64,000 bases of DNA from the NCBI GenBank assembly GCA_001567275.1, contig LNBX01000032.1, forward strand, positions 1 through 64,000, given 5' to 3'. The translations under genes and the position numbers were made by a program. Below the pieces are notes generated by a model, which saw only the letters and a program-made list of their open reading frames with translations, was not told the origin of the DNA and did not search any database. The DNA is from Bacteroidetes bacterium OLB10 (GTDB lineage Bacteria; Bacteroidota; Bacteroidia; AKYH767-A; OLB10). This document shows, in pieces, positions 1 through 64,000 of this stretch. Every line of letters begins with the position of its first letter. The first letter of the stretch is position 1.

Positions 1-134
1 TTATACGGCCTGTATGGAGATGTTGATTTCTCATAACCACAATTATGACGCTCCAACCGCTCGGCCACATCCTGCGTTTGTCCGATATAATAACGCTGGC
101 CTTTTTCTGAATACAATATATAAACCCAGTACAT
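1..134 (-). CDS. GIY-YIG nuclease family protein, second tandem copy (3' part outside window)
   Basis: This is the N-terminal 44 codons of a small GIY-YIG nuclease; the gene runs off the left edge. The reading frame is open and encodes exactly the same residues as the complete copy at 319-567. The two copies differ at seven positions in this stretch, and all seven are synonymous third-codon-position changes, which suggests selection on the protein rather than decay. The gene follows a repeat of the tRNA-Ser 3' end and of the tRNA terminator, just as the first copy does. Family knowledge: stand-alone GIY-YIG domains (UvrC N-terminal/YhbQ-like) are putative metal-dependent nucleases of mostly unknown role. 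The true C-terminus cannot be seen. Confidence 0.85.
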   Translation of the reverse strand, partial: MYWVYILYSEKGQRYYIGQTQDVAERLERHNCGYEKSTSPYRPY

Positions 135-137
135 ATT

Positions 138-160
138 AAAAAAGCTCCCTCTCGGAAGCT
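138..160 (-). terminator. Duplicated copy of the tRNA-Ser terminator hairpin
   Basis: On the minus strand a 7-bp stem closed by a GAGA tetraloop is followed by a run of T, directly before the ATG of the partial GIY-YIG gene. It is the counterpart, 433 bp away, of the hairpin at 571-593. It carries one substitution that turns an A-U pair into a G-U wobble, so the stem is still possible. Confidence 0.6.
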
Positions 161-167
161 CATTTGG

Positions 168-233
168 CGGAGAGAGAGGGATTCGAATGGCGAGGCTTGG
201 CTCGCCATCGAGAGCCTAGCCTCTCGACCCCCG
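168..233 (-). pseudogene. tRNA-Ser 3'-end remnant split by a 40-bp insert
   Basis: Positions 168-187 repeat exactly the last 20 nt of the tRNA-Ser at 601-685 (discriminator, acceptor 3' strand, T-stem 3' strand and T-loop). The next six tRNA bases reappear at 228-233, after a 40-bp insert at 188-227. Beyond 233 there is no tRNA similarity, so the remnant holds only the tRNA tail and cannot make a tRNA. It sits between the two GIY-YIG genes and marks the junction of the tandem duplication. Confidence 0.75.
187..227. repeat. Twin-hairpin element inserted in the tRNA remnant
   Basis: Two perfect inverted repeats lie back to back: an 8-bp stem with a 6-nt loop at 187-208 (arms ATGGCGAG/CTCGCCAT) and a 7-bp stem with a 6-nt loop at 208-227 (arms TCGAGAG/CTCTCGA). 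Together they fill the 40 bp that interrupt the tRNA-like sequence. There is no coding capacity. It may be a very small palindromic mobile element or an RNA structure; no second copy was recognised in the window. Confidence 0.6.
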
Positions 234-302
234 ATAAATTAATCTCTTATTTTAAAAAACTTCCTGATAAAAATATCTTAAACAATTCTACAAACAATAA
301 CT

Positions 303-323
303 GTTGAGAGCTTCGCTCTCAAC
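303..323 (-). terminator. Hairpin at the 3' end of the GIY-YIG gene
   Basis: A perfect 9-bp inverted repeat (GTTGAGAGC/GCTCTCAAC) with a 3-nt loop overlaps the stop codon of the gene at 319-567. No T-run follows on the minus strand, so termination is uncertain; it could instead protect the 3' end of the mRNA. Confidence 0.35.
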
Positions 324-567
324 ATCCGTACTTTTGGATAAACTTTTGTAAATCTTCCGTATTCAGATTCTTCAGTTTTTTCTCTAACTGCATGGCCTCA
401 CTGCGTGTCGGCTTTTCTATTTTGCAAACCAATTTATATGGTCTGTATGGCGATGTTGATTTTTCATAGCCGCAATTATGACGCTCCAACCGCTCGGCCA
501 CATCCTGTGTTTGTCCGATATAATAACGCTGGCCTTTTTCTGAATACAATATATAAACCCAGTACAT
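319..567 (-). CDS. GIY-YIG nuclease family protein
   Basis: Complete 82-residue single-domain GIY-YIG protein. The signature residues are present: Y5-I-L near the N-terminus, Y16-I17-G18, R26, H30-N31 and a candidate metal-binding Glu at E62 within AMQLEKKLK. The length matches UvrC-N/YhbQ-like stand-alone domains. There is no DNA-binding extension like those of homing endonucleases, so substrate and role are not known. The ATG lies three bases after the T-run of the tRNA-Ser terminator, so expression would need terminator read-through or a promoter inside the tRNA gene. A nearly identical second copy follows at 1-134. Confidence 0.9.
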   Translation of the reverse strand: MYWVYILYSEKGQRYYIGQTQDVAERLERHNCGYEKSTSPYRPYKLVCKIEKPTRSEAMQLEKKLKNLNTEDLQKFIQKYGC

Positions 568-620
568 ATTAAAAAAGCTTCCTCTCGGAAGCTCATTTCG
601 CGGAGAGAGAGGGATTCGAA
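434..620. repeat. Tandem duplication unit, copy B (copy A at 1-187)
   Basis: Positions 434-620 and 1-187 align without gaps at a constant offset of 433 bp, with 9 mismatches in 187 positions. The shared unit covers the GIY-YIG 5' region, the tRNA terminator and the last 20 nt of tRNA-Ser. Homology stops inside the tRNA T-arm on one side. On the other side it runs beyond the window edge. Confidence 0.9.
571..593 (-). terminator. Rho-independent terminator of tRNA-Ser
   Basis: On the minus strand, AGCTTCC-GAGA-GGAAGCT forms a 7-bp stem with a stable GNRA-type loop, followed by six T residues. It lies eight bases beyond the tRNA 3' end and ends next to the GIY-YIG start codon. Confidence 0.8.
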
Positions 621-685
621 CCCCCGTTGGTGTTACCCAAGGCGGTTTTCAAGACCGCTGCAATCAACCACTCTGCCATCTCTCC
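601..685 (-). tRNA. tRNA-Ser(TGA)
   Basis: An 85-nt tRNA read on the minus strand. The acceptor arms GGAGAGA and TCTCTCC pair over 7 bp. The anticodon loop reads CT-TGA-AA, which gives serine. There is a variable arm of class II type and a T-loop TTCGAAT. The discriminator is G, as expected for serine. The 3' CCA is not encoded. Its last 20 nt are repeated at 168-187. Confidence 0.95.
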
Positions 686-783
686 GGGCGCGAAAATAAA
701 ACAATTTTTAATACCTCAACTAAAATTGAACAATCCAAATGCTGATTTATTTGTTTATCTTTATATCGTAAAAATCAATTAAA

Positions 784-2235
784 ATGAAACGTGTTCTGTT
801 AGTATTCGCAGCTGCCCTGATGGTGGTTTCTGCTGAAGCAAGGAACCTCAAAGCCTTATTCAATTATAAGACTTTTTATGCTCCCGGTCAGGGTTCTTAT
901 TTAGAATGGTATCTTTCTATAAATGGAAGTTCTGTTACCTATCAACCCAATAAGGAAGGTCAGTATCAGTCATCCGTTCAGATTACTTACCTGATAAAAT
1001 CTCAGGACAAGATTATTAAAGCCGACAAGTATAATTTGTTGGGCCCGGCTATTAAAGACACTTTATTTGTACGTGATTTTCTGGATGTGAGAAGAGTTTC
1101 ACTTCCAGATGGAAATTACGATCTTGAGTTAACTATCAAAGACAATCAGGGAGGCAATGAGTTCAAGCTAAATCAGGCAATCAGTCTGGCATATACTCCT
1201 GATAAAGTAAATGTTTCGGACATTGAGTTGGTTCAGGATTTTTCACAAACAGAAAAACCGGCTGAAATGCTTGTAAAAAATGGTTACTCTGTTACTCCCC
1301 GTGTAGATAATTTCTATAGTACCGGTGATAATCATTTGAAATTTTATGCTGAAGTGTACAATACCCAAAATCTTGCTGACAATGCTATTGCGCTCTCTTG
1401 CTATATACAAAAAGCCGAAGGTAATTCTGTGTTGTCCGATTTTGGAATGGTACAGCGTAAAAACGTTTCTGAAGTAATACCTGTATTGAGTGAAATGGAT
1501 ATCAGTAAGCTTCCTTCAGGGAATTATAATCTTGTGATAGAGGTTAAAGATAAAACCAACCGGTCGCTTGCAATGTCTAAAGTTTATTTTCAACGTCATA
1601 CAGTTTCATCAGAAGTTCCGGTTTATGCAGGTGACATTAGCAAAACATTTGTTGGTAATATGAATGATAAAAATGTTTTAGCCGAAAACATTGCCTGTCT
1701 TCGCCCCATTTCAGGACCACAACAATCGGAGTGGATAACCAATCAGATGAAAGCTTCCAATATTGAAATGATGAAAAACTTTTTTTACGATTTCTGGCAA
1801 CAGGAAAATCCTGCCGACCCTGAAGGTGCCTGGAAAGCATATAAAGAAAAAGTAGATATGATTCAGAAAAGATATGGTACACGAGCGCTCAAAGGGTATA
1901 ATACTGATATGGGAAGAGTTTATTTGCAATATGGTCCACCTTCGTCCATCAACAAAAGCGATTTTGAACCAAACGCCTATCCTTATGAAATGTGGCATTA
2001 CGACAAAATAAAAAACCAAACCAATAAAATGTTTGTGTTTTACAGCAAGGATATGCTTTCGAAGAATTATACACTATTGCACAGCGATATGCCCGGTGAA
2101 CCCAACGAGCCTGCCTGGAATATTATTTTGAGGCAGAAAAGTGCCATCAATGCCAAAAATATTGACGACACAGGAAAAGATCTGAAAGGAGTTTATTCCG
2201 GTGATCGAACCTATGACAATTATAACGACAAGTAA
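784..2235 (+). CDS. GWxTD domain-containing exported protein
   Basis: 483 residues with an N-terminal signal peptide (MKRVLLVFAAALMVVSAEA), so it should be exported. A long beta-rich middle region is followed by the GWxTD-type domain. The name motif appears as GYNTD at residues 371-375, followed by MGRVYLQYGPP and a conserved YPYEMWHYDK stretch. GWxTD domains are common in Bacteroidota and Acidobacteriota and have no established function. It is the first gene of a tight cluster: the acyltransferase starts 6 bp after its stop. The only promoter-like sequence noticed is a -7-like TATCTTTA at 756-763. Confidence 0.85.
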   Translation: MKRVLLVFAAALMVVSAEARNLKALFNYKTFYAPGQGSYLEWYLSINGSSVTYQPNKEGQYQSSVQITYLIKSQDKIIKADKYNLLGPAIKDTLFVRDFLDVRRVSLPDGNYDLELTIKDNQGGNEFKLNQAISLAYTPDKVNVSDIELVQDFSQTEKPAEMLVKNGYSVTPRVDNFYSTGDNHLKFYAEVYNTQNLADNAIALSCYIQKAEGNSVLSDFGMVQRKNVSEVIPVLSEMDISKLPSGNYNLVIEVKDKTNRSLAMSKVYFQRHTVSSEVPVYAGDISKTFVGNMNDKNVLAENIACLRPISGPQQSEWITNQMKASNIEMMKNFFYDFWQQENPADPEGAWKAYKEKVDMIQKRYGTRALKGYNTDMGRVYLQYGPPSSINKSDFEPNAYPYEMWHYDKIKNQTNKMFVFYSKDMLSKNYTLLHSDMPGEPNEPAWNIILRQKSAINAKNIDDTGKDLKGVYSGDRTYDNYNDK

Positions 2236-2241
2236 ATTTTT

Positions 2242-3090
2242 GTGCATTTGGTGCTGCGTGGCCTTATTTATCTTCTTTCGCTGATTGACCTTCGCATACT
2301 TTACTTCTTGTCAGATATAATAGCGTTTGTTCTGAAACATTTTATTCAGTATCGAAAAAAAATTATTCTTGAAAATCTCTATCGTTCATTTCCTGAAAAA
2401 AATGAAAATGAAATAGAGCAAATAGCTGCAGCATTTTATACTAATCTGTCAGACCTTATTGTGGAAACCATTAAAATGGTAAGTATAAGTAAAAGTGAAC
2501 TCACCCGAAGATGCCGCTTTACCAATCCCGAAATACTTAACCATTATTACGACTCTCAAAAAAGTCTGATTGCCGTATGCGGACATTTCAATAACTGGGA
2601 GTTGGGAGGGTTGGCTCTTTCAGCCATTGCACCGCATAAAGTACTTGGTATTTATAAACCTCTTACCAGCTCGTCATGGGATGGTTACTTTAAGAAAATA
2701 AGATCGCGGTTTGGAATGCATCTTGTTCCAATGAAGTCCACCACACGCGAAGTGGTAAAACATAAAAACCTTCCCACCATTACCACACTTATTGCTGATC
2801 AAACACCACATCGCAGTGAAATAAATTACCGTACTACATTCTTAAATCAAGACACAGCAGTGTTTCTGGGAGCTGAAAAACTTGCTAAGCTTACCGGTTA
2901 TCCTGTGATTTATTTTTCGATGCACCGAATCAGAAGAGGCTATTATGAAATTACCATTTTACCTGTAACAGAAAACCCTGTTGAAGAAACTGATTATGTA
3001 ATTACCCGTAAACACCTTTCATTATTGGAGAATGATATTCGACAACAACCTGCCAACTGGTTATGGAGTCATCGCAGATGGAAATATTAA
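2242..3090 (+). CDS. LpxL/HtrB-type lysophospholipid/lipid A acyltransferase
   Basis: 282 residues starting with GTG, 6 bp after the preceding stop. The hydrophobic N-terminus (about residues 8-32) fits a membrane anchor at the cytoplasmic face. The acyltransferase motif HX4E is present as H115-FNNW-E120 in CGHFNNWELGG. The family adds secondary acyl chains to Kdo-lipid A or related lipids. The neighbouring glycosyltransferase suggests envelope lipid or polysaccharide synthesis, but the exact acceptor cannot be read from sequence. Confidence 0.88.
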   Translation: MHLVLRGLIYLLSLIDLRILYFLSDIIAFVLKHFIQYRKKIILENLYRSFPEKNENEIEQIAAAFYTNLSDLIVETIKMVSISKSELTRRCRFTNPEILNHYYDSQKSLIAVCGHFNNWELGGLALSAIAPHKVLGIYKPLTSSSWDGYFKKIRSRFGMHLVPMKSTTREVVKHKNLPTITTLIADQTPHRSEINYRTTFLNQDTAVFLGAEKLAKLTGYPVIYFSMHRIRRGYYEITILPVTENPVEETDYVITRKHLSLLENDIRQQPANWLWSHRRWKY

Positions 3091-3132
3091 ATATCTGAAT
3101 AAACGCTGGCAATTTCATTTCTTTGCAACCGG

Positions 3133-4158
3133 ATGAAAGTTGCCGTAGTTATACTGAACTTTAATGGGGCTAAACTGCTTAAGCAGTTTCTGCCTTCGGT
3201 AATTAAACACACACCTTCGTGGTGCGAAATAATTGTTGCCGATAATGCATCAACTGACAACTCACTTCAGGTAATGAAGGAGTATTTTCCTCATATCAGA
3301 ATCATTCCATTATCTGAGAATACTGGATTTGCCGGAGGTTATAACCGTGCTCTGAAACAGGTGGATGCAGAATATTATGTTTTGTTAAACTCCGATATTG
3401 AAGTTACTCCTCAGTGGGTGGAGCCTGTCATTCAGTTTATGGATGCAAATAAAGATGTAGCCGCCTGCCAGCCTAAAATTTTAGCTTACCATCAAAAAAA
3501 TGAGTTTGAACATGCAGGAGCCTCGGGAGGATTTATGGATTATCTGGGTTATCCGTTTTGCAGAGGAAGATTATTTAACACACTTGAAAAAGATTCAGGG
3601 CAGTACAACCAACCGATAGAAATTTTTTGGGCTACAGGTGCCTGTATGTTTATCCGTAGTAAGGAGTATCATGCCGCTGGTGCACTGGACGAATATTTTT
3701 TCGCTCACATGGAAGAAATAGATTTATGCTGGCGACTCAAACGCAAAGGGTTGAAATTATTCTGCATTCCGCAGTCGCAAGTTTTTCATGTTGGTGGAGG
3801 CACCTTACACAAAAGCAATCCCAGAAAAACTTATCTCAATTTCAGAAACAATCTGATGATGTTGTACAAAAATCTGCCGCCACAAAAAATGCTTCTAGTT
3901 TTGATCAGCAGAATTGTGCTTGATAAACTTGCCGGTATCAGCTTTTTTTTCTCAGGAAATGTGAAAGACACCATAGCCGTTTATAAGGCTTACTTTTATA
4001 TTTTAAAAAATTACAAACGGTTAAGAAAGCAAAGAAACAATTCAGGAATTCCGTTCAGAGAAGTTTCAAATATTTATAAGAGAAGTCTGGTTTCAGCTTA
4101 TTATTTAAAAAAACAACATCAGTTTTCAGAACTCGACCCAACACAATTTACACAATGA
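3133..4158 (+). CDS. Family 2 glycosyltransferase
   Basis: 341 residues with a GT-A fold layout: VVILNFNG at the N-terminus, ENTGFAGGYNRAL, the nucleotide-sugar and metal site NSDIE at about 86-90, and EEIDLCWRLKRKG at about 194-206, typical of rhamnosyl- or galactosyl-transferase-like GT2 enzymes. The C-terminus carries a hydrophobic or basic membrane-associating region. The stop overlaps the start of the FAH-family gene by 4 bp (ATGA), which indicates translational coupling. Its role in cell-surface glycan synthesis is inferred from family and neighbours. Confidence 0.88.
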   Translation: MKVAVVILNFNGAKLLKQFLPSVIKHTPSWCEIIVADNASTDNSLQVMKEYFPHIRIIPLSENTGFAGGYNRALKQVDAEYYVLLNSDIEVTPQWVEPVIQFMDANKDVAACQPKILAYHQKNEFEHAGASGGFMDYLGYPFCRGRLFNTLEKDSGQYNQPIEIFWATGACMFIRSKEYHAAGALDEYFFAHMEEIDLCWRLKRKGLKLFCIPQSQVFHVGGGTLHKSNPRKTYLNFRNNLMMLYKNLPPQKMLLVLISRIVLDKLAGISFFFSGNVKDTIAVYKAYFYILKNYKRLRKQRNNSGIPFREVSNIYKRSLVSAYYLKKQHQFSELDPTQFTQ

Positions 4159-4766
4159 AAATAATTTGTATAGGACGAAATTATGCAGCTCATGTCAAAG
4201 AGCTGAACAATGAAACTGTAGAAGAGCCTGTCATTTTTCTGAAACCTGAAACCGCACAACTGCAATCGCGAATGCCCTTTTTTATTCCTGACTTTTCAGC
4301 ACAAATACACCATGAGGTAGAACTGGTAATTAAAATCAACAAAACAGGAAAACACATCCAGAAGAAATTTGCACACACCTATTATGATGAAATTGGAATT
4401 GGAATAGATTTTACCGCACGCGACAAACAAACATATCTTAAATCAAAAGGATTGCCATGGGAGCTTGCCAAAGCTTTTGATGGCAGCGCACCCACTGGTA
4501 AATTTTTAAACAAATCAGTATTTGAATCGGTTCAGCATATTTCGTTTCATCTCGATAAAAATGGCCACACAGTGCAGCAGGGAAATTCATCGCAGATGAT
4601 TCATTCCATTGATAAGATTATTTCATTCGTATCGGAATATTTCACTCTGAAAAAGGGTGATCTTATTTTTACCGGAACACCGGAGGGCGTAGGGAGTGTA
4701 AAACCAGATGATATTCTGGAGGCATATATAGGTAATGAAAAACTGCTGACCGTAAAGATTAAATAA
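4155..4766 (+). CDS. Fumarylacetoacetate hydrolase (FAH) family protein
   Basis: 203 residues, close to the single-domain FAH-family length. Metal-binding acids are visible: E54 and E56 in HHEVEL and D85 in GIDFTARD, with the conserved AKAFDG stretch at 105-110 and the C-terminal FTGTPEGVG loop. Members act as acylpyruvate hydrolases, oxaloacetate decarboxylases/tautomerases or 2-keto-4-pentenoate hydratase-like enzymes, and the specific reaction cannot be chosen here. Its start overlaps the end of the GT2 gene by 4 bp. Confidence 0.88.
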   Translation: MKIICIGRNYAAHVKELNNETVEEPVIFLKPETAQLQSRMPFFIPDFSAQIHHEVELVIKINKTGKHIQKKFAHTYYDEIGIGIDFTARDKQTYLKSKGLPWELAKAFDGSAPTGKFLNKSVFESVQHISFHLDKNGHTVQQGNSSQMIHSIDKIISFVSEYFTLKKGDLIFTGTPEGVGSVKPDDILEAYIGNEKLLTVKIK

Positions 4767-4887
4767 ACCCATTATTCCTATCATGAATGGTAACAGCAAA
4801 CGGTTAAAAAGCAATAATTTCATTTAGTTTTAAAAAAGGTATTTGCCTAACTTTACAGCCTTTTAAGACGGGATTTTTCAGTTTACA

Positions 4888-6267
4888 ATGCCAGCGCAAA
4901 TACACATGGAGGAAATTAAAGAATTACTTCAGCAGGATAATCTTGCCGGCTGTAAGGCATATCTTGAAAACTGGCTTCCTTCAGAACTTGCAGAACTGAT
5001 TGTTGAAAGTGATGATACTGAGCGTGCTTTTGTTTTTAAATCTATTGACCGCGAGCGTGCATTTGAAACGTTTGAATCACTGGATGTAAATCTGCAGAAA
5101 TCACTACTGGATGTACTCCCTTCTCGTCAGGTGCAGCTCATTCTTAACGATATGAGTCCTGACGACCGTACGGCACTACTCGAAGAAATAGACCCGGAAC
5201 TCCTCAACCGATTACTTAAACTGCTCACGCCAAAAGAACGCGCCATTGCTCTTTCGCTGTTAGGTTATCCCGAAAATTCCATCGGACGTCTGATGACACC
5301 CGACTACATTGCTATTCGCAAACACTGGAGTGTGCGTTATGTGTTGGATTATATCAGAGAGAATGGTGAAAACTCAGAAACGCTGAACGTTATTTATATT
5401 GTTGACGAACGTGGTCATCTGATTGATGATATTAAGGTTGCAGAAATTCTTTTGGCTGATTTGAATACGCCTATCGAAAATCTGATGGACGGAAAATATA
5501 CTGCTTTGTCGGTAACTGATGACGAAGAAGTGGCTATCGGTGTATTTAAAAAATTGAACCGCGTGGCATTGCCTGTTGTAAACTCTTCACAAATGTTGCT
5601 TGGCATAATTACTATTGATGACGTACTGCAATTGGCCGAAGAAGAAACCACAGAAGACATCCAGAAACTGGGAGGTGTGGAAGCCCTTGAAGAACCTTAT
5701 ATGGAAATGCCTTTACCCAAATTACTTCGCAAACGTGCACCCTGGCTGATCATTTTATTTATTGGTGAAATGTTTACTGCTTCGGCAATGAGTTTTTTCG
5801 AAAACGAAATTGAACGTGCTGTGGTGTTGGCATTATTTATTCCGTTGATAGTAAGTAGTGGCGGCAACAGCGGCTCGCAGGCTGCTACACTTATCATTCG
5901 TGCACTTGCACTGGGCGAAGTAACATTGAAAGACTGGTGGAGAGTAATGCGCAGGGAAATTATATCAGGACTCATCTTAGGACTGATATTAGGTTTTATT
6001 GGATTTTTGAGAGTAGCAGCATGGGCAACCTTTACCAATATTTATGGCCCGCACTGGATGCTGATAGGCATTACCATTGGCATTACTTTGGTAGGTGTGT
6101 GTACCTGGGGAACAGTAATGGGTTCCATGCTTCCTATTATATTAAAACGTTTTGGCGCTGACCCTGCTACTTCTTCTGCTCCGTTTATTGCAACACTGGT
6201 AGATGTTACCGGACTTGTAATTTATTTCAGCATTGCAGCTACTATTCTTTCAGGTACGTTGTTGTAA
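4888..6267 (+). CDS. mgtE: Magnesium transporter MgtE
   Basis: 459 residues with the full MgtE layout: a helical cytoplasmic N-domain (about 5-130, ending in LTPKERAIALSLLGYPENSIGRLM), two CBS domains (about 132-250) and a C-terminal five-helix membrane domain (about 285-459) containing the pore motif SGGNSGSQAATL. The N- and CBS domains sense cytoplasmic Mg2+ and close the channel in characterised homologues. It is followed after 11 bp by the reductase gene at 6279. A 121-bp gap separates it from the FAH gene, so it may have its own promoter. Confidence 0.95.
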   Translation: MPAQIHMEEIKELLQQDNLAGCKAYLENWLPSELAELIVESDDTERAFVFKSIDRERAFETFESLDVNLQKSLLDVLPSRQVQLILNDMSPDDRTALLEEIDPELLNRLLKLLTPKERAIALSLLGYPENSIGRLMTPDYIAIRKHWSVRYVLDYIRENGENSETLNVIYIVDERGHLIDDIKVAEILLADLNTPIENLMDGKYTALSVTDDEEVAIGVFKKLNRVALPVVNSSQMLLGIITIDDVLQLAEEETTEDIQKLGGVEALEEPYMEMPLPKLLRKRAPWLIILFIGEMFTASAMSFFENEIERAVVLALFIPLIVSSGGNSGSQAATLIIRALALGEVTLKDWWRVMRREIISGLILGLILGFIGFLRVAAWATFTNIYGPHWMLIGITIGITLVGVCTWGTVMGSMLPIILKRFGADPATSSAPFIATLVDVTGLVIYFSIAATILSGTLL

Positions 6268-6278
6268 AAATTTTTCAC

Positions 6279-7409
6279 ATGAGTAAAATTATAGTATTAG
6301 GATCAGGTATGGTTGGCAGTGCTATGGCGTTGGACTTAGCCACAAATCATCAGGTTACTGTTGCCGACATTAACACTGCTTCCTTAGAAAAACTAAAGGC
6401 AAAGAACAACGCAATAAATGTGTTGACTGCTGATGTACGCAACTCAGCTGAATTAATAAATATTCTTCAGCCATTCGACCTGGTGGTATGTGCAGTGCCG
6501 GGATTTCTCGGATATCAAACCTTAAAAAACATTATTGAAGCCGGAAAAAATACCGTTGATATTTCATTCTTCCCTGAAAATTGTCTGGAGCTGAATGACC
6601 TGGCTGTACAAAAAAATGTTACGGCAATTGTAGATTGCGGAGTAGCTCCCGGGATGGGAAACATTATTTTAGGATATTATAATGAGAAGTTTCAAATAAC
6701 AGATTTTGAATGTCTGGTCGGAGGTTTGCCAAAGATTAAGAAATGGCCTTTTGCTTATAAAGCACCTTTCTCACCCATTGATGTGATAGAAGAATACACC
6801 CGTCCTGCGCGTTATGTGGAGAATGGTTGTATCGTAACAAGAGAAGCACTGAGTGATGTAGAGCAGGTGGAGTTTGAAGGTGTTGGAACACTGGAGTCTT
6901 TTAACAGTGATGGTTTACGTTCCTTGCTGTTCACCATGCCGCACATAAAAAACATGAAAGAAAAAACACTGCGGTATCCCGGCCATGTTGAATATGTCAG
7001 GGTGCTCAGGTCAACAGGCTTTTTCAGTACCACACCTGTAGAAATAAATGGAACAAAAATCCGTCCGATAGATTTTACATCACGTTTGCTTTTTGATGAA
7101 TGGAAATTGGGCGAAACAGAAGAAGAGCTTACCGTTATGCGTATTACCATAAAGGGTGTTGATGATAAAGGACAACAAACCATCATTTATCATTTGCATG
7201 ACAATTACAACCATGCCACCAACACTTCTTCAATGGCACGTACAACAGGATATACAGCCACAGCTGCTGCGCATTTAATCTTAAACGGTATGTTTGATAA
7301 CAAAGGAGTGTTTCCACCGGAATTGATTGGAAAATATGAAAACTGTTTTCACTCCATCATGCAATACCTTAACGAAAGAGGTGTTCAATATGTAAAAACA
7401 CAATACTGA
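6279..7409 (+). CDS. Saccharopine dehydrogenase-like (lysine 6-dehydrogenase-type) reductase
   Basis: 376 residues. The N-terminus is a Rossmann fold with GSGMVG at residues 8-13, followed by a saccharopine dehydrogenase C-terminal-type domain. Landmarks are VVCAVPGFLGYQTLK, VDCGVAPGMGN and GGLPKIKKWPFAYKAPFSP. The overall match is to the Sacchrp_dh_NADP family, in which lysine 6-dehydrogenases and carboxynorspermidine synthases also fall. The substrate cannot be assigned. It is likely cotranscribed with mgtE (11-bp gap). Its 3' end converges on the response regulator gene. Confidence 0.82.
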   Translation: MSKIIVLGSGMVGSAMALDLATNHQVTVADINTASLEKLKAKNNAINVLTADVRNSAELINILQPFDLVVCAVPGFLGYQTLKNIIEAGKNTVDISFFPENCLELNDLAVQKNVTAIVDCGVAPGMGNIILGYYNEKFQITDFECLVGGLPKIKKWPFAYKAPFSPIDVIEEYTRPARYVENGCIVTREALSDVEQVEFEGVGTLESFNSDGLRSLLFTMPHIKNMKEKTLRYPGHVEYVRVLRSTGFFSTTPVEINGTKIRPIDFTSRLLFDEWKLGETEEELTVMRITIKGVDDKGQQTIIYHLHDNYNHATNTSSMARTTGYTATAAAHLILNGMFDNKGVFPPELIGKYENCFHSIMQYLNERGVQYVKTQY

Positions 7410-7430
7410 TAGGATGAATTTGGCATTGGC

Positions 7431-8099
7431 TTAATGCCTCAGTATTTTCTGAATAATAGTTTTTGAAACTGCTTCACTTACGGAGTTGACGTGAAGTTTC
7501 TGATAAATTCTGCGAATATGAGAGTGTACGGTTTCATAACTTATGTTCAGCTGGGTAGAAATCATTTTGTACGACTTTCCTTTTACGAGTAATTCCAGTA
7601 CATCTTTCTCACGTTTACTTAATTTATATTCTTCACTGGTATTTTGAGGTGTCTGCATTTTTGCAAAAGCATTCAGCATTTTCCGGGCAATAACCGGAGT
7701 CATAGGTGCACCTCCTGCATATACTTCCTTTATTTGAAATATAAGTGATTCGAGTGTGGTTGTTTTAAGTAAATATCCGTTGGCTCCTGCACAAATAGAA
7801 TTAAAAACTTTATCATCATCTTCAAAACCTGTGAGCATAAGAATGGGCAATCCCGGAAATTTTTTCCTGATAATTTTTACAGCCTCAATTCCTGTCATGG
7901 CAGGCATATCAATATCCATTAACACAACATCGGGTTTCAGTGATTCAATATTTGCAACACACTCTGTTGCCGAACCGAATGTGGCTACCAAATGAATGTC
8001 TTCCGAATCATTTAGAACAGCTTGCACTGACTCCAGTATATTCTTATTGTCATCAGCGATAATTACTCTGATGGGTTTATCTTGTTTCTTCATTTCCAT
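7431..8099 (-). CDS. LuxR/NarL-family response regulator
   Basis: 222 residues. The receiver domain has acidic pair D16-D17, phosphoacceptor D62 (VVLMDIDMP), T90 and K112. A LuxR-type HTH occupies about 155-215 (LSKREKDVLELLVKGKS ... TVHSHIRRIYQKL). It lies 61 bp downstream of the propeller histidine kinase gene on the same strand, the usual partner arrangement. In-frame ATG codons at 8099 and 8093 are both possible. A -7-like box at 8104-8111 would place transcription initiation almost on the start codon, favouring 8093 (MKKQDKP). The palindrome at 8131-8152 suggests self-regulation. Confidence 0.93.
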   Translation of the reverse strand: MEMKKQDKPIRVIIADDNKNILESVQAVLNDSEDIHLVATFGSATECVANIESLKPDVVLMDIDMPAMTGIEAVKIIRKKFPGLPILMLTGFEDDDKVFNSICAGANGYLLKTTTLESLIFQIKEVYAGGAPMTPVIARKMLNAFAKMQTPQNTSEEYKLSKREKDVLELLVKGKSYKMISTQLNISYETVHSHIRRIYQKLHVNSVSEAVSKTIIQKILRH

Positions 8100-8103
8100 G
8101 GTG

Positions 8104-8152
8104 CAAATTTGCTAATCAAAATATTTTTCATCAATCACCATTTATGGTTAAT
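8104..8152 (-). promoter_or_regulatory. Promoter with palindromic operator of the response regulator gene
   Basis: Read on the minus strand, a palindrome (TCACCA-N4-TGGTTA on the plus strand, 8135-8150) is followed by a -33 TTG (8134-8132), 20 nt, and a -7-like CAAATTTG (8111-8104). The same 22-bp block, with 20 identical positions and the same spacing to a -7-like box, stands upstream of the MopE-motif gene at 15163-15184. Confidence 0.55.
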
Positions 8153-8160
8153 GTTACAAT

Positions 8161-11100
8161 CTAATGAATGGTTATCAAGATTTCTGTTCCCTGGCCGGCC
8201 GGTGAAGTCAATACAAAATCAGCTCCTATTTCTTCTGCACGTGTCTGCATATTTTTTAATCCGTTACCTGAAAAGTAATGCCCTTTTTTTTCTGAACATA
8301 TACCGCAGCCATTGTCAGCAATTCTGAATACTGTTTTGTTCCCTGTTCTTGTCAGAGAAATATCAACAAATGTGCAGTTGGCATATTTTACAATATTGTG
8401 GATGGCTTCTTTAAATATCAGAAACAGATTTTTTCGTGCTGTCATGGTCAGTTTATTGTCAAGAATTTTTTCATCTGTTTCAAAATTGAAGTTGATATTG
8501 GCTTCTCCAAGAATGCTTGCCGCATAGCTTTCCATACGCAGACTCAGGTCGGAATAGTTATCATTCTTTGCTTTTACAGCCCAAATCGTATCTCCTGTTT
8601 TTTCGATAATTTCTTCCGAAAAGACTTTTATCCTGTCTAAAATATTTTGTGTTTCTATCGGGTCTTTCTCTGAGAGTTTGCTTTTGGCTATCTGGCTGTA
8701 CAAATGGATACTTCCAAGTGTGCTTCCGATATCATCATGCAGATCACGCGCCAGATTATTACGCACCTCCTGAACTCTTAAAATCTGATTTATTCGCATA
8801 CGGTAAAGTAAGTATATAATCGAACTGATGGCAATAATCAAAATGGTGTAGAACCAATAGGTGAGGTAAAACGGAGGGGTTATCACAAAATGAAGTCTTC
8901 TTATGTCACTTTCAATATTATCATTGGTTACAGCCTTCACTTCGAGATCATATGTTCCATGTGGCAGATTGGTGTAATTAATTACAGGGTTATCATCATT
9001 GCTTCGCCATGATTTATCAATCCCATTCAACCGGTAATAGTAGGTTATCTGATTGTTTTGTGTGTAGATGTTTGATGAAACATAAAATTTCAGAAAGTTA
9101 TTCTTGTAGTTTAACCGTATATCCGAAATAAGCAGGGAGTCTGCTATATTATCCATCACCCATAATTTGGTAATATATAAAACCGGTTTTTCCAGAGAAG
9201 GCAACATGCTGTCTGCATTGAAATGAATATATCCTCCATTGAATCCTACGGCCATTTCGTTGGGTTTGAAAGGATTTTTATTAAAAAAATATCCCCCGAT
9301 TTTTTCACGAACTCCACTGTTTGCATCAAACATTTTAAAAATTCCGGATTTGGTCTGATACCTTAAAATTCCTGATGAGGTAATCATCCATAACACCGAG
9401 TCGGAAGATTTGGAAATTCCTGCAATTGAAGTTATATCAGGATTGATAAAAGTAAATGGATTTTGCTTGTGTGCAGGATTAAACAGCACCAACCCGTTTC
9501 CCTGTGTAGTCATCCAATACCTGCCCGAATCAGCATCTGTAATATCATAAACATTTTTTATCTGAATTTTTGAATCGCTTTGGGCTTTGTTCCATTGTTT
9601 AATTCCAATTTGCATTTCGCTGAAGAGGGTGTCATTAGATGGAACTTCTTCAAATTTTGAGGTACTGTCAAAATAGATTTGAGATAAACCCATTGATGAG
9701 CCACAAATCCAGATATTTTTTTTAGAGTCAACCCATAATTTCCGAACCAGATTTTCAAGAATAATATTTTGATGGTTCTTTTTATGAATCAAAAAATAAA
9801 TACTGTTTCTTTTATTGTCAATTACGCTAATAAACATTCCATAGAACGATGCCAGTATTAAAGGTGAATCCTTGTATGTATATTCAACTAAGTTGTTGAC
9901 AACTGTAGCACCGGCAAAATAAAAAGAGGTTTTGAATTTGCCCTGTATATTTGACTGAATCGTCTTATAGCTTAAGGTATGAGGGTCGAACTCCAGGACT
10001 GTTCTGTTAGTACCAATATAAATTTTGCCTGATTCACTTTGCATGATACTGTTGAGTTCCTGTTTTTCGTCCCGGTAAACAATTTCAAGATAACGATATT
10101 TCTCTTTAATGTTTTTGCGATAAAACATACCACACTTTGATATCACCAGATCCAAGCCTTCATTAGTAATAAGCCTGTCAACCACATGACATGATTTAAG
10201 TCCTTCAGGCACAGGCATCAATTCGGTATTGAACTGATTTAATAATGGGTCATATTCAAATAGTCCTTCGTTGGAGGCTATCCAGATACGGTTAAAGTCA
10301 TCGGTATAAATTGAATTTATCCGCGAAGTAATATTTCTTGAAAATGCTATGGAATGTAGGAATGCCTTTTTCTTTTTATCAAAAATCAGTATTCCCGAAT
10401 TTTTTGTACCACACCATAACAGGTTATCTTTATCTTCTGAAATTGAAATTATTTCCTCTCCCGAAAGTTTGAGCTTACCGCTTCCGTCAAAAATAAACGA
10501 GTTTACCCGCTCAGTATTTTTGTTGAATAAATGTAATGCATTATCCCAGGCACCACACCAAATATTTCCTTCCCGGTCAATATAAATTGTATTTAATGTA
10601 CTGGCTGTGTCTTTCATTGGCTTCTTGAATCGTCCTAAATCTTTTTGTAGTTTAAGTGATTCAATGATTCCACCAAAATAAGGAGTTGAATCCAGTATTG
10701 CTACTGTATAATAGGTGTTGATTGATACCAGTTCAGGAATGACCTGCTTTTTCTCAAGATCAAACTTCTGCAGTCCTGAATTATTCATGGCAATCCACAA
10801 ACAATTACTATAGGAATCATAGGTAATATCGTTGATGTAATCGGCATTCAGTTTAGAATTAGTGGTATTGTAATGTGTGAATTTTTGTGTTGCGAAGTCG
10901 TAACTGCAAAATCCGTTGGAGGTAGTTCCAATCCAAAGGAGCGAATCACCATCCAGTGACAGGCAGGTGATGTAATTACCGGGAATGGAATTTGAAGTGG
11001 TGGCTTTAAATACATGAAAGGTTCTGCCATCAAATCGGTTTAATCCATCCTTAGTTCCTACCCAAATAAATCCATATTTGTCTTTTATGACACAGGTTGT

Positions 11101-11223
11101 CTGATACTCTGAAAGTCCCTCCTGTACTGAAAAATAATTGAGATAAATATTCAATGAGTCAGCCTTGCCCTTCAATTGCAGTAAGAAAGCCAATAAAAAC
11201 AACAAAGCAGCGCGGTTCCGCAT
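8161..11223 (-). CDS. Two-component propeller sensor histidine kinase
   Basis: 1020 residues from the ATG at 11223. That start is chosen because it begins a clear signal peptide (MRNRAALLFLLAFLLQLKGKADS), whereas the longer TTG start at 11277 lies inside a terminator hairpin. The periplasmic part holds Reg_prop beta-propeller repeats (DKYGFIWVGTKDGLNRFDG and relatives) and then a Y_Y_Y domain (YYYRLNGIDKSW). One transmembrane helix (about 780-803) leads to a HisKA_3 domain with phosphoacceptor H829 in ARDLHDDIGS, and to an ATPase with N-box FKEAIHNIVKYA, DNGCGI and GNGLKNM. It lacks the C-terminal AraC domain of hybrid systems and so relies on the separate regulator 61 bp downstream. Confidence 0.93.
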   Translation of the reverse strand: MRNRAALLFLLAFLLQLKGKADSLNIYLNYFSVQEGLSEYQTTCVIKDKYGFIWVGTKDGLNRFDGRTFHVFKATTSNSIPGNYITCLSLDGDSLLWIGTTSNGFCSYDFATQKFTHYNTTNSKLNADYINDITYDSYSNCLWIAMNNSGLQKFDLEKKQVIPELVSINTYYTVAILDSTPYFGGIIESLKLQKDLGRFKKPMKDTASTLNTIYIDREGNIWCGAWDNALHLFNKNTERVNSFIFDGSGKLKLSGEEIISISEDKDNLLWCGTKNSGILIFDKKKKAFLHSIAFSRNITSRINSIYTDDFNRIWIASNEGLFEYDPLLNQFNTELMPVPEGLKSCHVVDRLITNEGLDLVISKCGMFYRKNIKEKYRYLEIVYRDEKQELNSIMQSESGKIYIGTNRTVLEFDPHTLSYKTIQSNIQGKFKTSFYFAGATVVNNLVEYTYKDSPLILASFYGMFISVIDNKRNSIYFLIHKKNHQNIILENLVRKLWVDSKKNIWICGSSMGLSQIYFDSTSKFEEVPSNDTLFSEMQIGIKQWNKAQSDSKIQIKNVYDITDADSGRYWMTTQGNGLVLFNPAHKQNPFTFINPDITSIAGISKSSDSVLWMITSSGILRYQTKSGIFKMFDANSGVREKIGGYFFNKNPFKPNEMAVGFNGGYIHFNADSMLPSLEKPVLYITKLWVMDNIADSLLISDIRLNYKNNFLKFYVSSNIYTQNNQITYYYRLNGIDKSWRSNDDNPVINYTNLPHGTYDLEVKAVTNDNIESDIRRLHFVITPPFYLTYWFYTILIIAISSIIYLLYRMRINQILRVQEVRNNLARDLHDDIGSTLGSIHLYSQIAKSKLSEKDPIETQNILDRIKVFSEEIIEKTGDTIWAVKAKNDNYSDLSLRMESYAASILGEANINFNFETDEKILDNKLTMTARKNLFLIFKEAIHNIVKYANCTFVDISLTRTGNKTVFRIADNGCGICSEKKGHYFSGNGLKNMQTRAEEIGADFVLTSPAGQGTEILITIH

Positions 11224-11257
11224 ATTTGGTTTAGGTGGATTTTGCGCTAATATAAAT

Positions 11258-11290
11258 AAAAAGCCCCGGCAGGTCAACCGGGGCTTTTTT
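11258..11290 (-). terminator. Terminator after the MopE-motif gene
   Basis: GC-rich stem (AGCCCCGG/CCGGGGCT) flanked by A and T runs, 18 bp after the stop at 11308 on the minus strand. T-runs on both strands would allow two-way action. It separates the secreted protein gene from the kinase gene and rules out the upstream TTG start of the kinase. Confidence 0.85.
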
Positions 11291-11307
11291 GCAGAAAAAC
11301 AGTTTAT

Positions 11308-14300
11308 TTATTCCTTAATCAGTTTAAATATCTGATTTATCTCCTGTGTGTGAATTCGCAGCAGATATATTCCATTGTTAAATCCTGTAATATCAATGGT
11401 TTGATTTGCGCCAAATATTCTCTGTTGAAGAATTATTCTTCCCTGCATATCTGTTACTTCCATCAGTCCATTTATATTTTCCTGAGCAAAATCTATCTGA
11501 TAGATTCCTTCCGATGGGTTTGGATATACTGATATACTGTTCAGTCTTTCGTTTTGTGCTGATGACTGTGCCATTCTGCAATTGGTGCTTACCAACCTTT
11601 TGGCATTAGAGCTTCCACATGGATTGTAAAGATTACATAATACATATCCTCCTGTTGTGCCCCAGTCAACTGTGATGGCATTGGTACCCTGACCTGATGT
11701 TATTGTTGCTCCTGCTGGCACCATCCAGTTATATGATACTCCTGCATATAACGGAACATCATAACTGATTCCTGTTGCATTCGGACATACCACAGCTGTA
11801 CCATTTACTGTTTTCATACTGGGGGCACCTTTTAATATTACTGCTCTTACAGGACTGATAAATCCACATACTTCTGATTGTACCATGAGTTGGAAATTAT
11901 TGAATCCGCTACTTGGGAAGGTAAGATTGATCATGTTTCCTGATTGCGAATTCACCACTGTACCCGCAGGATATCCACTCCATGTATATGTTGCATATTT
12001 CATATTAGGTACTGCTTCATACGTTTGTGTTGCTCCGCACAGTGCATTAGGTGCTCCACTGATGCCCCGTATTTTTCCTGTTGAATAACTGGCACTCACA
12101 AATACTATACTTACCGTATCTGACGTAGAACATCCTCCATTAGAAACTGTCCATTCAAGAAGATATGGATGATTATATATTCCGCTAAAGCTTGTATTTG
12201 GATTGTTGGGTTGTGCTATATTTCCTGTGCCTGCTACTCCCTGAACTATACTCCATGTTCCTGTTCCTACCAGTGGTGCTACAGCTGACAATGTTGTACT
12301 GTTGGCAAGACAAACTGCATTATCAGTTCCTGCATCGGCAACTGATGCATTGTTTTCATCAATCTGTCCGTTACAGTTGTCATCTATTCCGTTTCCGCAT
12401 ACCTCTGTTGCTCCGGGATTGATGGCTGCATTGTTATCGTTGCAATCAGTGCTGTCGGCAACATAACCGACAGGCTGTGTCTGGCTAACTGTCGAGTTGG
12501 TAATATCTCCATAATTATCTGCATCGTTATCCGCATACCAGGTAGTTGTATTACAGCCTTCGTCTATTTGTCCGTCACAGTTGTCATCAATACCATTACA
12601 TAATTCAGTCGCTCCGGGGTTAATGGAAGCATTGCCATCGTTACAATCAGTGCTGTCTGTAACATATCCTGCCGGTGGTGTTGAATTAATTACTGAGATG
12701 GTATTTGTCAAATCGCCATACGAATCATTATCACTGTCGGCATAATAAGTAAAGAAGGTGAGCTGATCGAAACCAATATCATGAGGTGCAGTACGTGATT
12801 CGCAGTCAATATCTGTTAGAATATATGATGGTGGCAAAGTACCTGTTCCGTTAAGCACTGCCGACTGATTACTTGCATGCAAATCTGTTGCAGGATTGAC
12901 AAAATGTGGGTCTGCAACTTGTGAGTTGGCATCGGTACCCGGGTTAAGCATGGCCGCCTGCCATGCAGCAAGTGAACTGTAAAAGCTTGTTGTGGCTTTA
13001 CCAATGTAACCATTTGTAGCATCTGCAATATGATATACGTTATAATCTGATAATGATGAACTGTTACCATAATGGTCGGCAGAATTCGTATACCATATAC
13101 TGTGAAATGCAACACCTGTTTGACCGGTTGTATAATTTGCAAATACATTGTTTTTTATTTGAAAAGTCTCCGATGGATAATCTATACTTAAACAAACAGA
13201 CGAGGCATCCGCGAAAGAGCTTCCATCTAAACTAACACTGTTATTATACACTTCAGAAGAAAAATTACCTGTAAACTGAAAATTAATTCCAATTATGGCA
13301 GCTAAATCAGTAGGTGCTCCGATGTAAGAAGTTAAAAGATTACTGATGCTGTTATTAAAAATACTGGCGTTAGTAATCTCGTTACTGTTGTTTATTCTTA
13401 TCCCTGAGACCCAATGGAAAGAGTTTAGCCCAGCGTTATCCCTCCTTAAATTACGAATGATGTTATTACTGATTTCAATATTTCCATATGAATTCGATAC
13501 ATTAATTCCATCCACATCACCTGTTGTTGTTGTACCTGTTATATTTTGAATAATACAGTTTCTTACTACTACATTATGCTGACCATTTAAATATACTCCA
13601 AATGAACCATCACTAATAATATCATCGGAAGTATTCGGATCACCAATGTAATTAAATATATTACATGACGATGTAATAATCTGGTTACCCTCATCTGCAG
13701 GACCGGTTCCGTTGTTAGGTGCGGACAGTCGCATTCCGTAGTTACAATCTTTTATACTAATGTCGCGCCAGGTGTTGTATGAGTTTGAACCCGGGAAACC
13801 ACCGGGGGAAGATGTATTAAAAGAATAAATTCCATAACATTGACCTTGGCTTCGGTCAAGGTCAATTGAAATTTTATCATATAGATTATGTTGTGCACCT
13901 ACAGCCCCAAATAATTCAAACTGAGCTAAACCAATTTCAACCTGATGAGGCATTGTGCCATGAGTGACAAGGTTTAAGTTACTGATAGTGGTATATGAAG
14001 CACATACACCCATCAATGGAACATCAGTATGACTTATGGCATTAGAAGAGACACCTGTTCCATAACTTTCTCCCGGATAAGCTATACTGGAACCTCTCCA
14101 GGCTAAGGTTGCCGGAGTTCCGGTCTTCGAAATGGTCAACAAATTAGTTGAGCTGCCATTGGGTGTTGCAACAAATATGGGAAATATGTTACTTCCATTT
14201 GCTGCAGTAGTATCATATTGTGCATCGGTAAGATTTAATGTAACAGCTCCGTTGATACCTCTGTGATTAACATCAGCAACAGCTTGTGTTAAACTGTTGT

Positions 14301-15096
14301 AGGTCTGACCCACACCTACATTGTAGGTGCCTGCAGATATTGCTGAAGGTACTCCGGGTGTAAATCGAAAATTATAAGTAGGCCAATCTGTTACAGCACT
14401 TAACATGCGGTTGCTCACCATTGATGAACCGGTAACGGCATCAATAAAGTTTTCATTACCGCCTGTGCCCCATTCCAACCCAATAAATGCTCCAGCGTAA
14501 GTATTTTGACTGCCTATGATGGCTTCGCTGCCATATCTGAATTCAATAACATTTGTTCCTTCATATAGAATTATCTGGCAATTTATTCTTACGTTAGTAG
14601 CTTCGACTCCGCTATTGTATGTTGGATAATTGGTATATTGAACAGTAAAAGTTCTACTGCCGGGAGCACCTTGAGTTTGATACAAAATATCGGATGAAGC
14701 ATCGTCCATGAGGTCATTACACCATGCAGAAAGTGCCTGATTAGGAGAAGATGTTACTACTAAATTTAATTTATTCGCATCAGGATTTGGTGCAATGGCA
14801 TCGAACCAAACCAATCCATTTGTGTTTAATCCAACTGTTGTAAAAGTACTGTCGCCATAACCAAAACTGAAGCCGATCGGAATTCCGGTTTGATTGTTAT
14901 CGTTACCTGTTACAATAGAAGATGTTGCTCCACCACCTGTGGTAATTGGGGTGTATGCTGCATTAAATGTTGTTCGCGTAAAGCGTGGTTGTGCCCAGGA
15001 AACAGCAACAAACCCAACAACCATAATTAAGGTAATAAAGAAGGTAAACAAATTTCGTCTTCCATTACCTATTGCGGAATGTTTAGTGTTTTTCAT
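11308..15096 (-). CDS. Large T9SS-secreted protein with MopE metal-binding motifs
   Basis: 1262 residues from the ATG at 15096, which gives a long n-region signal peptide (hydrophobic ITLIMVVGFVAVSW, cleavage near AQP). A longer TTG start at 15138 is less likely. The middle is a right-handed beta-helix-like region rich in NNS/ITN turns. Two MopE-type repeats follow, each with D-x-D-x-D-x-YGD, STDCND, INPGATE and GIDDNC-GQIDE elements, a putative Ca2+/copper-binding motif. The end is a type A sorting domain (SVYPNPSEGIYQ ... FNNGIYLLRI), so export and surface attachment by T9SS are expected. The gene precedes the kinase-regulator pair, and its promoter region shares the regulator's palindrome. 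Confidence 0.9.
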   Translation of the reverse strand: MKNTKHSAIGNGRRNLFTFFITLIMVVGFVAVSWAQPRFTRTTFNAAYTPITTGGGATSSIVTGNDNNQTGIPIGFSFGYGDSTFTTVGLNTNGLVWFDAIAPNPDANKLNLVVTSSPNQALSAWCNDLMDDASSDILYQTQGAPGSRTFTVQYTNYPTYNSGVEATNVRINCQIILYEGTNVIEFRYGSEAIIGSQNTYAGAFIGLEWGTGGNENFIDAVTGSSMVSNRMLSAVTDWPTYNFRFTPGVPSAISAGTYNVGVGQTYNSLTQAVADVNHRGINGAVTLNLTDAQYDTTAANGSNIFPIFVATPNGSSTNLLTISKTGTPATLAWRGSSIAYPGESYGTGVSSNAISHTDVPLMGVCASYTTISNLNLVTHGTMPHQVEIGLAQFELFGAVGAQHNLYDKISIDLDRSQGQCYGIYSFNTSSPGGFPGSNSYNTWRDISIKDCNYGMRLSAPNNGTGPADEGNQIITSSCNIFNYIGDPNTSDDIISDGSFGVYLNGQHNVVVRNCIIQNITGTTTTGDVDGINVSNSYGNIEISNNIIRNLRRDNAGLNSFHWVSGIRINNSNEITNASIFNNSISNLLTSYIGAPTDLAAIIGINFQFTGNFSSEVYNNSVSLDGSSFADASSVCLSIDYPSETFQIKNNVFANYTTGQTGVAFHSIWYTNSADHYGNSSSLSDYNVYHIADATNGYIGKATTSFYSSLAAWQAAMLNPGTDANSQVADPHFVNPATDLHASNQSAVLNGTGTLPPSYILTDIDCESRTAPHDIGFDQLTFFTYYADSDNDSYGDLTNTISVINSTPPAGYVTDSTDCNDGNASINPGATELCNGIDDNCDGQIDEGCNTTTWYADNDADNYGDITNSTVSQTQPVGYVADSTDCNDNNAAINPGATEVCGNGIDDNCNGQIDENNASVADAGTDNAVCLANSTTLSAVAPLVGTGTWSIVQGVAGTGNIAQPNNPNTSFSGIYNHPYLLEWTVSNGGCSTSDTVSIVFVSASYSTGKIRGISGAPNALCGATQTYEAVPNMKYATYTWSGYPAGTVVNSQSGNMINLTFPSSGFNNFQLMVQSEVCGFISPVRAVILKGAPSMKTVNGTAVVCPNATGISYDVPLYAGVSYNWMVPAGATITSGQGTNAITVDWGTTGGYVLCNLYNPCGSSNAKRLVSTNCRMAQSSAQNERLNSISVYPNPSEGIYQIDFAQENINGLMEVTDMQGRIILQQRIFGANQTIDITGFNNGIYLLRIHTQEINQIFKLIKE

Positions 15097-15135
15097 AATT
15101 TTTTTGATTTTAGAGATTGAACAATTATTTGTTGC

Positions 15136-15184
15136 CAAAAATCCACAAGAGATAAAAGCCGGTCAATCACCAATTATGGTGAAT
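15136..15184 (-). promoter_or_regulatory. Promoter with palindromic operator of the MopE-motif gene
   Basis: Minus-strand order: perfect palindrome TCACCA-N4-TGGTGA (15167-15182), -33 TTG (15166-15164), 20 nt, -7-like GATTTTTG (15143-15136), then a leader of roughly 35 nt to the ATG at 15096. The block 15163-15184 equals 8131-8152 at 20 of 22 positions, and the spacer to the -7 box has the same length. Confidence 0.55.
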
Positions 15185-15282
15185 CCTGCATCACATGAAA
15201 TGATGACGGCTAATTAAGAAATCAAACTTTTATTTATGATTATTGTCAGATTTATTTTAAAACCTGAGATTGGGTAATAAAA

Positions 15283-15679
15283 TTAAATATCTGCCGCTAT
15301 ACCCTGCAGAATTTTTTCAATTTTTCCAAAAGCTTCCTTATCCTTGATAATATAATACTCTGCACCCTTTTGCAGAATTTGCATAGCTACACCATAACGT
15401 TCCTGTGACGAAAGAAAAATAACATGAATCTCCGGATGAACTTTTTTTAATTGCTTTTAACACTTCCATCCCATTTGAAGCATCCAGATTTTTTGAATTA
15501 AGGTAGTAATCAAGAATGATTACATCCGGTTTTTCGATAACGTGTTTGATACATTCTTCTCCTGTATGAAATAAAGATACGGAGTGAGTTGTATTGTGAG
15601 TAATCTGGTCACGCAGCATTTCTGCCATCATTACATCATCGTCTACAATGAAAATATTTAACGGAGAAGAAACTTTCAT
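15283..15679 (-). pseudogene. Single-domain response regulator, frameshifted
   Basis: A CheY-like receiver: acidic cluster D13-D14-D15, phosphoacceptor D57 in VIILDYYL. After KAIKK the frame breaks at a run of seven T (15442-15448, plus strand). Removing one base restores a continuous 131-residue receiver, including the switch region IFLSSQ, the conserved lysine in YYIIKDKEAF, and a stop at 15283. As written, the frame gives a 113-residue product with an unrelated tail ending at 15338. The cause is a genuine frameshift, phase variation in the homopolymer, or a sequencing error. It has no output domain. Confidence 0.85.
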
Positions 15680-15732
15680 AATCTGAACTTAACTTTTTAC
15701 AAAACTACATTATTAATTCCAACCTTAAAAGT

Positions 15733-16917
15733 TTACTGATGCCTTTCGGTTGGTTGCCAAACACCGCTGTTTACACCTTTAAGATATCGTATAAGCCCTT
15801 TGAGCAAAGCAATATTCATCACTATAAAATGTGTATTCAGTCTCAGCAAACTTAAATGAATCCCTGCTAAGTTCAATATTCTGTCAAATAATACCATCAG
15901 CAAACTGAGAGAAATACCTGTGAATAGAATTTCAAAAAACAAATTACCTCCATTTATTAAAACCATTATTCCTGAACAAATGAGAACGGTTATTAAAAAC
16001 AATGGCCCCAGCCAACGCAAAACTTTATGCGATAAAAAACAAAATCCAATACCTTTTCCTTTCCACAGCAGATGACTGAACGCTTTAAGATTCTGAAAAT
16101 TTCCGGTTGCAATTCTTGTTTTTCTATGATACTCTATTTTCAAATTGTTTGAAACTTCTTCGTAAACCACTGCATCAGGATTGCTCACACACTGATATCC
16201 TTGTTCCAGTACTTTCATACTTACATAAAAATCATCTACCAGATTTTTTTCGGGTACGGGTTGATAAAGTTCCTTCCTCACTGCATAGCATCCTCCGAAA
16301 GGTCCCATCATGCATCCCCATATTTTTCCTTCGGCATATTTAGTAACCACTTCTGAACTGATGTATGCTTTTTCCTGATGAGATATTCCTGATTTTTTTA
16401 ATCCTGTATTTACCATGCGAGTATCGGCAAGCCCTACTGAATTATTTTTAAAACTCATTGCCAACTGTCGCAATGTATCCTTATCGAAAAACACATTTGC
16501 ATCGGTAATAACCAATACCGTTCCCACACTTTGGTTAGCAAGCTGATTGATGATAGCCGGTTTTCCGCTTCTGTTGTTGAATCGGAATAATTTAATGCAT
16601 GGAAATTTTTTAGATAATAAATCCACCTGTTCATCCGTACCATCAGTTGAACTGTCGGAGCCTACCAGAATTTCCAGTTTATCTTCGGGATATTGGTTAT
16701 CAATTATACTCTGTAACTTATCACCAATCACTTTCACTTCGTTATGTGCAGCTATCAGAATACTCAGATGAGGTAATTCGTTTTCAGCAATTGCAGGTTG
16801 TTTTTTATCAGACGAAAAATATAATAACCCTCTCATCAACAGAGGAAAAAACACATACGTATGCAACAGGCACAGCAATGCCATCACACACAAAATCATA
16901 CAAACGGAGAGTATCAT
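15733..16917 (-). CDS. Membrane-bound family 2 glycosyltransferase
   Basis: 394 residues from the ATG at 16917, which begins a transmembrane helix (MILSVCMILCVMALLCLLHTYVFF). An in-frame alternative at 17013 would overlap the divergent gene. The GT2 core shows ILIAAHNEVKVIGDKLQS, GSDSSTDGT, VLVITDANVFF and LVDDFYVSMKVLEQG, with an RKTRIATGN element in the position of the processive-enzyme (Q/R)xxRW motif. C-terminal helices (about 300-380) complete a cellulose/hyaluronan-synthase-like topology. A role in exopolysaccharide or surface glycan synthesis is an inference. Confidence 0.88.
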   Translation of the reverse strand: MILSVCMILCVMALLCLLHTYVFFPLLMRGLLYFSSDKKQPAIAENELPHLSILIAAHNEVKVIGDKLQSIIDNQYPEDKLEILVGSDSSTDGTDEQVDLLSKKFPCIKLFRFNNRSGKPAIINQLANQSVGTVLVITDANVFFDKDTLRQLAMSFKNNSVGLADTRMVNTGLKKSGISHQEKAYISSEVVTKYAEGKIWGCMMGPFGGCYAVRKELYQPVPEKNLVDDFYVSMKVLEQGYQCVSNPDAVVYEEVSNNLKIEYHRKTRIATGNFQNLKAFSHLLWKGKGIGFCFLSHKVLRWLGPLFLITVLICSGIMVLINGGNLFFEILFTGISLSLLMVLFDRILNLAGIHLSLLRLNTHFIVMNIALLKGLIRYLKGVNSGVWQPTERHQ

Positions 16918-17011
16918 ATCGGCAGTGCAAAGGTCATCATTTCCATTCAAATTTACAGAGATGGACGATGATATCAATAAAAAAAGCATTTTTGCAGCCG
17001 TTTCAAATATC

Positions 17012-17881
17012 ATGCGTTATCGTTGCACTTTCCTTTTTCTTTTACTTGTTTGCAGTTTGCAGGCACAGCAGGTAAAAGGGCCGTTTACAAAAACCGATTT
17101 ATTTACTCTCAGCCGTGAAGAGCTAATTGATGGAGGAATCTTTACCTACCGCATTGCCGTGGATGCCGAAGAAACTATTGCATTCAACTCATGTAATCAA
17201 CCAATAGTATTTTTAATCAGTCAACAGGGTAAAATTTTAGACGAAATAAAACTTCCTTATGATGGCTGCATTCGCAATATGGAGTTTGATGAGTTTGATA
17301 ATCTGCTGATGATGGACAATGAGGAAACACGTATATTCAGATATGTTCGCAGAACAAAAAAAATAGAAACGTTGCCATATAACAAACCTGAAGACTGGTA
17401 TAAATACCTGAATCATTTTTATAAATTTTTTGAGATTGCATCCATTCCCACTTACTACAACAACCCTGATTACTATCAGGATTTTTATAAAACACGTTTC
17501 CCTTATTCATACAATTTGTGGCTCAACTATCAGGACGGATATATTTATCAGTTTGCCTACAACTTTATTAAGAAAGTTGGTAACCGTAAAACGTATTTAG
17601 CACTTAAGCGCAGCGACCTCTGGTTCAGTGACAGGCTCAGCAACAAATGTAAACCGCTACTTGTAAATCTTGAAAATGAAACTGCAGTTTATTTCGATCG
17701 TTCACTGACGTTATATTACGAAGATTTTAAAAACGGATTATTATATACATGGCCAATGGCTGAGGGTCATGATGAAGCTGTGCAATTAGATTATGCCACC
17801 AATATGAAACAAAAAAAAATCTGGGGTGTAAGTACCTTCGACAGCAAGCATGTAACTTTTGCAGTTTGGGAAGTAAAATAA
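17012..17881 (+). CDS. Exported protein of unknown function
   Basis: 289 residues from the ATG at 17012. That start is preferred over one at 16925 because it begins a clear signal peptide (MRYRCTFLFLLLVCSLQAQ) and leaves a 94-bp intergenic gap to the divergent GT2 gene. The mature part is rich in aromatic residues (YYNNPDYYQDFYKTRFPYSYN). Short repeated beta units near the N-terminus (ISQQGKILDEIKLPYDGCIRNMEFDEFDNLLMMD) resemble blades of a propeller. I do not recognise a named family. Confidence 0.75.
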   Translation: MRYRCTFLFLLLVCSLQAQQVKGPFTKTDLFTLSREELIDGGIFTYRIAVDAEETIAFNSCNQPIVFLISQQGKILDEIKLPYDGCIRNMEFDEFDNLLMMDNEETRIFRYVRRTKKIETLPYNKPEDWYKYLNHFYKFFEIASIPTYYNNPDYYQDFYKTRFPYSYNLWLNYQDGYIYQFAYNFIKKVGNRKTYLALKRSDLWFSDRLSNKCKPLLVNLENETAVYFDRSLTLYYEDFKNGLLYTWPMAEGHDEAVQLDYATNMKQKKIWGVSTFDSKHVTFAVWEVK

Positions 17882-17944
17882 CATGCTCTTATATAAGTTG
17901 ACTTATTGACTTTTAAGTGTTAATAATACACTCTGTTGTAATTA

Positions 17945-17973
17945 TTGATTCAACAATATGGGTATTAGTTTAG
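17945..17973 (+). promoter_or_regulatory. Promoter of the barrel protein gene at 17996
   Basis: A -33 TTG (17945-17947), an 18-nt spacer and TAGTTTAG (17966-17973, one mismatch to the Bacteroidota -7 consensus TAnnTTTG) precede the ATG by 22 nt. Confidence 0.4.
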
Positions 17974-17995
17974 CAGAAATTTAAACAGAATAAAA

Positions 17996-18871
17996 ATGAA
18001 AAAACTCATGTTCATGGCATCAGGCATTGCCCTGTGCCTGTCGGCTGCGCAAGCCCAGGATTTTAAACAAAAAGGTGGCGACAATAACCTTCAGTTGTTG
18101 TTTGCTCCATTTGGAAGCAATCCGATTTCACTTAACGAAGGAATCACCTACCGCAGATTTCTTAAAGACGGATCAATGGCTGTAAGGCTGAGCTTATCAG
18201 TAAGCAGTTCAAAAGAAACTGATGTATTACAACAATCTGATGATACACTTTCTTTCCCAACATCTGTTTTTTATAATGGACCTTTCCCCGGAGGAGCAAA
18301 TTTCGATTTAATAACAGGAATGAATCCCGAAACCAATCTGGTGACTAAAGAAAGTGGATTCAGTATCCGCCCCGGATTTGAAAAACATCTTGCAGGAACA
18401 GAAAGACTTTCACCTTACTTTGGTGCTGAGATTGTTTTCTCAAGTTCTAAAACTAAAATTTCTCGCGATACTATTGTAGTAAGTGATTTCACTGCAACAG
18501 TAACTGATACCCTTTCTGATGATGTTACTATTTCCGCTCCATGGAAAACACAATCATTAGGTACAACTTATGGCAGCAAAACTTTTGGTGTGAATCTGAT
18601 TGCAGGAATGGATTATTATTTCACTAAAAATCTTTCCTTGGGTGCTGAATTTGGTTTTGGATTTTACAGTACAAAATATACTGATTACGATTCTGATTAT
18701 CTGAAAGTAACAGATACTGCACCTGTAGTAGGACCTGATCCAAATGGTGTTTCTTCTGCAACTGTAACACATTCAACTACTGTTGAAAGCAATCCTTCAC
18801 TGAAACGTGGAAAAGATTCCGGTTTTGGACCTGTTGTAACTGCAAGAATTAAATTAGGTTGGTTGTTCTGA
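17996..18871 (+). CDS. Outer membrane beta-barrel protein
   Basis: 291 residues. The signal peptide MKKLMFMASGIALCLSAAQA is followed by alternating amphipathic strands (ISLNEGITYRRFL, MAVRLSLSVSSS, GVNLIAGMDYYF, LSLGAEFGFGFYSTKY). The C-terminal strand VTARIKLGWLF ends in phenylalanine, as outer-membrane barrels do. This predicts a roughly 8-10-stranded barrel in the outer membrane; the ligand is unknown. It is transcribed alone, with a promoter at 17945 and a strong terminator right after it. Confidence 0.82.
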   Translation: MKKLMFMASGIALCLSAAQAQDFKQKGGDNNLQLLFAPFGSNPISLNEGITYRRFLKDGSMAVRLSLSVSSSKETDVLQQSDDTLSFPTSVFYNGPFPGGANFDLITGMNPETNLVTKESGFSIRPGFEKHLAGTERLSPYFGAEIVFSSSKTKISRDTIVVSDFTATVTDTLSDDVTISAPWKTQSLGTTYGSKTFGVNLIAGMDYYFTKNLSLGAEFGFGFYSTKYTDYDSDYLKVTDTAPVVGPDPNGVSSATVTHSTTVESNPSLKRGKDSGFGPVVTARIKLGWLF

Positions 18872-18890
18872 TAGAATAATCGGTACGAGC

Positions 18891-18926
18891 AAAAGAGCCG
18901 CTGCACTTATGTGCAGCGGCTCTTTT
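18891..18926. terminator. Strong bidirectional terminator
   Basis: A perfect 16-bp stem (arms 18891-18906 and 18911-18926) with a TTAT loop and A/T runs on both sides. It ends the barrel gene on the plus strand and, on the minus strand, the transcript coming from the ChaA-type exchanger region. Confidence 0.9.
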
Positions 18927-18935
18927 ATTTCTTTT

Positions 18936-19169
18936 CTAATTGTTGTTTTGAGGCTTCCGTTGATTCATTGCCAGACGTACACGGAAGAGTTTTTCGTCAG
19001 AGCGCTCTCTGATAAACAATGGAACAGGCATGATAACTCCAATCACTACTTTCACCATTAGCAAAGCTATGGAAAAACTATAATTATTGAATAACCAGAT
19101 TCCAAAGAAATGACAGATATACAATTGTCGGGTCAAGCAATAAAAAAGTAATTTCGATCGCTGCATCAT
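18936..19169 (-). CDS. Possible small membrane protein
   Basis: 77-residue reading frame with two hydrophobic segments (about 9-28 and 31-49) and a basic polar tail (RERSDEKLFRVRLAMNQRKPQ). It starts 39 bp after the stop of the exchanger gene on the same strand and ends 9 bp before a strong terminator, the position of a last operon gene. Against it, the start codon overlaps a 9-bp inverted repeat (19166-19192) and no family is recognised. Confidence 0.35.
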   Translation of the reverse strand: MMQRSKLLFYCLTRQLYICHFFGIWLFNNYSFSIALLMVKVVIGVIMPVPLFIRERSDEKLFRVRLAMNQRKPQNNN

Positions 19170-19208
19170 TCTGGTGTTTTACTCCAGAATGAAACAATAT
19201 CACTGTTA

Positions 19209-20306
19209 TCAGGGATTAATTGTTAAGAAAATATAAGCAATCAGGTTAACCAATAGTACTACACCATATACTGCATTACTTCGTCCACCGATTAATGAAA
19301 TCATGACTGTAAAAATTGAAATCACCAAAAGGATGATGGATAACAAATCCAGTCCCAGCACAAGTGGAAAATCATAAATATAACTGGCAAGTGATACGAC
19401 AGGAATAGTAAGTCCGATACTTGCAATAGCTGATCCTAATGCGAGATTCAGGCTGGTTTGGAGTTTGTTTTTTCGTGCTGCACTTACAGCCGCAATTCCT
19501 TCAGGCAATAATATTACAGCAGCAATGATGATTCCTACCAGACTTTTTGGAAGTCCGTAATGAACTATTACTTTTTCTAAAGGAAGCGATAAACTTTTAG
19601 CCAATAACACAACAATCGTCAGACTTATCAGCAGAAAAACAATACTTATAAAAAATGCAGTTTTTGAAATTGCATGTCGCTTGTCCTCAGTAACATCATC
19701 TCCATCGGTAATAAAATACTCTCTGTGCCCAACTGTTTGTGCAGAAATGAAAGCTGCATAAATGGCAATACATGCAAAAAATTCAAACAAAATCTGTGCT
19801 TCTGTATAATAAGGCCCGGGTTCGCCTTTGGTAAAAGTGGGTAATATCATTGTAAAGGCTACAATAGAAATGAGCGAAACCAAAGCAATTTTTACAGAGT
19901 GCGGAGAAAATGTTTGGGTGTGAAACTTTCGGCCTCCGATAAACAAACTCAGACCAACAATACCATTCAGCAACAGCATTACGGCAGAATAAACAGTATC
20001 TCTTGCAAACGATGCATATTGTTCGCCACCGGTAATCATCAATGAAACAATGATGGCTACTTCAATAATTGTGATAGACACTGCGAGAATAATTGTTCCA
20101 TAAGGTTCGCCAACACGGTGAGCGACTATTTCGGAATGATGTACTGCTGACATTACACATATTACCAGTAAAACTCCGGCAATAACCTGAAACATGAAAT
20201 TGTTGTCGAGATATCCTGATAAATAAAGTATAACTGCCAGTATGGGTACTGACGTTGTCCATTCATAAAATTTTCTTACTTTACTTACCTTAGTATCTTC
20301 TCCCAT
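19209..20306 (-). CDS. ChaA/y4hA-type cation (Ca2+ or Na+)/proton exchanger
   Basis: 365 residues with about 11 hydrophobic helices in the CaCA-superfamily pattern. Both alpha-repeats carry the key acids: GEPYGTIILAVSITIIEVAIIVS in the first half and LLPEGIAAVSAARKN ... ALGSAIASIGLTIP in the second. The acidic middle loop (YFITDGDDVTEDKR) is typical of ChaA-like exchangers. It should export Ca2+ or Na+ in exchange for H+ across the inner membrane; the ion cannot be decided from sequence. Confidence 0.88.
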   Translation of the reverse strand: MGEDTKVSKVRKFYEWTTSVPILAVILYLSGYLDNNFMFQVIAGVLLVICVMSAVHHSEIVAHRVGEPYGTIILAVSITIIEVAIIVSLMITGGEQYASFARDTVYSAVMLLLNGIVGLSLFIGGRKFHTQTFSPHSVKIALVSLISIVAFTMILPTFTKGEPGPYYTEAQILFEFFACIAIYAAFISAQTVGHREYFITDGDDVTEDKRHAISKTAFFISIVFLLISLTIVVLLAKSLSLPLEKVIVHYGLPKSLVGIIIAAVILLPEGIAAVSAARKNKLQTSLNLALGSAIASIGLTIPVVSLASYIYDFPLVLGLDLLSIILLVISIFTVMISLIGGRSNAVYGVVLLVNLIAYIFLTINP

Positions 20307-20348
20307 TTAAAATTTTAATAATTTAAAATTTATTGATATCTATCTTAC

Positions 20349-20915
20349 TTAGTGCATACATCCCATGTAAATTTCTGCTTTAACTTTAAAACTTTTATTT
20401 TCAATATTTTTTAAAACTGCAAGAATGCTATCTGCATTTTCTTCAGTATCATATAATCCCACTACCAGTGCAATTGTTTTTTCTCTGGCACCTAATTGAT
20501 AAAAATCCAAATATTCCAAACTTAAATTTTCAGATGGAAACCGTCTTGGAAAGTAATCCCCTGCATACATTTCGTCTTCGTCATTGTCAGGTAATGCAAT
20601 TAAATTCTTTGACTCATTATAATATCTTCCCATTGTGTCTATAGGTATATTCAATTTCTGATGGAGGTCAAACATTTTTTGGTGAAGCATTGCATAATCA
20701 GGGCTTGTATCAGCAATCACAACAAACAAAGTAGCGTATTCAGAAGTATCTTCAGCCTCAACATTTATTGCAGAATCATTAATCTTTAAAATTTTATCTA
20801 AATCCAAGCCCTCTATTTGAACGCTATTTTTACTTTGTTGTGTTTTTTGGGATTCACATGATGATAATAGAACCAACAGCAATATTAATGTGTTCAAACT
20901 TATTTTTTTATACAT
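20349..20915 (-). CDS. Lipoprotein of unknown function
   Basis: 188 residues. A lipoprotein signal is evident: MYKKISLNTLILLLVLLSSC with the lipidated cysteine about residue 19. The mature part is soluble and acidic, with short helical segments (YAMLHQKMFDLHQKLNIPIDTMGRYYNE). A segment about a repeat-like value (KTIALVVGLYDTEENADSILAVLKN) resembles SPOR-like folds, but I do not claim that. The next gene on this strand is the exchanger, 42 bp away. Confidence 0.75.
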   Translation of the reverse strand: MYKKISLNTLILLLVLLSSCESQKTQQSKNSVQIEGLDLDKILKINDSAINVEAEDTSEYATLFVVIADTSPDYAMLHQKMFDLHQKLNIPIDTMGRYYNESKNLIALPDNDEDEMYAGDYFPRRFPSENLSLEYLDFYQLGAREKTIALVVGLYDTEENADSILAVLKNIENKSFKVKAEIYMGCMH

Positions 20916-20973
20916 AATAACTTATTCGGGGTATCCACTATATGTTATTTACAAAAATAAATATTTTACAACA

Positions 20974-21696
20974 CTAATCTAACGCATGCTGCCGATTCCA
21001 TGCAAGCACTTTCACTCCATCAGAAAAATGAGTTATATCAGGACGTTTTGTCAGATTTATTTGGCCCGATGTGTAATGTATATTGAGTTTTGAAATATCA
21101 ACATCTTTTATCTCCCATTCCTTATGATGAACATAATAGCGATAAACTTTGTCTGATTTGATGAGATACAAACAATAGCGTTCGGTAAGCCATTTGTCTA
21201 ATTCTGTTTTGAAATGTATATTCTCTTTCACTTCGTAATCCACATCCATACTTAATTGTGATGATTTGCTGTTTGCTTTATAATTATTTTCAGAACGGCA
21301 AATCTCAGCTTTTGTGTAAGGAAGACCGGATAATGTTTTTGCAATAAGTGCCGATAAATATTTTTGTGCCAGGATGTTTATAAAATATACCCCTCTCTTG
21401 CTATCATTATTAATATAGGTTCTTACATTCAATTCGTCAAAATCTGAAATAAATTTAAGTGCAGGCACATTTTTGTATTTCATTTTCTGCATTGTGAATG
21501 CAACCAATGAAACATAAGCATCGCCATTAAATGTATCGACATTTAATTTCTTAGGAACAATTTGTCTAAGTATATTAAATGGCACTTTCCAGTGTAAAAA
21601 CAACACCTTATTCCACTCCTGATAATAGGACCATTTTCCTTCAGGCAAATCAAAAGGAATATGTTCTGCATCTAAAGCTATTTGACCATTATCCAT
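20974..21696 (-). CDS. DUF2071 (YqjF-like) family protein
   Basis: 240 residues with the DUF2071 pattern: WNKVLFLHWKVPFNILRQIVPKKLNVDTFNGDAYVSLVAFTM at residues 28-70, then FDELNVRTYI and KRGVYFINILAQ. It is an intracellular protein of unknown biochemical role, structurally related to acetoacetate decarboxylase-like folds. It has no signal peptide. Ordinary codon use for the window. Confidence 0.85.
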   Translation of the reverse strand: MDNGQIALDAEHIPFDLPEGKWSYYQEWNKVLFLHWKVPFNILRQIVPKKLNVDTFNGDAYVSLVAFTMQKMKYKNVPALKFISDFDELNVRTYINNDSKRGVYFINILAQKYLSALIAKTLSGLPYTKAEICRSENNYKANSKSSQLSMDVDYEVKENIHFKTELDKWLTERYCLYLIKSDKVYRYYVHHKEWEIKDVDISKLNIHYTSGQINLTKRPDITHFSDGVKVLAWNRQHALD

Positions 21697-21748
21697 ATAA
21701 CACTTTATTCTTGGATGCTTGAAAGAATGCTAATGTTGTCACACTACT

Positions 21749-21871
21749 TCAACCTTTTATTTGAATAAATTCTTCAAAACGTTCTTTGTAATGTTCGGCA
21801 ATGGCAATTCTCTTCTTTTGAGCAAGGCTGAGAAACTGCTGAATCAGACTCAAATTAAGCGCGTCTTTCAT
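21749..21871 (-). CDS. Possible 40-residue helical peptide
   Basis: A short frame starting with ATG 21 bp after the stop of the acyl-CoA dehydrogenase gene on the same strand. The product is amphipathic (MKDALNLSLIQQFLSLAQKK, then AEHYKERFEEFIQIKG) and could be one long helix. No family is recognised and the length alone gives little support. Confidence 0.3.
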   Translation of the reverse strand: MKDALNLSLIQQFLSLAQKKRIAIAEHYKERFEEFIQIKG

Positions 21872-21892
21872 TCAACAATTACATAAAGTCAT

Positions 21893-23032
21893 TTACTTGA
21901 GCAACTCGCGTGCGATAACCAGTTTTTGTATTTCGGAAGTTCCTTCACCGATGGTACACAGCTTGCTGTCGCGATAAAATTTTTCTACCGGAAAATCTTT
22001 GGTATAACCATATCCTCCGAAAATCTGTACTGCCTCTGTACTGGTATAAACTGCCGTCTCCGAAGCATAATACTTTGCATAAGCCGATTGTTGAGTCACT
22101 TTCTCACCACGGTTTTTAAGGTCGGCAGCCTGCAGGGTAAGCAACTCTGCAGCTTCAATGCGTGTGGCCATATCAGCAAGTTTAAATCCTATTGCCTGGA
22201 ATCCTGCAATGGGTTGCCCAAACTGATGACGCTCTTTTGAATATTTTACTGCAGCATCAAAAGCACCTTTGGCAATGCCCAGTGAAAGTGCTGCAATAGA
22301 AATGCGACCACCATCCAATATTTTCATTGCCTGCTTAAATCCTTCGCCTTCTTTGCCCAACATATTTGACATAGGCACGCGGCAGTCTTCAAAAACCATT
22401 TCAGCGGTTTCGCTGCAACGCATACCCAGTTTGTTTTCTTTTTTTCCTGCTTTGAATCCCGGTGTGCCACGCTCCACAACCAACGCTGTGATGCCGTTTG
22501 AATCGAGCAACTCACCTGTACGCACAAGCACCACTGCCACATCGCCACTCTTGCCATGTGTAATCCAGTTTTTAGTTCCGTTTATTACCCAACTGTCACC
22601 GTCTTTCTTAGCCACACACTGCATGCGCATAGCATCGCTGCCGGTATTGGCTTCGGTAAGTCCCCAAGCACCAATCCACTCTGCGGTAGCAAGTTTTGGC
22701 AACCATTTTTTCTTTTGTTCTTCATTACCAAACGTCATGATATGACCTGTACAAAGCGAATTATGTGCTGCCATGGAAAGTCCTACTGCACCACAAACAC
22801 GGGCTACTTCAACAATTGCTGTAACATATTCGAAATAGCTGAGTCCTGCACCACCATATTCTGTTGGTACCAACACTCCCATGAGGCCTGTTTCGCCCAT
22901 TTTCTTAAATACTTCCACAGGAAATTCCTGCGACTCATCCCACTTCATCACATTGGGACGGATGTGTTTTTCGGCAAAATCTTTTACGGTTTGAGCAATA
23001 AGTTGCTGGTTCTCTGTAGGTGCAAATTCCAT
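21893..23032 (-). CDS. Acyl-CoA dehydrogenase
   Basis: 379 residues, full length for the short-chain/butyryl-CoA dehydrogenase group. Landmarks: GAWGLTEANTGSDAM (FAD/substrate signature 1, about 123-137), KNWITHG, and the C-terminal QIFGGYGYTKDFPVEKFYRDSKL with GEGTSEIQ. The catalytic Glu is expected just before or within this last segment. It catalyses the FAD-dependent first step of beta-oxidation and passes electrons to ETF. A -7-like TATCTTTG at 23075-23082 lies 43 bp upstream. Confidence 0.95.
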   Translation of the reverse strand: MEFAPTENQQLIAQTVKDFAEKHIRPNVMKWDESQEFPVEVFKKMGETGLMGVLVPTEYGGAGLSYFEYVTAIVEVARVCGAVGLSMAAHNSLCTGHIMTFGNEEQKKKWLPKLATAEWIGAWGLTEANTGSDAMRMQCVAKKDGDSWVINGTKNWITHGKSGDVAVVLVRTGELLDSNGITALVVERGTPGFKAGKKENKLGMRCSETAEMVFEDCRVPMSNMLGKEGEGFKQAMKILDGGRISIAALSLGIAKGAFDAAVKYSKERHQFGQPIAGFQAIGFKLADMATRIEAAELLTLQAADLKNRGEKVTQQSAYAKYYASETAVYTSTEAVQIFGGYGYTKDFPVEKFYRDSKLCTIGEGTSEIQKLVIARELLK

Positions 23033-23188
23033 TGTAATAATTGTTAAAGTTTAAACTGTATTTTCAGCAGGCGGCAAAGATAAAAAATGGTTGCTGATGA
23101 TGCTATGGGAGTGTCATTTTATCTGATTTACGTCAGGGGGCTTTGCATCCTCATTTATTCTGAATACTTTCGGAAAAAATTACATTAC

Positions 23189-23196
23189 TAAATTTG
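23189..23196 (+). promoter_or_regulatory. -7 element of a near-leaderless promoter (aminotransferase gene)
   Basis: TAAATTTG matches the Bacteroidota -7 consensus perfectly and ends 4 nt before the ATG at 23201, so the transcript would begin at or near the start codon. No clear -33 TTG is seen at the usual spacing. Confidence 0.4.
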
Positions 23197-23200
23197 CTGA

Positions 23201-24487
23201 ATGGAAGATATTATTGAAAAAACGGAAGCGCGTACTGCATCGCTTATGGCCGAAACGCTTATAGGCTCTGAAATTATAAAACTCGCTGCCGAAGTAAATG
23301 AAAAAATAAAGCAAGGTGCTACGGTTCACAACCTGACAATTGGCGATTTTAATCCAGCCATTTTTCCCATACCTGACGATTTAAAAAATGAAATCATTCA
23401 AGCATATCAGCAGGGAATAACCAATTATCCTGCAGCCAATGGTCAGCCTGAATTGCGAAAGGCCGTTTCTGCTTATATCAAAAAATATCAGAAGCTGGAT
23501 TACTCGGCCAATGAAATTCTGATTTCGGGAGGTGCACGTCCGCTTATTTATGCCATCTACAAAACCATTATTGATCCGGGCGACAAAGTGATTTTTCCAA
23601 TACCATCATGGAACAACAACCATTACTGCCATTTATCACAGGCACAACCTGTAGCCATTGAAACATTGCCTCAGAATAATTTTATGCCTAATGCCTCTGA
23701 ACTGAAAGAACATATTTCATCGGCAGCACTGGTGGCATTATGTTCGCCACAAAACCCTACAGGAACGGTATTCAGCAAGGCACAACTCAACGACATTTGC
23801 GAACTTATAATTGCTGAAAACAAAAAACGTAAAAACAAAAAGCCGCTGTACCTGATGTATGACCAGATTTATATGGCACTTACGTTTGGCAATACGCGAC
23901 ATGTAGATCCTGTGTCACTGCATCCTGAGTTACGTCCTTACACTATTTATGTTGACGGATTGTCGAAAGCATTTTCGGCAACAGGATTGCGTGTGGGCTG
24001 GGCTTTTGGTCCGGAAACTATTATTGAAAAAATGAAATCCATTCTCTCGCATGTGGGAGCATGGTCGCCAAAACCCGAACAAGTGGCTACTGCACATTTT
24101 CTGAGTAAAGAACATGTTGTAGATAATTTTCTGATTCATTACAAAAGTGAAGTAGAAAAAAGGCTGAATTCTTTTTATGACGGATTTACACAACTGAAAA
24201 AAGAAGGATTACCCGTAGATGTTATTGACCCGCAGGCTGCAATTTATCTGACCGTTCAGATAAATATTCTGAATAAAAAACTTCCTGATGGAAGTCGCAT
24301 CAGAAATTCAGCAGATATTACTTCGTTTCTGATTAATCATGCACAGGTGGCGCTGGTACCATTCTCAGCATTTGGAGCTTCTGAAACTTCAGCATGGTTT
24401 AGGTTGTCGGTAGGTACGGCACACATGCAGGATATTTCTTCTATCTTCAAAAACCTTCGCACAGCATTAGCGAAGCTCACCGACTGA
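23201..24487 (+). CDS. Class I/II pyridoxal-phosphate-dependent aminotransferase
   Basis: 428 residues with the fold type I aspartate-aminotransferase pattern: NYPAANGQPELRKAVSAYIKK, SPQNPTGTVFS, YDQIYMALTFG, then the PLP-binding lysine K256 in GLSKAFSATGLRVGWAFGP, and WFRLSVGTAH near the end. It resembles the aspartate/aromatic group; the amino acid specificity is not readable. Its 3' end overlaps the convergent EamA gene by 21 bp (24467-24487). Confidence 0.92.
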   Translation: MEDIIEKTEARTASLMAETLIGSEIIKLAAEVNEKIKQGATVHNLTIGDFNPAIFPIPDDLKNEIIQAYQQGITNYPAANGQPELRKAVSAYIKKYQKLDYSANEILISGGARPLIYAIYKTIIDPGDKVIFPIPSWNNNHYCHLSQAQPVAIETLPQNNFMPNASELKEHISSAALVALCSPQNPTGTVFSKAQLNDICELIIAENKKRKNKKPLYLMYDQIYMALTFGNTRHVDPVSLHPELRPYTIYVDGLSKAFSATGLRVGWAFGPETIIEKMKSILSHVGAWSPKPEQVATAHFLSKEHVVDNFLIHYKSEVEKRLNSFYDGFTQLKKEGLPVDVIDPQAAIYLTVQINILNKKLPDGSRIRNSADITSFLINHAQVALVPFSAFGASETSAWFRLSVGTAHMQDISSIFKNLRTALAKLTD

Positions 24488-25357
24488 GCGGTTTCGGGTA
24501 CGGTACTGCAGAAAACTGTGTATGAACACCGAGCTGATGACAATGGCTGCACCGAGGTAAAATCCCCCGCTCAGCAATTCGTCTTCCTTGAAAAGAATAA
24601 TGGCCAGTACAATGCTGTAAAGCGGTTCGAGATTTACAGAAAGGTTCATGGTGAATGCACTTATTTTTTTCAATGCTTCGAGTGATAAAGTAAATGCAAC
24701 AGAGGTGCATACCACGCTCAGCAGAATGAGCCATAGCCAGTCTATTCCTTTTGGAATTTCGAAACTGAAATTAAACACCGGCAACAACCATGGAAGAATG
24801 ACAGAGAGAAACACAAAACCACTGATGAGCTCTATAAATGTTACGGGTGCAGGTTCGTCCTGATAAACAAACTTCTTGTTGAGAATGGTGAACAGCGCAC
24901 CGAGAAATGCACTTACCAAAGCGAGTACAATTCCCAGTGCATACATTTTCTGAAATGCAAAAATGATGTAGATACCTGCAATCACAAACAATGCAAGCAC
25001 AATATTTCCTTTATTGATTTTTTCGCGGAAAAATACCGGCTCGAGCAATGCAGAAAACAACGACACTGACGAAAAACAACTCAGTGCAATAGATACATTC
25101 GACTCTTTGATGGAGCCATAAAACGTAAGCCAGTGCATACACACTACACAACCGGTAATGATGATGGAAGCAAGTCTTTTGCGCTCCGGAAGTTTGAAAC
25201 TGCTATGTCTGAGCATAAACGGAATCAATGCCACAGCACTTATGATCATCCTGTACCATACAATCATCACGGCATTCATGCCAATGGCTTTCCCGAAAAT
25301 TCCGGTAAAGCCCCATAGCAAAATGGACACATGCATCTGAATGTATGCCTTGCGCAT
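24467..25357 (-). CDS. DMT-superfamily EamA transporter
   Basis: 296 residues with about ten hydrophobic helices in two EamA halves (first about 5-135, second about 145-285). Features include LWGFTGIFGKAIG, VVCMHWLTFYGSIKESNVSIA, LGALFTILNKKFV and the final SLNLEPLYSIVLAIILFKED-type helix. Such drug/metabolite transporters export amino acids or other metabolites; the substrate is unknown. It is three bases downstream of maf on the same strand, so probably cotranscribed. Confidence 0.9.
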   Translation of the reverse strand: MRKAYIQMHVSILLWGFTGIFGKAIGMNAVMIVWYRMIISAVALIPFMLRHSSFKLPERKRLASIIITGCVVCMHWLTFYGSIKESNVSIALSCFSSVSLFSALLEPVFFREKINKGNIVLALFVIAGIYIIFAFQKMYALGIVLALVSAFLGALFTILNKKFVYQDEPAPVTFIELISGFVFLSVILPWLLPVFNFSFEIPKGIDWLWLILLSVVCTSVAFTLSLEALKKISAFTMNLSVNLEPLYSIVLAIILFKEDELLSGGFYLGAAIVISSVFIHSFLQYRTRNRSVGELR

Positions 25358-25360
25358 AAC

Positions 25361-25939
25361 TTAAAAATGATGGAGATACTGATACACTTTTCGGGTGGGC
25401 AATCCCATTACATTATAAAAACAGCCGTTGATTTTTTCGATACAGGTAAGCCCGAACCAATCCTGAATACCATAGGAGCCTGCTTTGTCAAATGGTTTGT
25501 AATGCTCAATGTAAAACAAAATTTCCTGAATACCATATTCTCTGAAATGCACTTCGCTCCTGTCGAAAAATACTTCTTTTTTTTCGGTTGAAGAAATACA
25601 TACGCCCGTGTACACTTCATGCATTTTGCCGCTGAGCATGGTGAGCATGTGTATGGCTTCATCTTTACCGGCAGGTTTGTTAAGTACCTTTTCGTCATAA
25701 ACCACAATAGTGTCGGCAGTAATCAGCAATTCGGCTTCTTTTAAATCCTTTACAGCAGTCAATGCTTTTTTCAGAGCGAGATGCAGTACAATTTGTTCGT
25801 TTTTGAGATGTGAAGGAAACGTTTCGTCTGTCTGAAAACTTCGCACTTCCACAGGAATATTCATCATATCGAACAGTTGTTTGCGTCTGGGCGATTGTGA
25901 TGCAAGAATAATTTTTCGGTGTTGCAATCCGGGAATCAT
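25361..25939 (-). CDS. maf: Maf-family nucleotide pyrophosphatase
   Basis: 192 residues. Diagnostic elements are LASQSPRRKQLFDMM at the N-terminus (SxSPRR phosphate loop), the DETFP segment, ITADTIVVYDEKVLNKP (active-site D in ADTIV) and AGSYGIQDWFGLTCIEKINGCFYNVMGLP. Maf proteins hydrolyse non-canonical or modified NTPs such as dTTP/UTP or m7GTP (YhdE/YceF groups). The subgroup is not assigned. Encoded directly before eamA (3-bp gap). Confidence 0.93.
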   Translation of the reverse strand: MIPGLQHRKIILASQSPRRKQLFDMMNIPVEVRSFQTDETFPSHLKNEQIVLHLALKKALTAVKDLKEAELLITADTIVVYDEKVLNKPAGKDEAIHMLTMLSGKMHEVYTGVCISSTEKKEVFFDRSEVHFREYGIQEILFYIEHYKPFDKAGSYGIQDWFGLTCIEKINGCFYNVMGLPTRKVYQYLHHF

Positions 25940-25977
25940 ACAATAAGTAAGCTGTGCAAAGTAAAGAATTTCTGTGG

Positions 25978-26260
25978 CAAGACAGCCGACTGTTTATAAT
26001 ATAGCTAAACGTGTTTTTTGAATCATAGTGAGGTTTGATTAATGTCTATGCACAATCTGAATTTTAATAGTTGTGCTTTAAAAATATTTGATTATTTTGT
26101 CAGGTTGATATAAACTGCCAACACTTCCTTACAACCTCCTTTTAATTCAACTCATTCAGAACAGTGAGGATATTATACTATTGAAGTTGATATTCGTATT
26201 TAATCATCAGTGAAAATACAAAACTCACTGCACGGTTTGTGAAACCTTGAAAGGTTAGTG
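25978..26260 (+). pseudogene. Decayed fragment of a T9SS cargo gene (copy of 29642-31183)
   Basis: This stretch aligns with two parts of the intact gene downstream: 25978-26019 with about 30306-30347, then onward with 30940-31190. The intervening roughly 608 bp are missing. The join falls in a 16-bp sequence present at both ends in the intact gene (30332 and 30940), which points to deletion between direct repeats. The frame is broken, for example a TAG after VFFES. The 3' part corresponds to the sorting domain. It lies between maf and the XRE regulator. Confidence 0.85.
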
Positions 26261-26402
26261 TATTCGCCTGAATTGAGAAATGCTAAAATCTACAATAATG
26301 TTTTCAAACAGTGCCCTTTGTTTAAGATGTAATAATAACGTACAATTTATAACGACTATTTTAGAAACTATTTCTTAAAATATAGTTTAATCTATAAAAT
26401 AA

Positions 26403-26642
26403 TTAAAGTTTGATTTCCATAAAAAACTGATGCAATGATATTCTATGGATATTTAGAATTCTTATCAATGATTTTAACGTTATGTTTGTTCCTGACTCAA
26501 TACGCCAATATTGTTTTCGATCTAAATCATTTTCAATAGCAAAAGTTTCATAACTCTTCCACCCTTTTCTTATACGCAATTCCTTTAAAGCCTGCCCTAT
26601 TAGCTTTAAATTTTTTTCTATTCGTACATCATTCTGCTTCAT
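26403..26642 (-). CDS. XRE-family helix-turn-helix regulator
   Basis: 79 residues, essentially a single HTH_3 domain: IGQALKELRIRKGWKSYETFAIENDLDRKQYWRIESGTNITLKSLIRILN at about 15-65, with the usual IE.G turn after the recognition helix. There is no extra sensing domain. It is divergent from the T9SS cargo gene at 26758 (115-bp gap) and flanked by repeated fragments, so it may belong to a mobile or accessory segment. The target is not known. Confidence 0.85.
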   Translation of the reverse strand: MKQNDVRIEKNLKLIGQALKELRIRKGWKSYETFAIENDLDRKQYWRIESGTNITLKSLIRILNIHRISLHQFFMEIKL

Positions 26643-26757
26643 TTCGGAAGCAATGATGTTATTTGTTATCTAAAATAATTACGGCATATATTGCACATTT
26701 GATTTCTTTTTAATGCTTTTGAAAATAAAATTATTCTCACCTCAAAAATCTATTCAT

Positions 26758-28791
26758 ATGAAACCGTTAACAACTTTTACATTTTCTTTCATTCTTACCT
26801 TGTCAGGCCTATCCTTTAACAGTTATTCCGACCCCTGTCCGGTGAATATTTCTGGAACTACTTCATTGTGTAATTATAGAGTTGATATTCCTTGGCAATT
26901 AGATATTAAAATCACCAATTTCGATTCTAACAATCCACAGTATTATACTGTTTCCATATTACCCACTTGGGCCGGTACAGCATCAATCAATCCATTAACT
27001 ATAAACTCTGCAGCAATTTATCTCGATTTAGACCCCTCAATAAATAATTCTACAACTGATATTGAAATCACTGTGACTTATGCTAACCCAAATTATTGCA
27101 CATCAACTACCAAGTATTATGTTTATAAGTGTTGCGAAATTAGTGGAGTAACTAATTATATTGATGATAATATGAGTAGTTTTCCAAATCAATATAATCC
27201 GCTAGGCTATTATGAAATTACTGGAGAAAACGCTACTGTTAATGGTATTCTTACTGTTAATGCATGGTATCTACTAACCAATTGCAATCTATATATGGCA
27301 CCTGGTTCTCAGATTAAAGTGAGTAATAGCATGTATATAAAGTTTGCATCATCAGTTGTTACTGCCGCTTGTGATGAAATGTGGAAAGGAATTGAGCTTG
27401 ACGATTATGCCTCAATAACATTAGTAACCGGTTCTGAGATAAGCGATGCTCAATACGCAATAAAATTCCTTAAAGGAGGTTTCCTAACTATTACAGCTGG
27501 AGGAGCTACGTTGAAACGAAATTATATTTCATTGTATGCACCGTATATTTCTACTAATACACCTCCGAATAATACAAGAAATATTTCTATTCCTTTCTTT
27601 GAACAAGCCATTTTTGATGGGAGCTCAAACACAATAAACGAATATATGGGACAAACTCCTTCAGTGGTTAATAATAAATCATTAGCTGGTATAGTACTTA
27701 ATGATGTCAATAATTTTAGTATTCCTTTTGTGAGTAATCCTTTACTTGGAAATCAATTTAATGATTTAAATTCAGGTATTGCGTTGTTTCGTTCTAAATC
27801 AACTATTCATAGTTGCAATTTTAATGATATCCATAAAATTAATGGTTACTCATTCCCATATTCTGGAAATGCTATATATTGTAATTCAGATAAAAACAAC
27901 ATTTGTTCAATTCAAATTGGTGCTTTACAAAATAATTTAATTGATAATACTTTTACAAAATGTGATAAAGGTGTAGTTTGTTCTAACAACATTAATATGG
28001 TTGTTGAAGGTAATCATTTTAATGAGGTTAGCGAAGAGGCGATTTTGTCTGTGGCAAACCCATTGATGAATATTCAAATAACAAACAATAAAATAGAAAA
28101 GGTTAATATGGGCACAAAAGTATTATCTAGCCCAAATGCATTATTAAATATTTCTAATAATACCATTAGCTCCATTCATCCATATTACTCTGGCAACTTT
28201 GGTAGTACCGGAATAATTGTAATGAATAAATCAACTAATGCAATGAGAGGAAGTATTTCGTCAAACATAATTGGTCTTTCACGTATTGGAATATATCTTT
28301 CACTTTTAGATAAAGATGCTACAGCTCCTAAGTTAAATATTACCAATAATAATCTCTATTTCCATCTTCCTCCAACACAAATTGGATCTGATGTTCATTA
28401 TGCTATTTGGAGCGATGGCTGTAATAATTTAAATATAAGTGACAATTCCCTTGATAGGATGTATCCAATCTCACTAGGTTTAAGCCAGGCTATGTACGGA
28501 CTATATATTCGTCAAGGAAAAAATATAGATTTAACCAGGAATTCAATCTCACGATTTGGAACAGCAATGCGTTTTCAGGACAATTGCAGTAATACAAAAC
28601 TACAATGTAACAATATGATTGCGTGTGAACAAGGTGTATTTTTGAATGATGCAACAACAATTTTAACGACTCAGGGAAATCCTTCCACTATGGAAGCCTG
28701 GGATAATAAATGGACTGCTTTTGGATTAAATAACAACAGAACTGCTTGTTCAATTGTTAATCCTCCAATCGGAGTTATATGGTATCACTAA
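26758..28791 (+). CDS. Secreted right-handed beta-helix protein, cut short by an in-frame stop
   Basis: 677 residues from the ATG at 26758, chosen because it begins the signal peptide (MKPLTTFTFSFILTLSGLSF). The body is rich in Asn and Ile with repeated short strands (NISNNTISS, NITNNNLYF, LNISDNSLDRM), typical of parallel beta-helix repeats in adhesins or polysaccharide-active proteins. The frame stops at TAA 28789-28791, but the same frame continues open for another 274 codons to 29616 and ends in a T9SS sorting domain. As written, the product lacks that domain and should not be exported through T9SS. Codon use looks more AT-rich than in neighbouring genes. Confidence 0.82.
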   Translation: MKPLTTFTFSFILTLSGLSFNSYSDPCPVNISGTTSLCNYRVDIPWQLDIKITNFDSNNPQYYTVSILPTWAGTASINPLTINSAAIYLDLDPSINNSTTDIEITVTYANPNYCTSTTKYYVYKCCEISGVTNYIDDNMSSFPNQYNPLGYYEITGENATVNGILTVNAWYLLTNCNLYMAPGSQIKVSNSMYIKFASSVVTAACDEMWKGIELDDYASITLVTGSEISDAQYAIKFLKGGFLTITAGGATLKRNYISLYAPYISTNTPPNNTRNISIPFFEQAIFDGSSNTINEYMGQTPSVVNNKSLAGIVLNDVNNFSIPFVSNPLLGNQFNDLNSGIALFRSKSTIHSCNFNDIHKINGYSFPYSGNAIYCNSDKNNICSIQIGALQNNLIDNTFTKCDKGVVCSNNINMVVEGNHFNEVSEEAILSVANPLMNIQITNNKIEKVNMGTKVLSSPNALLNISNNTISSIHPYYSGNFGSTGIIVMNKSTNAMRGSISSNIIGLSRIGIYLSLLDKDATAPKLNITNNNLYFHLPPTQIGSDVHYAIWSDGCNNLNISDNSLDRMYPISLGLSQAMYGLYIRQGKNIDLTRNSISRFGTAMRFQDNCSNTKLQCNNMIACEQGVFLNDATTILTTQGNPSTMEAWDNKWTAFGLNNNRTACSIVNPPIGVIWYH

Positions 28792-29616
28792 GGCACCTCT
28801 CAACCAGGTTCCAGCAATTACACCATATTCAGTCCATTTCCAAGTGCCGGTAATTTTATTATTCCATACCAGAACAGTTTTGCCGGCCCTTGTTCAAATA
28901 ACCAATTCACAAATGATGAGACTGCAATGCAAAATCATGTGACAGAAGTTGTAGATGAAGATGTAAACTATAACCCTGCTTCATTTAATGAGGATAAATA
29001 TAAGGACCAAGTCGCTGCTTTTGAATATTTATATGATAATCCGGAATTCAGAAATACAGACAGTCTGTTATTAGCTTTTTATAATCAAACACAAGCTGAT
29101 AATATTGGTGTTTTTAATAGTGTTGACAAATTAAACCAGTCAGGTGAATATATAAATGCTATATCTGTCCTCAACGGAATTTCTGTAGAGAATTTGATGG
29201 AGCAATACCAAAAATACACTTTGGGTTTAGCTTTGAATTTTGCATTTAATTCTGATTATCAGTTGACACAAGCTGACTCTGTTGAATTATTGAATATAGC
29301 TTATACCCCTTTAAATATAGGAGGAATTGGTGTTTTAAATGCACGAGCCTTATTAGGGCTTGAGGTTGATATCCAATCAACCGGCTACCGTTTAATGAAT
29401 CCGGAGTCCCAACCTACTTCTGTTGCATCATCAGTAGAATCGGCCCAGGATAATGTGATTAAAACACTCGTGTTTGACAGTAAAGGTTGTTTGGTTTTAG
29501 AAGGTATTTCATTTACAAATACAGAGTACAGAAACTTTCTATCTGAGGGTGTATATACAATAAAGATAATTAAAACCAATTCCACCAACATCAGAAAGAT
29601 TAGTATTATAAAATAA
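28792..29616 (+). pseudogene. C-terminal part of the beta-helix T9SS protein, separated by a stop codon
   Basis: In the same frame as 26758-28791, the sequence reads GTSQPGSSNYTIFSPF directly after the TAA and continues without interruption. An internal ATG at 28927 could start a 229-residue product. The end is a type A sorting domain (VIKTLVFDSKGCLVLEG ... LSEGVYTIKI). Without the N-terminal signal peptide it cannot be exported, so this is the broken half of one gene. A one-base change of TAA to CAA would restore an intact protein of about 950 residues. Confidence 0.8.
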
Positions 29617-29641
29617 CTTAACTTTATCATCCAATTCCTGC

Positions 29642-31183
29642 ATGTTTAAAAAATCCTATACCATGAAGTTGTTTTTTCTGTTGCTGTTTCATGCATCTTT
29701 GGCTTTTGCTCAGCATGAAAATAACATCTGGTGTTTTGGCGACAGTGCAGGAATCAATTTTAACACCTCTCCGCCTTCAACTTTTATAAGTGCCGTAAAG
29801 GGCAGGGGTTCATGTGTGAGTGTGGCCGACACTGCCGGAAACCTGTTGTTTTATGGGCAAACTTTTTATTATCCACTGTGGATGCAGGGAGGGCATCCTG
29901 ACCTCACTGCCGTTTTCAATAAAAATCATCAACTGATGGATAATGGCGATAATATTATTGGTGAGGGGTGGTATCAGGAATTAACCTCATTCCGTGATCC
30001 CGGAAATGACAATCGCTATTATTTGTTTTCTTTAAATGTTACAGGTGCCGGTGCGCATGAGGGATTATATTATTCTATTATTGACATGACACTTAATAAT
30101 GGTTTGGGAAAAGTTGTCAGTAAAAACAACATGTTGCTCAATGATTTTATGGCTGATGGTTTGGCGGCTGTAAAACATGGCAATGGTCGCGACTGGTGGA
30201 TTGTATGCAGAAAATGTTTTGCGCTGTCAACAGGCTTACCTGTGACAGATTACTACCTCTTTCTTATTTCTCCTTCAGGAGTATCAGGTCCCTTTATTCA
30301 AGTAGCAGGACAACCTACTGTTTATAATATAGCTAAACTTGTTTTTTCACCTTCAGGAAATAAAATGATTTATTTTAATGCCCGCGGCTTGTTTGAGTAC
30401 TATTCGTTTGACAGATGTACAGGAGATATTTCTTTATTACAAACTGTTTTTCCTGAAATCACTTCTTATAAGACTTTCTTTGGTGGTGCCTTTTCTCCTG
30501 ATGAAACAAAATTTTATTTACAAACCATTGCTTATCCCGATACCAATTATCTGGTTCAGTTTAATCTGGCTGCATCTAACATTGCTTTAAGTGCCGATAC
30601 GCTGTCCATGCAGATTTACCCAACTCAAATTGGTGGTGATGCAAGACTTGCCCCCGATGGTAAAATTTATGTGTCTAAACCCTATTATGATGGGCTTAAT
30701 TTTATTTTCCCTTATCCCGATACTACCTACAATATTTATAACTCCTACATTGGTGTGGTTAATTATCCTGACAGTTTAGGGGCTGCATGCGATTATCAGC
30801 CTTACAGTTTTTTCTTAGGGGGTGCACGTACTTATTCTGGTTTGCCTAATAATCCTGTATTTGGGTTAGGGCCGTTGGTCAACAGTATGTGCGATACCAT
30901 TACAGGTATGGAAAATCCAACACAGGCAACGCTTCCGTTGCTAAACGTGTTTTTTGAATCATCGTGGGGTCTGCTTTACGTCAATGCGCACAACCTGAAA
31001 TTTAATAGTTGTACTTTAAATATTTTTGATTCTTATGGCAGGTTGATATACACTGAAAAAACTTCCATACAACCTCCTTTTTACTCCACTCAAATAAACT
31101 GTTCAACATGGAGCAGCGGTGTGTATAGTGTTCAGCTCATCAGTGAAAACACAAAACTCACCGCACGATTTGCGAAACCCTGA
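29642..31183 (+). CDS. T9SS type A sorting domain protein with propeller-like body
   Basis: 513 residues from 29642; the ATG at 29663 (MKLFFLLLFHASLAFAQ) gives the tighter signal peptide. The mature start NIWCFGDSAGINFNTSPP is the hallmark of a Bacteroidota surface-protein family, followed by repeated strands resembling a beta-propeller (FSPSGNKMIYFNARG, FSPDETKFYLQT, LAPDGKIYVSKP). The C-terminal domain about 432-513 (LNVFFESSWGLLYV ... WSSGVYSVQLIS) is a sorting domain. Partial copies of this gene occur at 25978-26260 and 41340-41372. Confidence 0.88.
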   Translation: MFKKSYTMKLFFLLLFHASLAFAQHENNIWCFGDSAGINFNTSPPSTFISAVKGRGSCVSVADTAGNLLFYGQTFYYPLWMQGGHPDLTAVFNKNHQLMDNGDNIIGEGWYQELTSFRDPGNDNRYYLFSLNVTGAGAHEGLYYSIIDMTLNNGLGKVVSKNNMLLNDFMADGLAAVKHGNGRDWWIVCRKCFALSTGLPVTDYYLFLISPSGVSGPFIQVAGQPTVYNIAKLVFSPSGNKMIYFNARGLFEYYSFDRCTGDISLLQTVFPEITSYKTFFGGAFSPDETKFYLQTIAYPDTNYLVQFNLAASNIALSADTLSMQIYPTQIGGDARLAPDGKIYVSKPYYDGLNFIFPYPDTTYNIYNSYIGVVNYPDSLGAACDYQPYSFFLGGARTYSGLPNNPVFGLGPLVNSMCDTITGMENPTQATLPLLNVFFESSWGLLYVNAHNLKFNSCTLNIFDSYGRLIYTEKTSIQPPFYSTQINCSTWSSGVYSVQLISENTKLTARFAKP

Positions 31184-31222
31184 AAGATTATTGTTGAAGA
31201 ATAAAAATACCCTGAATGATGT

Positions 31223-32242
31223 TTAATTACTCAATCCTTTCCAAAACGGAAGAAATGAAACACCGACCCTTACGTAAGGTACTGTGGATTGTGTGTTCTT
31301 AATAAATGTATTACTTCCTGAATTCCCATCCACTACCTTAGAGGTAAACATGGAGCTTGCGCCCACACTTACTGTTGTCACTATTTTTCGGCTGAATAAA
31401 TGTTCATATACAATTCCTGTTTTCATTTCGAATGTGGAAAAGGAATGCTCAACAGGAATATTCACCACATCTCTTTTAAACAGAGAAATGTTGCTGGCAA
31501 TTGAACCGGAAAGTGAAACAGAATTTCCTGAATTGATTTCTTTACGAAAAGCAAGTCCTGAAGGGTTGAGTGATACTGATAAATCAGGTTTAAATTTGTG
31601 AAAGTAACTTATAACAGGTATAACCGGAAATGGAGCACCCGGCCCGACCATTCCTATAACTCCTACCGACAATGTTGTTTTATCATTATGTCGCAATGTG
31701 ACCATTGCCAAACCGGTAGCACTAAACTGTGTTTGCCCGCTTATGGGTTCTATCAATCCTGAAGCAGTGACAGAAAAAATAACAGGCAGACTGAAAAGTT
31801 TGTCGCTTCGCGAAAAGTTGAATGACGGACTTAACAGCGTGTTATGCTCTACTCTGTTTTCCACAGCCATTTCAGGATTATAATTCACTATATCCGTCAG
31901 ATGTATTGTCTGATGGCTTGCGCCTACACTTGCTGTAACCAGGTTTTTGCCAATATGCAACAGTGGAATACTGAAATAGGCATTTGTTCTTACCGCCTGA
32001 TATTTCCCTTTGAAAAAGGGCTGACCATACAAGTTGGATTTAATATTTCCTCCTGCAAACACATCGGTATAAAGTGCACCTTGTCTGAGTAACGGATTTT
32101 CCCAGGCCATTTTTTCAAGATATGCTGCCTTTAAATTTTCTCTGATTGTTAAAGAGTCCACCTCTGTTTTTGAAGAATCTTTTTGAGCCACACTTGCAAT
32201 TGATAAAAACAATAGTGGAAATACCGATGAAAATATTTTCAT
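31223..32242 (-). CDS. Predicted outer membrane protein of unknown function
   Basis: 339 residues with signal peptide MKIFSSVFPLLFLSIASVAQ. The mature part alternates hydrophobic and polar residues in strand-length units (YFSIPLLHIGKNLVTASVGAS, FSATGLAMVTLRHNDKTTLSVGVIG, HKFKPDLSVSLN), ending in VPYVRVGVSFLPFW, consistent with a barrel. It lies 61 bp downstream of the RND pump gene on the same strand and could be the last gene of that operon. No named family is recognised. Confidence 0.72.
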   Translation of the reverse strand: MKIFSSVFPLLFLSIASVAQKDSSKTEVDSLTIRENLKAAYLEKMAWENPLLRQGALYTDVFAGGNIKSNLYGQPFFKGKYQAVRTNAYFSIPLLHIGKNLVTASVGASHQTIHLTDIVNYNPEMAVENRVEHNTLLSPSFNFSRSDKLFSLPVIFSVTASGLIEPISGQTQFSATGLAMVTLRHNDKTTLSVGVIGMVGPGAPFPVIPVISYFHKFKPDLSVSLNPSGLAFRKEINSGNSVSLSGSIASNISLFKRDVVNIPVEHSFSTFEMKTGIVYEHLFSRKIVTTVSVGASSMFTSKVVDGNSGSNTFIKNTQSTVPYVRVGVSFLPFWKGLSN

Positions 32243-32303
32243 TGTTGAAACTGAAATTTAAAATGGAGTGTTTACTGATATTAAGCTTTTGAAGTGTTCA
32301 ATT

Positions 32304-35300
32304 TCAAAGCCATTTTCTTTTCTTTCCTTTCAGCTTTTTTTTTGCTGATCTTTCTTTTATGCGATCCACGGCCAGATAAGTAACAGGCACAATGAGCAAT
32401 GTTAAAATCATGGAACTGGTAAGTCCGCCAATCAGCACCCAGGCAAGTCCGTTCTTCCATTCAGAACCTGCTCCTGTTGCAACGGCAATTGGAATCATTG
32501 CTATGACCATTGCAATGGTGGTCATCAGAATAGGACGAAATCGTTCCATTGTTCCTTCTACCAATGCATCAAAACTGCTCTTCCCTTCTGACTTCAGATG
32601 ATTGGTGAAGTCCACAATCAATATTGCATTTTTGATAACCAAACCAACAAGCATAATCAATCCCAACATACCGAATATACTCAGGTTGGTCATGGTTAAT
32701 GCCAATGCGAGGAATGCTCCAATCATTGCCACCGGCACAGAGAACATCACCACAAAAGGATATACATAGTTGTCGTATAATGCAACCATAATGAGATATA
32801 CAAGAATAATAGAACCCATTAACGCTACCAGTAAACTTGTAAAACCTTCTTTCTGATTTTTTACATCACCTGCTGCAGCAATGTTTACACCTGCCGGCAA
32901 GTCCATTTTCTTAAACTTTGCCTGTATTTCATTCCCCACTGTACCTACCGGACGGCCCACTACCTGTGATGTAATAGTTACTGTTGGCACTTTATCTTTT
33001 CTCTCTAATGTAGTTGGACCTGTAGAAGGTTCAACGGAAGCAAACTGACTTAGCTTAATCAAGTCGCCTTTTGAATTTTGAAAACTTAGATTACTAACAT
33101 CGTGCATATTGCTTCGGTCGAACTGATCAAGCTGCACTCTGATGGGATACTCTTCATCACCTACTAAAAATTTACTGTTGTCATTTCCTGCAAAAGCATT
33201 TTGCATGGTTGCTCCTACCACATCCAATGACAAATTCAATTCTGCCATTTTATCTCTGTCCACCTTAATTGACACTTCAGGACTTCCACCTTCCATAGAA
33301 GCTTTAATTTCGGAAGTGCCGGGTACACTTGCCATGATGGCTTTTACTCTCTCGCCAACAGCCAAAACAGTATCGAGATTGGCCCCCTGCACCTGAAACT
33401 GTATGGGTGCTGATGCACTGCCTGAAATCATACTTACAGGAGTTGCTGTGATTTTAGCACCGGGAATTGTTTCCTGAATTTTAACTTTTATTTGTGCTGC
33501 ATAGTCACTGGACGACAACGCTCTTTTTTCTCGCGGCACCAGCTTTACATTTATCTGAGAAAAATATGCACTGGTAGCTGCACTGCTTTTTCCTGACGAT
33601 GCACCTACAGTTGTGAATACATTTGTTACTGCCGGATCGCTTAAAAGTTCTTTCTCGATTTTTTGGGTGAGAAAATTAGTTTGTATCAGTGGAGTTTCCT
33701 TTGGCATTTCAGCCTGTATCTGAAATTCACCGTTATCACCATTGGATGCAAATTCAAAACCTATCATACCACTTCCTACGAGGGTAAATGACGCAATCAC
33801 CAATGCCATGATAGCAGTAAACGTGATACGCTTGTGATGTAATGTCCATTCCAATATTCCTTTGAAAAAATCCTGAAATGATTTGATTGTATTTTCAAAC
33901 CATATCAGTGGCTTATCTCTTAACTTATCAGGATTCAGATGTGAGAGCTTTGTAAATCTGCTTGCAAGCCAAGGCGTCAATGTGAATGAAACCAGCCAGC
34001 TGATTAATGTAGCTGCAACAACTACAATTGAAAACTGAAACAACAAATCAGATATAATACCTTTTACAAAAACGATTGGGAGGAATACAGCTACAATTAC
34101 CAGTGTAATGGATGTAACAGAAATACCAATTTCTTTCCATGTGCCAACAGCAGCATCCCATGCCGAACTGCCTTTCTCCATTCTCAGATGAATATTTTCA
34201 AGTACCACAATGCTGTCATCCACAAGAATACCCACTACCAGCGACAAGCCCAGTAAACTCATCAGGTTAAGTGAAAACCCGAATGCTGCCATCACTGCAA
34301 ATGTGGATATGATTGAGACAGGAACTGCTATCATCACGATCAATGCATTTCTGATATTATGCAGAAAGAACAACATGATGATGGCCACCAGTATCACTGC
34401 TAATATCAAATCATGAATTACAGAATTTGCAGCTTCCTTGGTAAAATCGGCACTGTCGTTTGAAATATTGAAATGTACGTTGGCAGCACTGTACTGCTTT
34501 TCTATTTGAGCTAATCTTTCTTTCACCTCTTTGCTGATACCAACGGTATTGCCTTCTTTTGTTTTTACAATAGAGATACCGATTGAAGGAATACCATTAA
34601 CTCTTGTCAAAGTAGTGGCTTCTTCTTTTGAGTCATAAATATCGGCAACATCTTTCAGCAACACCTGGCTGCCATCAGACGCAGTGGATACAGCAAGATT
34701 ACTAAGTTCATTGAGGCTTGCAAGTTTTCCACTCAGGCGTATGGACACATCCTGCTGTGTGTTTTTAATACTTCCTGTAGGAAAATTTAAATTTGCATTT
34801 GCAATTGCATTTGATACCTGAAGAATGGAAATATTATAAAACTTGAGTTTTTCATTCTTTACATTAATTTTAATCTCCCGCTTTTCACCTCCGGTGATAT
34901 CTACTTTGGCAACACCATCAATACGGCCTAATTCAGGTTTAATTGTTTTATCCAGCAAATCAGTAAACTCCCTCTCATCCATATCTGATGATGCACCAAT
35001 ACGCATAATCGGTAATTCATCTAATGAAAATTTACCCAGGCTTGGATCTTTGGCTGATGCAGGCAACTCTGACTTTATGGTATTTACCTTACGTTGTGCA
35101 TCCTGCAATGCTATGTCAACATCAGTTCCATATTTCAGGTTTACGGTAACTACTGAAACACCTTCCTGCGAAATGGATTGTGTGTTATCCAAATTTTCTA
35201 TATCAGAAACTGCTTCTTCAATTTTTTTTGTCACTGATGTTTCCACTTCATTAGGTCCTGCACCTGGATAAATGGTTGTGATACTGATAACCGGTGTACT

Positions 35301-35420
35301 CAGTTTTGGCAACAACTCATAGGTAAGCGTGTTGTAGCCAACTAGGCCTAGCAACACCAGTATGCTGAATATAACTACTACCAGTGTGGGACGTTTAACG
35401 GATATACTAGAAATGCTCAT
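32304..35420 (-). CDS. RND-family efflux pump permease (AcrB/MdtB-like)
   Basis: 1038 residues, the typical RND length. It starts MSISSISVKRPTLVVV, has TM1, two large periplasmic loops and the TM4 proton-relay pair D401-D402 in VGILVDDSIVVLENI. The second half repeats the layout, with IMLVGLVIKNAILIVDF. The sequence type (HAE1) fits drug, dye or organic-compound export, although the heavy-metal branch cannot be fully excluded. It is encoded after the adaptor and TolC genes (32-bp gap to the adaptor). Confidence 0.95.
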   Translation of the reverse strand: MSISSISVKRPTLVVVIFSILVLLGLVGYNTLTYELLPKLSTPVISITTIYPGAGPNEVETSVTKKIEEAVSDIENLDNTQSISQEGVSVVTVNLKYGTDVDIALQDAQRKVNTIKSELPASAKDPSLGKFSLDELPIMRIGASSDMDEREFTDLLDKTIKPELGRIDGVAKVDITGGEKREIKINVKNEKLKFYNISILQVSNAIANANLNFPTGSIKNTQQDVSIRLSGKLASLNELSNLAVSTASDGSQVLLKDVADIYDSKEEATTLTRVNGIPSIGISIVKTKEGNTVGISKEVKERLAQIEKQYSAANVHFNISNDSADFTKEAANSVIHDLILAVILVAIIMLFFLHNIRNALIVMIAVPVSIISTFAVMAAFGFSLNLMSLLGLSLVVGILVDDSIVVLENIHLRMEKGSSAWDAAVGTWKEIGISVTSITLVIVAVFLPIVFVKGIISDLLFQFSIVVVAATLISWLVSFTLTPWLASRFTKLSHLNPDKLRDKPLIWFENTIKSFQDFFKGILEWTLHHKRITFTAIMALVIASFTLVGSGMIGFEFASNGDNGEFQIQAEMPKETPLIQTNFLTQKIEKELLSDPAVTNVFTTVGASSGKSSAATSAYFSQINVKLVPREKRALSSSDYAAQIKVKIQETIPGAKITATPVSMISGSASAPIQFQVQGANLDTVLAVGERVKAIMASVPGTSEIKASMEGGSPEVSIKVDRDKMAELNLSLDVVGATMQNAFAGNDNSKFLVGDEEYPIRVQLDQFDRSNMHDVSNLSFQNSKGDLIKLSQFASVEPSTGPTTLERKDKVPTVTITSQVVGRPVGTVGNEIQAKFKKMDLPAGVNIAAAGDVKNQKEGFTSLLVALMGSIILVYLIMVALYDNYVYPFVVMFSVPVAMIGAFLALALTMTNLSIFGMLGLIMLVGLVIKNAILIVDFTNHLKSEGKSSFDALVEGTMERFRPILMTTIAMVIAMIPIAVATGAGSEWKNGLAWVLIGGLTSSMILTLLIVPVTYLAVDRIKERSAKKKLKGKKRKWL

Positions 35421-35452
35421 AAAAATATTTTTATTTGTTTAATGATGAATGT

Positions 35453-36544
35453 TTATTCTACTACACGAACCCTGGTACCTGTCTGAAGATTGATTTGTCC
35501 GGATGTAACTACTTTCTCTGCTGCATTAAGACCTTGCAGCACCACTAAGCGGTCGCCACTCTGATTCTGCACTTCAATATTTTTCAGTGAAACAGTACTG
35601 TCATTATTCAGCACAAATACCTGCGCATTCTGAATGCTTCCTACAATTGCCTGACGCGGAATAAATAATTTTTTGCTGTTTTCTTTATTGGCAGTATTGA
35701 ATTTTGCAATACCAAACATCCCCGCCTTGAGCGGACATTCTTTACTGTTGGGAACTTCTACTTCTACATCATACTTTCTTCCTGCATCAGCCTGAACACT
35801 TATCAAACTGATTGTACCGCTAAACAAATGATCAGGATATACTTCAGTTTTGATAGATACCGGCTGTCCCTTCTTCAGTTTAATAACGTCCTGCTCATCC
35901 ACTCTTACCACCATTTTCAGTTTTGAAATATCTACTACACTTCCCAACTCCATTCCCGGTGAAGCGAAACTTCCCTGCTCCACCTTCACCTTACTCACAA
36001 AACCCGACATGGGTGAATGTATATTGGTGTATTTCATCTGCTGCTGAATATTTTTCATATCGGTACGAGCTTTCTCCACACTCAATGCCACATCCTCATA
36101 CTGCTTCTGGCTGATAGCACCCGCTTCTGCCAAACGTTCATAACGTTCTTTGTTTTTAATTGCATTATTGTATGTGGCCTGTGCTGAGGCTAAACTTGCC
36201 TGAAGAGAAGTTGGGTCTATCTGTGCTACTATTTGCCCTGCGCTGATACTTTGTCCTTCGTGAATGTTGAGCTGAATAATTGAACCCTGTGCTTCTGCAA
36301 TCAGAGGCAATGTTTGTCTTGCTTCAAAAGAACCTGTCAGTTCAATATTGTCATCCACTGCTTTCAATTCTACAGAAGCAATTTTTACAGGTATGGCAGA
36401 TGCCTCTCGCGGAACAGCATTCGCTCTTGCTTCAATTTTTCTTTTGTTGCTGTATAATGTAACTGCAATGGCTATTACAAGTATTGAAATTACAGCAACA
36501 GGGATTATCAATTTTGATTTTTTATCTTTTTTAAGATTTTCCAT
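35453..36544 (-). CDS. RND efflux periplasmic adaptor (membrane fusion protein)
   Basis: 363 residues. An N-terminal membrane anchor (IIPVAVISILVIAIAVTLY) is followed by the adaptor order: a lipoyl-like half (ELTGSFEARQTLPLIAEAQGSI), a coiled-coil hairpin (about 105-160, ASLASAQATYNNAIKNKERYERL), the second lipoyl half (IHSPMSGFVSKVKVEQGSF), a beta-barrel and a membrane-proximal domain ending in VVTSGQINLQTGTRVRVVE. It links the inner-membrane pump to the TolC-like channel. Gaps to neighbours are 32 and 27 bp. Confidence 0.93.
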   Translation of the reverse strand: MENLKKDKKSKLIIPVAVISILVIAIAVTLYSNKRKIEARANAVPREASAIPVKIASVELKAVDDNIELTGSFEARQTLPLIAEAQGSIIQLNIHEGQSISAGQIVAQIDPTSLQASLASAQATYNNAIKNKERYERLAEAGAISQKQYEDVALSVEKARTDMKNIQQQMKYTNIHSPMSGFVSKVKVEQGSFASPGMELGSVVDISKLKMVVRVDEQDVIKLKKGQPVSIKTEVYPDHLFSGTISLISVQADAGRKYDVEVEVPNSKECPLKAGMFGIAKFNTANKENSKKLFIPRQAIVGSIQNAQVFVLNNDSTVSLKNIEVQNQSGDRLVVLQGLNAAEKVVTSGQINLQTGTRVRVVE

Positions 36545-36571
36545 TTTATAGTTGAATAAATTTTTTAATGA

Positions 36572-37924
36572 TTAATTTTTGTTTGACATATCTTTGATTA
36601 ACTGACTCAGCTGACCACTGGCTTTCATAGTTTCCAGCTCAGCAAGATGGGTTTGAAGCATTGCTGTAAGAAACTGCGACTGAGCTTCGCGCAAACTGTT
36701 TTCAGCATTTATTAATTCAGACAAATCAGATACACCTTCTGTGTATGACAGTTTTGCAACGTTGTATAAATCTTCTGCAAGTTTCATGTTTTGTGTTTGT
36801 GCTTCAAAAACTTTTTGATTCTGATTAAGATTGTTGGTAGCAGTCCGGTATTGGGTTTCAATATTTTTTTCTGTGTAGGCTTTGCTGAGTTCCAGTTGTT
36901 TCATGGCAATTTTGCTCTGAGCAACCTGATTGCGTTTTTTAAAACTGTCAAAAATCGGTATGCTCAGATTCAGGCTATAATATCCTGATGTAATCCCGGT
37001 GGTGGCATTGTTGTCAAACAATTTTTCTGTTTGCCACTGACGTCCGTAATTGGCAGAAAAAGTAAGTGTGGGTTTATATCCGGACTGAATATTTTTTGTA
37101 TTTAACTTTTGCAAACGGATTTGCTTGTCAATAATATTCAAATCAGTGTTGGCAGCCAGATTTAATTGTCCTGACAGAGCTATTTTTTCTGATTCTCCGG
37201 GAGCAGTAATCACAATGGGTTGATTCAAATCAATATTCATCAATAGTTTGAAGTTGTCAATTACCTTTTCATAATCATTCTCTGCATTTGAAAGTTGGGT
37301 TCTCATATTGGTGAGGTTTACTTTCAGTTGTTCAACATCCACTTTCTTGGCAATACCTTCTTTAAGCTGAAGGCTGGTGATGTCCAACAATTTTTCTGTT
37401 CTGTCTATATTGCCTGCATACAGTTCTTTTTGTTTCTCGGCTAACTGAATTTGTATGTAAAGACTTGCCATGTTGTATATCAAATCTTCTTTAGACTGAA
37501 AAGTCTGTAATTCATATAACCCCTGACTTTCTTTTGCTGCCTTCAGTCCTGTGATTATTGATGGGTTGTAAATATTCTGGCTAAGCTGAACTGTGCCGTT
37601 ATATACATAACGGGTTCCAAACTTTACAGGTATGGTAGTGCCCGGTTGACCCATCAAATCTCCAGGAAGCAGTTGTGATGCCTGCTTATAGTTATCAGTT
37701 CCTCCGGCACTGCCTGTAATTTGTGGAAAGGCTGATGATTTTATTTCCTTAATCTTATATCTATTAGTTGTTTCGTCTAACTGTGCACTTTTTAGCTGAG
37801 GGTTATTTTTTACTGCATATCTGATAGCCTCTGTTAAGGAAAGTCGCAAAGTATCTTTTTGCTGTGCAAAAGAGGCACTGCCAAATAAAGTTACTGCTGC
37901 TAATGTTAACCAATACTTCTTCAT
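36572..37924 (-). CDS. TolC-family outer membrane efflux channel
   Basis: 450 residues: signal peptide MKKYWLTLAAVTLFGSASFA, then two OEP repeats of long helices and strands (LSLTEAIRYAVKNNPQLKSAQLDE; LYNVAKLSYTEGVSDLSELINAENSLREAQ). It forms the outer-membrane duct of the tripartite pump. A palindrome matching the GbsR-gene operator lies only 17 bp upstream of its start codon (37941-37966), so it may be a second control point of the operon. Confidence 0.93.
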   Translation of the reverse strand: MKKYWLTLAAVTLFGSASFAQQKDTLRLSLTEAIRYAVKNNPQLKSAQLDETTNRYKIKEIKSSAFPQITGSAGGTDNYKQASQLLPGDLMGQPGTTIPVKFGTRYVYNGTVQLSQNIYNPSIITGLKAAKESQGLYELQTFQSKEDLIYNMASLYIQIQLAEKQKELYAGNIDRTEKLLDITSLQLKEGIAKKVDVEQLKVNLTNMRTQLSNAENDYEKVIDNFKLLMNIDLNQPIVITAPGESEKIALSGQLNLAANTDLNIIDKQIRLQKLNTKNIQSGYKPTLTFSANYGRQWQTEKLFDNNATTGITSGYYSLNLSIPIFDSFKKRNQVAQSKIAMKQLELSKAYTEKNIETQYRTATNNLNQNQKVFEAQTQNMKLAEDLYNVAKLSYTEGVSDLSELINAENSLREAQSQFLTAMLQTHLAELETMKASGQLSQLIKDMSNKN

Positions 37925-37940
37925 ATGTTTAATATGTTTA

Positions 37941-37966
37941 GTTTGTTCATCTCTTACTGAACTTAA
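37941..37966. promoter_or_regulatory. Second GbsR-type operator, upstream of the TolC-family gene
   Basis: GTTTGTTCA and TGAACTTAA half sites are separated by 8 nt. Arm by arm this matches the operator at 38472-38497 at 15 of 18 positions and has the same spacer length. It lies between the regulator gene stop and the TolC start. Confidence 0.5.
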
Positions 37967-37979
37967 ATGATAAAAAAAA

Positions 37980-38432
37980 TTATTTAATCTTTTCTGTGTA
38001 CACTTTGTGTAAAGCGCTTAGAAACTCTGTCATTTCTTTGAGAGCTTCGTTAAACTCTTTTGTTTTCTTGCTACGCTGTGCCAATATTCTGTGATTAAGG
38101 TTTCTGTACTTTTCCAATCCATCAAAATGTCTGGATGCAGTATCCTTCCATTTATGTATAGGCACATAAAAATATCTTTTTCTGTCGCCAAGTTTAGTTT
38201 TGTATTCCATTCTGTTTGTAGCAAGCAGGTGACTGATGGCCTGGCTGGTACCGCTTTTGCTCAATCCAAGCGTATCCTGAATCTGATTAAAACTTAATTC
38301 CGTCTCATCAGCTACATTTAACAAAGCAAGAATCTTAGCCATAGCCGGCTGCAGGTTGGTTTGCTCCATAAATACTGCATACTGTTCCACCAACTCCACC
38401 TGTTCCTTTGTTAGTTTAATTTTCTCTGACAT
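37980..38432 (-). CDS. GbsR/MarR-family transcriptional regulator of the efflux operon
   Basis: 150 residues from the ATG at 38432 (MSEKIKLTKEQVELVEQYAVFMEQ). An upstream in-frame ATG at 38456 overlaps the -7 promoter box and is therefore rejected. A winged helix-turn-helix lies at about 45-85 (ELSFNQIQDTLGLSKSGTSQAISHLLATNRMEYKTKLGDRKRYF). A charged C-terminal helix probably serves dimerisation. It is the first gene before tolC, adaptor and pump, and two palindromes fit self- and operon repression. The inducer is unknown. Confidence 0.9.
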   Translation of the reverse strand: MSEKIKLTKEQVELVEQYAVFMEQTNLQPAMAKILALLNVADETELSFNQIQDTLGLSKSGTSQAISHLLATNRMEYKTKLGDRKRYFYVPIHKWKDTASRHFDGLEKYRNLNHRILAQRSKKTKEFNEALKEMTEFLSALHKVYTEKIK

Positions 38433-38453
38433 AATTTTTCGTATTTGATGGCA

Positions 38454-38497
38454 CAAAGATAAGAAGGTTTTTTTAGTTCACAAAACACTGAACTAAA
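38454..38497 (-). promoter_or_regulatory. Promoter and palindromic operator of the GbsR-RND operon
   Basis: On the minus strand: -33 TTG (38483-38481), a 19-nt spacer and a perfect -7 TATCTTTG (38461-38454). A perfect 9-bp inverted repeat TTTAGTTCA-N8-TGAACTAAA (38472-38497) covers the -33 box, the layout expected for autorepression. Just upstream, TTTTGTCAA occurs twice (38501-38520, period 11 bp). Confidence 0.65.
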
Positions 38498-38604
38498 TAG
38501 TTTTGTCAATGTTTTGTCAAATCTGATATAAGAAAACAGATCATTCATGAAGCGATATTTGGTGTTATGTTACAGATGTTCAGTTGGGTTGCCAATTCCA
38601 GTAT

Positions 38605-39210
38605 TTAGTTCATTGAGCTTTCAAAATCTGACTGCTCAAAGTCTTCACGGATATTTTCTATTTTGTCTTTAATCTTTCTTAAACCAAAAGCTAAAACAAT
38701 TTGCACCACTCCAAACATCAACAGGCCAATTCCTATGCAATATATTATTGCAACACTTGTTATTATGGGATTCCATAAAAGAATGAGAGAAGTGATAACG
38801 CCCAAAATCCCAAAAGTTAATACCCACCCCCAGTACTTTACATGATATTTTTTAAGATCAATTGAGTTGGTTATCTCCATGATGGAGCGAAACAGCAGCC
38901 AGAAACCAATATAATAACACAATATCAATCCGGTTACTCCCGGAATCAATGACAGTTGTAACCCCAGTATAAGGGTAATAATTCCTCCCGCTAAATACCA
39001 GCCCCAGTTTTTGAGTTTTTTTCGGTTTGAAACACTATATGCAATTTCAGAAATACCACCTATGACAAATCCAAAGCTGATAACCCATGCCAGTGCTAAG
39101 AAAGAAGAAAGGGGTGTAAAGAATACCCCGATACTAAGAATGATAAACATGATTCCGGTAATCAATAACAGATACCAGTAGTTTAAACGATTTTCGAATT
39201 TACTTTTCAT
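38605..39210 (-). CDS. HdeD-like (DUF308) membrane protein
   Basis: 201 residues with six hydrophobic helices in three repeated pairs, each containing a GI/GW..L..G element (YWYLLLITGIMFIILSIGVFF; NWGWYLAGGIITLILGLQL; YWGWVLTFGILGVITSLILLWNP). This is the HdeD/DUF308 pattern; in Escherichia coli HdeD is linked to acid resistance at high cell density, and elsewhere the function is unknown. The C-terminal tail is charged and cytoplasmic. It appears to be transcribed alone. Confidence 0.85.
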   Translation of the reverse strand: MKSKFENRLNYWYLLLITGIMFIILSIGVFFTPLSSFLALAWVISFGFVIGGISEIAYSVSNRKKLKNWGWYLAGGIITLILGLQLSLIPGVTGLILCYYIGFWLLFRSIMEITNSIDLKKYHVKYWGWVLTFGILGVITSLILLWNPIITSVAIIYCIGIGLLMFGVVQIVLAFGLRKIKDKIENIREDFEQSDFESSMN

Positions 39211-39310
39211 TTTCTTTAGTGTTAAATTTTTATAATGAATGACTAATATTTCAATAAATTTTATTTCTTCCGATTTATGGTTTTAAGTTGAATGTTTTCT
39301 GTTTATTTTT

Positions 39311-39348
39311 TTTAAAAGAAGCTGCTTCAACAAAGGAAGCAGCTTCTT
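39311..39348 (-). terminator. Terminator of the barrel protein gene at 39376
   Basis: A perfect 13-bp stem (AAGAAGCTGCTTC/GAAGCAGCTTCTT) with a 7-nt loop and a T-run on the minus strand, 28 bp after the stop codon. Confidence 0.88.
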
Positions 39349-39375
39349 GTCAACCCCTCTACCCTTATCAAATCA

Positions 39376-40029
39376 CTAAAATTTATATTTCAATCCTACC
39401 TGCACACCTGCTGTCATATTATGCGTATCTGCTCTGCCTGAAGTGAAGCCGGAATAATCCTCATTCTCTGCGTTGGTAATATCATAATCAAAGTGCAATC
39501 CTGTCTGCAGGAAAATGTTTTGAGTTAATTTGAATTGCACACCTGCATTAACCATAGCGCCTATGGTAACATCCTCAAATCTGTCTTTGTTATCCACTGA
39601 TCCGCTACTCTCATCATCAGAAAATTCAGCCTTGGTAAGTATGCTTACCTGAGGTCCTATTTTACCGAAAAAAGATACCGGCTTTGATGCATCTGTATTG
39701 TACGAAAAATAAAATGGCATTTTCACATACTCAAGTTCCTGATTTACTTCCAGACCAGAAACTTCCCATTTTTCGCCCTGAAGCGAATAAAGTACATCCA
39801 GACCTATTCCGATATTATCGGTAAAGTTGTAACCTGCACCTACACCAAAGTTTGCATTGAAGGTGGCTTTCTTTTCTATAGCGCTGTTGTCATTATCATC
39901 ACTATTCTGCAGGAAGCTGAATTGAGGGGTTGCTTTCACACTTACTGAAAATCCCTGTTGTGCCATTGCGATTGAAACACTTCCTGAAATCATTGCAACA
40001 ACCATTGCACTCATTAAAATCTTTCTCAT
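39376..40029 (-). CDS. Porin-family outer membrane beta-barrel protein
   Basis: 217 residues. The signal peptide (MRKILMSAMVVAMISGSVSIAMA, cleavage AMA-QQ) is followed by an eight-strand OmpA/PorT-like barrel pattern: FSVSVKATPQFSFL, ANFGVGAGYNFTDNIGIGLDVLYSLQG, EYVKMPFYFSY, SFFGKIGPQVSI and a final MTAGVQVGLKYKF that ends in phenylalanine. Ligand or function is not known. A -7 TACTTTTG lies at 40100-40107. The AraC-type gene upstream is read in the same direction. Confidence 0.87.
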   Translation of the reverse strand: MRKILMSAMVVAMISGSVSIAMAQQGFSVSVKATPQFSFLQNSDDNDNSAIEKKATFNANFGVGAGYNFTDNIGIGLDVLYSLQGEKWEVSGLEVNQELEYVKMPFYFSYNTDASKPVSFFGKIGPQVSILTKAEFSDDESSGSVDNKDRFEDVTIGAMVNAGVQFKLTQNIFLQTGLHFDYDITNAENEDYSGFTSGRADTHNMTAGVQVGLKYKF

Positions 40030-40231
40030 TTTTTTTTAATTTATTTTGTTAAACTTTTTTTCTGTCAAAACCAGAATGATTAATTGGAAATTGACGGGAC
40101 AAAAGTACCTTCAGCAGACCCTTGAGAGAAGGGCTGGCATTCGGCATTATTGGTCTGAAAGTCGGAACATGCAGTATATTTTATACAATACGCTGATATT
40201 TTCCGCTCAAACTTCGGAATTACTTAACTTA

Positions 40232-41044
40232 TTACTGGTTTGACCTGTAGGTTTTAGGAGATACTCCTTCCATCCTTTTGAAAAACTTTCCGAAAGAAGA
40301 CTGGTCGCTGAAATTTAGCGCATCAGAGATTTCGGCAATACTTTTAGAAGTAGTTTTTAACTGAATTTTAGCAGCCTGAGCAAGCAGAGAGTCTATTGTT
40401 TCACCTGCAGTGCGTTTGCTCACTTCCTTTACGGTTTCGGTAAGATGTTTGGACGTCACAAACAGTGCATCGGCATAATATTTCAATTCTCTATGCTCAC
40501 GAAAATGTTTTTTAGCCAGTGCATAAAATTCTATGGTTAGTAATTCTTTTCTCGTAAATTGCTGATTGTTCTCTAAAGCATAATGAGGAGCAAGAGCAGC
40601 CAATTCAAGAATGAAAATCATAAAAATATATTTTACAATTTCCATTTTGAAAGGATGCTGATTATTTTCTGATATTCTTGCTTCCATTTGGTGAATCAGA
40701 TTTACTAAATTCTTTGCTACTGGTTTTGGCAACGTCCACACCGGTTTATGTCTGGTAGAATAATAATCTGTAGCCTCCCAAAAACGATCTGGTAAATTCA
40801 ACTGTGAAATGAATTCGGATGTGTAAGCTACAATTTTCAGAACTGCATCCTTGCTGATGTAAACACGCTCTTTAGCTGCATCAGGTGGAATAATCAACAA
40901 ATCATTCTTTTTAAGATTTAACTTCTTCAGATTAATTTTTGCACCCGCTTCACCATCAGCAAATAATACGAAGATGAAAAAATCATTTCGGACATTACTT
41001 CTTGCAATTAAATCATCCAGGATTATTCCTTTTGAAAAATCCAA
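40232..41044 (-). CDS. AraC-family transcriptional regulator
   Basis: 270 residues. The N-terminal half looks like a cupin-type sensing domain (LKIVAYTSEFISQL), followed by a C-terminal double HTH (about 172-268): YADALFVTSKHLTETVKEVSKRTAGETIDSLL, then SIAEISDALNFSDQSSFGKFFKRMEGVSPKTYR. The second HTH and the SPxxYR end are textbook AraC. It is encoded upstream of, and in the same direction as, the porin-like gene (about 200 bp gap), which is a plausible target. Confidence 0.92.
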   Translation of the reverse strand: MDFSKGIILDDLIARSNVRNDFFIFVLFADGEAGAKINLKKLNLKKNDLLIIPPDAAKERVYISKDAVLKIVAYTSEFISQLNLPDRFWEATDYYSTRHKPVWTLPKPVAKNLVNLIHQMEARISENNQHPFKMEIVKYIFMIFILELAALAPHYALENNQQFTRKELLTIEFYALAKKHFREHRELKYYADALFVTSKHLTETVKEVSKRTAGETIDSLLAQAAKIQLKTTSKSIAEISDALNFSDQSSFGKFFKRMEGVSPKTYRSNQ

Positions 41045-41263
41045 AGTCAGAACAAAAAAAGTTTTCAGTACTGCTATGTAATGTTTCGCTTTTGGGATTT
41101 TTCATAATGACAACTTTGTATATACTTAAATAAAAACTGAAATACAAAGGTACAATACAACTTGAGTACAATTATTGAGAAACCGCTTCAGGCAGGTTTG
41201 CTTTTTGATTTGAAATGGTGTTCTGCTCCTATGAACTATTTCCTGAAATAGTTTTGATGTGGT

Positions 41264-41338
41264 TTAAGATTTCCTAACCTGTTTGTCTCTGATACTACTT
41301 ACAAATTCAGGTGTAATACCTAATTAAACTGCAATTGG
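41264..41338 (-). pseudogene. Remnant of a Crp/Fnr-family HTH C-terminus
   Basis: About 25 codons on the minus strand read P-I-A-V-stop-LGITPEFVSSIRDKQVRKS-stop. LGITPExxSxIR is the recognition-helix segment of Bacteroidota Crp/Fnr regulators (usually QIASYLGITPExxSRIR). A stop replaces the expected Tyr. No upstream part of such a gene remains; at its 5' side it abuts the 33-bp repeat at 41340. A gene fragment left by rearrangement. Confidence 0.6.
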
Positions 41339-41339
41339 T

Positions 41340-41372
41340 GAAACCCTGAAAGATTATTGTTGAAGAATAAAA
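41340..41372. repeat. 33-bp exact copy of the 3' end of the T9SS gene at 29642
   Basis: Positions 41340-41372 are identical to 31174-31206, spanning the last codons, the stop and the first downstream bases of the T9SS cargo gene. A diverged version occurs at about 26241-26256. Together with the Crp/Fnr remnant it fills most of the 349-bp gene-free stretch 41045-41393; the rest is AT-rich and I see nothing else in it. Confidence 0.85.
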
Positions 41373-41393
41373 CCTCTATTAAAAAAATCTTCC

Positions 41394-42200
41394 TCAGCGA
41401 ATAAGGATCTTTATAAAATCTTTGTTACTGCCGTTAAAAACATTGGCATCATAGGTGCCGGGTGAGTTGATGATTCCTGCACGGTCGGAATGTTGCCAAA
41501 ACAACCATTGTATGGATTTCTCCACCTTGAGTTCCTCCTCGTAATAGTGTGCAATCCAAAAATAATAATCCGGAAAATCATCAGCCAGATAGTCTTCAAT
41601 AAAACTGATGTTGGAGTAAAGAATCGGTTTCACTTTATACTCTTTTTCGATGATGGCAATAAACACTTTCAGTTTTTTTACCAAATCTTTTCGGGTAAGT
41701 CTTCCTTTTTCTTCCACATCAATCACCGGAGGTAAATCGCCTTTGGAAAGACTGACACTTGAAATAAAATTCTTTGCCTGAAGTGTAGCATCCAGTGATG
41801 GCAGAAAATAATGATAAGCACCCCGGGTGATTTTGTTTTTTCGTGCAGCATCCCAATTGTCTCTGAACATGGGGTCTTCGAGTAAAACGCCTTCGGTAGC
41901 TTTAATAAATGCAAATGAAAAACGAATGGTATCACCATCCCTGTTCAATGTTTTCAGGCTGCTCCAGTTGATGTCGGGTTGCCATCGCGATACGTCAATA
42001 CCATGAACCGTGTAACCGGCAGGGTAATCAATCTTACTGAACCTACCTGATTCTTTATAAAATACTCTTTTCTGAAAACGCCATGCTTTATAACCATAAC
42101 GAATGACCTGTTTATGATAAACAATTAATACGACAGGCAATAATATGGCTATTGCAAGTATCCATATCCTACGCGAACTAAAAGCCTTTCTTTTTGCCAT
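41394..42200 (-). CDS. Glycoside hydrolase family 25 lysozyme-like protein
   Basis: 268 residues. An N-terminal signal anchor (IWILAIAILLPVVLIVYH, about 12-29) is followed by the GH25 barrel. Catalytic elements are visible: GIDVSRWQPDINW (D69), FIKATEG (98-104), VIDVEE with D161 and E163, YSNISFIEDYL and FWQHSDRAGI near the end. GH25 enzymes cleave the beta-1,4 MurNAc-GlcNAc bond of peptidoglycan. The anchor suggests activity in the periplasm, in cell-wall remodelling or defence. Confidence 0.92.
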   Translation of the reverse strand: MAKRKAFSSRRIWILAIAILLPVVLIVYHKQVIRYGYKAWRFQKRVFYKESGRFSKIDYPAGYTVHGIDVSRWQPDINWSSLKTLNRDGDTIRFSFAFIKATEGVLLEDPMFRDNWDAARKNKITRGAYHYFLPSLDATLQAKNFISSVSLSKGDLPPVIDVEEKGRLTRKDLVKKLKVFIAIIEKEYKVKPILYSNISFIEDYLADDFPDYYFWIAHYYEEELKVEKSIQWLFWQHSDRAGIINSPGTYDANVFNGSNKDFIKILIR

Positions 42201-42361
42201 AACCGTAAAACGAAGTAACAGAAAAAAATGTTATCGGTTTGTTTGATTGATGAATTTATTTGCTGTTACCACTCTGAATTTTCTTAAACACATATATCTG
42301 CGTCAACTCGGCTTTCCATACCTGAATTAACAATGCTATCATGTTTGATTTATTTTATTAG

Positions 42362-43807
42362 TTAGTTGCTTTTCATTTTTAATGTTATGTCGCCAATATT
42401 GTAACAATATACAGAAGCCGGTAAAAAAGAAAACACTAAACTTTCGATTTGTTTTATGCCTAATCGATCTATAGATGTTACTAAAGCCTTTTTTAAGTGA
42501 TTACTTTTACAAAACTGAATTAAGCTTTTTAACTCGTGTGGTTTTTCAAAATATCGGTTACTCCATTTTATTTCTGCGCCCCATAAAGGCTTATATTTTT
42601 TATCATCCACCAACACCAAATCTACTTCACCTTCTGTTCTTCCTGTTCTCCAACGTGCATAAGTCAAGTCTAATTTGTCGCTATGCATCCATTGCGAAAG
42701 TACCGCTGTTTCAACCATGTTTCCTATCTCGCTATCGGTTTCGCTTATAGGCGAAAACAATGCTGTGCGTAATGATGGATTGGTTAGATAAACTTTGAAA
42801 CTTGTAACACGTCTTAACCGTTTTGCAGTTACATCCACTTTATTCAATACTTTAATTAAGAATGCAGCTTCCAGATACTCAAGATATTTTTTTAAAGTGT
42901 CCTTTTGTATTCCACTTTCATTGCTCATTGACTCATACGAAAATTCCTTACCTGTATGGTATGCCAGATAAGTAAAGAATCTGTTCAACTCCTGCACATC
43001 TTTTATCCCGTATAAGCCGGGCAAATCACGCAGCAACACCTTGTCCACAATATCATTTTTTACGTATCTTCCCATGTCACTTTGAATTTTATCACTTAAA
43101 ACAACTTCAGGATAGCCACCAAAATTGAGATAGTTTACAAACTCTTTGTTTAACACTTTTATATCTTGCGTAAGGCAATAACGAATTGGTTTATCACCAT
43201 AAGTTATTTGACCGTTATACATCAGGTGATTCAGATTTTTCAGATGAATGTATTCCTGAAAAGTAAGAGGGGGTAACATAAAATCCGTAAATCTGCCGGC
43301 ACCGCTTTCAGTACTGTGAAGTTTCAGTGCTGCTGCTGCCGAACCTGACACTATGAATTTAGTCTTCGGATATGAGTCAACAAGAATTTTCAGATGTCGC
43401 TCCCAGTCTTTGAGGTATTGTATCTCGTCAAAGAAAACGTAGCAACTATTTAAGTTGTCACGATTGAGTGATTGCTTACATAGTTTTAAAATATCTTCCA
43501 GACTTAATTGTACATAAATGGGATTATCAATTCCTATAAAAAAGATTTTCTGAGGATCTATGTTTTCGGTCAATAGTTGTTGAATACTATGAAAGAGCAT
43601 CACTGTTTTACCTACCCGTCTTGGCCCCATAAGCACCAATGCTCTTCGTACACTTTTTTCAATTACATAAGGGTAAAATAAATTAAAATAAAGGCGCTTT
43701 GCCATCACACTGTACTCTTCGGGTATTTGCTTGTTAACCCACCATGGGTTTTCGTAGCGCAAACGTTCTATTATTTTTTCTGATGGAATAAGAATTGAAT
43801 TACTCAT
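42362..43807 (-). CDS. AAA-type ATPase with DUF4143 and nuclease-like C-terminus
   Basis: 481 residues. Walker A is GPRRVGKT at 61-68, Walker B CYVFFDEIQYL with D127-E128, and a sensor-like FIVSGSAAAALK. A winged-helix/DUF4143 region (SYESMSNESGIQKDTLKKYLEYLEAAFLIK) follows. The C-terminus contains GEVDLVLVDDKK ... WGAEIKW, which resembles a PD-(D/E)xK nuclease core. These ATPases are widespread, often in many copies per genome, and their physiological role is unresolved. Flanking gaps of about 160-170 bp show no other gene. Confidence 0.9.
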   Translation of the reverse strand: MSNSILIPSEKIIERLRYENPWWVNKQIPEEYSVMAKRLYFNLFYPYVIEKSVRRALVLMGPRRVGKTVMLFHSIQQLLTENIDPQKIFFIGIDNPIYVQLSLEDILKLCKQSLNRDNLNSCYVFFDEIQYLKDWERHLKILVDSYPKTKFIVSGSAAAALKLHSTESGAGRFTDFMLPPLTFQEYIHLKNLNHLMYNGQITYGDKPIRYCLTQDIKVLNKEFVNYLNFGGYPEVVLSDKIQSDMGRYVKNDIVDKVLLRDLPGLYGIKDVQELNRFFTYLAYHTGKEFSYESMSNESGIQKDTLKKYLEYLEAAFLIKVLNKVDVTAKRLRRVTSFKVYLTNPSLRTALFSPISETDSEIGNMVETAVLSQWMHSDKLDLTYARWRTGRTEGEVDLVLVDDKKYKPLWGAEIKWSNRYFEKPHELKSLIQFCKSNHLKKALVTSIDRLGIKQIESLVFSFLPASVYCYNIGDITLKMKSN

Positions 43808-43981
43808 AAAATCATTTATTTATACAAATATAGCATAAATAAGTAGATTTATAACTATTTATTTTGACAATAATGTTAAAATTAGCAAAAAACTTACAAA
43901 TATTAGTGCTAAATCTAAAAATAGAACTGCAGTAATAAACCCAAGGAGAGGATTGCTAATTTATGATAGTAGGCTTAAATC

Positions 43982-44668
43982 TTATTCAATCACCTTCACA
44001 GTCATTTTCACATCCTGCAAAGGTCTGTTCTGTGGATTGGTAGCAACGGCAGCAATTTTTTCGAGTACATCCATTCCCGAAATCATTTCGCCAAAAACAG
44101 TATAGTCCATATCGAGGAATGGAGTTCCTCCTTCGGTTTCATATATTTTGATTTGTTCAGGGGTGTAAGTGATTTTTTTTCTGGCTGCCATCATATTCAG
44201 CTCGGCAGCAGTCATCGGTTTGCCCTGCACAATATAAAACTGGCTTCCTGAAGATGCTTTCTGTGGGTTCACCTGATCGCCCAGTCGTGCTGCAGCAAGT
44301 GCTCCTTTTTTATGAATCAGTTTAGAATTGAATTCTGCCGGAATGGTATAACCGGGGCCACCGTTGCCAAGCATCACATCAGGTGCAGCATTTTTTGACT
44401 GAGGGTCGCCACCCTGAATCATAAAGTCTTTGATGACTCTGTGAAACAGTGTACCGTTATAAAAACCTTCCTTAGCCAATTTGATAAAATTATCTCTGTG
44501 CTTTGGTGTTTCGTTATAGAGTTTGAATTTCATTGTGCCAAAATCGGTACTGATTTCTACAAGAGTTTCTTTGTCAGTACTCTTGGCTTTATCAGCCATA
44601 ACTTTGCTTTGGGTTTGTGCCAAGGCAGCAAAAGGCAATAACAATGCGAGGAAGAGGAACTTTTTCAT
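43982..44668 (-). CDS. Exported cyclophilin-type peptidyl-prolyl isomerase
   Basis: 228 residues with signal peptide MKKFLFLALLLPFAALAQ. The cyclophilin core holds FGTMKFKLYNETPKHRDNF, the active-site segment FHRVIKDFMIQGGDP, GSQFYIVQG and VFGEMISGMDVLEKIA. An insertion of about 25 residues (PMTAAELNMMAARKKITYTPEQIKIYETEGG) follows the FYIVQG strand, as in several Bacteroidota members. It assists folding of exported proteins, probably in the periplasm. A -7 TAAATTTG lies at 44700-44707. Confidence 0.92.
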   Translation of the reverse strand: MKKFLFLALLLPFAALAQTQSKVMADKAKSTDKETLVEISTDFGTMKFKLYNETPKHRDNFIKLAKEGFYNGTLFHRVIKDFMIQGGDPQSKNAAPDVMLGNGGPGYTIPAEFNSKLIHKKGALAAARLGDQVNPQKASSGSQFYIVQGKPMTAAELNMMAARKKITYTPEQIKIYETEGGTPFLDMDYTVFGEMISGMDVLEKIAAVATNPQNRPLQDVKMTVKVIE

Positions 44669-44755
44669 ATTTATTTTTATCTATTTTTGAAGTGTAAAAC
44701 AAATTTACGGCATTCACCGTAAAACAGCATACAAGAATAATAAAATTCCATTCAC

Positions 44756-45118
44756 ATGAAAAGTAGCTTTCTGAAAACTCATCTGATGTTAATTGCAGGT
44801 CTTATTCTGATTACAGGAATGATATCGTGCAAAAAAGAAGGTCCCTGCGAGGCTGTGATTACAGTGACTGATACTGCAGGTGTTGCCATCAAAGGTGCTA
44901 CTGTAGTACTACGTCAGGATGACGCTATAAACCCCACCACAGGAGCACAGGCCAATGTGCATGCCGAAGGAACCACCGATACCTATGGCAAGGCTACTTT
45001 TGAATTTAAACTGGAAGCAGTGTTGAATGTGGAAGTTACCAAGGGTGCACTTACAGCCAAAGACTACGTTCGTTTAGAGCAATCCAAAACTGTTTACCGT
45101 ACGGTTATTCTCAAATAG
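44756..45118 (+). CDS. Small lipoprotein with carboxypeptidase-regulatory/Ig-like fold
   Basis: 120 residues. The lipoprotein signal ends in ITGMISC, placing the lipidated Cys at residue 25. The mature part EAVITVTDTAGVAIKGATVVLRQD ... TDTYGKATFEFKLEAVLNVEVTKG is a single beta-sandwich module of the CarboxypepD_reg/Big type. Function unknown; presumably in the outer membrane. The stop overlaps the convergent gene at 45111 by 8 bp. Confidence 0.82.
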   Translation: MKSSFLKTHLMLIAGLILITGMISCKKEGPCEAVITVTDTAGVAIKGATVVLRQDDAINPTTGAQANVHAEGTTDTYGKATFEFKLEAVLNVEVTKGALTAKDYVRLEQSKTVYRTVILK

Positions 45119-45482
45119 GTTGATTTTCAAGGTTAAACCCTTGAAGTTCAAAGTACTGAATCACATTTTTTTTCAGCATTAAGTCCTGATCCTTCAGACT
45201 CATCTGAGGGGGGTGTTTCACTATTTCATACTGAGGCCAGCCATCATCATCCAGGCCTGTAAATTCATAGTATCCTTCAAAGCTTAGCAGGCGACAGGTG
45301 GCAATATGCATTAAGTCCTGTTTTTCGTCTTTGCTGAAGTTTTGAGGCCCTTTGCCCAATTCCTGCACACCAATAAGAAAAATCAGACCCTGCAAATCGG
45401 GCTTTTCACCAAATATATCGTTGAGTTGCCGTAAAAGTTCACCCCACTTATGCTTGATTTTCTGAATATTTGTTTCGTCCAT
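45111..45482 (-). CDS. Conserved hypothetical cytoplasmic protein
   Basis: 123 residues from the ATG at 45482 (MDETNIQKIKHKWGELLRQL). An in-frame start at 45509 adds nine hydrophobic residues and is less likely. The sequence is soluble and mixed alpha/beta (LQGLIFLIGVQELGKG, FSKDEKQDLMHIATCRLLS, YYEFTGLDDDGWPQYEIVKHPP). No domain is recognised. Codon use and conserved-looking composition support a real gene. Its 3' end overlaps the lipoprotein gene by 8 bp. Confidence 0.75.
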   Translation of the reverse strand: MDETNIQKIKHKWGELLRQLNDIFGEKPDLQGLIFLIGVQELGKGPQNFSKDEKQDLMHIATCRLLSFEGYYEFTGLDDDGWPQYEIVKHPPQMSLKDQDLMLKKNVIQYFELQGFNLENQPI

Positions 45483-45579
45483 AAACAATAAAGTGTTCAA
45501 AAGTACCACAAACAGACAATAAAACGCATGTAGGAAAAACCACTAAATTTGAAAAACCACAGTAAATCCCCCATAAACA

Positions 45580-46719
45580 ATGAACCTCAAAAGATTAAAA
45601 TCTGTAGTTATAGCTGCAACCATAGCTGTAACACTAAACAACCATGCCACTGCCTCAGACAAATCTGCACCTGTTGACGTAGTATTTACGCTTGACCTGA
45701 GCGGAAGCACCAACGGACTCATTGATGATGTTCGCGATAAAATCTGGGACATGAATAATGAGTTGTCCCGTTTGAGCAATGCAGGCACCATCCGTTATGC
45801 TGTGGTAGGCTACGGAAGACCAAGTTTCGGAAGCAGAAATCAATTTGTGAAAGTGCTGTGTCCGTTAACTACTGATGTAGATTTTCTGGCAGGAGAATTA
45901 TATAAACTGAATCCTAATATAGAAAAAGGTGATCAGCTGATGGGCGCTGCCATCAGAGCTTCTGTGGAGTTACTTAACTGGTCAAAAGAAAAAGGTGCTG
46001 TAAAAGAAATGTTCATCACCGGTAATGGTTCCGCTTTTCTAGGTTCTTTTAATCTGCAGGTATCATGCGAACTTGCAAAAAGTCATGGCATCAGCATTCA
46101 CCCACTTTATTGCACAGCTTCATTAAGAGCAAGAGATATTGGAGGATGGAATTTTATAGCAGATTTCTTTAACAACAAAACAACTGACATTAAAATTCAC
46201 AAGCGTTTACCTGAGTTTTCTACTGTTCAGGATAACAATCGCCTTCGCGAACTGGCAACAGAGCTTAGCAAAACCTATATCTACTATGGAAAAAATGGTT
46301 TGGCAAACTACAAGACTATGATGAGCAATGAAAAAAATGCATTGCGTGCAGGTGCTTCTACTTATGAAGCTATGATGTATCATAAAATTTCTGATCAGTA
46401 TCAGGGACATCAGTCAAACTGGGATTTGGTTGATTTTATAAAATCACGCAACGGCAATCTTAAAAACGTTGATCCGAAAACTTTACCTGATTCACTAAAA
46501 AATATAAATCCGGAGCAGTTGCTCACTAAACTGATTGAACTGAAAGAAAAAAGAAACTATCTGATAAGTCAACTCCGTCAATTGCTTCCTTATAACCGTC
46601 AGGATGCTGTGAATGCCTTTTATGCTACTAAAACAGACGAAGGTGCAATGATTTTTGACAGGGTAGTTATGACAACACTTCAGGCAAAAATCAGCGGAGC
46701 AGAATTAGCAGTAAATTAA
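45580..46719 (+). CDS. Exported von Willebrand factor A-like protein
   Basis: 379 residues. An N-terminal signal peptide (about 1-26, ending NNHATA) is followed by a VWA domain (about 31-215). The MIDAS motif DxSxS is present as D39-L-S41-G-S43. The later MIDAS aspartate is not obvious, because FITGNGSAF stands where ITDG is usual, so metal binding may be altered. The C-terminal part is helical and charged (LLTKLIELKEKRNYLISQLRQLLP). Function unknown. A perfect -7 box TAAATTTG lies at 45544-45551. Confidence 0.82.
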   Translation: MNLKRLKSVVIAATIAVTLNNHATASDKSAPVDVVFTLDLSGSTNGLIDDVRDKIWDMNNELSRLSNAGTIRYAVVGYGRPSFGSRNQFVKVLCPLTTDVDFLAGELYKLNPNIEKGDQLMGAAIRASVELLNWSKEKGAVKEMFITGNGSAFLGSFNLQVSCELAKSHGISIHPLYCTASLRARDIGGWNFIADFFNNKTTDIKIHKRLPEFSTVQDNNRLRELATELSKTYIYYGKNGLANYKTMMSNEKNALRAGASTYEAMMYHKISDQYQGHQSNWDLVDFIKSRNGNLKNVDPKTLPDSLKNINPEQLLTKLIELKEKRNYLISQLRQLLPYNRQDAVNAFYATKTDEGAMIFDRVVMTTLQAKISGAELAVN

Positions 46720-46733
46720 TTTTCAGAAAAAAA

Positions 46734-47441
46734 TTAAACTGAAAAATTTCTGGCAGCTTCGTTCCAGTTGACTACATTCCACCAGGCATTGATGTAATCG
46801 GGTCTTCTGTTTTGGTAATGCAGATAGTAAGCATGCTCCCAAACATCAAGTCCTAAAACAGGCTTACCTTTCAGCTCACTGATATCCATCAAAGGATTGT
46901 CCTGATTGGCAGAAGAACCTACTTCGAGTTTACCGTCCTTGTTGACAATAAGCCAAGCCCATCCTGATCCAAAACGGCTTTTAGCTGCATCATTGAATTT
47001 TGTTTTTAAGTTTTCAAATGAACCAAAGGCAGAGATAATGGCATCTTTCAGTTTGCCTGAAGGTTCACCGCTGCCACCGGGAGTAATCAGTTTCCAGAAG
47101 AATGAGTGATTGAAATGTCCTCCACCATTGTTGCGGATAGCAGCCGGATAGTGTGAACAGTTTTTCAAAAGTTCTTCTAAGGTTTTGTTTTCAATTTTTT
47201 CTGCAACAAGTGCTTTGTTTAAATTGTCAACGTATGCTTTATGGTGTTTGGAGTAATGTATCTCCATAGTCAGAGCATCAATATGTGGTTCAAGTGCTCC
47301 GTATTCAAATCCCAGAGGAGGCAAAGAGAATGCAGGTGATTCTGCCAATCCGCTTAGCCCTGCTTTTGACTGAATACTAAACAATGCCAGTGATCCTGCT
47401 GCCATTGCACTGTTCTTTAAAAATGTTCTTCTGTTGCTCAT
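46734..47441 (-). CDS. sodA: Exported superoxide dismutase, Mn-type
   Basis: 235 residues. The N-terminus [20 protein letters not shown] is a twin-arginine-type signal (RRxFLK), unusual since most SODs are cytoplasmic. Metal ligands by family pattern are H62, H112, D199 and H203 (DVWEHAYY). The [11 protein letters not shown] and NQDNP segments match manganese SODs rather than iron SODs, which have AAQ and NAG there, though cambialistic activity is possible. It removes superoxide, here probably in the periplasm. It is encoded 11 bp after the biotin-carrier gene. Confidence 0.93.
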
Positions 47442-47452
47442 GATTAAATTTT

Positions 47453-47953
47453 TTATTCCAGTTCTATTAAAATTTCATTCTTCTCCACTCTTGCTCCTTT
47501 GCCCACGTTCACTTTTTTTACTACTGCATCGCTCAATGCCTTCAGGTTGTTTTCCATTTTCATCGCTTCAAGTACCAACAGGTTTTCTCCTTTTTTTATT
47601 TGCTGACCTTCTTTAACCAACACATCCAGTACCAAACCCGGCATAGGAGCTTTCAGGTCGTTCACCTTTGCGCTTAACATCTTATCCATGCCCAGTTGCT
47701 GTAACAACTCATCATATTTGTCTTTCAACTCCACCGAATAGTTGTGACCGTTAATTCTTACTCTGAATTTTTTTTCAGCAGGAACCGCCTCAATCAGTTC
47801 GGCTGTGTACGACTGATGATTGACAATTAAATGCAAACGGTTTTCAGATACTTTTATAATGTCGGCACTTTCTTCTTTTTTACCATGCAGAAAAGTACCG
47901 GACTGCCTGTTGTATGCTGATTTATATTCTTTTCCGTTTATAATAGCTTTCAC
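47453..47953 (-). CDS. Biotin carboxyl carrier protein subunit
   Basis: 166 residues. The C-terminal biotinyl domain (about 95-166) contains the EAMKMEN motif with the biotin-accepting K132. An N-terminal region (about 35-85) resembles the small domain joined to the carrier in acyl-CoA carboxylases. It is likely the carrier of a propionyl-, acetyl- or methylcrotonyl-CoA carboxylase, whose other subunits are not in this window. A -7 TATCTTTG is at 47970-47977, 16 bp upstream of the start. The sod gene follows after 11 bp. Confidence 0.9.
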
Positions 47954-48171
47954 TTTTTTCTCTTTTCTGCAAAGATAAGATTCTGTTATAACAATACTGA
48001 ATGATAAACTTCACTGATATTCACAACACATTGCATTTCATTATTCTGCTCAACCTTTAACTTGTTTGTATAAAGTTATATCTGTGCCGTTGTTCAAACT
48101 ATTTGCTTTCATTTCACTTTTTATTCCTTGTTATCTTGCATTTTTGTAATCTTAAATAACGGTTGTTTTAA

Positions 48172-49449
48172 ATGAAAGTTTTCAAGTTTGGTGGTGCTTC
48201 GGTAAAAGATGCGGATTCAGTAAAAAATGTAGCGGCAATTCTTACGAAATTTCAAAAAGAAAAATTGCTTGTAGTAGTTTCAGCTATGGGCAAAACAACC
48301 AATGCACTTGAAAAAGTGGTGAACGATTTTTTTTACCAAAAAGGCAATGCGCATCAGGCACTGGATGAAGTGCGTAACTTTCATATCACCATCATGGAGG
48401 CATTGTTCGAAAATAAACAACATGCAGTGTTTGGTGAAGTACAACAAATATTTGATTCTACTGCGCAAATACTGAACACGAAACCTGAAGGTAGCTTTGG
48501 ATTTTATTACGACAGTATTGTTTCTGCAGGAGAACTTGTATCTACAAAAATTGTGAGTGCACACCTGAATGAAAGTGGTATTAACAATTCCTGGCTGGAT
48601 GTACGCACTGTACTGAAAACCGACAGTACTTATCGCGAAGGAAAAGTTGACTGGATGCAAAGCAGCGCACTGGCGCATGATATTGTAATGCCTTTGCTTA
48701 AGGGAGAAAATTCCATTGTGCTCACACAGGGTTTCATCGGTTGCGATTCTGAAAATCATACAACCACTCTGGGCCGTGAAGGTTCTGACTATTCTGCAGC
48801 CATCTTCGCATATCTGCTGGATGCGGAGGAAATGTATATCTGGAAAGATGTTCCCGGTGTACTGAATGCCGACCCAAAGTTTTACAGTGATGCACAAAAA
48901 CTCGATCAGATAAGTTACCATGATGCTATAGAACTTGCGTATTATGGTGCTTCGGTCATACACCCTAAAACGATAAAACCTCTGGAAAATAAAAATATTC
49001 CACTATACGTAAAATCATTTCTCAAACCTGATGCAAGCGGAACAGTGGTGCGAACAGGGGTTCAAACCAAACCTCTTATACCGTCATTTATTTTTAAAAA
49101 CAATCAGGTGCTGATCAGTATTTCAGCAAAAGATTTTTCATTCATTGCCGAAGATAATTTAGCTAAGATATTTGAACTCTTTGCTTCATCGGGAGTTAAG
49201 ATAAACCTGATGCAGAATTCGGCTATCAGTTTTTCAGTCTGTATGGATATGGATGAATTTAAAATTCCACCTCTTACTGAAGCACTGAAACAGGATTTCA
49301 AAGTTCTTTACAATACGGGAGTGATGTTATGCACCATACGTCATTACTATCAGAATACGATTGACACACTCACCGCAGGAAAAGAAATTCTACTCGAGCA
49401 ACGCAGCCGTAACACAGCACAACTTGTAATACGTGATATTAAAAAATAG
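48172..49449 (+). CDS. Aspartate kinase
   Basis: 425 residues. The kinase domain starts FKFGGASV (K5-V11), with the aspartate/ATP sites TQGFIGCD, TTTLGREGSDYSAA and WKDVPGVLNADP. C-terminal ACT-like regions (about 310-425: LISISAKDFSFIAEDNLAKIFELFASSGVKINLMQNS) provide feedback control. It catalyses the first step of the lysine/threonine/methionine pathway. It is slightly shorter than typical (about 440-460), as in other Bacteroidota monofunctional forms. The heme A synthase gene starts 7 bp after its stop. Confidence 0.93.
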   Translation: MKVFKFGGASVKDADSVKNVAAILTKFQKEKLLVVVSAMGKTTNALEKVVNDFFYQKGNAHQALDEVRNFHITIMEALFENKQHAVFGEVQQIFDSTAQILNTKPEGSFGFYYDSIVSAGELVSTKIVSAHLNESGINNSWLDVRTVLKTDSTYREGKVDWMQSSALAHDIVMPLLKGENSIVLTQGFIGCDSENHTTTLGREGSDYSAAIFAYLLDAEEMYIWKDVPGVLNADPKFYSDAQKLDQISYHDAIELAYYGASVIHPKTIKPLENKNIPLYVKSFLKPDASGTVVRTGVQTKPLIPSFIFKNNQVLISISAKDFSFIAEDNLAKIFELFASSGVKINLMQNSAISFSVCMDMDEFKIPPLTEALKQDFKVLYNTGVMLCTIRHYYQNTIDTLTAGKEILLEQRSRNTAQLVIRDIKK

Positions 49450-49456
49450 CTTCCTG

Positions 49457-50542
49457 ATGAATACAATACAAACACTACCTACCATGCGTAAATCCATCAT
49501 CATCTGGTTGCTGACGGGCTGCTTGCTCATAGCTGCAATGGTGGTTATTGGCGGCATCACCAGACTGACAGGAAGCGGACTCTCTATTACAGAATGGAAA
49601 CTTATTCGCGGAACCATTCCTCCTCTCAACGAGCAGCAGTGGCAGGAAGAATTTGAAAACTACAAAGCAATACCGCAATATCAGAAACTCAACTATCATT
49701 TTACGCTTGACGACTTCAAACAAATTTATTTCTGGGAATATTTTCACCGCCTGATAGGCAGAGTAATTGGAATGGTTTTTCTGATTCCTTTTCTGTTTTT
49801 CTGGATGAAAAAACAGTTTGACCGCAAGCTGATGAGAAATGTTTTGTTACTTTTTGCATTAGGAGCTTTTCAGGGTTTTTTAGGATGGTTTATGGTGAAA
49901 AGCGGTCTTACAAAAAATACCTATGTAAGTCATTACCGGCTGGCTATACATTTGATTTCTGCCTTTATCACTTTTGGTTTTACTTTTAAAGTGGCTCTCG
50001 ACCTGATTTATCCTGAGAATAAACCATACGATTTACATCTTAAAAAAACTTTATCGTTTAGCATGGATAACTTTAGGAGTTGTTACCTTGCAGATATTTA
50101 CGGAGCATTTGTTGCAGGACTGCATGCAGGACACATTTTCAATAATTTTCCTAAAATGGATGATGACTGGATTTCGTCATCGGTATCATTTGCATTGCAA
50201 AAAAACGGAATCACAGCCTTGTTTGATGCCATACCTGTGGTACAGTTTATTCACAGGTATGTGGCCTATGTAGCTGTATTGTTGATTTTGTATCTGTTTT
50301 TTATGGCTAGAAATTTCAACCGTGCACGAATGAATAATCTTTTTTCTGCAGAGTTAAAGAATGCAGTAAATCTGCTTCCGGTAATTGTATTGTTACAGTT
50401 TATACTTGGTGTGTTTACCTTGCTATACTCAGTGCCTGTGTGGCTTGGTGTTCTTCATCAGATTGTTGCATTTATACTCTTTGCTTTAATGGTATTTCTG
50501 ATTCATCGCCTGCAGAGTGGAAAAATGCCGGCAACAAATTAG
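49457..50542 (+). CDS. ctaA: COX15/CtaA-type heme A synthase (with a locally shifted segment)
   Basis: 361 residues from the ATG at 49457. Eight helices are expected, with heme-ligand histidines in EYFHRLIGRVIG, SHYRLAIHLI, FIHRYVAYVA and VLHQIVAF. The first-half signature GGITRLTGSGLSITEW is complete. Between 50042 and 50099 the translation TLSFSMDNFRSCYLADI does not fit the family. Reading the +1 frame there gives LYRLAWITLGVVTLQI, exactly the expected helix before FYGAFVAGL. Two single-base differences of opposite sign would explain this. It converts heme O to heme A for cytochrome oxidase. Confidence 0.9.
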   Translation: MNTIQTLPTMRKSIIIWLLTGCLLIAAMVVIGGITRLTGSGLSITEWKLIRGTIPPLNEQQWQEEFENYKAIPQYQKLNYHFTLDDFKQIYFWEYFHRLIGRVIGMVFLIPFLFFWMKKQFDRKLMRNVLLLFALGAFQGFLGWFMVKSGLTKNTYVSHYRLAIHLISAFITFGFTFKVALDLIYPENKPYDLHLKKTLSFSMDNFRSCYLADIYGAFVAGLHAGHIFNNFPKMDDDWISSSVSFALQKNGITALFDAIPVVQFIHRYVAYVAVLLILYLFFMARNFNRARMNNLFSAELKNAVNLLPVIVLLQFILGVFTLLYSVPVWLGVLHQIVAFILFALMVFLIHRLQSGKMPATN

Positions 50543-50626
50543 ATTTTTGCTGTTGTATGCCTGAATTTTAATCTATGTGGTATTGGCAATAATTCATCTA
50601 CAAAATACTTACTTTCGCAATGTATT

Positions 50627-53600
50627 ATGGTCAGGTTTTCCGGTAATATTTTTTCAAGAATTGTTTTTACAGGACTATTAATTATCCTGCAAAGCACTTT
50701 TGCCAATGCACAGTTTTATCAGGGTTCACAAATGACTTTTGGAAAAAACAGAGTGCAATACACCGATTTTTACTGGACTTATTATAAGTTTAAAAACTAC
50801 GATGTTTATTTTTATGTAGGAGGAAAAGAGCTTGCCGCTTATGTAGCTGAGCAGGCACAGAATGAAATGTACGATCTGGAACGTTTGCTGGACTATCGCA
50901 GCACCAACCGTTTTCAGATTATTGTTTACAACAAACTCAGCGACCTCAAGCAAACCAACATCGGTTTGGAAATGGATGATTTGTCGTATAACATTGGGGG
51001 GCTTACGCGTGTAATCGGAAATAAAATACTTATTTACTTTGATGGCAATCACGAGCATTTGCAACAACAAATACGTGCGGGTATGGCCCGAGCATTGCTC
51101 GACCAGCTGATGTATGGAGGTAACATTCGCGAACGACTGCAAGCATCCATTTTACTCAATCTTCCATTGTGGTTCAATCAGGGGTTGGTAACTTATCTTG
51201 CAAAAGGCTGGACGGTAGAAGATGACAACCGTCTTCGCGATTTGCTCTTGTCGCACAAGATAAAAAGTATGAGCCAACTAATGGAAATGGATGAAGTGTT
51301 TGCCGGACAAGCTTTGTGGAAATACATCATGGATACTTACGGCCAAGCCTCGCTGAGCAATCTGGTTTATATGACACGCATTAACCGCAGCCTCGAGAGT
51401 GGATTCGTATATGTGCTTGGCACTCCTCTGCGTCAGCTTTCTAAAGACTGGTATAAAAACAGTATTCAGCATTATGAGCAGTTTGACAAAGACAAATTGC
51501 CTGTTGCCGGCAGTCCGTTGCAAACAAAAGAAAGAAAGAAAATACTTACACAAGCTGCACCGGATCCTTTTGGAAGCAGAGTAGCTTATGTTGCCAATAA
51601 CAAAGGAAAATACAAGGTGCGTGTTTATGATGTACAAAACAATAAGAGATACACGGCTGACTGTGGAGGATATGCTTCAGTAACTACGGAAAATGATCTT
51701 TCATATCCGCTTCTCGCATGGCATCCATCAGGTAAAATTCTTGCCATCATCAAAGAGAAGAAAGGTAAAATATGGCTGAACCTTTATAACACCGATACCA
51801 AAGAGTCAGACATTTCGGAGCTGATGTATTTTACAAAAATTTTAAGCATCAACTATTCACCTGACGGAAGTAAACTTCTGATGTCTGCTGTACAAAAAGG
51901 TCAAAGTGATATTTATCTTTTCAATCTGCGCGGACGAAATTTTGAACAACTCACCAATGATATTTATGATGACCTCTATCCTGCTTATGATATCACGGGC
52001 ACACGTGTGCTTTTCAGTTCCAACAGACCTGTAGATACCTTGGGTGTAGATTATAAAACTCATCCTGCACAAAACAATCTTGATTTGTTTGCGCTGAACA
52101 TTTACGACCGTACAGGCAATCTTTTACGCATAACTTCAACTACGGCAAATGAAATAAATCCGATTGCGTATGACTCGTTGCGCATTGCTTATTTATCAGA
52201 CAAAAATCAGGTGCTTAACCGCTTCATTGCCGAAATGGACAGCACCATCAGTTTTATTGATACCACAGAGCATTATCGTTATTTTTTCAGGAATTATGCT
52301 ATGACCAATAACAACAGAAATATTTCAAGTCAGACTATCAGTTACAGAAAAAATAAAATTGCAGAGTTGATTTTTAATAAAGGGCGTTATAATATTTATC
52401 TGAAAAATGCAGACCCATTTGATAAAACTAAAACGTATTCGCTGAACAATGCTTCCACTGCTTTTCCTCCGCGGGCAGAATCGCCATCGCCTAAGGTTGT
52501 TAATAAAGATGCCATCATCATCAATCAGGAATCCAAACTGAAGGATACCACTGCTATTGATGTAAGTAATTATGTTTTTCAGAGTGAGTTTGCCTCTAAG
52601 AAAAAGAAAAAAGAAGAACCGGAAAAAAGCACAACTGCAGTAACTGACACACTCACCAAAACAAAACTTCCGGAAGAAACAATAACAACCACTGAACCTG
52701 AAACACAAATTGACACTGTCGGATTCAGAGTGCCCAAACAGCGCAATTATGATATTTCTTTTGCATCAGATTACATCCTCACACAGCTTGACAACAGTTT
52801 GTTCAACACCACCTATCAAACCTATACAGGAGGAGCTGTTTATTTTGACCCGGGACTGAATGCTTTGTTTAAAATTGGAATGAGTGATTTGTTGAATAAC
52901 TACAAGCTTACTGCAGCTATGCGTTTGGGATTCGATTTCAACAGCAATGAGTATCTGGTAACAGTTGAATCGTTGCGTAAGCGAATAGATAAGCAAGTTG
53001 TGTTTTCGCGTCAGACAAAATTGTTTTCTGTATCTGATCTGGAAGTTATCAAACAACATACATACGACTTAAAATACAGTAATAAGTTTCCATTCAGCGA
53101 AGTTTCTGCCATTAAAGGAACTATAGACGGAAGAATGGACAAATCAATATATGTTTCAACAGACATCAATTCGCTGCACAAAAAAGATCTTACTAATTAC
53201 TGGGCAAGCCTGAAGGGAGAATATATTTTTGACAATACTATCAACAAAGCCCTTAATCTTTATAATGGTACACGACTTAAGCTTTTTGCTGAAATGTTTC
53301 GCAAACTCAATAAGCCTGAAAAGATGGTTTACATCATTGGAGCTGATGTCCGTCATTATTTAAAAGTTCACCGTCAGATTATCTGGGCCAACCGCATTTC
53401 TGCAAGTACCTCTTTAGGCAAACAAAAATTAATTTACTATCTCGGCTCACAGGATAATGTTATTGTTCCCGGTAATAATTTCAATGACGGAATAAGTACA
53501 GACAATAACGAAGAGTATGTATTCCAAACACTGGCAACGCCCATGCGCGGATTCAAACAAAACATTCGAAACGGAAGCAGTTTTGCCCTCGTAAATTCGG

Positions 53601-53944
53601 AGTTGCGTGTTCCGGTATTTCAGTATTTATTAAACCGCCCCATTCGTTCCGACTTTATACGTAATTTTCAAACTGTGTTGTTCTTTGATGCAGGAACTGC
53701 ATGGTCAGGCGAATCACCATTTTCTGACAAGAACGGACTCAATGAAGAAACTATTGGTGGCGTTGGCGGCAATCCCGTTACCGTTACTGTTGTAAAACAA
53801 ATTCAACCGGTGGTTGCTGCTTATGGTATTGGTTTGCGCAGCAGATTGTTTGGGTATTTTATTCGTGCTGACTGGGGTTATGGTATTGATGACAAAGAAA
53901 TACAAAAACCACTTTTCAATCTGTCGTTAGGCCTCGACTTCTGA
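50627..53944 (+). CDS. Peptidase MA-like/TolB-propeller/BamA-type barrel fusion protein
   Basis: 1105 residues. A signal peptide (cleavage near ANA-QF) is followed by a gluzincin (peptidase MA)-like domain (about 40-285) in which neither HExxH nor the third-ligand Glu is seen: IRAGMARALLDQ and LPLWFNQGLVTY stand in their places, so it is probably inactive. A PD40/TolB-like propeller comes next (about 300-540: AWHPSGKILAI, YSPDGSKLLMSA, DIYDDLYPAYDITGTRVLFSSNRP). Then a low-complexity Lys/Glu/Thr linker (about 650-700) and a C-terminal Omp85-like barrel ending FNLSLGLDF. Likely an outer-membrane protein with a large periplasmic part; function unknown. Confidence 0.82.
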   Translation: MVRFSGNIFSRIVFTGLLIILQSTFANAQFYQGSQMTFGKNRVQYTDFYWTYYKFKNYDVYFYVGGKELAAYVAEQAQNEMYDLERLLDYRSTNRFQIIVYNKLSDLKQTNIGLEMDDLSYNIGGLTRVIGNKILIYFDGNHEHLQQQIRAGMARALLDQLMYGGNIRERLQASILLNLPLWFNQGLVTYLAKGWTVEDDNRLRDLLLSHKIKSMSQLMEMDEVFAGQALWKYIMDTYGQASLSNLVYMTRINRSLESGFVYVLGTPLRQLSKDWYKNSIQHYEQFDKDKLPVAGSPLQTKERKKILTQAAPDPFGSRVAYVANNKGKYKVRVYDVQNNKRYTADCGGYASVTTENDLSYPLLAWHPSGKILAIIKEKKGKIWLNLYNTDTKESDISELMYFTKILSINYSPDGSKLLMSAVQKGQSDIYLFNLRGRNFEQLTNDIYDDLYPAYDITGTRVLFSSNRPVDTLGVDYKTHPAQNNLDLFALNIYDRTGNLLRITSTTANEINPIAYDSLRIAYLSDKNQVLNRFIAEMDSTISFIDTTEHYRYFFRNYAMTNNNRNISSQTISYRKNKIAELIFNKGRYNIYLKNADPFDKTKTYSLNNASTAFPPRAESPSPKVVNKDAIIINQESKLKDTTAIDVSNYVFQSEFASKKKKKEEPEKSTTAVTDTLTKTKLPEETITTTEPETQIDTVGFRVPKQRNYDISFASDYILTQLDNSLFNTTYQTYTGGAVYFDPGLNALFKIGMSDLLNNYKLTAAMRLGFDFNSNEYLVTVESLRKRIDKQVVFSRQTKLFSVSDLEVIKQHTYDLKYSNKFPFSEVSAIKGTIDGRMDKSIYVSTDINSLHKKDLTNYWASLKGEYIFDNTINKALNLYNGTRLKLFAEMFRKLNKPEKMVYIIGADVRHYLKVHRQIIWANRISASTSLGKQKLIYYLGSQDNVIVPGNNFNDGISTDNNEEYVFQTLATPMRGFKQNIRNGSSFALVNSELRVPVFQYLLNRPIRSDFIRNFQTVLFFDAGTAWSGESPFSDKNGLNEETIGGVGGNPVTVTVVKQIQPVVAAYGIGLRSRLFGYFIRADWGYGIDDKEIQKPLFNLSLGLDF

Positions 53945-53956
53945 GCAAGTCAACAA

Positions 53957-55219
53957 TCAGCGTAGCATAAACGTACGGTGACTGTCTAATTTTATAAGAA
54001 TAAAAAGTAACACTGTAAATCCCCACAGCGAAGAACCGCCATAACTGAAAAACGGAAGTGGAATTCCTATGACAGGCATCAAACCGATGGTCATACCGAT
54101 ATTAATGAAAAAGTGAAAGAAGATGATAGCTGCAACACCATAGCCATATATTCGCGCAAATGCAGATTTCTGTCGTTCGGCAATAAAAACAATCCGATAA
54201 AGCAATGCCAGAAATAGCAGTATCACCACAGTAGTACCGACAAAACCCCACTCCTCACCGACAGTGCAAAAAATAAAATCGGTGCTCTGCTCAGGAACAA
54301 AATTATATTTTGTTTGTGTGCCTTTGAGAAATCCTTTCCCCAACAATCCACCAGAGCCTATGGCAATCTTACTCTGGTTAACATTATAACCTGCTCCTCT
54401 CAAATCTTCTTCCATTCCAAGCAAAACCTGTATGCGTTTTTTCTGATGCGATTCCAGAACATTATTAAACACATAGTCCACACTAAAAACCACACCAATG
54501 GCAATAAGTGTAATGCCAATTACAGGTAAGATGTATTTACGCTTTTGTACCAAAAACAAATACAGCCCGCCAAGAGAACACAGTACAATCATTAAAGTAG
54601 TTTTTGGCACTAACAATGAAATAATGAATAATGCAGTTGCCAAAATTCCCAGTAACAATATCCATCCGGGAATAATATTTTCGCGATACAATACGAGTGT
54701 AAAAGCAAAAAAAACCAGCGCCACACCGGTTTCGTTTTCGAGCAGAATAAGAATAACGGGCAGCAGAAAAACAGCAAAAGACTGAAGACGTACAGGCCAG
54801 GTATCTTTTTTTAATCCGACAGGGCTTAACAACCGTGCCATCATCAGTGCAGTTGCAAATTTTGCAAACTCAGCAGGCTGAATACCAAAATCGCCAAAAC
54901 GAAACCACGACTTACTGCCTGCAACCTCATGGCCAAATATGAGCACTGCAATAAGAGATAAAATTGATATGCCATAAATTACACCGGAGAAGGCTTCATA
55001 AAATTTTCCATCAATAATAAGAATAGCCAGTGCCAGTGCCAGCGATGTTGCAATCCAAATCATCTGCTTGCCGTAGTTCTGAGTTAAGTCTGTAATATTG
55101 TTATGGTCTTCGTTATATACTGCTGCAAAAATATTCAGCCATCCTGCAATCACCATCACTAAATAAAGTAAGATGGTGAGCCAGTCAATGTTCTGAAAAA
55201 TACTTTTCTGTTGTCTCAT
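53957..55219 (-). CDS. rodA: Rod shape-determining glycosyltransferase RodA
   Basis: 420 residues, a SEDS-family polytopic membrane protein with about ten helices. Typical segments are SWFRFGDFGIQPAEFAKFA, SGGLLGKGFLKGTQTKYNFVPEQSTDFIFCTVGEEWGF and GMTIGLMPVIGIPLPFFSYGGSS. RodA polymerises lipid II into glycan strands together with PBP2 in the elongasome. It is the last gene of the mre operon, 8 bp after mrdA. Confidence 0.95.
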   Translation of the reverse strand: MRQQKSIFQNIDWLTILLYLVMVIAGWLNIFAAVYNEDHNNITDLTQNYGKQMIWIATSLALALAILIIDGKFYEAFSGVIYGISILSLIAVLIFGHEVAGSKSWFRFGDFGIQPAEFAKFATALMMARLLSPVGLKKDTWPVRLQSFAVFLLPVILILLENETGVALVFFAFTLVLYRENIIPGWILLLGILATALFIISLLVPKTTLMIVLCSLGGLYLFLVQKRKYILPVIGITLIAIGVVFSVDYVFNNVLESHQKKRIQVLLGMEEDLRGAGYNVNQSKIAIGSGGLLGKGFLKGTQTKYNFVPEQSTDFIFCTVGEEWGFVGTTVVILLFLALLYRIVFIAERQKSAFARIYGYGVAAIIFFHFFINIGMTIGLMPVIGIPLPFFSYGGSSLWGFTVLLFILIKLDSHRTFMLR

Positions 55220-55227
55220 TTCAGTTG

Positions 55228-57063
55228 TCAGTCATCATCGTTAGTATCAGTCATCGGAACCACCACAGCATCAAGCATTCTCTTTTCGAGGTCAGGACGT
55301 TTAATAGTACCAAGCAAATATTTCTGCACCATTAAGCTGGCAATTGGTGCTGCAAAGTGAGCGCCCTGTCCGGCATTTTCAACCAAAACAGCAACTGCAA
55401 TTTTGGGATTTTCTCTCGGGGCAAAACAGAAAAACACAGAGTGGTTTTTTCCATGTGGGTTTTGTGCTGTTCCTGTTTTTCCGCACATTACCAGGCTGTC
55501 AACCCTTGAGCCTCTTGCGGTACCGCGTTCAAACACCCATTGCATTCCATCCTGAATAGCATCAAAATATTTCGTGTCAATCTTGGTGTAGTTTTTTTCT
55601 TTAAATCGATCGGGTAAATAATGTTTGGATCCTATTTCTTTTACCACATGTGGCACGTAGTAAAAACCTTTATTGGCTACAATACATGCAGCATTGGCCA
55701 TTTGCAAAGGTGTAATTCCTAACTCGCCCTGACCAATAGCAAGTGATATAATGGTAGAAGATTTCCATCGTCCTTTTCCGAAAAATTTGTTGTAATATTC
55801 TACTGTTGGCACATTGCCTTTAAGTTCATGTGGCATGTCAACATTTATTTTTTTTCCTATACCAAAACTTAAAACATAATCACGCCATTTATCAAATGCA
55901 AGTTCTGTACTGGGAAATGCACGGTTATCAATCACCGCACGGAATGTCTGACAGTAATAAGAGTTGCACGAAACTGCTACTGCATTGCGCAAATCGAGTG
56001 GTGATGCGTGAGGATGACAATGAACGAAAATAGGTCCGACTCTATAGCCCCCTTGGCAACTGAAATATGTTTCGGGAGTAATCACATGCTCTTGTAATCC
56101 TATCAGTGAGTTAATAATTTTAAATGTAGAACCCGGAGGATAATAAGCCATCATTGCGCGATTGAAGAGAGGTTTGTCTTCGTCTTGCAACAGTCGCCCG
56201 TAGTTGCGTGAACGCTCACGGCCTACCATCAGATTAGGGTTATAAGAAGGGCTGTTTACCATTGCCAAAATCTCTCCTGTTTGCGGATCAATGGCAACTG
56301 CACTCCCGCGTTTGTTCTGAAAAAGTAATTCGGCATAAGCCTGTAAGTCGGCATCGAGAGAAAGTTTTAAATCTTCTCCTGAAACAGATAATGTGTCAAA
56401 TTTCCCATTCTCAAAACGACCCTTCTCACGGTTGAAATTATCTACCATGATATACCTTGTTCCCCTTCTGCCGCGAAGTTCTTTTTCATAGCTTTGTTCA
56501 ATTCCGCTGATGCCAATATAATCGCCCATCTGATAGTATGGGTTTTTTGCAGTAACATTTTCATCAACCTCACCCAGATAACCCAGCAGGTGTGCTGCTG
56601 TGTTGTATGGATATTTGCGTATGGTACGCGGCTGCACAGTGAATCCTTTGTACTTGAAAAGTTTTTCCTGCAAGGTACCATACGTTTCTGCCGAAATCTG
56701 TTTCTCGAAAACAGATGCTTTGTAAGGAGAATATTTTTTTGCTTTCTGAAATTTGTTTCTGAAATCTTCCAGCGAAATTTTGATGATGCTGCAAAACTCT
56801 GCCGTATCCATTGCTTTCACCTCTCTTGGTGTTACCATCAGATCATATACTGTTTGGTTGAAAACCAGTAGTTTTCCTTTGCGGTCATATACCAAACCTC
56901 TCGAAGGATAATCAATTACTCTGCGCAATACATTTTCATCAGCCGACAGTTTGTATTTGTCATCAATAATCTGAAGATAAAACAGTCGTGCAATATACAC
57001 TAATGCTACTGCAGTAATGGTAACTAAAAAAATAGTGCGTTGTGCTGAACTGACTTTTCTCAA
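55228..57063 (-). CDS. mrdA: Penicillin-binding protein 2 (elongasome transpeptidase)
   Basis: 611 residues. One N-terminal transmembrane helix (VTITAVALVYIARLFYLQI) is followed by the pedestal domain with RGLVYDRKGKLLVFNQ and the transpeptidase domain. Catalytic motifs: SxxK as S312-TFK in PPGSTFKIINS, SCN in AVSCNSYYCQ, and KTGTAQNP. It crosslinks peptidoglycan during lateral growth with RodA. Encoded between mreD (19-bp gap) and rodA (8-bp gap). Confidence 0.95.
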   Translation of the reverse strand: MRKVSSAQRTIFLVTITAVALVYIARLFYLQIIDDKYKLSADENVLRRVIDYPSRGLVYDRKGKLLVFNQTVYDLMVTPREVKAMDTAEFCSIIKISLEDFRNKFQKAKKYSPYKASVFEKQISAETYGTLQEKLFKYKGFTVQPRTIRKYPYNTAAHLLGYLGEVDENVTAKNPYYQMGDYIGISGIEQSYEKELRGRRGTRYIMVDNFNREKGRFENGKFDTLSVSGEDLKLSLDADLQAYAELLFQNKRGSAVAIDPQTGEILAMVNSPSYNPNLMVGRERSRNYGRLLQDEDKPLFNRAMMAYYPPGSTFKIINSLIGLQEHVITPETYFSCQGGYRVGPIFVHCHPHASPLDLRNAVAVSCNSYYCQTFRAVIDNRAFPSTELAFDKWRDYVLSFGIGKKINVDMPHELKGNVPTVEYYNKFFGKGRWKSSTIISLAIGQGELGITPLQMANAACIVANKGFYYVPHVVKEIGSKHYLPDRFKEKNYTKIDTKYFDAIQDGMQWVFERGTARGSRVDSLVMCGKTGTAQNPHGKNHSVFFCFAPRENPKIAVAVLVENAGQGAHFAAPIASLMVQKYLLGTIKRPDLEKRMLDAVVVPMTDTNDDD

Positions 57064-57082
57064 TGCAAATAATTAAATGTAG

Positions 57083-57601
57083 TTAATGCTTTTCTTTCTG
57101 TCTGTCGAAAAGATAAAGAATAACAATAATAAGTAAAACAGAAGTTAATGTGCTGAGTACAACGCGCAATAAGGTGTACCAGAACTCACTGAATCGAAAT
57201 ACTTCAGTATAAAACAAAAACAGGTGATGTGCAAAAATACTGATGAGCAGATAATACAGAAACCAGAGAAATCCCATCTGATGTAATCTGGGCGAAGCTT
57301 CTGCTTCATAGCCATCGCGTGGTGCCAGCAGTTTGAGTATAGCAGGTCGAAGATAACCCAGAAACACAGTTGCAGCTGCATGCATTCCCATGGTGTCGGA
57401 AAATATATCAATAGTCAGACCGGTGATGAATGACAACAATAACAATAATGTTTTGGGAATACGCACAGGCAGTAATAAAATAAAAAGCGGATACACAAAA
57501 GGATTTATAAAACCTGCAAACCTGATTTTATTAAACAGCAACACCTGCACCAGCACGAGCAAGATGAAACGAAAAATGATTTTAATTATTTCGGCTAACA
57601 T
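57083..57601 (-). CDS. mreD: Rod shape-determining protein MreD
   Basis: 172 residues with five or six hydrophobic helices and the MreD pattern (LVQVLLFNKIRFAGFINPFVYPLFILLLPVRIPKTLLLLLSFITGLTIDIFSDTMGMHAAATVFLGYLRP). It is an inner-membrane elongasome component. Its start overlaps the end of mreC by 20 bp. Confidence 0.92.
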   Translation of the reverse strand: MLAEIIKIIFRFILLVLVQVLLFNKIRFAGFINPFVYPLFILLLPVRIPKTLLLLLSFITGLTIDIFSDTMGMHAAATVFLGYLRPAILKLLAPRDGYEAEASPRLHQMGFLWFLYYLLISIFAHHLFLFYTEVFRFSEFWYTLLRVVLSTLTSVLLIIVILYLFDRQKEKH

Positions 57602-58427
57602 CTTTCAAATTGTCTTCAAGTTTTTTACGTTCTGCTTTCAGCAGGTTATTTACCACATATACATAGGAAACATCATTAAATCCTACACTCAGGTTAAGAA
57701 TTATCTGATAAGAGTTGCTTCCCGGATCGAGATAAAATTCTTTTACGGTACCAACCATTATCCCCTCGGGATAGTAAGCAGAATAAGCCGTTGTCACCAG
57801 CGTGTCTCCTTTTTTGAAAGGCACATGTCGAGGTATGTCAATGACAGTAGCTTCAGTAGGCCCGTTGTCGCTGTCCCAAATCATGGAGCCATTGTAATTG
57901 TTCTTTTTGAAACGTACACTCACCTTGCTCTGCGTATTGAGAAATGAAATGACGGTGCTGTAATGAGCAGAAACTTCTTTAACAATTCCAATGATACCGT
58001 GTCCGGTGATAACCCCCATTTCCGGTGCAATACCGGCATCAGCTCCTCTGTTCAGTGTAAGATAGTTGTTGCGTCTGTTGGTGCTGTTGTTAATCACTCT
58101 CGCTTCAATGTAACTGTATTGCTGATTGTGCAGAGTGTCACTTACGGTACTCTTCACTACTGTGGTATCAAATTGAGATGCAGGAATCATGGCTCTCAGT
58201 TGTGCATTTTCTTCAGCAAGGCGTCTGTTGTTTTCGGCTAAGTTAAGATAGTCAGTCACCTTGCTTACTCCATCATAAATTGAGGCCACTACCTGATTGG
58301 CCGAGTTGAGCATGCCTGCATTATGGTAGGTATTGTTTTGCGCAATGAGGTAAAAGCATAACGCTTCCGTTAACAGAAACAGAATGAAAAAATAATTTCG
58401 GCTGAGGAATAAAAATAAATTACGCAT
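57582..58427 (-). CDS. mreC: Rod shape-determining protein MreC
   Basis: 281 residues. One N-terminal membrane helix (YFFILFLLTEALCFYLIAQ) is followed by a coiled coil (about 60-80, NLAENNRRLAEENAQLRAM) and two beta-barrel subdomains (VINNSTNRRNNYLTLNRGADAGIAPEMGVI and GDTLVTTAYSAYYPEGIMVGTV). It scaffolds the elongasome in the periplasm. First gene of the mreC-mreD-mrdA-rodA operon. mreB is not next to it; an oxidase gene lies upstream instead. A perfect -7 TAACTTTG is at 58486-58493. Confidence 0.94.
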   Translation of the reverse strand: MRNLFLFLSRNYFFILFLLTEALCFYLIAQNNTYHNAGMLNSANQVVASIYDGVSKVTDYLNLAENNRRLAEENAQLRAMIPASQFDTTVVKSTVSDTLHNQQYSYIEARVINNSTNRRNNYLTLNRGADAGIAPEMGVITGHGIIGIVKEVSAHYSTVISFLNTQSKVSVRFKKNNYNGSMIWDSDNGPTEATVIDIPRHVPFKKGDTLVTTAYSAYYPEGIMVGTVKEFYLDPGSNSYQIILNLSVGFNDVSYVYVVNNLLKAERKKLEDNLKDVSRNN

Positions 58428-58485
58428 GCCCGCCTTTTAGCTCTGTGATGATAAATTAATCTGTGAACCCGATTTTACAAAGTTG

Positions 58486-58493
58486 CAAAGTTA
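58486..58493 (-). promoter_or_regulatory. -7 element of the mre operon promoter
   Basis: TAACTTTG on the minus strand matches TAnnTTTG exactly, 58 nt upstream of the mreC ATG. No TTG is found at the right distance, so the -33 element is weak or divergent. Confidence 0.4.
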
Positions 58494-58534
58494 AAAAGCA
58501 GGACTATTAAACCGGTAAAAGTATGCCGGTAATT

Positions 58535-59758
58535 TTACGTTAACTTAAAATACTTTTCAGCCATTTCAGTAACTGCCGTACCAATGGCCAAAGATGCTGT
58601 TGCTGCCGGAGAAGGTGCATTGAGCACATGGATGGCATTGCCGCTGTATTCGATTTTGAAATCGTCAATCATATTTCCGTCATGGTCGAGTGCCATAGCG
58701 CGCACACCAGCACGGCCCGGAGTGATGTCATCCATTTCGAGAGAAGGAATGAGGCGTTGCAGTCTGTCCAGAAATAATCGTTTGGAGAAAGCTCTCCTGT
58801 ATTCATCCAGCCCAAAGCGCCAGTGTTTGAAAAACAGCTTCCAGGTGCCTGCATACGACAAAGCCTGCAAAGTATCTTTCATATTAAAATCGGTTTTGCC
58901 ATAACCCTCACGTTTGAAGGTAAATACAGCATTGGGGCCACACTCAACACCATGCTGAATCATGCGCGTGAAGTGAACTCCCAAAAAAGGAAATTCAGGA
59001 TTGGGAACAGGATAAATTAGATTGCGCACTTTGTGCATACCTTTCTCGGTAAGATCGTAATAATCGCCACGAAAACCTACAATCTGCATGTGAGGATTCA
59101 CGCCATCGGCTTTGGCCATGCGGTCGCTGAATAATCCTGTACAACTGATGACATATTTGGTTTTGAACTTTTGTTTTTCAGTCACTACCACGGTATGTCC
59201 GTCTTCTTTTTCGAAGGCAGTAACTTTCTGTCCTGTAAGTACCTTGCTCCCCTGAAATTTTTGAGATATAAGCTCAGCCAGTTTGTTGGTAAGTCCTACA
59301 TAATCCACTATTCCTGTGCACGGAACCCAAATTCCTTCAATGCCGCTACAGTATGGTTCAATGTCTTTAATCTGCTGTGCCGTAATTTTCTCAATACCTT
59401 CCACACCGTTTTGCAAACCATTGTTGAACACCCGGTTCATGTGTGGCAATTCTTTTTCATCGGTTGCCACAATAATTTTTCCGCAAACATCGTGTGCTAC
59501 GTGATGCTCTTTACAAAAAGCCACCAACTCCCTTCGTCCTTCTACACAGTTCTTTGCTTTGTAGGAGCCCGGCTTGTAATACAAACCTGAATGAATAACT
59601 CCCGAATTGCGTCCTGTTTGATGGGCTGCCAGTTTATTTTCTTTTTCAAGTACGGCTATTTTAAGTTCAGGATAACGCAGGTTGAGTTTATAGGCTGATG
59701 CTATGCCAACACATCCTCCGCCAATGACCACTATATCAAACGCTGTCAGGTCGTTCAT
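58535..59758 (-). CDS. lhgO: L-2-hydroxyglutarate oxidase
   Basis: 407 residues. An FAD-binding Rossmann motif begins the protein (DIVVIGGGCVGIASAYKL). Further landmarks are HQTGRNSGVIHSGLYYKPGSYKAKNCVEG, EPYCSGIEGIWVPCTGIVDY, FRGDYYDLT, and FLGVHFTRMIQHGVECGPNAV, all typical of LhgO/YgaF. The enzyme oxidises L-2-hydroxyglutarate to 2-oxoglutarate, repairing a by-product of central metabolism. It has its own promoter at 59778-59807. Confidence 0.94.
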   Translation of the reverse strand: MNDLTAFDIVVIGGGCVGIASAYKLNLRYPELKIAVLEKENKLAAHQTGRNSGVIHSGLYYKPGSYKAKNCVEGRRELVAFCKEHHVAHDVCGKIIVATDEKELPHMNRVFNNGLQNGVEGIEKITAQQIKDIEPYCSGIEGIWVPCTGIVDYVGLTNKLAELISQKFQGSKVLTGQKVTAFEKEDGHTVVVTEKQKFKTKYVISCTGLFSDRMAKADGVNPHMQIVGFRGDYYDLTEKGMHKVRNLIYPVPNPEFPFLGVHFTRMIQHGVECGPNAVFTFKREGYGKTDFNMKDTLQALSYAGTWKLFFKHWRFGLDEYRRAFSKRLFLDRLQRLIPSLEMDDITPGRAGVRAMALDHDGNMIDDFKIEYSGNAIHVLNAPSPAATASLAIGTAVTEMAEKYFKLT

Positions 59759-59777
59759 CTTGATGAAAAAATTTGCG

Positions 59778-59807
59778 CAAAGGTAACGGCTAAAAACTTA
59801 CAGGCAA
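59778..59807 (-). promoter_or_regulatory. Promoter of lhgO
   Basis: On the minus strand, TTG (59807-59805), 19 nt, then TACCTTTG (59785-59778), an exact match to the Bacteroidota consensus, with about 13 nt to the expected transcription start region and the ATG at 59758. Confidence 0.55.
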
Positions 59808-59872
59808 GATGAATTAACAAAGTCGTATTTAAAACTCTGCTGCAGATACCTGATTTCATTCTGATTACCTTA

Positions 59873-59880
59873 TAGTTTTG
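59873..59880 (+). promoter_or_regulatory. -7 element of a near-leaderless promoter (gene at 59886)
   Basis: TAGTTTTG fits TAnnTTTG exactly; CTG stands 20 nt upstream in the -33 position. The box ends 5 nt before the ATG, so the leader would be very short or absent. Confidence 0.4.
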
Positions 59881-59885
59881 TTCTG

Positions 59886-60635
59886 ATGAAAATGAAATTG
59901 ATTACAGCCATATTTTGCTTTTTTGGGGCAAATGTTGTGGCACAGACTCAAACCAAAACCATTTCAAAAGACAGTATTGAACATCACATATTGCTGATTC
60001 CTTACGATCCGAGGTTTTATTTATCGGATGCCGACAGGGACATTGCTGAAGTTACACGCAAAACCCCTGACCTCATTCGCGAAACTTTTCACAACAGAAG
60101 CGAATGGTTTGCCTGGCGCGAGTTGAAACATCATTATCCTACAGTATCATTGCTGCAGCACGACACCCTTGATGCCTATGTGCAGGCTGCCGGGTCGGTG
60201 TTTGCGGTTACTGCTTTTGAATATGCAAAACCTACCGTTAAATCTCATACCATCAATCTGCCTGAATCAAACAAAGAAGCTTTGGACTCGAGAATAGCCT
60301 CCAGCTATCTCAATACTGATGATCATAAACTTTACATTAAAGCTGATATCAGAAATAAAAGCGTGCTCGACTCTTTAGCCAATCAGTTCGGTACCGATAT
60401 TTTTGTTTTTCTTACTCAGTTTGAAATTAAAACAAACTATAAAAGCTGTCTGGATATTGCCAACCAGATTTACGAACGAGAAATAAGGTTACATTTTACT
60501 ATTTACGACAGAAACGGCAAACTCATCAATGGCAATTATGCTGTAGCAACCATTCCGTCCAATGTCAATCAAATGGACGAAATCATTTTAAAATGTTTCC
60601 CGCTTCTTGCCAAGGGGGTGGCAGCTGCTCTTTAA
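59886..60635 (+). CDS. Exported protein of unknown function
   Basis: 249 residues with signal peptide MKMKLITAIFCFFGANVVAQ. The mature part has a helix-rich first half (SDADRDIAEVTRKTPDLIRETFHNRSEWFAWRELKHHYP) and a later alpha/beta half (FGTDIFVFLTQFEIKTNY ... IRLHFTIYDRNGKLINGNYAVATIPSN) that looks like a small domain with a central sheet. I recognise no family. Gap to the downstream protease gene is 88 bp. Confidence 0.75.
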   Translation: MKMKLITAIFCFFGANVVAQTQTKTISKDSIEHHILLIPYDPRFYLSDADRDIAEVTRKTPDLIRETFHNRSEWFAWRELKHHYPTVSLLQHDTLDAYVQAAGSVFAVTAFEYAKPTVKSHTINLPESNKEALDSRIASSYLNTDDHKLYIKADIRNKSVLDSLANQFGTDIFVFLTQFEIKTNYKSCLDIANQIYEREIRLHFTIYDRNGKLINGNYAVATIPSNVNQMDEIILKCFPLLAKGVAAAL

Positions 60636-60723
60636 TACCGTTGTTCCGTAAATCAACATTATTATTACCTGATTTCTAACAGGTGTTGTCAAATAATTTT
60701 ACTTTAGCATCAAAATCAAATAC

Positions 60724-62967
60724 ATGACAAAACTTTTACTCACAGCAGTTGTATTAGCCGGTGGCATAGCATCTGCATTTGGCGCTGCTAATCACTGGGC
60801 ATTAAAAACCGAAACACAGGAAATGAAAACTTCGGTAAGGCAGTTGGTGCCCGACAAATATTTAGTTTATACACTCGATGTGCAGGCTATGCGCAACGAA
60901 TTACAGAATGCTCCAATGGAGTTTACTGCAGCTGCAAATCAACCTCTGCTGATTTCGTTGCCTATGCCCGATGGTACGTTTATGGATTTTGAAATGGTTG
61001 AATCGCCTGTGATGCATCCTGAACTTGCAGCAAAATATCCAATGATAAAAACTTATTCAGGGCGAGGAAAAACAGACCGTTCAGCATGGGTGCGTGCAGA
61101 TTTCACGCAATGGGGTTTTCATGCGCTGATACGCGCTGGCGAAAACGATTGTTATATTGATCCATACTCCATGCAAAACAGCAATGATTATGTGGTTTAT
61201 TACAGAAAAGATTTTTCTGCTTCAAAAAATTTCTACTGTTTATTTGATGATATAGCTTCCAATGCTGCTACACAGCGTAGTTTACAAACTATAGCACCTG
61301 CATTAAACCGCTCTATAGGAACTGAACTTCGCAAATACCGGCTGGCACTTGCCTGCACCGGTGAATATGCAGCCTATTATGGAGGAACTGTCTCAGGAGC
61401 ATTGTCGGGTATGGTTACTTCTGTTAACCGTGTTACCGGAGTGTATGAATCTGAAGTTGATATTCGGATGCAATTAATTCCCAATAACGACACCCTGATA
61501 TTTTTAAATGCTTCAACAGATCCTTATGACAATAATGACGGCTCAACGATGTTGGGGCAAAACCAAACTACTGTGACCTCACGCATAGGCAGTGCAAATT
61601 TCGACATCGGACATGTGTTCAGTACAGGTGGTGGAGGTATTGCTTATTTGGGATGCGTCTGCAATAACAGCAACAAAGCCCGTGGCGTAACAGGCTCAGG
61701 CGCTCCCATCAACGACCCATTCGATATTGATTATGTAGCTCATGAAATGGGGCATCAGTTTGGCGGCAACCATACTTTTAACAGTGTAACCGGCAGTTGC
61801 TCCGGCAATCGCAACAGCTCTACGGCTTATGAACCCGGAAGTGGTGTTACCATCATGGGATATGCAGGCATTTGTGGTTCTGATGATTTGGCTGCACACA
61901 GCATTGCTTATTTTCATACCAAGAGTTTTGATGAAATTGTAAATTATACTACCATGGCAACAGGAAATAATTGTCCTGTTATAACTTCTACTTTCAACAG
62001 TGCTCCTGTTGTGAGTGCAGGAGGTACATTCAATGTTCCTGTTGGAACTGCTTTCTGGTTAAACGGAAGTGGTTTCGATCCGGATGGCGATTCAATTACT
62101 TACAGCTGGGAAGAGTTTGATCTTGGCCCTTCAGGTAAATGGAATATGCCATCGGGCAATGCTCCTATTTACAGAAGTTATGCACCTTCGGCTTCTGCAT
62201 TGCGTTACTTTCCTAAAACAGCAGTTGTGCTGAACAATGCCAGTCAGAAAGGTGAACTGATTACTACTTATGCACGCACTCTTACATTCAGACTTATTGC
62301 ACGCGACAACAAACCCAATGGCGGTGGAGTAACCTATAATGATACCATTACTACTGTAAATGTTGTTCAAACTTCGGCTCCGTTTTCAATTACGTATCCT
62401 AACGTTACCGGAATTTCATGGCCTGCATTAAGCACTCAAACCATTACATGGGATGTGGGCGGAACAGATGTTGCACCTTTCAATGAACAGTTTGTAAATA
62501 TTTATTTATCTACCAACAACGGAACTTCGTTCCCAATTACCATTGCAACAGGTGTTGCCAACAACGGAAGTTATACTTTCACTGTACCCAACAATCCTTC
62601 CAATACCTGCCGTGTGTGGGTTGAAGGTGCAACTGCAGGCTCCATATTTTTTGATATCAACAATAAGCCTTTTGCCATCACTGCTCCTGTTGGTATCCAT
62701 GAATTATCTTCTGCACTTGGTAACGTTTCTTTATATCCGAATCCTGCCAAAGAAAAAGTAACTGTTTATCTCGGAAATAATTTCAGCGGAAAAACAACTG
62801 TTTCTGTTATGAATACCCAGGGTCAGCTTATACAAAAACAAGAGTTCAACAAAACTGCGCAAATGGCAGAAACCACTCTGGAAATTTCAAACCTTGCTGC
62901 AGGAATGTATTTTGTCCGTGTAGAAAATGTTTCAGGTATTGCAGAAAGAAAATTGATTATTCAGTAA
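60724..62967 (+). CDS. Reprolysin-like metalloprotease with T9SS sorting domain
   Basis: 747 residues. Signal peptide (MTKLLLTAVVLAGGIASAFG), propeptide-like region (about 20-195), then an M12B-type catalytic domain (about 200-415). The zinc site HEMGHQFGGNH is complete (H340, E341, H344, H350), with a Met-turn in GVTIMGYAGICG. Two beta-sandwich regions follow, then a type A sorting domain (LYPNPAKEKVTVYLG ... LAAGMYFVRVENVSG). It should be secreted by T9SS and cleave extracellular proteins. A strong terminator ends the transcript. Confidence 0.94.
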   Translation: MTKLLLTAVVLAGGIASAFGAANHWALKTETQEMKTSVRQLVPDKYLVYTLDVQAMRNELQNAPMEFTAAANQPLLISLPMPDGTFMDFEMVESPVMHPELAAKYPMIKTYSGRGKTDRSAWVRADFTQWGFHALIRAGENDCYIDPYSMQNSNDYVVYYRKDFSASKNFYCLFDDIASNAATQRSLQTIAPALNRSIGTELRKYRLALACTGEYAAYYGGTVSGALSGMVTSVNRVTGVYESEVDIRMQLIPNNDTLIFLNASTDPYDNNDGSTMLGQNQTTVTSRIGSANFDIGHVFSTGGGGIAYLGCVCNNSNKARGVTGSGAPINDPFDIDYVAHEMGHQFGGNHTFNSVTGSCSGNRNSSTAYEPGSGVTIMGYAGICGSDDLAAHSIAYFHTKSFDEIVNYTTMATGNNCPVITSTFNSAPVVSAGGTFNVPVGTAFWLNGSGFDPDGDSITYSWEEFDLGPSGKWNMPSGNAPIYRSYAPSASALRYFPKTAVVLNNASQKGELITTYARTLTFRLIARDNKPNGGGVTYNDTITTVNVVQTSAPFSITYPNVTGISWPALSTQTITWDVGGTDVAPFNEQFVNIYLSTNNGTSFPITIATGVANNGSYTFTVPNNPSNTCRVWVEGATAGSIFFDINNKPFAITAPVGIHELSSALGNVSLYPNPAKEKVTVYLGNNFSGKTTVSVMNTQGQLIQKQEFNKTAQMAETTLEISNLAAGMYFVRVENVSGIAERKLIIQ

Positions 62968-62986
62968 CTGAACCTTTTTACAAAAG

Positions 62987-63017
62987 AAAAACCGCCTATG
63001 AATAAGGCGGTTTTTTT
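62987..63017. terminator. Bidirectional terminator between protease and hydrolase genes
   Basis: Stem AAAAACCGCC/GGCGGTTTTT with a 9-nt loop and T-runs on both strands, 19 bp after the protease stop and 31 bp after the convergent hydrolase stop. Confidence 0.88.
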
Positions 63018-63048
63018 ATTTTCATCTCTGTTAAAATTTATTCATCTA

Positions 63049-63888
63049 TTATTTTCTGAAGAAGCTGATTGTTGCATCTACCACTTGCCGGTAGTGTGGA
63101 GTGAGTACCGGTGATGTATATGGATGCTGTGCTCCAAAAGAATGATTGGCATGATCAATGGCAACAAAGTCTGCTTTCTTATTCCATGAATGTAAAATAA
63201 GCGCATCAGCAAAATTTACGGTTTCGTCATCAGTGCCGTGAATGATGATATGCGGAATGTGAATTTTTTTTGCTGCTTTTTCAATATTAATTCGATCGGG
63301 GTTGCTCATCACATCTTCTGCAAGCTGATAGTACAATGGCATTTGTTGAAGTGTTCTTGAATTTTCAACATAAATAACTCCGCTTTGTTTCCAAACAGAT
63401 AGTTGCTCAGGCGAAATATATTTGCTGAAATCAATGGGCGATGCCCATGTGGCAATGCGTTTGATACGCGAATCTTCTGAGGCTTTGATGATGGCTATTG
63501 CACCTCCACGCGAATGTCCGGCAAGAGAAACATCTGACAAATCAAATATTTGTTTTTGTAAATTAAAACACGAAAGCCATTCAAGTAAAGTTTGTAAATC
63601 GTCAAGCTCCTTGGTGAAATTATTATTGCCAAAAGCATCCATGTCGGCAAACTCATCCGGGCTTTGCGCAGTAGTTCCGTTATACGAAAAATTGAATTTT
63701 ATAAATGCAAAACCGGCTTTTGCAAATGCTTCGGCTACGAGCGGAAATGTTCCCCAGTCTTTGAATCCTTTGAATCCGTGTGCAAACAGCACCACGGGCA
63801 ATGGATGTGATGTGTCTGTGTAATACAAATCCGCTATCACAGGTTTATTGTGCCTGCCGGGGATAATGATATTTCTGATGCGGTTCAT
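63049..63888 (-). CDS. Alpha/beta hydrolase
   Basis: 279 residues, a single alpha/beta-hydrolase domain without signal peptide. The oxyanion region is FAHGFKGFKDWGTF, the nucleophile elbow GHSRGG has S126, the acid is in IHGTDDETV and the His in DHANHSFG. It is most like dienelactone hydrolase/serine aminopeptidase-type esterases; the substrate is unknown. It converges on the protease gene. Confidence 0.9.
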   Translation of the reverse strand: MNRIRNIIIPGRHNKPVIADLYYTDTSHPLPVVLFAHGFKGFKDWGTFPLVAEAFAKAGFAFIKFNFSYNGTTAQSPDEFADMDAFGNNNFTKELDDLQTLLEWLSCFNLQKQIFDLSDVSLAGHSRGGAIAIIKASEDSRIKRIATWASPIDFSKYISPEQLSVWKQSGVIYVENSRTLQQMPLYYQLAEDVMSNPDRINIEKAAKKIHIPHIIIHGTDDETVNFADALILHSWNKKADFVAIDHANHSFGAQHPYTSPVLTPHYRQVVDATISFFRK

Positions 63889-63910
63889 CGTTTTTTTTGC
63901 AATATAATAA

Positions 63911-63949
63911 AAAACAATGCTGTTGCCAAATGGTTCAGCAACAGCATTG
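63911..63949 (-). terminator. Terminator of a gene that continues past the right edge
   Basis: A perfect 12-bp stem (CAATGCTGTTGC/GCAACAGCATTG) with an 11-nt loop, followed on the minus strand by six T. It lies 13 bp after the stop of the partial frame at 63963. Confidence 0.85.
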
Positions 63950-63962
63950 CGTTCAATGTTTC

Positions 63963-64000
63963 TTACTTCTTACTTTTCTTATCCTTATCAGGAGGAACAG
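63963..64000 (-). CDS. C-terminal end of a gene entering from the right
   Basis: The minus strand reads VPPDKDKKSKK-stop just before a strong terminator. A lysine-rich tail is a plausible protein end, and the terminator shows that some transcript finishes here. Too little sequence to name the product. Confidence 0.5.
   Translation of the reverse strand, partial: VPPDKDKKSKK

Follow-up and report, generated by a model that had tools for sequence, protein, structure and literature searches.

The tRNA-Ser/GIY-YIG array at the start of the window, as we call the 64,000-nt stretch of the Bacteroidetes bacterium OLB10 genome analysed here (contig LNBX01000032.1, positions 1 to 64,000), is probably a resident copy, now partly decayed, of a minimal mobile element that occupies tRNA genes, is driven by a GIY-YIG nuclease, has hairpin-only derivatives and inserts at tRNA loops. 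The element consists of a single GIY-YIG gene of ~82 aa and a pair of adjacent hairpins. Compared with empty sites, filled sites have the tRNA segment that surrounds the insertion point as a direct repeat: one copy is intact, the other carries the hairpin pair inside a tRNA loop (exactly between GGGGG and TTCGAA in the window), and the nuclease gene lies between the two. The hairpin pair follows the nuclease lineage, whereas the flanking tRNA sequence is that of the local tRNA. Within one genome, further tRNA genes carry hairpin-only units that lack a nuclease gene, and units stand in tandem in varying numbers.

The initial annotation of this DNA had described a 433-bp unit, made of the tRNA-Ser tail, its terminator and a GIY-YIG gene, that is present twice in tandem, and this description was borne out. 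The direct repeat joins positions 1-187 to 434-620 at a spacing of 433 bp with exactly 9 mismatches in 187 bp, all 7 differences within the 44 shared codons are synonymous, the difference between the two terminators keeps pairing as G-U, and the homology boundary lies in the tRNA T-arm, where the repeat ends after the TTCGAA of the T-loop. A repeat of 187 bp at 95% identity cannot be attributed to chance. Reading along the minus strand, the intact tRNA-Ser(UGA) is followed by its terminator, the GIY-YIG gene, CGGGGG and the two hairpins, after which come the second tRNA tail, starting with TTCGAATCCC, a second terminator and a second GIY-YIG gene that runs leftwards (Table 1). The hairpin pair (188-227), absent from that first reading, sits exactly at the T-stem/T-loop junction (CGGGGG/TTCGAA) of the second tRNA tail, and a covariance model of the pair and its tail (model R1) matches the window at 178-231 with an E-value of 1e-18. 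In the Rfam scan only tRNA reached the gathering score. Elsewhere in the window, at 22945-23041, ARAGORN reports a 97-nt tRNA-Lys, apparently a false positive; the opposite strand of this region reads like an acyl-CoA dehydrogenase gene.

Table 1. Features of the tRNA-Ser/GIY-YIG array, in window coordinates.
Feature	Positions	Strand	Basis
Intact tRNA-Ser (anticodon UGA), host gene and presumed target	600..685	-	ARAGORN; Rfam tRNA, 58.9 bits
Terminator hairpin and T-run 3′ of the intact tRNA, unit 1	571..593	-	AGCTTCCGAGAGGAAGCTTTTTT, read directly
GIY-YIG nuclease gene, unit 1, 82 aa, complete	319..567	-	Pfam PF01541, E 5.9e-18
CGGGGG, remnant of the 5′ T-stem strand of tRNA-Ser, left of hairpin 1	228..233	-	
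Hairpin 1, TCGAGAG-6 nt-CTCTCGA	208..227	-	Pattern search of the genome; covariation
Hairpin 2, TGGCGAG-6 nt-CTCGCCA, abutting hairpin 1	188..207	-	Covariation; model R1
Second copy of the tRNA-Ser 3′ tail (TTCGAATCCCTCTCTCTCCGC)	167..187	-	Repeat comparison
Terminator, unit 2, one G-U change	138..160	-	Read directly
GIY-YIG gene, unit 2, first 44 codons, very probably running on into contig C24	1..134	-	
Whole tandem array, two units, 433-bp period, 187 bp common at 95%	1..620	-	

The first base of the window is also the first base of its contig (C32 in our numbering), and another contig of the same genome, C24, ends with the identical 127 bp. Because this overlap with the start of C32 is exact, C24 very probably continues the left copy of the array; the 127 bases themselves look like an assembly k-mer overlap. 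Both nuclease copies had been taken to be maintained, a view that was not supported when the left copy was traced into C24 and found to be C-terminally truncated (..EAMQLENTLTIYLI): after ..EAMQLE it reads NTLTIYLI and a stop, which replace the last 20 residues. A truncated left copy beyond the window edge was among the refuting conditions that the initial annotation had set. A histone-like gene adjoins the truncated copy, and the sister species G001 has the same truncation beside the same histone-like gene. Up to codon 62, ahead of the break, the two copies differ by 7 synonymous changes and 1 nonsynonymous change (C48S), which indicates that the coding part was under selection. Since the contig breaks inside the repeat, copy number is uncertain and further units may be hidden; in draft genomes such arrays can coincide with contig breaks, as in the window genome and G001. 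The same genome has a second array at the start of contig C15 (L085, 1-1130), where three GIY-YIG genes, the two outer ones incomplete, stand in tandem with a tRNA tail that bears the hairpin TCCCGATTAATCGGGA between them; the tRNA itself would fall beyond the contig end. On contig C13 (L084, 1636-1897) a tRNA-Asn is followed by a decayed GIY-YIG fragment, whereas the gene at tRNA-Asn of G001 (L083) is full-length.

The nuclease belongs to the GIY-YIG family, the Y, Y.G, R, H and E columns being near-invariant among 107 homologues. Its closest solved sequences are 1zg2 (E 1.3e-6), 1ywl (E 0.0026) and SLX1 4xlg (E 0.29); unlike the element described here, UPF0213-type GIY-YIG proteins are stand-alone proteins and SLX1 is a structure-specific nuclease subunit, and neither is known in hairpin elements at tRNA genes. 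Protein search found homologues in 43 of 61 related genomes, and peptide-pattern matches lie on contigs labelled Bacteroidota, Neomarinimicrobiota, Acidobacteria, Verrucomicrobia, Calditrichia and Balneolales; in our searches the protein matched no phage or plasmid carrier. A tRNA gene lies within 600 bp of 64 of the 110 homologues from the 61 genomes, and within 100 bp of 40, in a set whose members are not all independent and in which tandem copies are counted. In the independent named set, 23 of 27 have a tRNA within 600 bp; adjacency by chance would be roughly 1%, by our estimate of ~40 tRNA genes in 3 Mb. The fetched locus is without a tRNA for 42 of the 110, some of which are near contig ends. 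At all 68 loci with a tRNA in the fetched stretch, tRNA and nuclease share the same strand (opposite strand, 0), the tRNA being upstream of the nuclease in 56 and downstream in 12. A specificity for the 3′ end of tRNA-Ser, as first proposed, did not stand: homologues use 21 tRNA species, a 5′ type exists, and some units have hairpins but no nuclease.

Beside the homologue genes lie 85 partial copies of the local tRNA. These copies contain 74 inserts of at least 10 nt, 50 of which fold with z < -2 relative to shuffles. In the window class the insert consists of two adjacent hairpins and falls exactly between the T-stem G and TTCGA; it occurs at Ser (window and G001), Val (Flavobacterium dankookense), two Leu, Ser-CGA, Pro, Lys and Arg, with a more distant form at Gly. 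Other classes have hairpins in the D-arm or anticodon arm of the partial copies, and some units are located on the 5′ side of the tRNA, where they repeat its upstream region. Hairpin position and number differ between clades. For an alignment of nine sequences of the window class, loops were cut to six bases and a single bulged base was left out of L073. All 14 pairs of the double hairpin are formed in all 9 sequences and 9 pairs have two-sided changes, a result reached by none of 500 shuffles; slid controls fell to 22-47% paired. The stems follow the conserved pattern TnnnGA[C/G] .. [G/C]TCnnnA. At the start of G001 contig C11 (L068, 1-160), several successive copies of hairpin 1/hairpin 2 stand at the contig end, a local expansion of the pair.

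We then asked how hairpins and tRNAs are distributed over a tree of the 107 proteins (85 columns), which is of low resolution, the proteins being short. The window-type junction required 4 changes, compared with 10.8 under shuffled labels (none of 300 shuffles was as low), some hairpin classes having been sorted partly by hand. The 20-protein clade of the window spans 9 isotypes, with 8 isotype changes compared with 9.9 in shuffles. The few junction changes on the tree and the mixed isotypes of this clade indicate that the hairpin goes with the nuclease, the tRNA serving as the site. Isotype is also conserved when the whole tree is considered (29 changes versus 51), from which we infer that many elements have been resident for a long time.

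Hairpins were also searched for independently of the protein, using the covariance model of hairpin pair and tail on 295 genomes, 20 of which gave matches. Among the 27 loci other than the window and G001 (two of which overlap), a nuclease is present at 9 and a tRNA within 1.5 kb at 16; the model includes the TTCGA tail, so the link to tRNAs is partly built in, and the link to the nuclease is not. Genome G183 has 17 matches and G048 has 15. The pair of G183, [TCGCGAG..CTCGCGA][TGGCGAG..CTCGCCA], lies at the T-loop of tRNA-His, with a nuclease, and at those of tRNA-Phe and tRNA-Arg-CCG, the latter with three 97-bp units. It is also found near two tRNA-Met genes and tRNA-Arg-UCU, inside apparent D-arm remnants, and at some sites that have no tRNA, and a further model match lies near tRNA-Asp; among the G183 loci scanned for the nuclease, it was found beside tRNA-His only. 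In G038 (L183, 540-1010), between apparent tuf and secE genes (named from the sequence), six 66-bp repeats precede tRNA-Trp, each consisting of the tRNA 5′ half with its D-loop replaced by the hairpin TCCCGATAGCTATCGGGA, and no nuclease gene was seen in this stretch. Downstream of a tRNA-Ser, locus L155 has two tandem tRNA-Ser remnants in which hairpins replace parts of the anticodon and T arms, with no GIY-YIG gene, and the tRNA-Ala arrays of Chryseobacterium and Kaistella (L058, L063) have several hairpin-bearing tails and only one unit with a nuclease. The 15 matches of G048 (L245-L253) are of the window type, and none has a tRNA in the stretches fetched. Each of 21 genomes has between 2 and 23 palindromes of the form TCCCGA..TCGGGA, and G048 has 99 of them (control, 0 to 3); they are mostly only mildly dispersed, and the hairpin pairs and palindromes of G048 are a possible burst away from tRNAs. 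Hairpin 1 was considered as a dispersed repeat of the window's own genome and rejected, its pattern occurring at one place only.

A plain free-standing homing gene that cuts tRNA T-loops, with homologous recombination making the tandem copies and the hairpins acting as passive spoilers of the cut site, is possible but rather unlikely as an account of these loci. Its precedent is the phage T6 GIY-YIG enzyme SegB, whose in vitro cleavage motif is RAWTSGAAC and which drives tandem amplification of tRNA together with a C-terminally truncated segB (PMC13096335). On our reading, the reverse complement of this motif, GTTCSAWTY, appears to fit the T-loop GTTCGAATC; the hairpins sit inside the motif, and the left copy is C-terminally truncated like SegB escape mutants. 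With SegB, a free-standing homing endonuclease of phages T4/T6, the element shares the GIY-YIG fold, a gene beside tRNA genes and the tandem amplification of tRNA and truncated nuclease gene. Unlike SegB, it is chromosomal, has one small catalytic domain, lies 3′ or 5′ of a single tRNA, and possesses a specific hairpin pair, local tRNA duplication and hairpin-only derivatives. Passive cut-site spoilers fit poorly with stems that are conserved in sequence and covary, with the recurrence of one pair, in the absence of a nuclease, at several tRNAs and elsewhere, and with tandem arrays of hairpins alone, and the switching of isotype with local tRNA duplication is unlike ordinary allelic homing.

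The tRNA loci of relatives were compared, those of tRNA-Ser as the initial annotation had proposed, and both varying copy number and empty sites, at tRNA-His and tRNA-Arg of one sister pair, were found. In G212, the sister species of G183, the native terminator directly follows tRNA-His, whereas in G183 the gene is followed by a tail, a terminator, the GIY-YIG gene, TCGTGGG, the hairpin pair and then the native tail. All three 97-bp units of G183 are missing from tRNA-Arg-CCG of G212. The boundaries between filled and empty states are base-exact at both genes, and the direct repeats at the filled sites, read directly, span ~41 and ~37 bp, the hairpins lying in the second of the two copies. Other matching members of the genus of G183 and G212 are also without the insert at tRNA-His; the difference within this one pair would reflect either gain in G183 or loss in G212. 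At the tRNA-Ser of the window, relatives have an array (G000, G001), a decayed gene (G002) or hairpin remnants without a gene (G007), and G005, G009 and G013 have no GIY gene at the orthologous tRNA-Ser; in genus g2, tRNA-Ser carries an array in G019, one unit in G017 and no GIY match in G004 and G013. No empty site was found at this tRNA-Ser within the genus of the window, where G002 retains a decayed remnant and the contig of G003 breaks at the tRNA. Presence and absence at the same site in relatives, a feature of homing endonucleases, was thus observed. The proposal of a minimal element, made of nuclease and tRNA tail, that inserts or expands at a tRNA gene and leaves an intact tRNA is supported by the variation in copy number, the absence or decay at tRNA-Ser and the exact empty sites.

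Another conceivable reading is that the tRNA fragments with hairpins give rise to tRNA-like RNAs that serve in regulation or in a toxin-antitoxin system, the GIY-YIG protein acting with or on them; presence and absence between sister species argues for a dispensable mobile unit and makes this improbable. The units do keep terminators, stable structures and the tRNA strand, but the hairpin pairs also lie away from tRNAs. Local tandem duplication of the tRNA and its neighbour gene by unequal crossing-over, with later decay and no mobility, is very improbable. Such duplication would produce the tandem structure and the unequal decay of copies in G000 and G001, but it does not account for recurrence at 21 tRNA species in several phyla with hairpins at the same tRNA position, for empty sites with exact boundaries, for a hairpin pair common to several G183 loci, or for a nuclease phylogeny that hardly tracks isotype inside the window clade. 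Finally, tRNA-targeted integrative elements usually leave a duplicated tRNA 3′ tail, and the element likewise uses a tRNA end and has its tRNA regenerated, but a scar of a tyrosine-recombinase element that used the tRNA 3′ end is hardly credible given the hairpin pairs, the tandem minimal units, the 5′-side and D-arm versions, and the lack of an integrase gene both in the filled G183 inserts (one GIY-YIG gene or 97-bp units only) and in the fully read window array.

For a GIY-YIG-driven mobile element of tRNA genes, we propose that the nuclease would recognise and cut a motif in the T-loop (or D-loop) of the tRNA gene, and that repair would copy in a new unit, duplicating the local part of the tRNA. 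SegB, with its cleavage motif and the tandem amplification that it drives, is a precedent for this proposal too. The hairpin pair would mark the element and break the putative cut site in the extra tail, and only the intact tRNA gene would stay a target. In the array, the T-loop of the extra tail is split by the hairpins and the intact tRNA keeps an uninterrupted putative motif, so self-cleavage would have to be restrained somehow. Because the stems are conserved and hairpins have spread away from the nuclease gene, the nuclease may also bind or cut the hairpins, in the way that RAYTs act on REP hairpins. More tentatively, and at somewhat less than even chances, the GIY-YIG protein might be the transposase of the hairpin pair, that is, a single-domain nuclease mobilising autonomous and hairpin-only elements into tRNA loops and duplicating the tRNA stretch at the site, which would spare the essential gene.

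The RAYT enzyme is an HUH tyrosine transposase, and CGTC-type REPs have been reported without a dedicated transposase (PMC3733652). REP/REPIN sequences with their RAYT share with the element the hairpin pairs, the presence of one nuclease gene against several hairpin-only copies per genome and the tandem clusters; the enzyme here is GIY-YIG, not HUH/Y1, and the insertion sites are mainly tRNA loops. The GTAG tag at the foot of REP hairpins is absent from the hairpin pairs and flanks that we read. Non-autonomous hairpin copies, a feature of REP/RAYT systems, are found in G183 and G048, whereas the window genome has the pair at a single place; a REP/RAYT-like role of the hairpins is plausible, since hairpin-only copies exist. 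The element also recalls the rtT repeats of E. coli tyrT, tandem repeats 3′ of the tRNA gene that each start with the tRNA 3′ tail, where we know of no GIY-YIG gene and no double hairpin in the tail. Overall, the element resembles both a homing endonuclease and a REP/RAYT pair, but departs from the latter in enzyme family and tag and shares the features of the former only partly. We found no published description of this arrangement in the open-access PMC literature, the scope of our search. The combination of a GIY-YIG gene, an element-specific hairpin pair, local tRNA duplication and hairpin-only derivatives is apparently a new class of element, which may become a variant of homing genes if any tRNA-borne homing gene is counted as one kind.

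If this reading is true, the element would be among the smallest autonomous mobile elements known (~350-430 bp, with one 82-aa gene), and it would account for the recurrent stand-alone GIY-YIG genes, hairpin-interrupted pseudo-tRNAs and tandem tRNA-tail repeats of Bacteroidota and other phyla. It would also show how an essential gene can be parasitised and yet left unbroken, one intact tRNA always being kept, and would suggest a specific enzyme as a candidate for some palindromic repeats. The short unit and the filled and empty pair of G183 and G212 make the mechanism testable.
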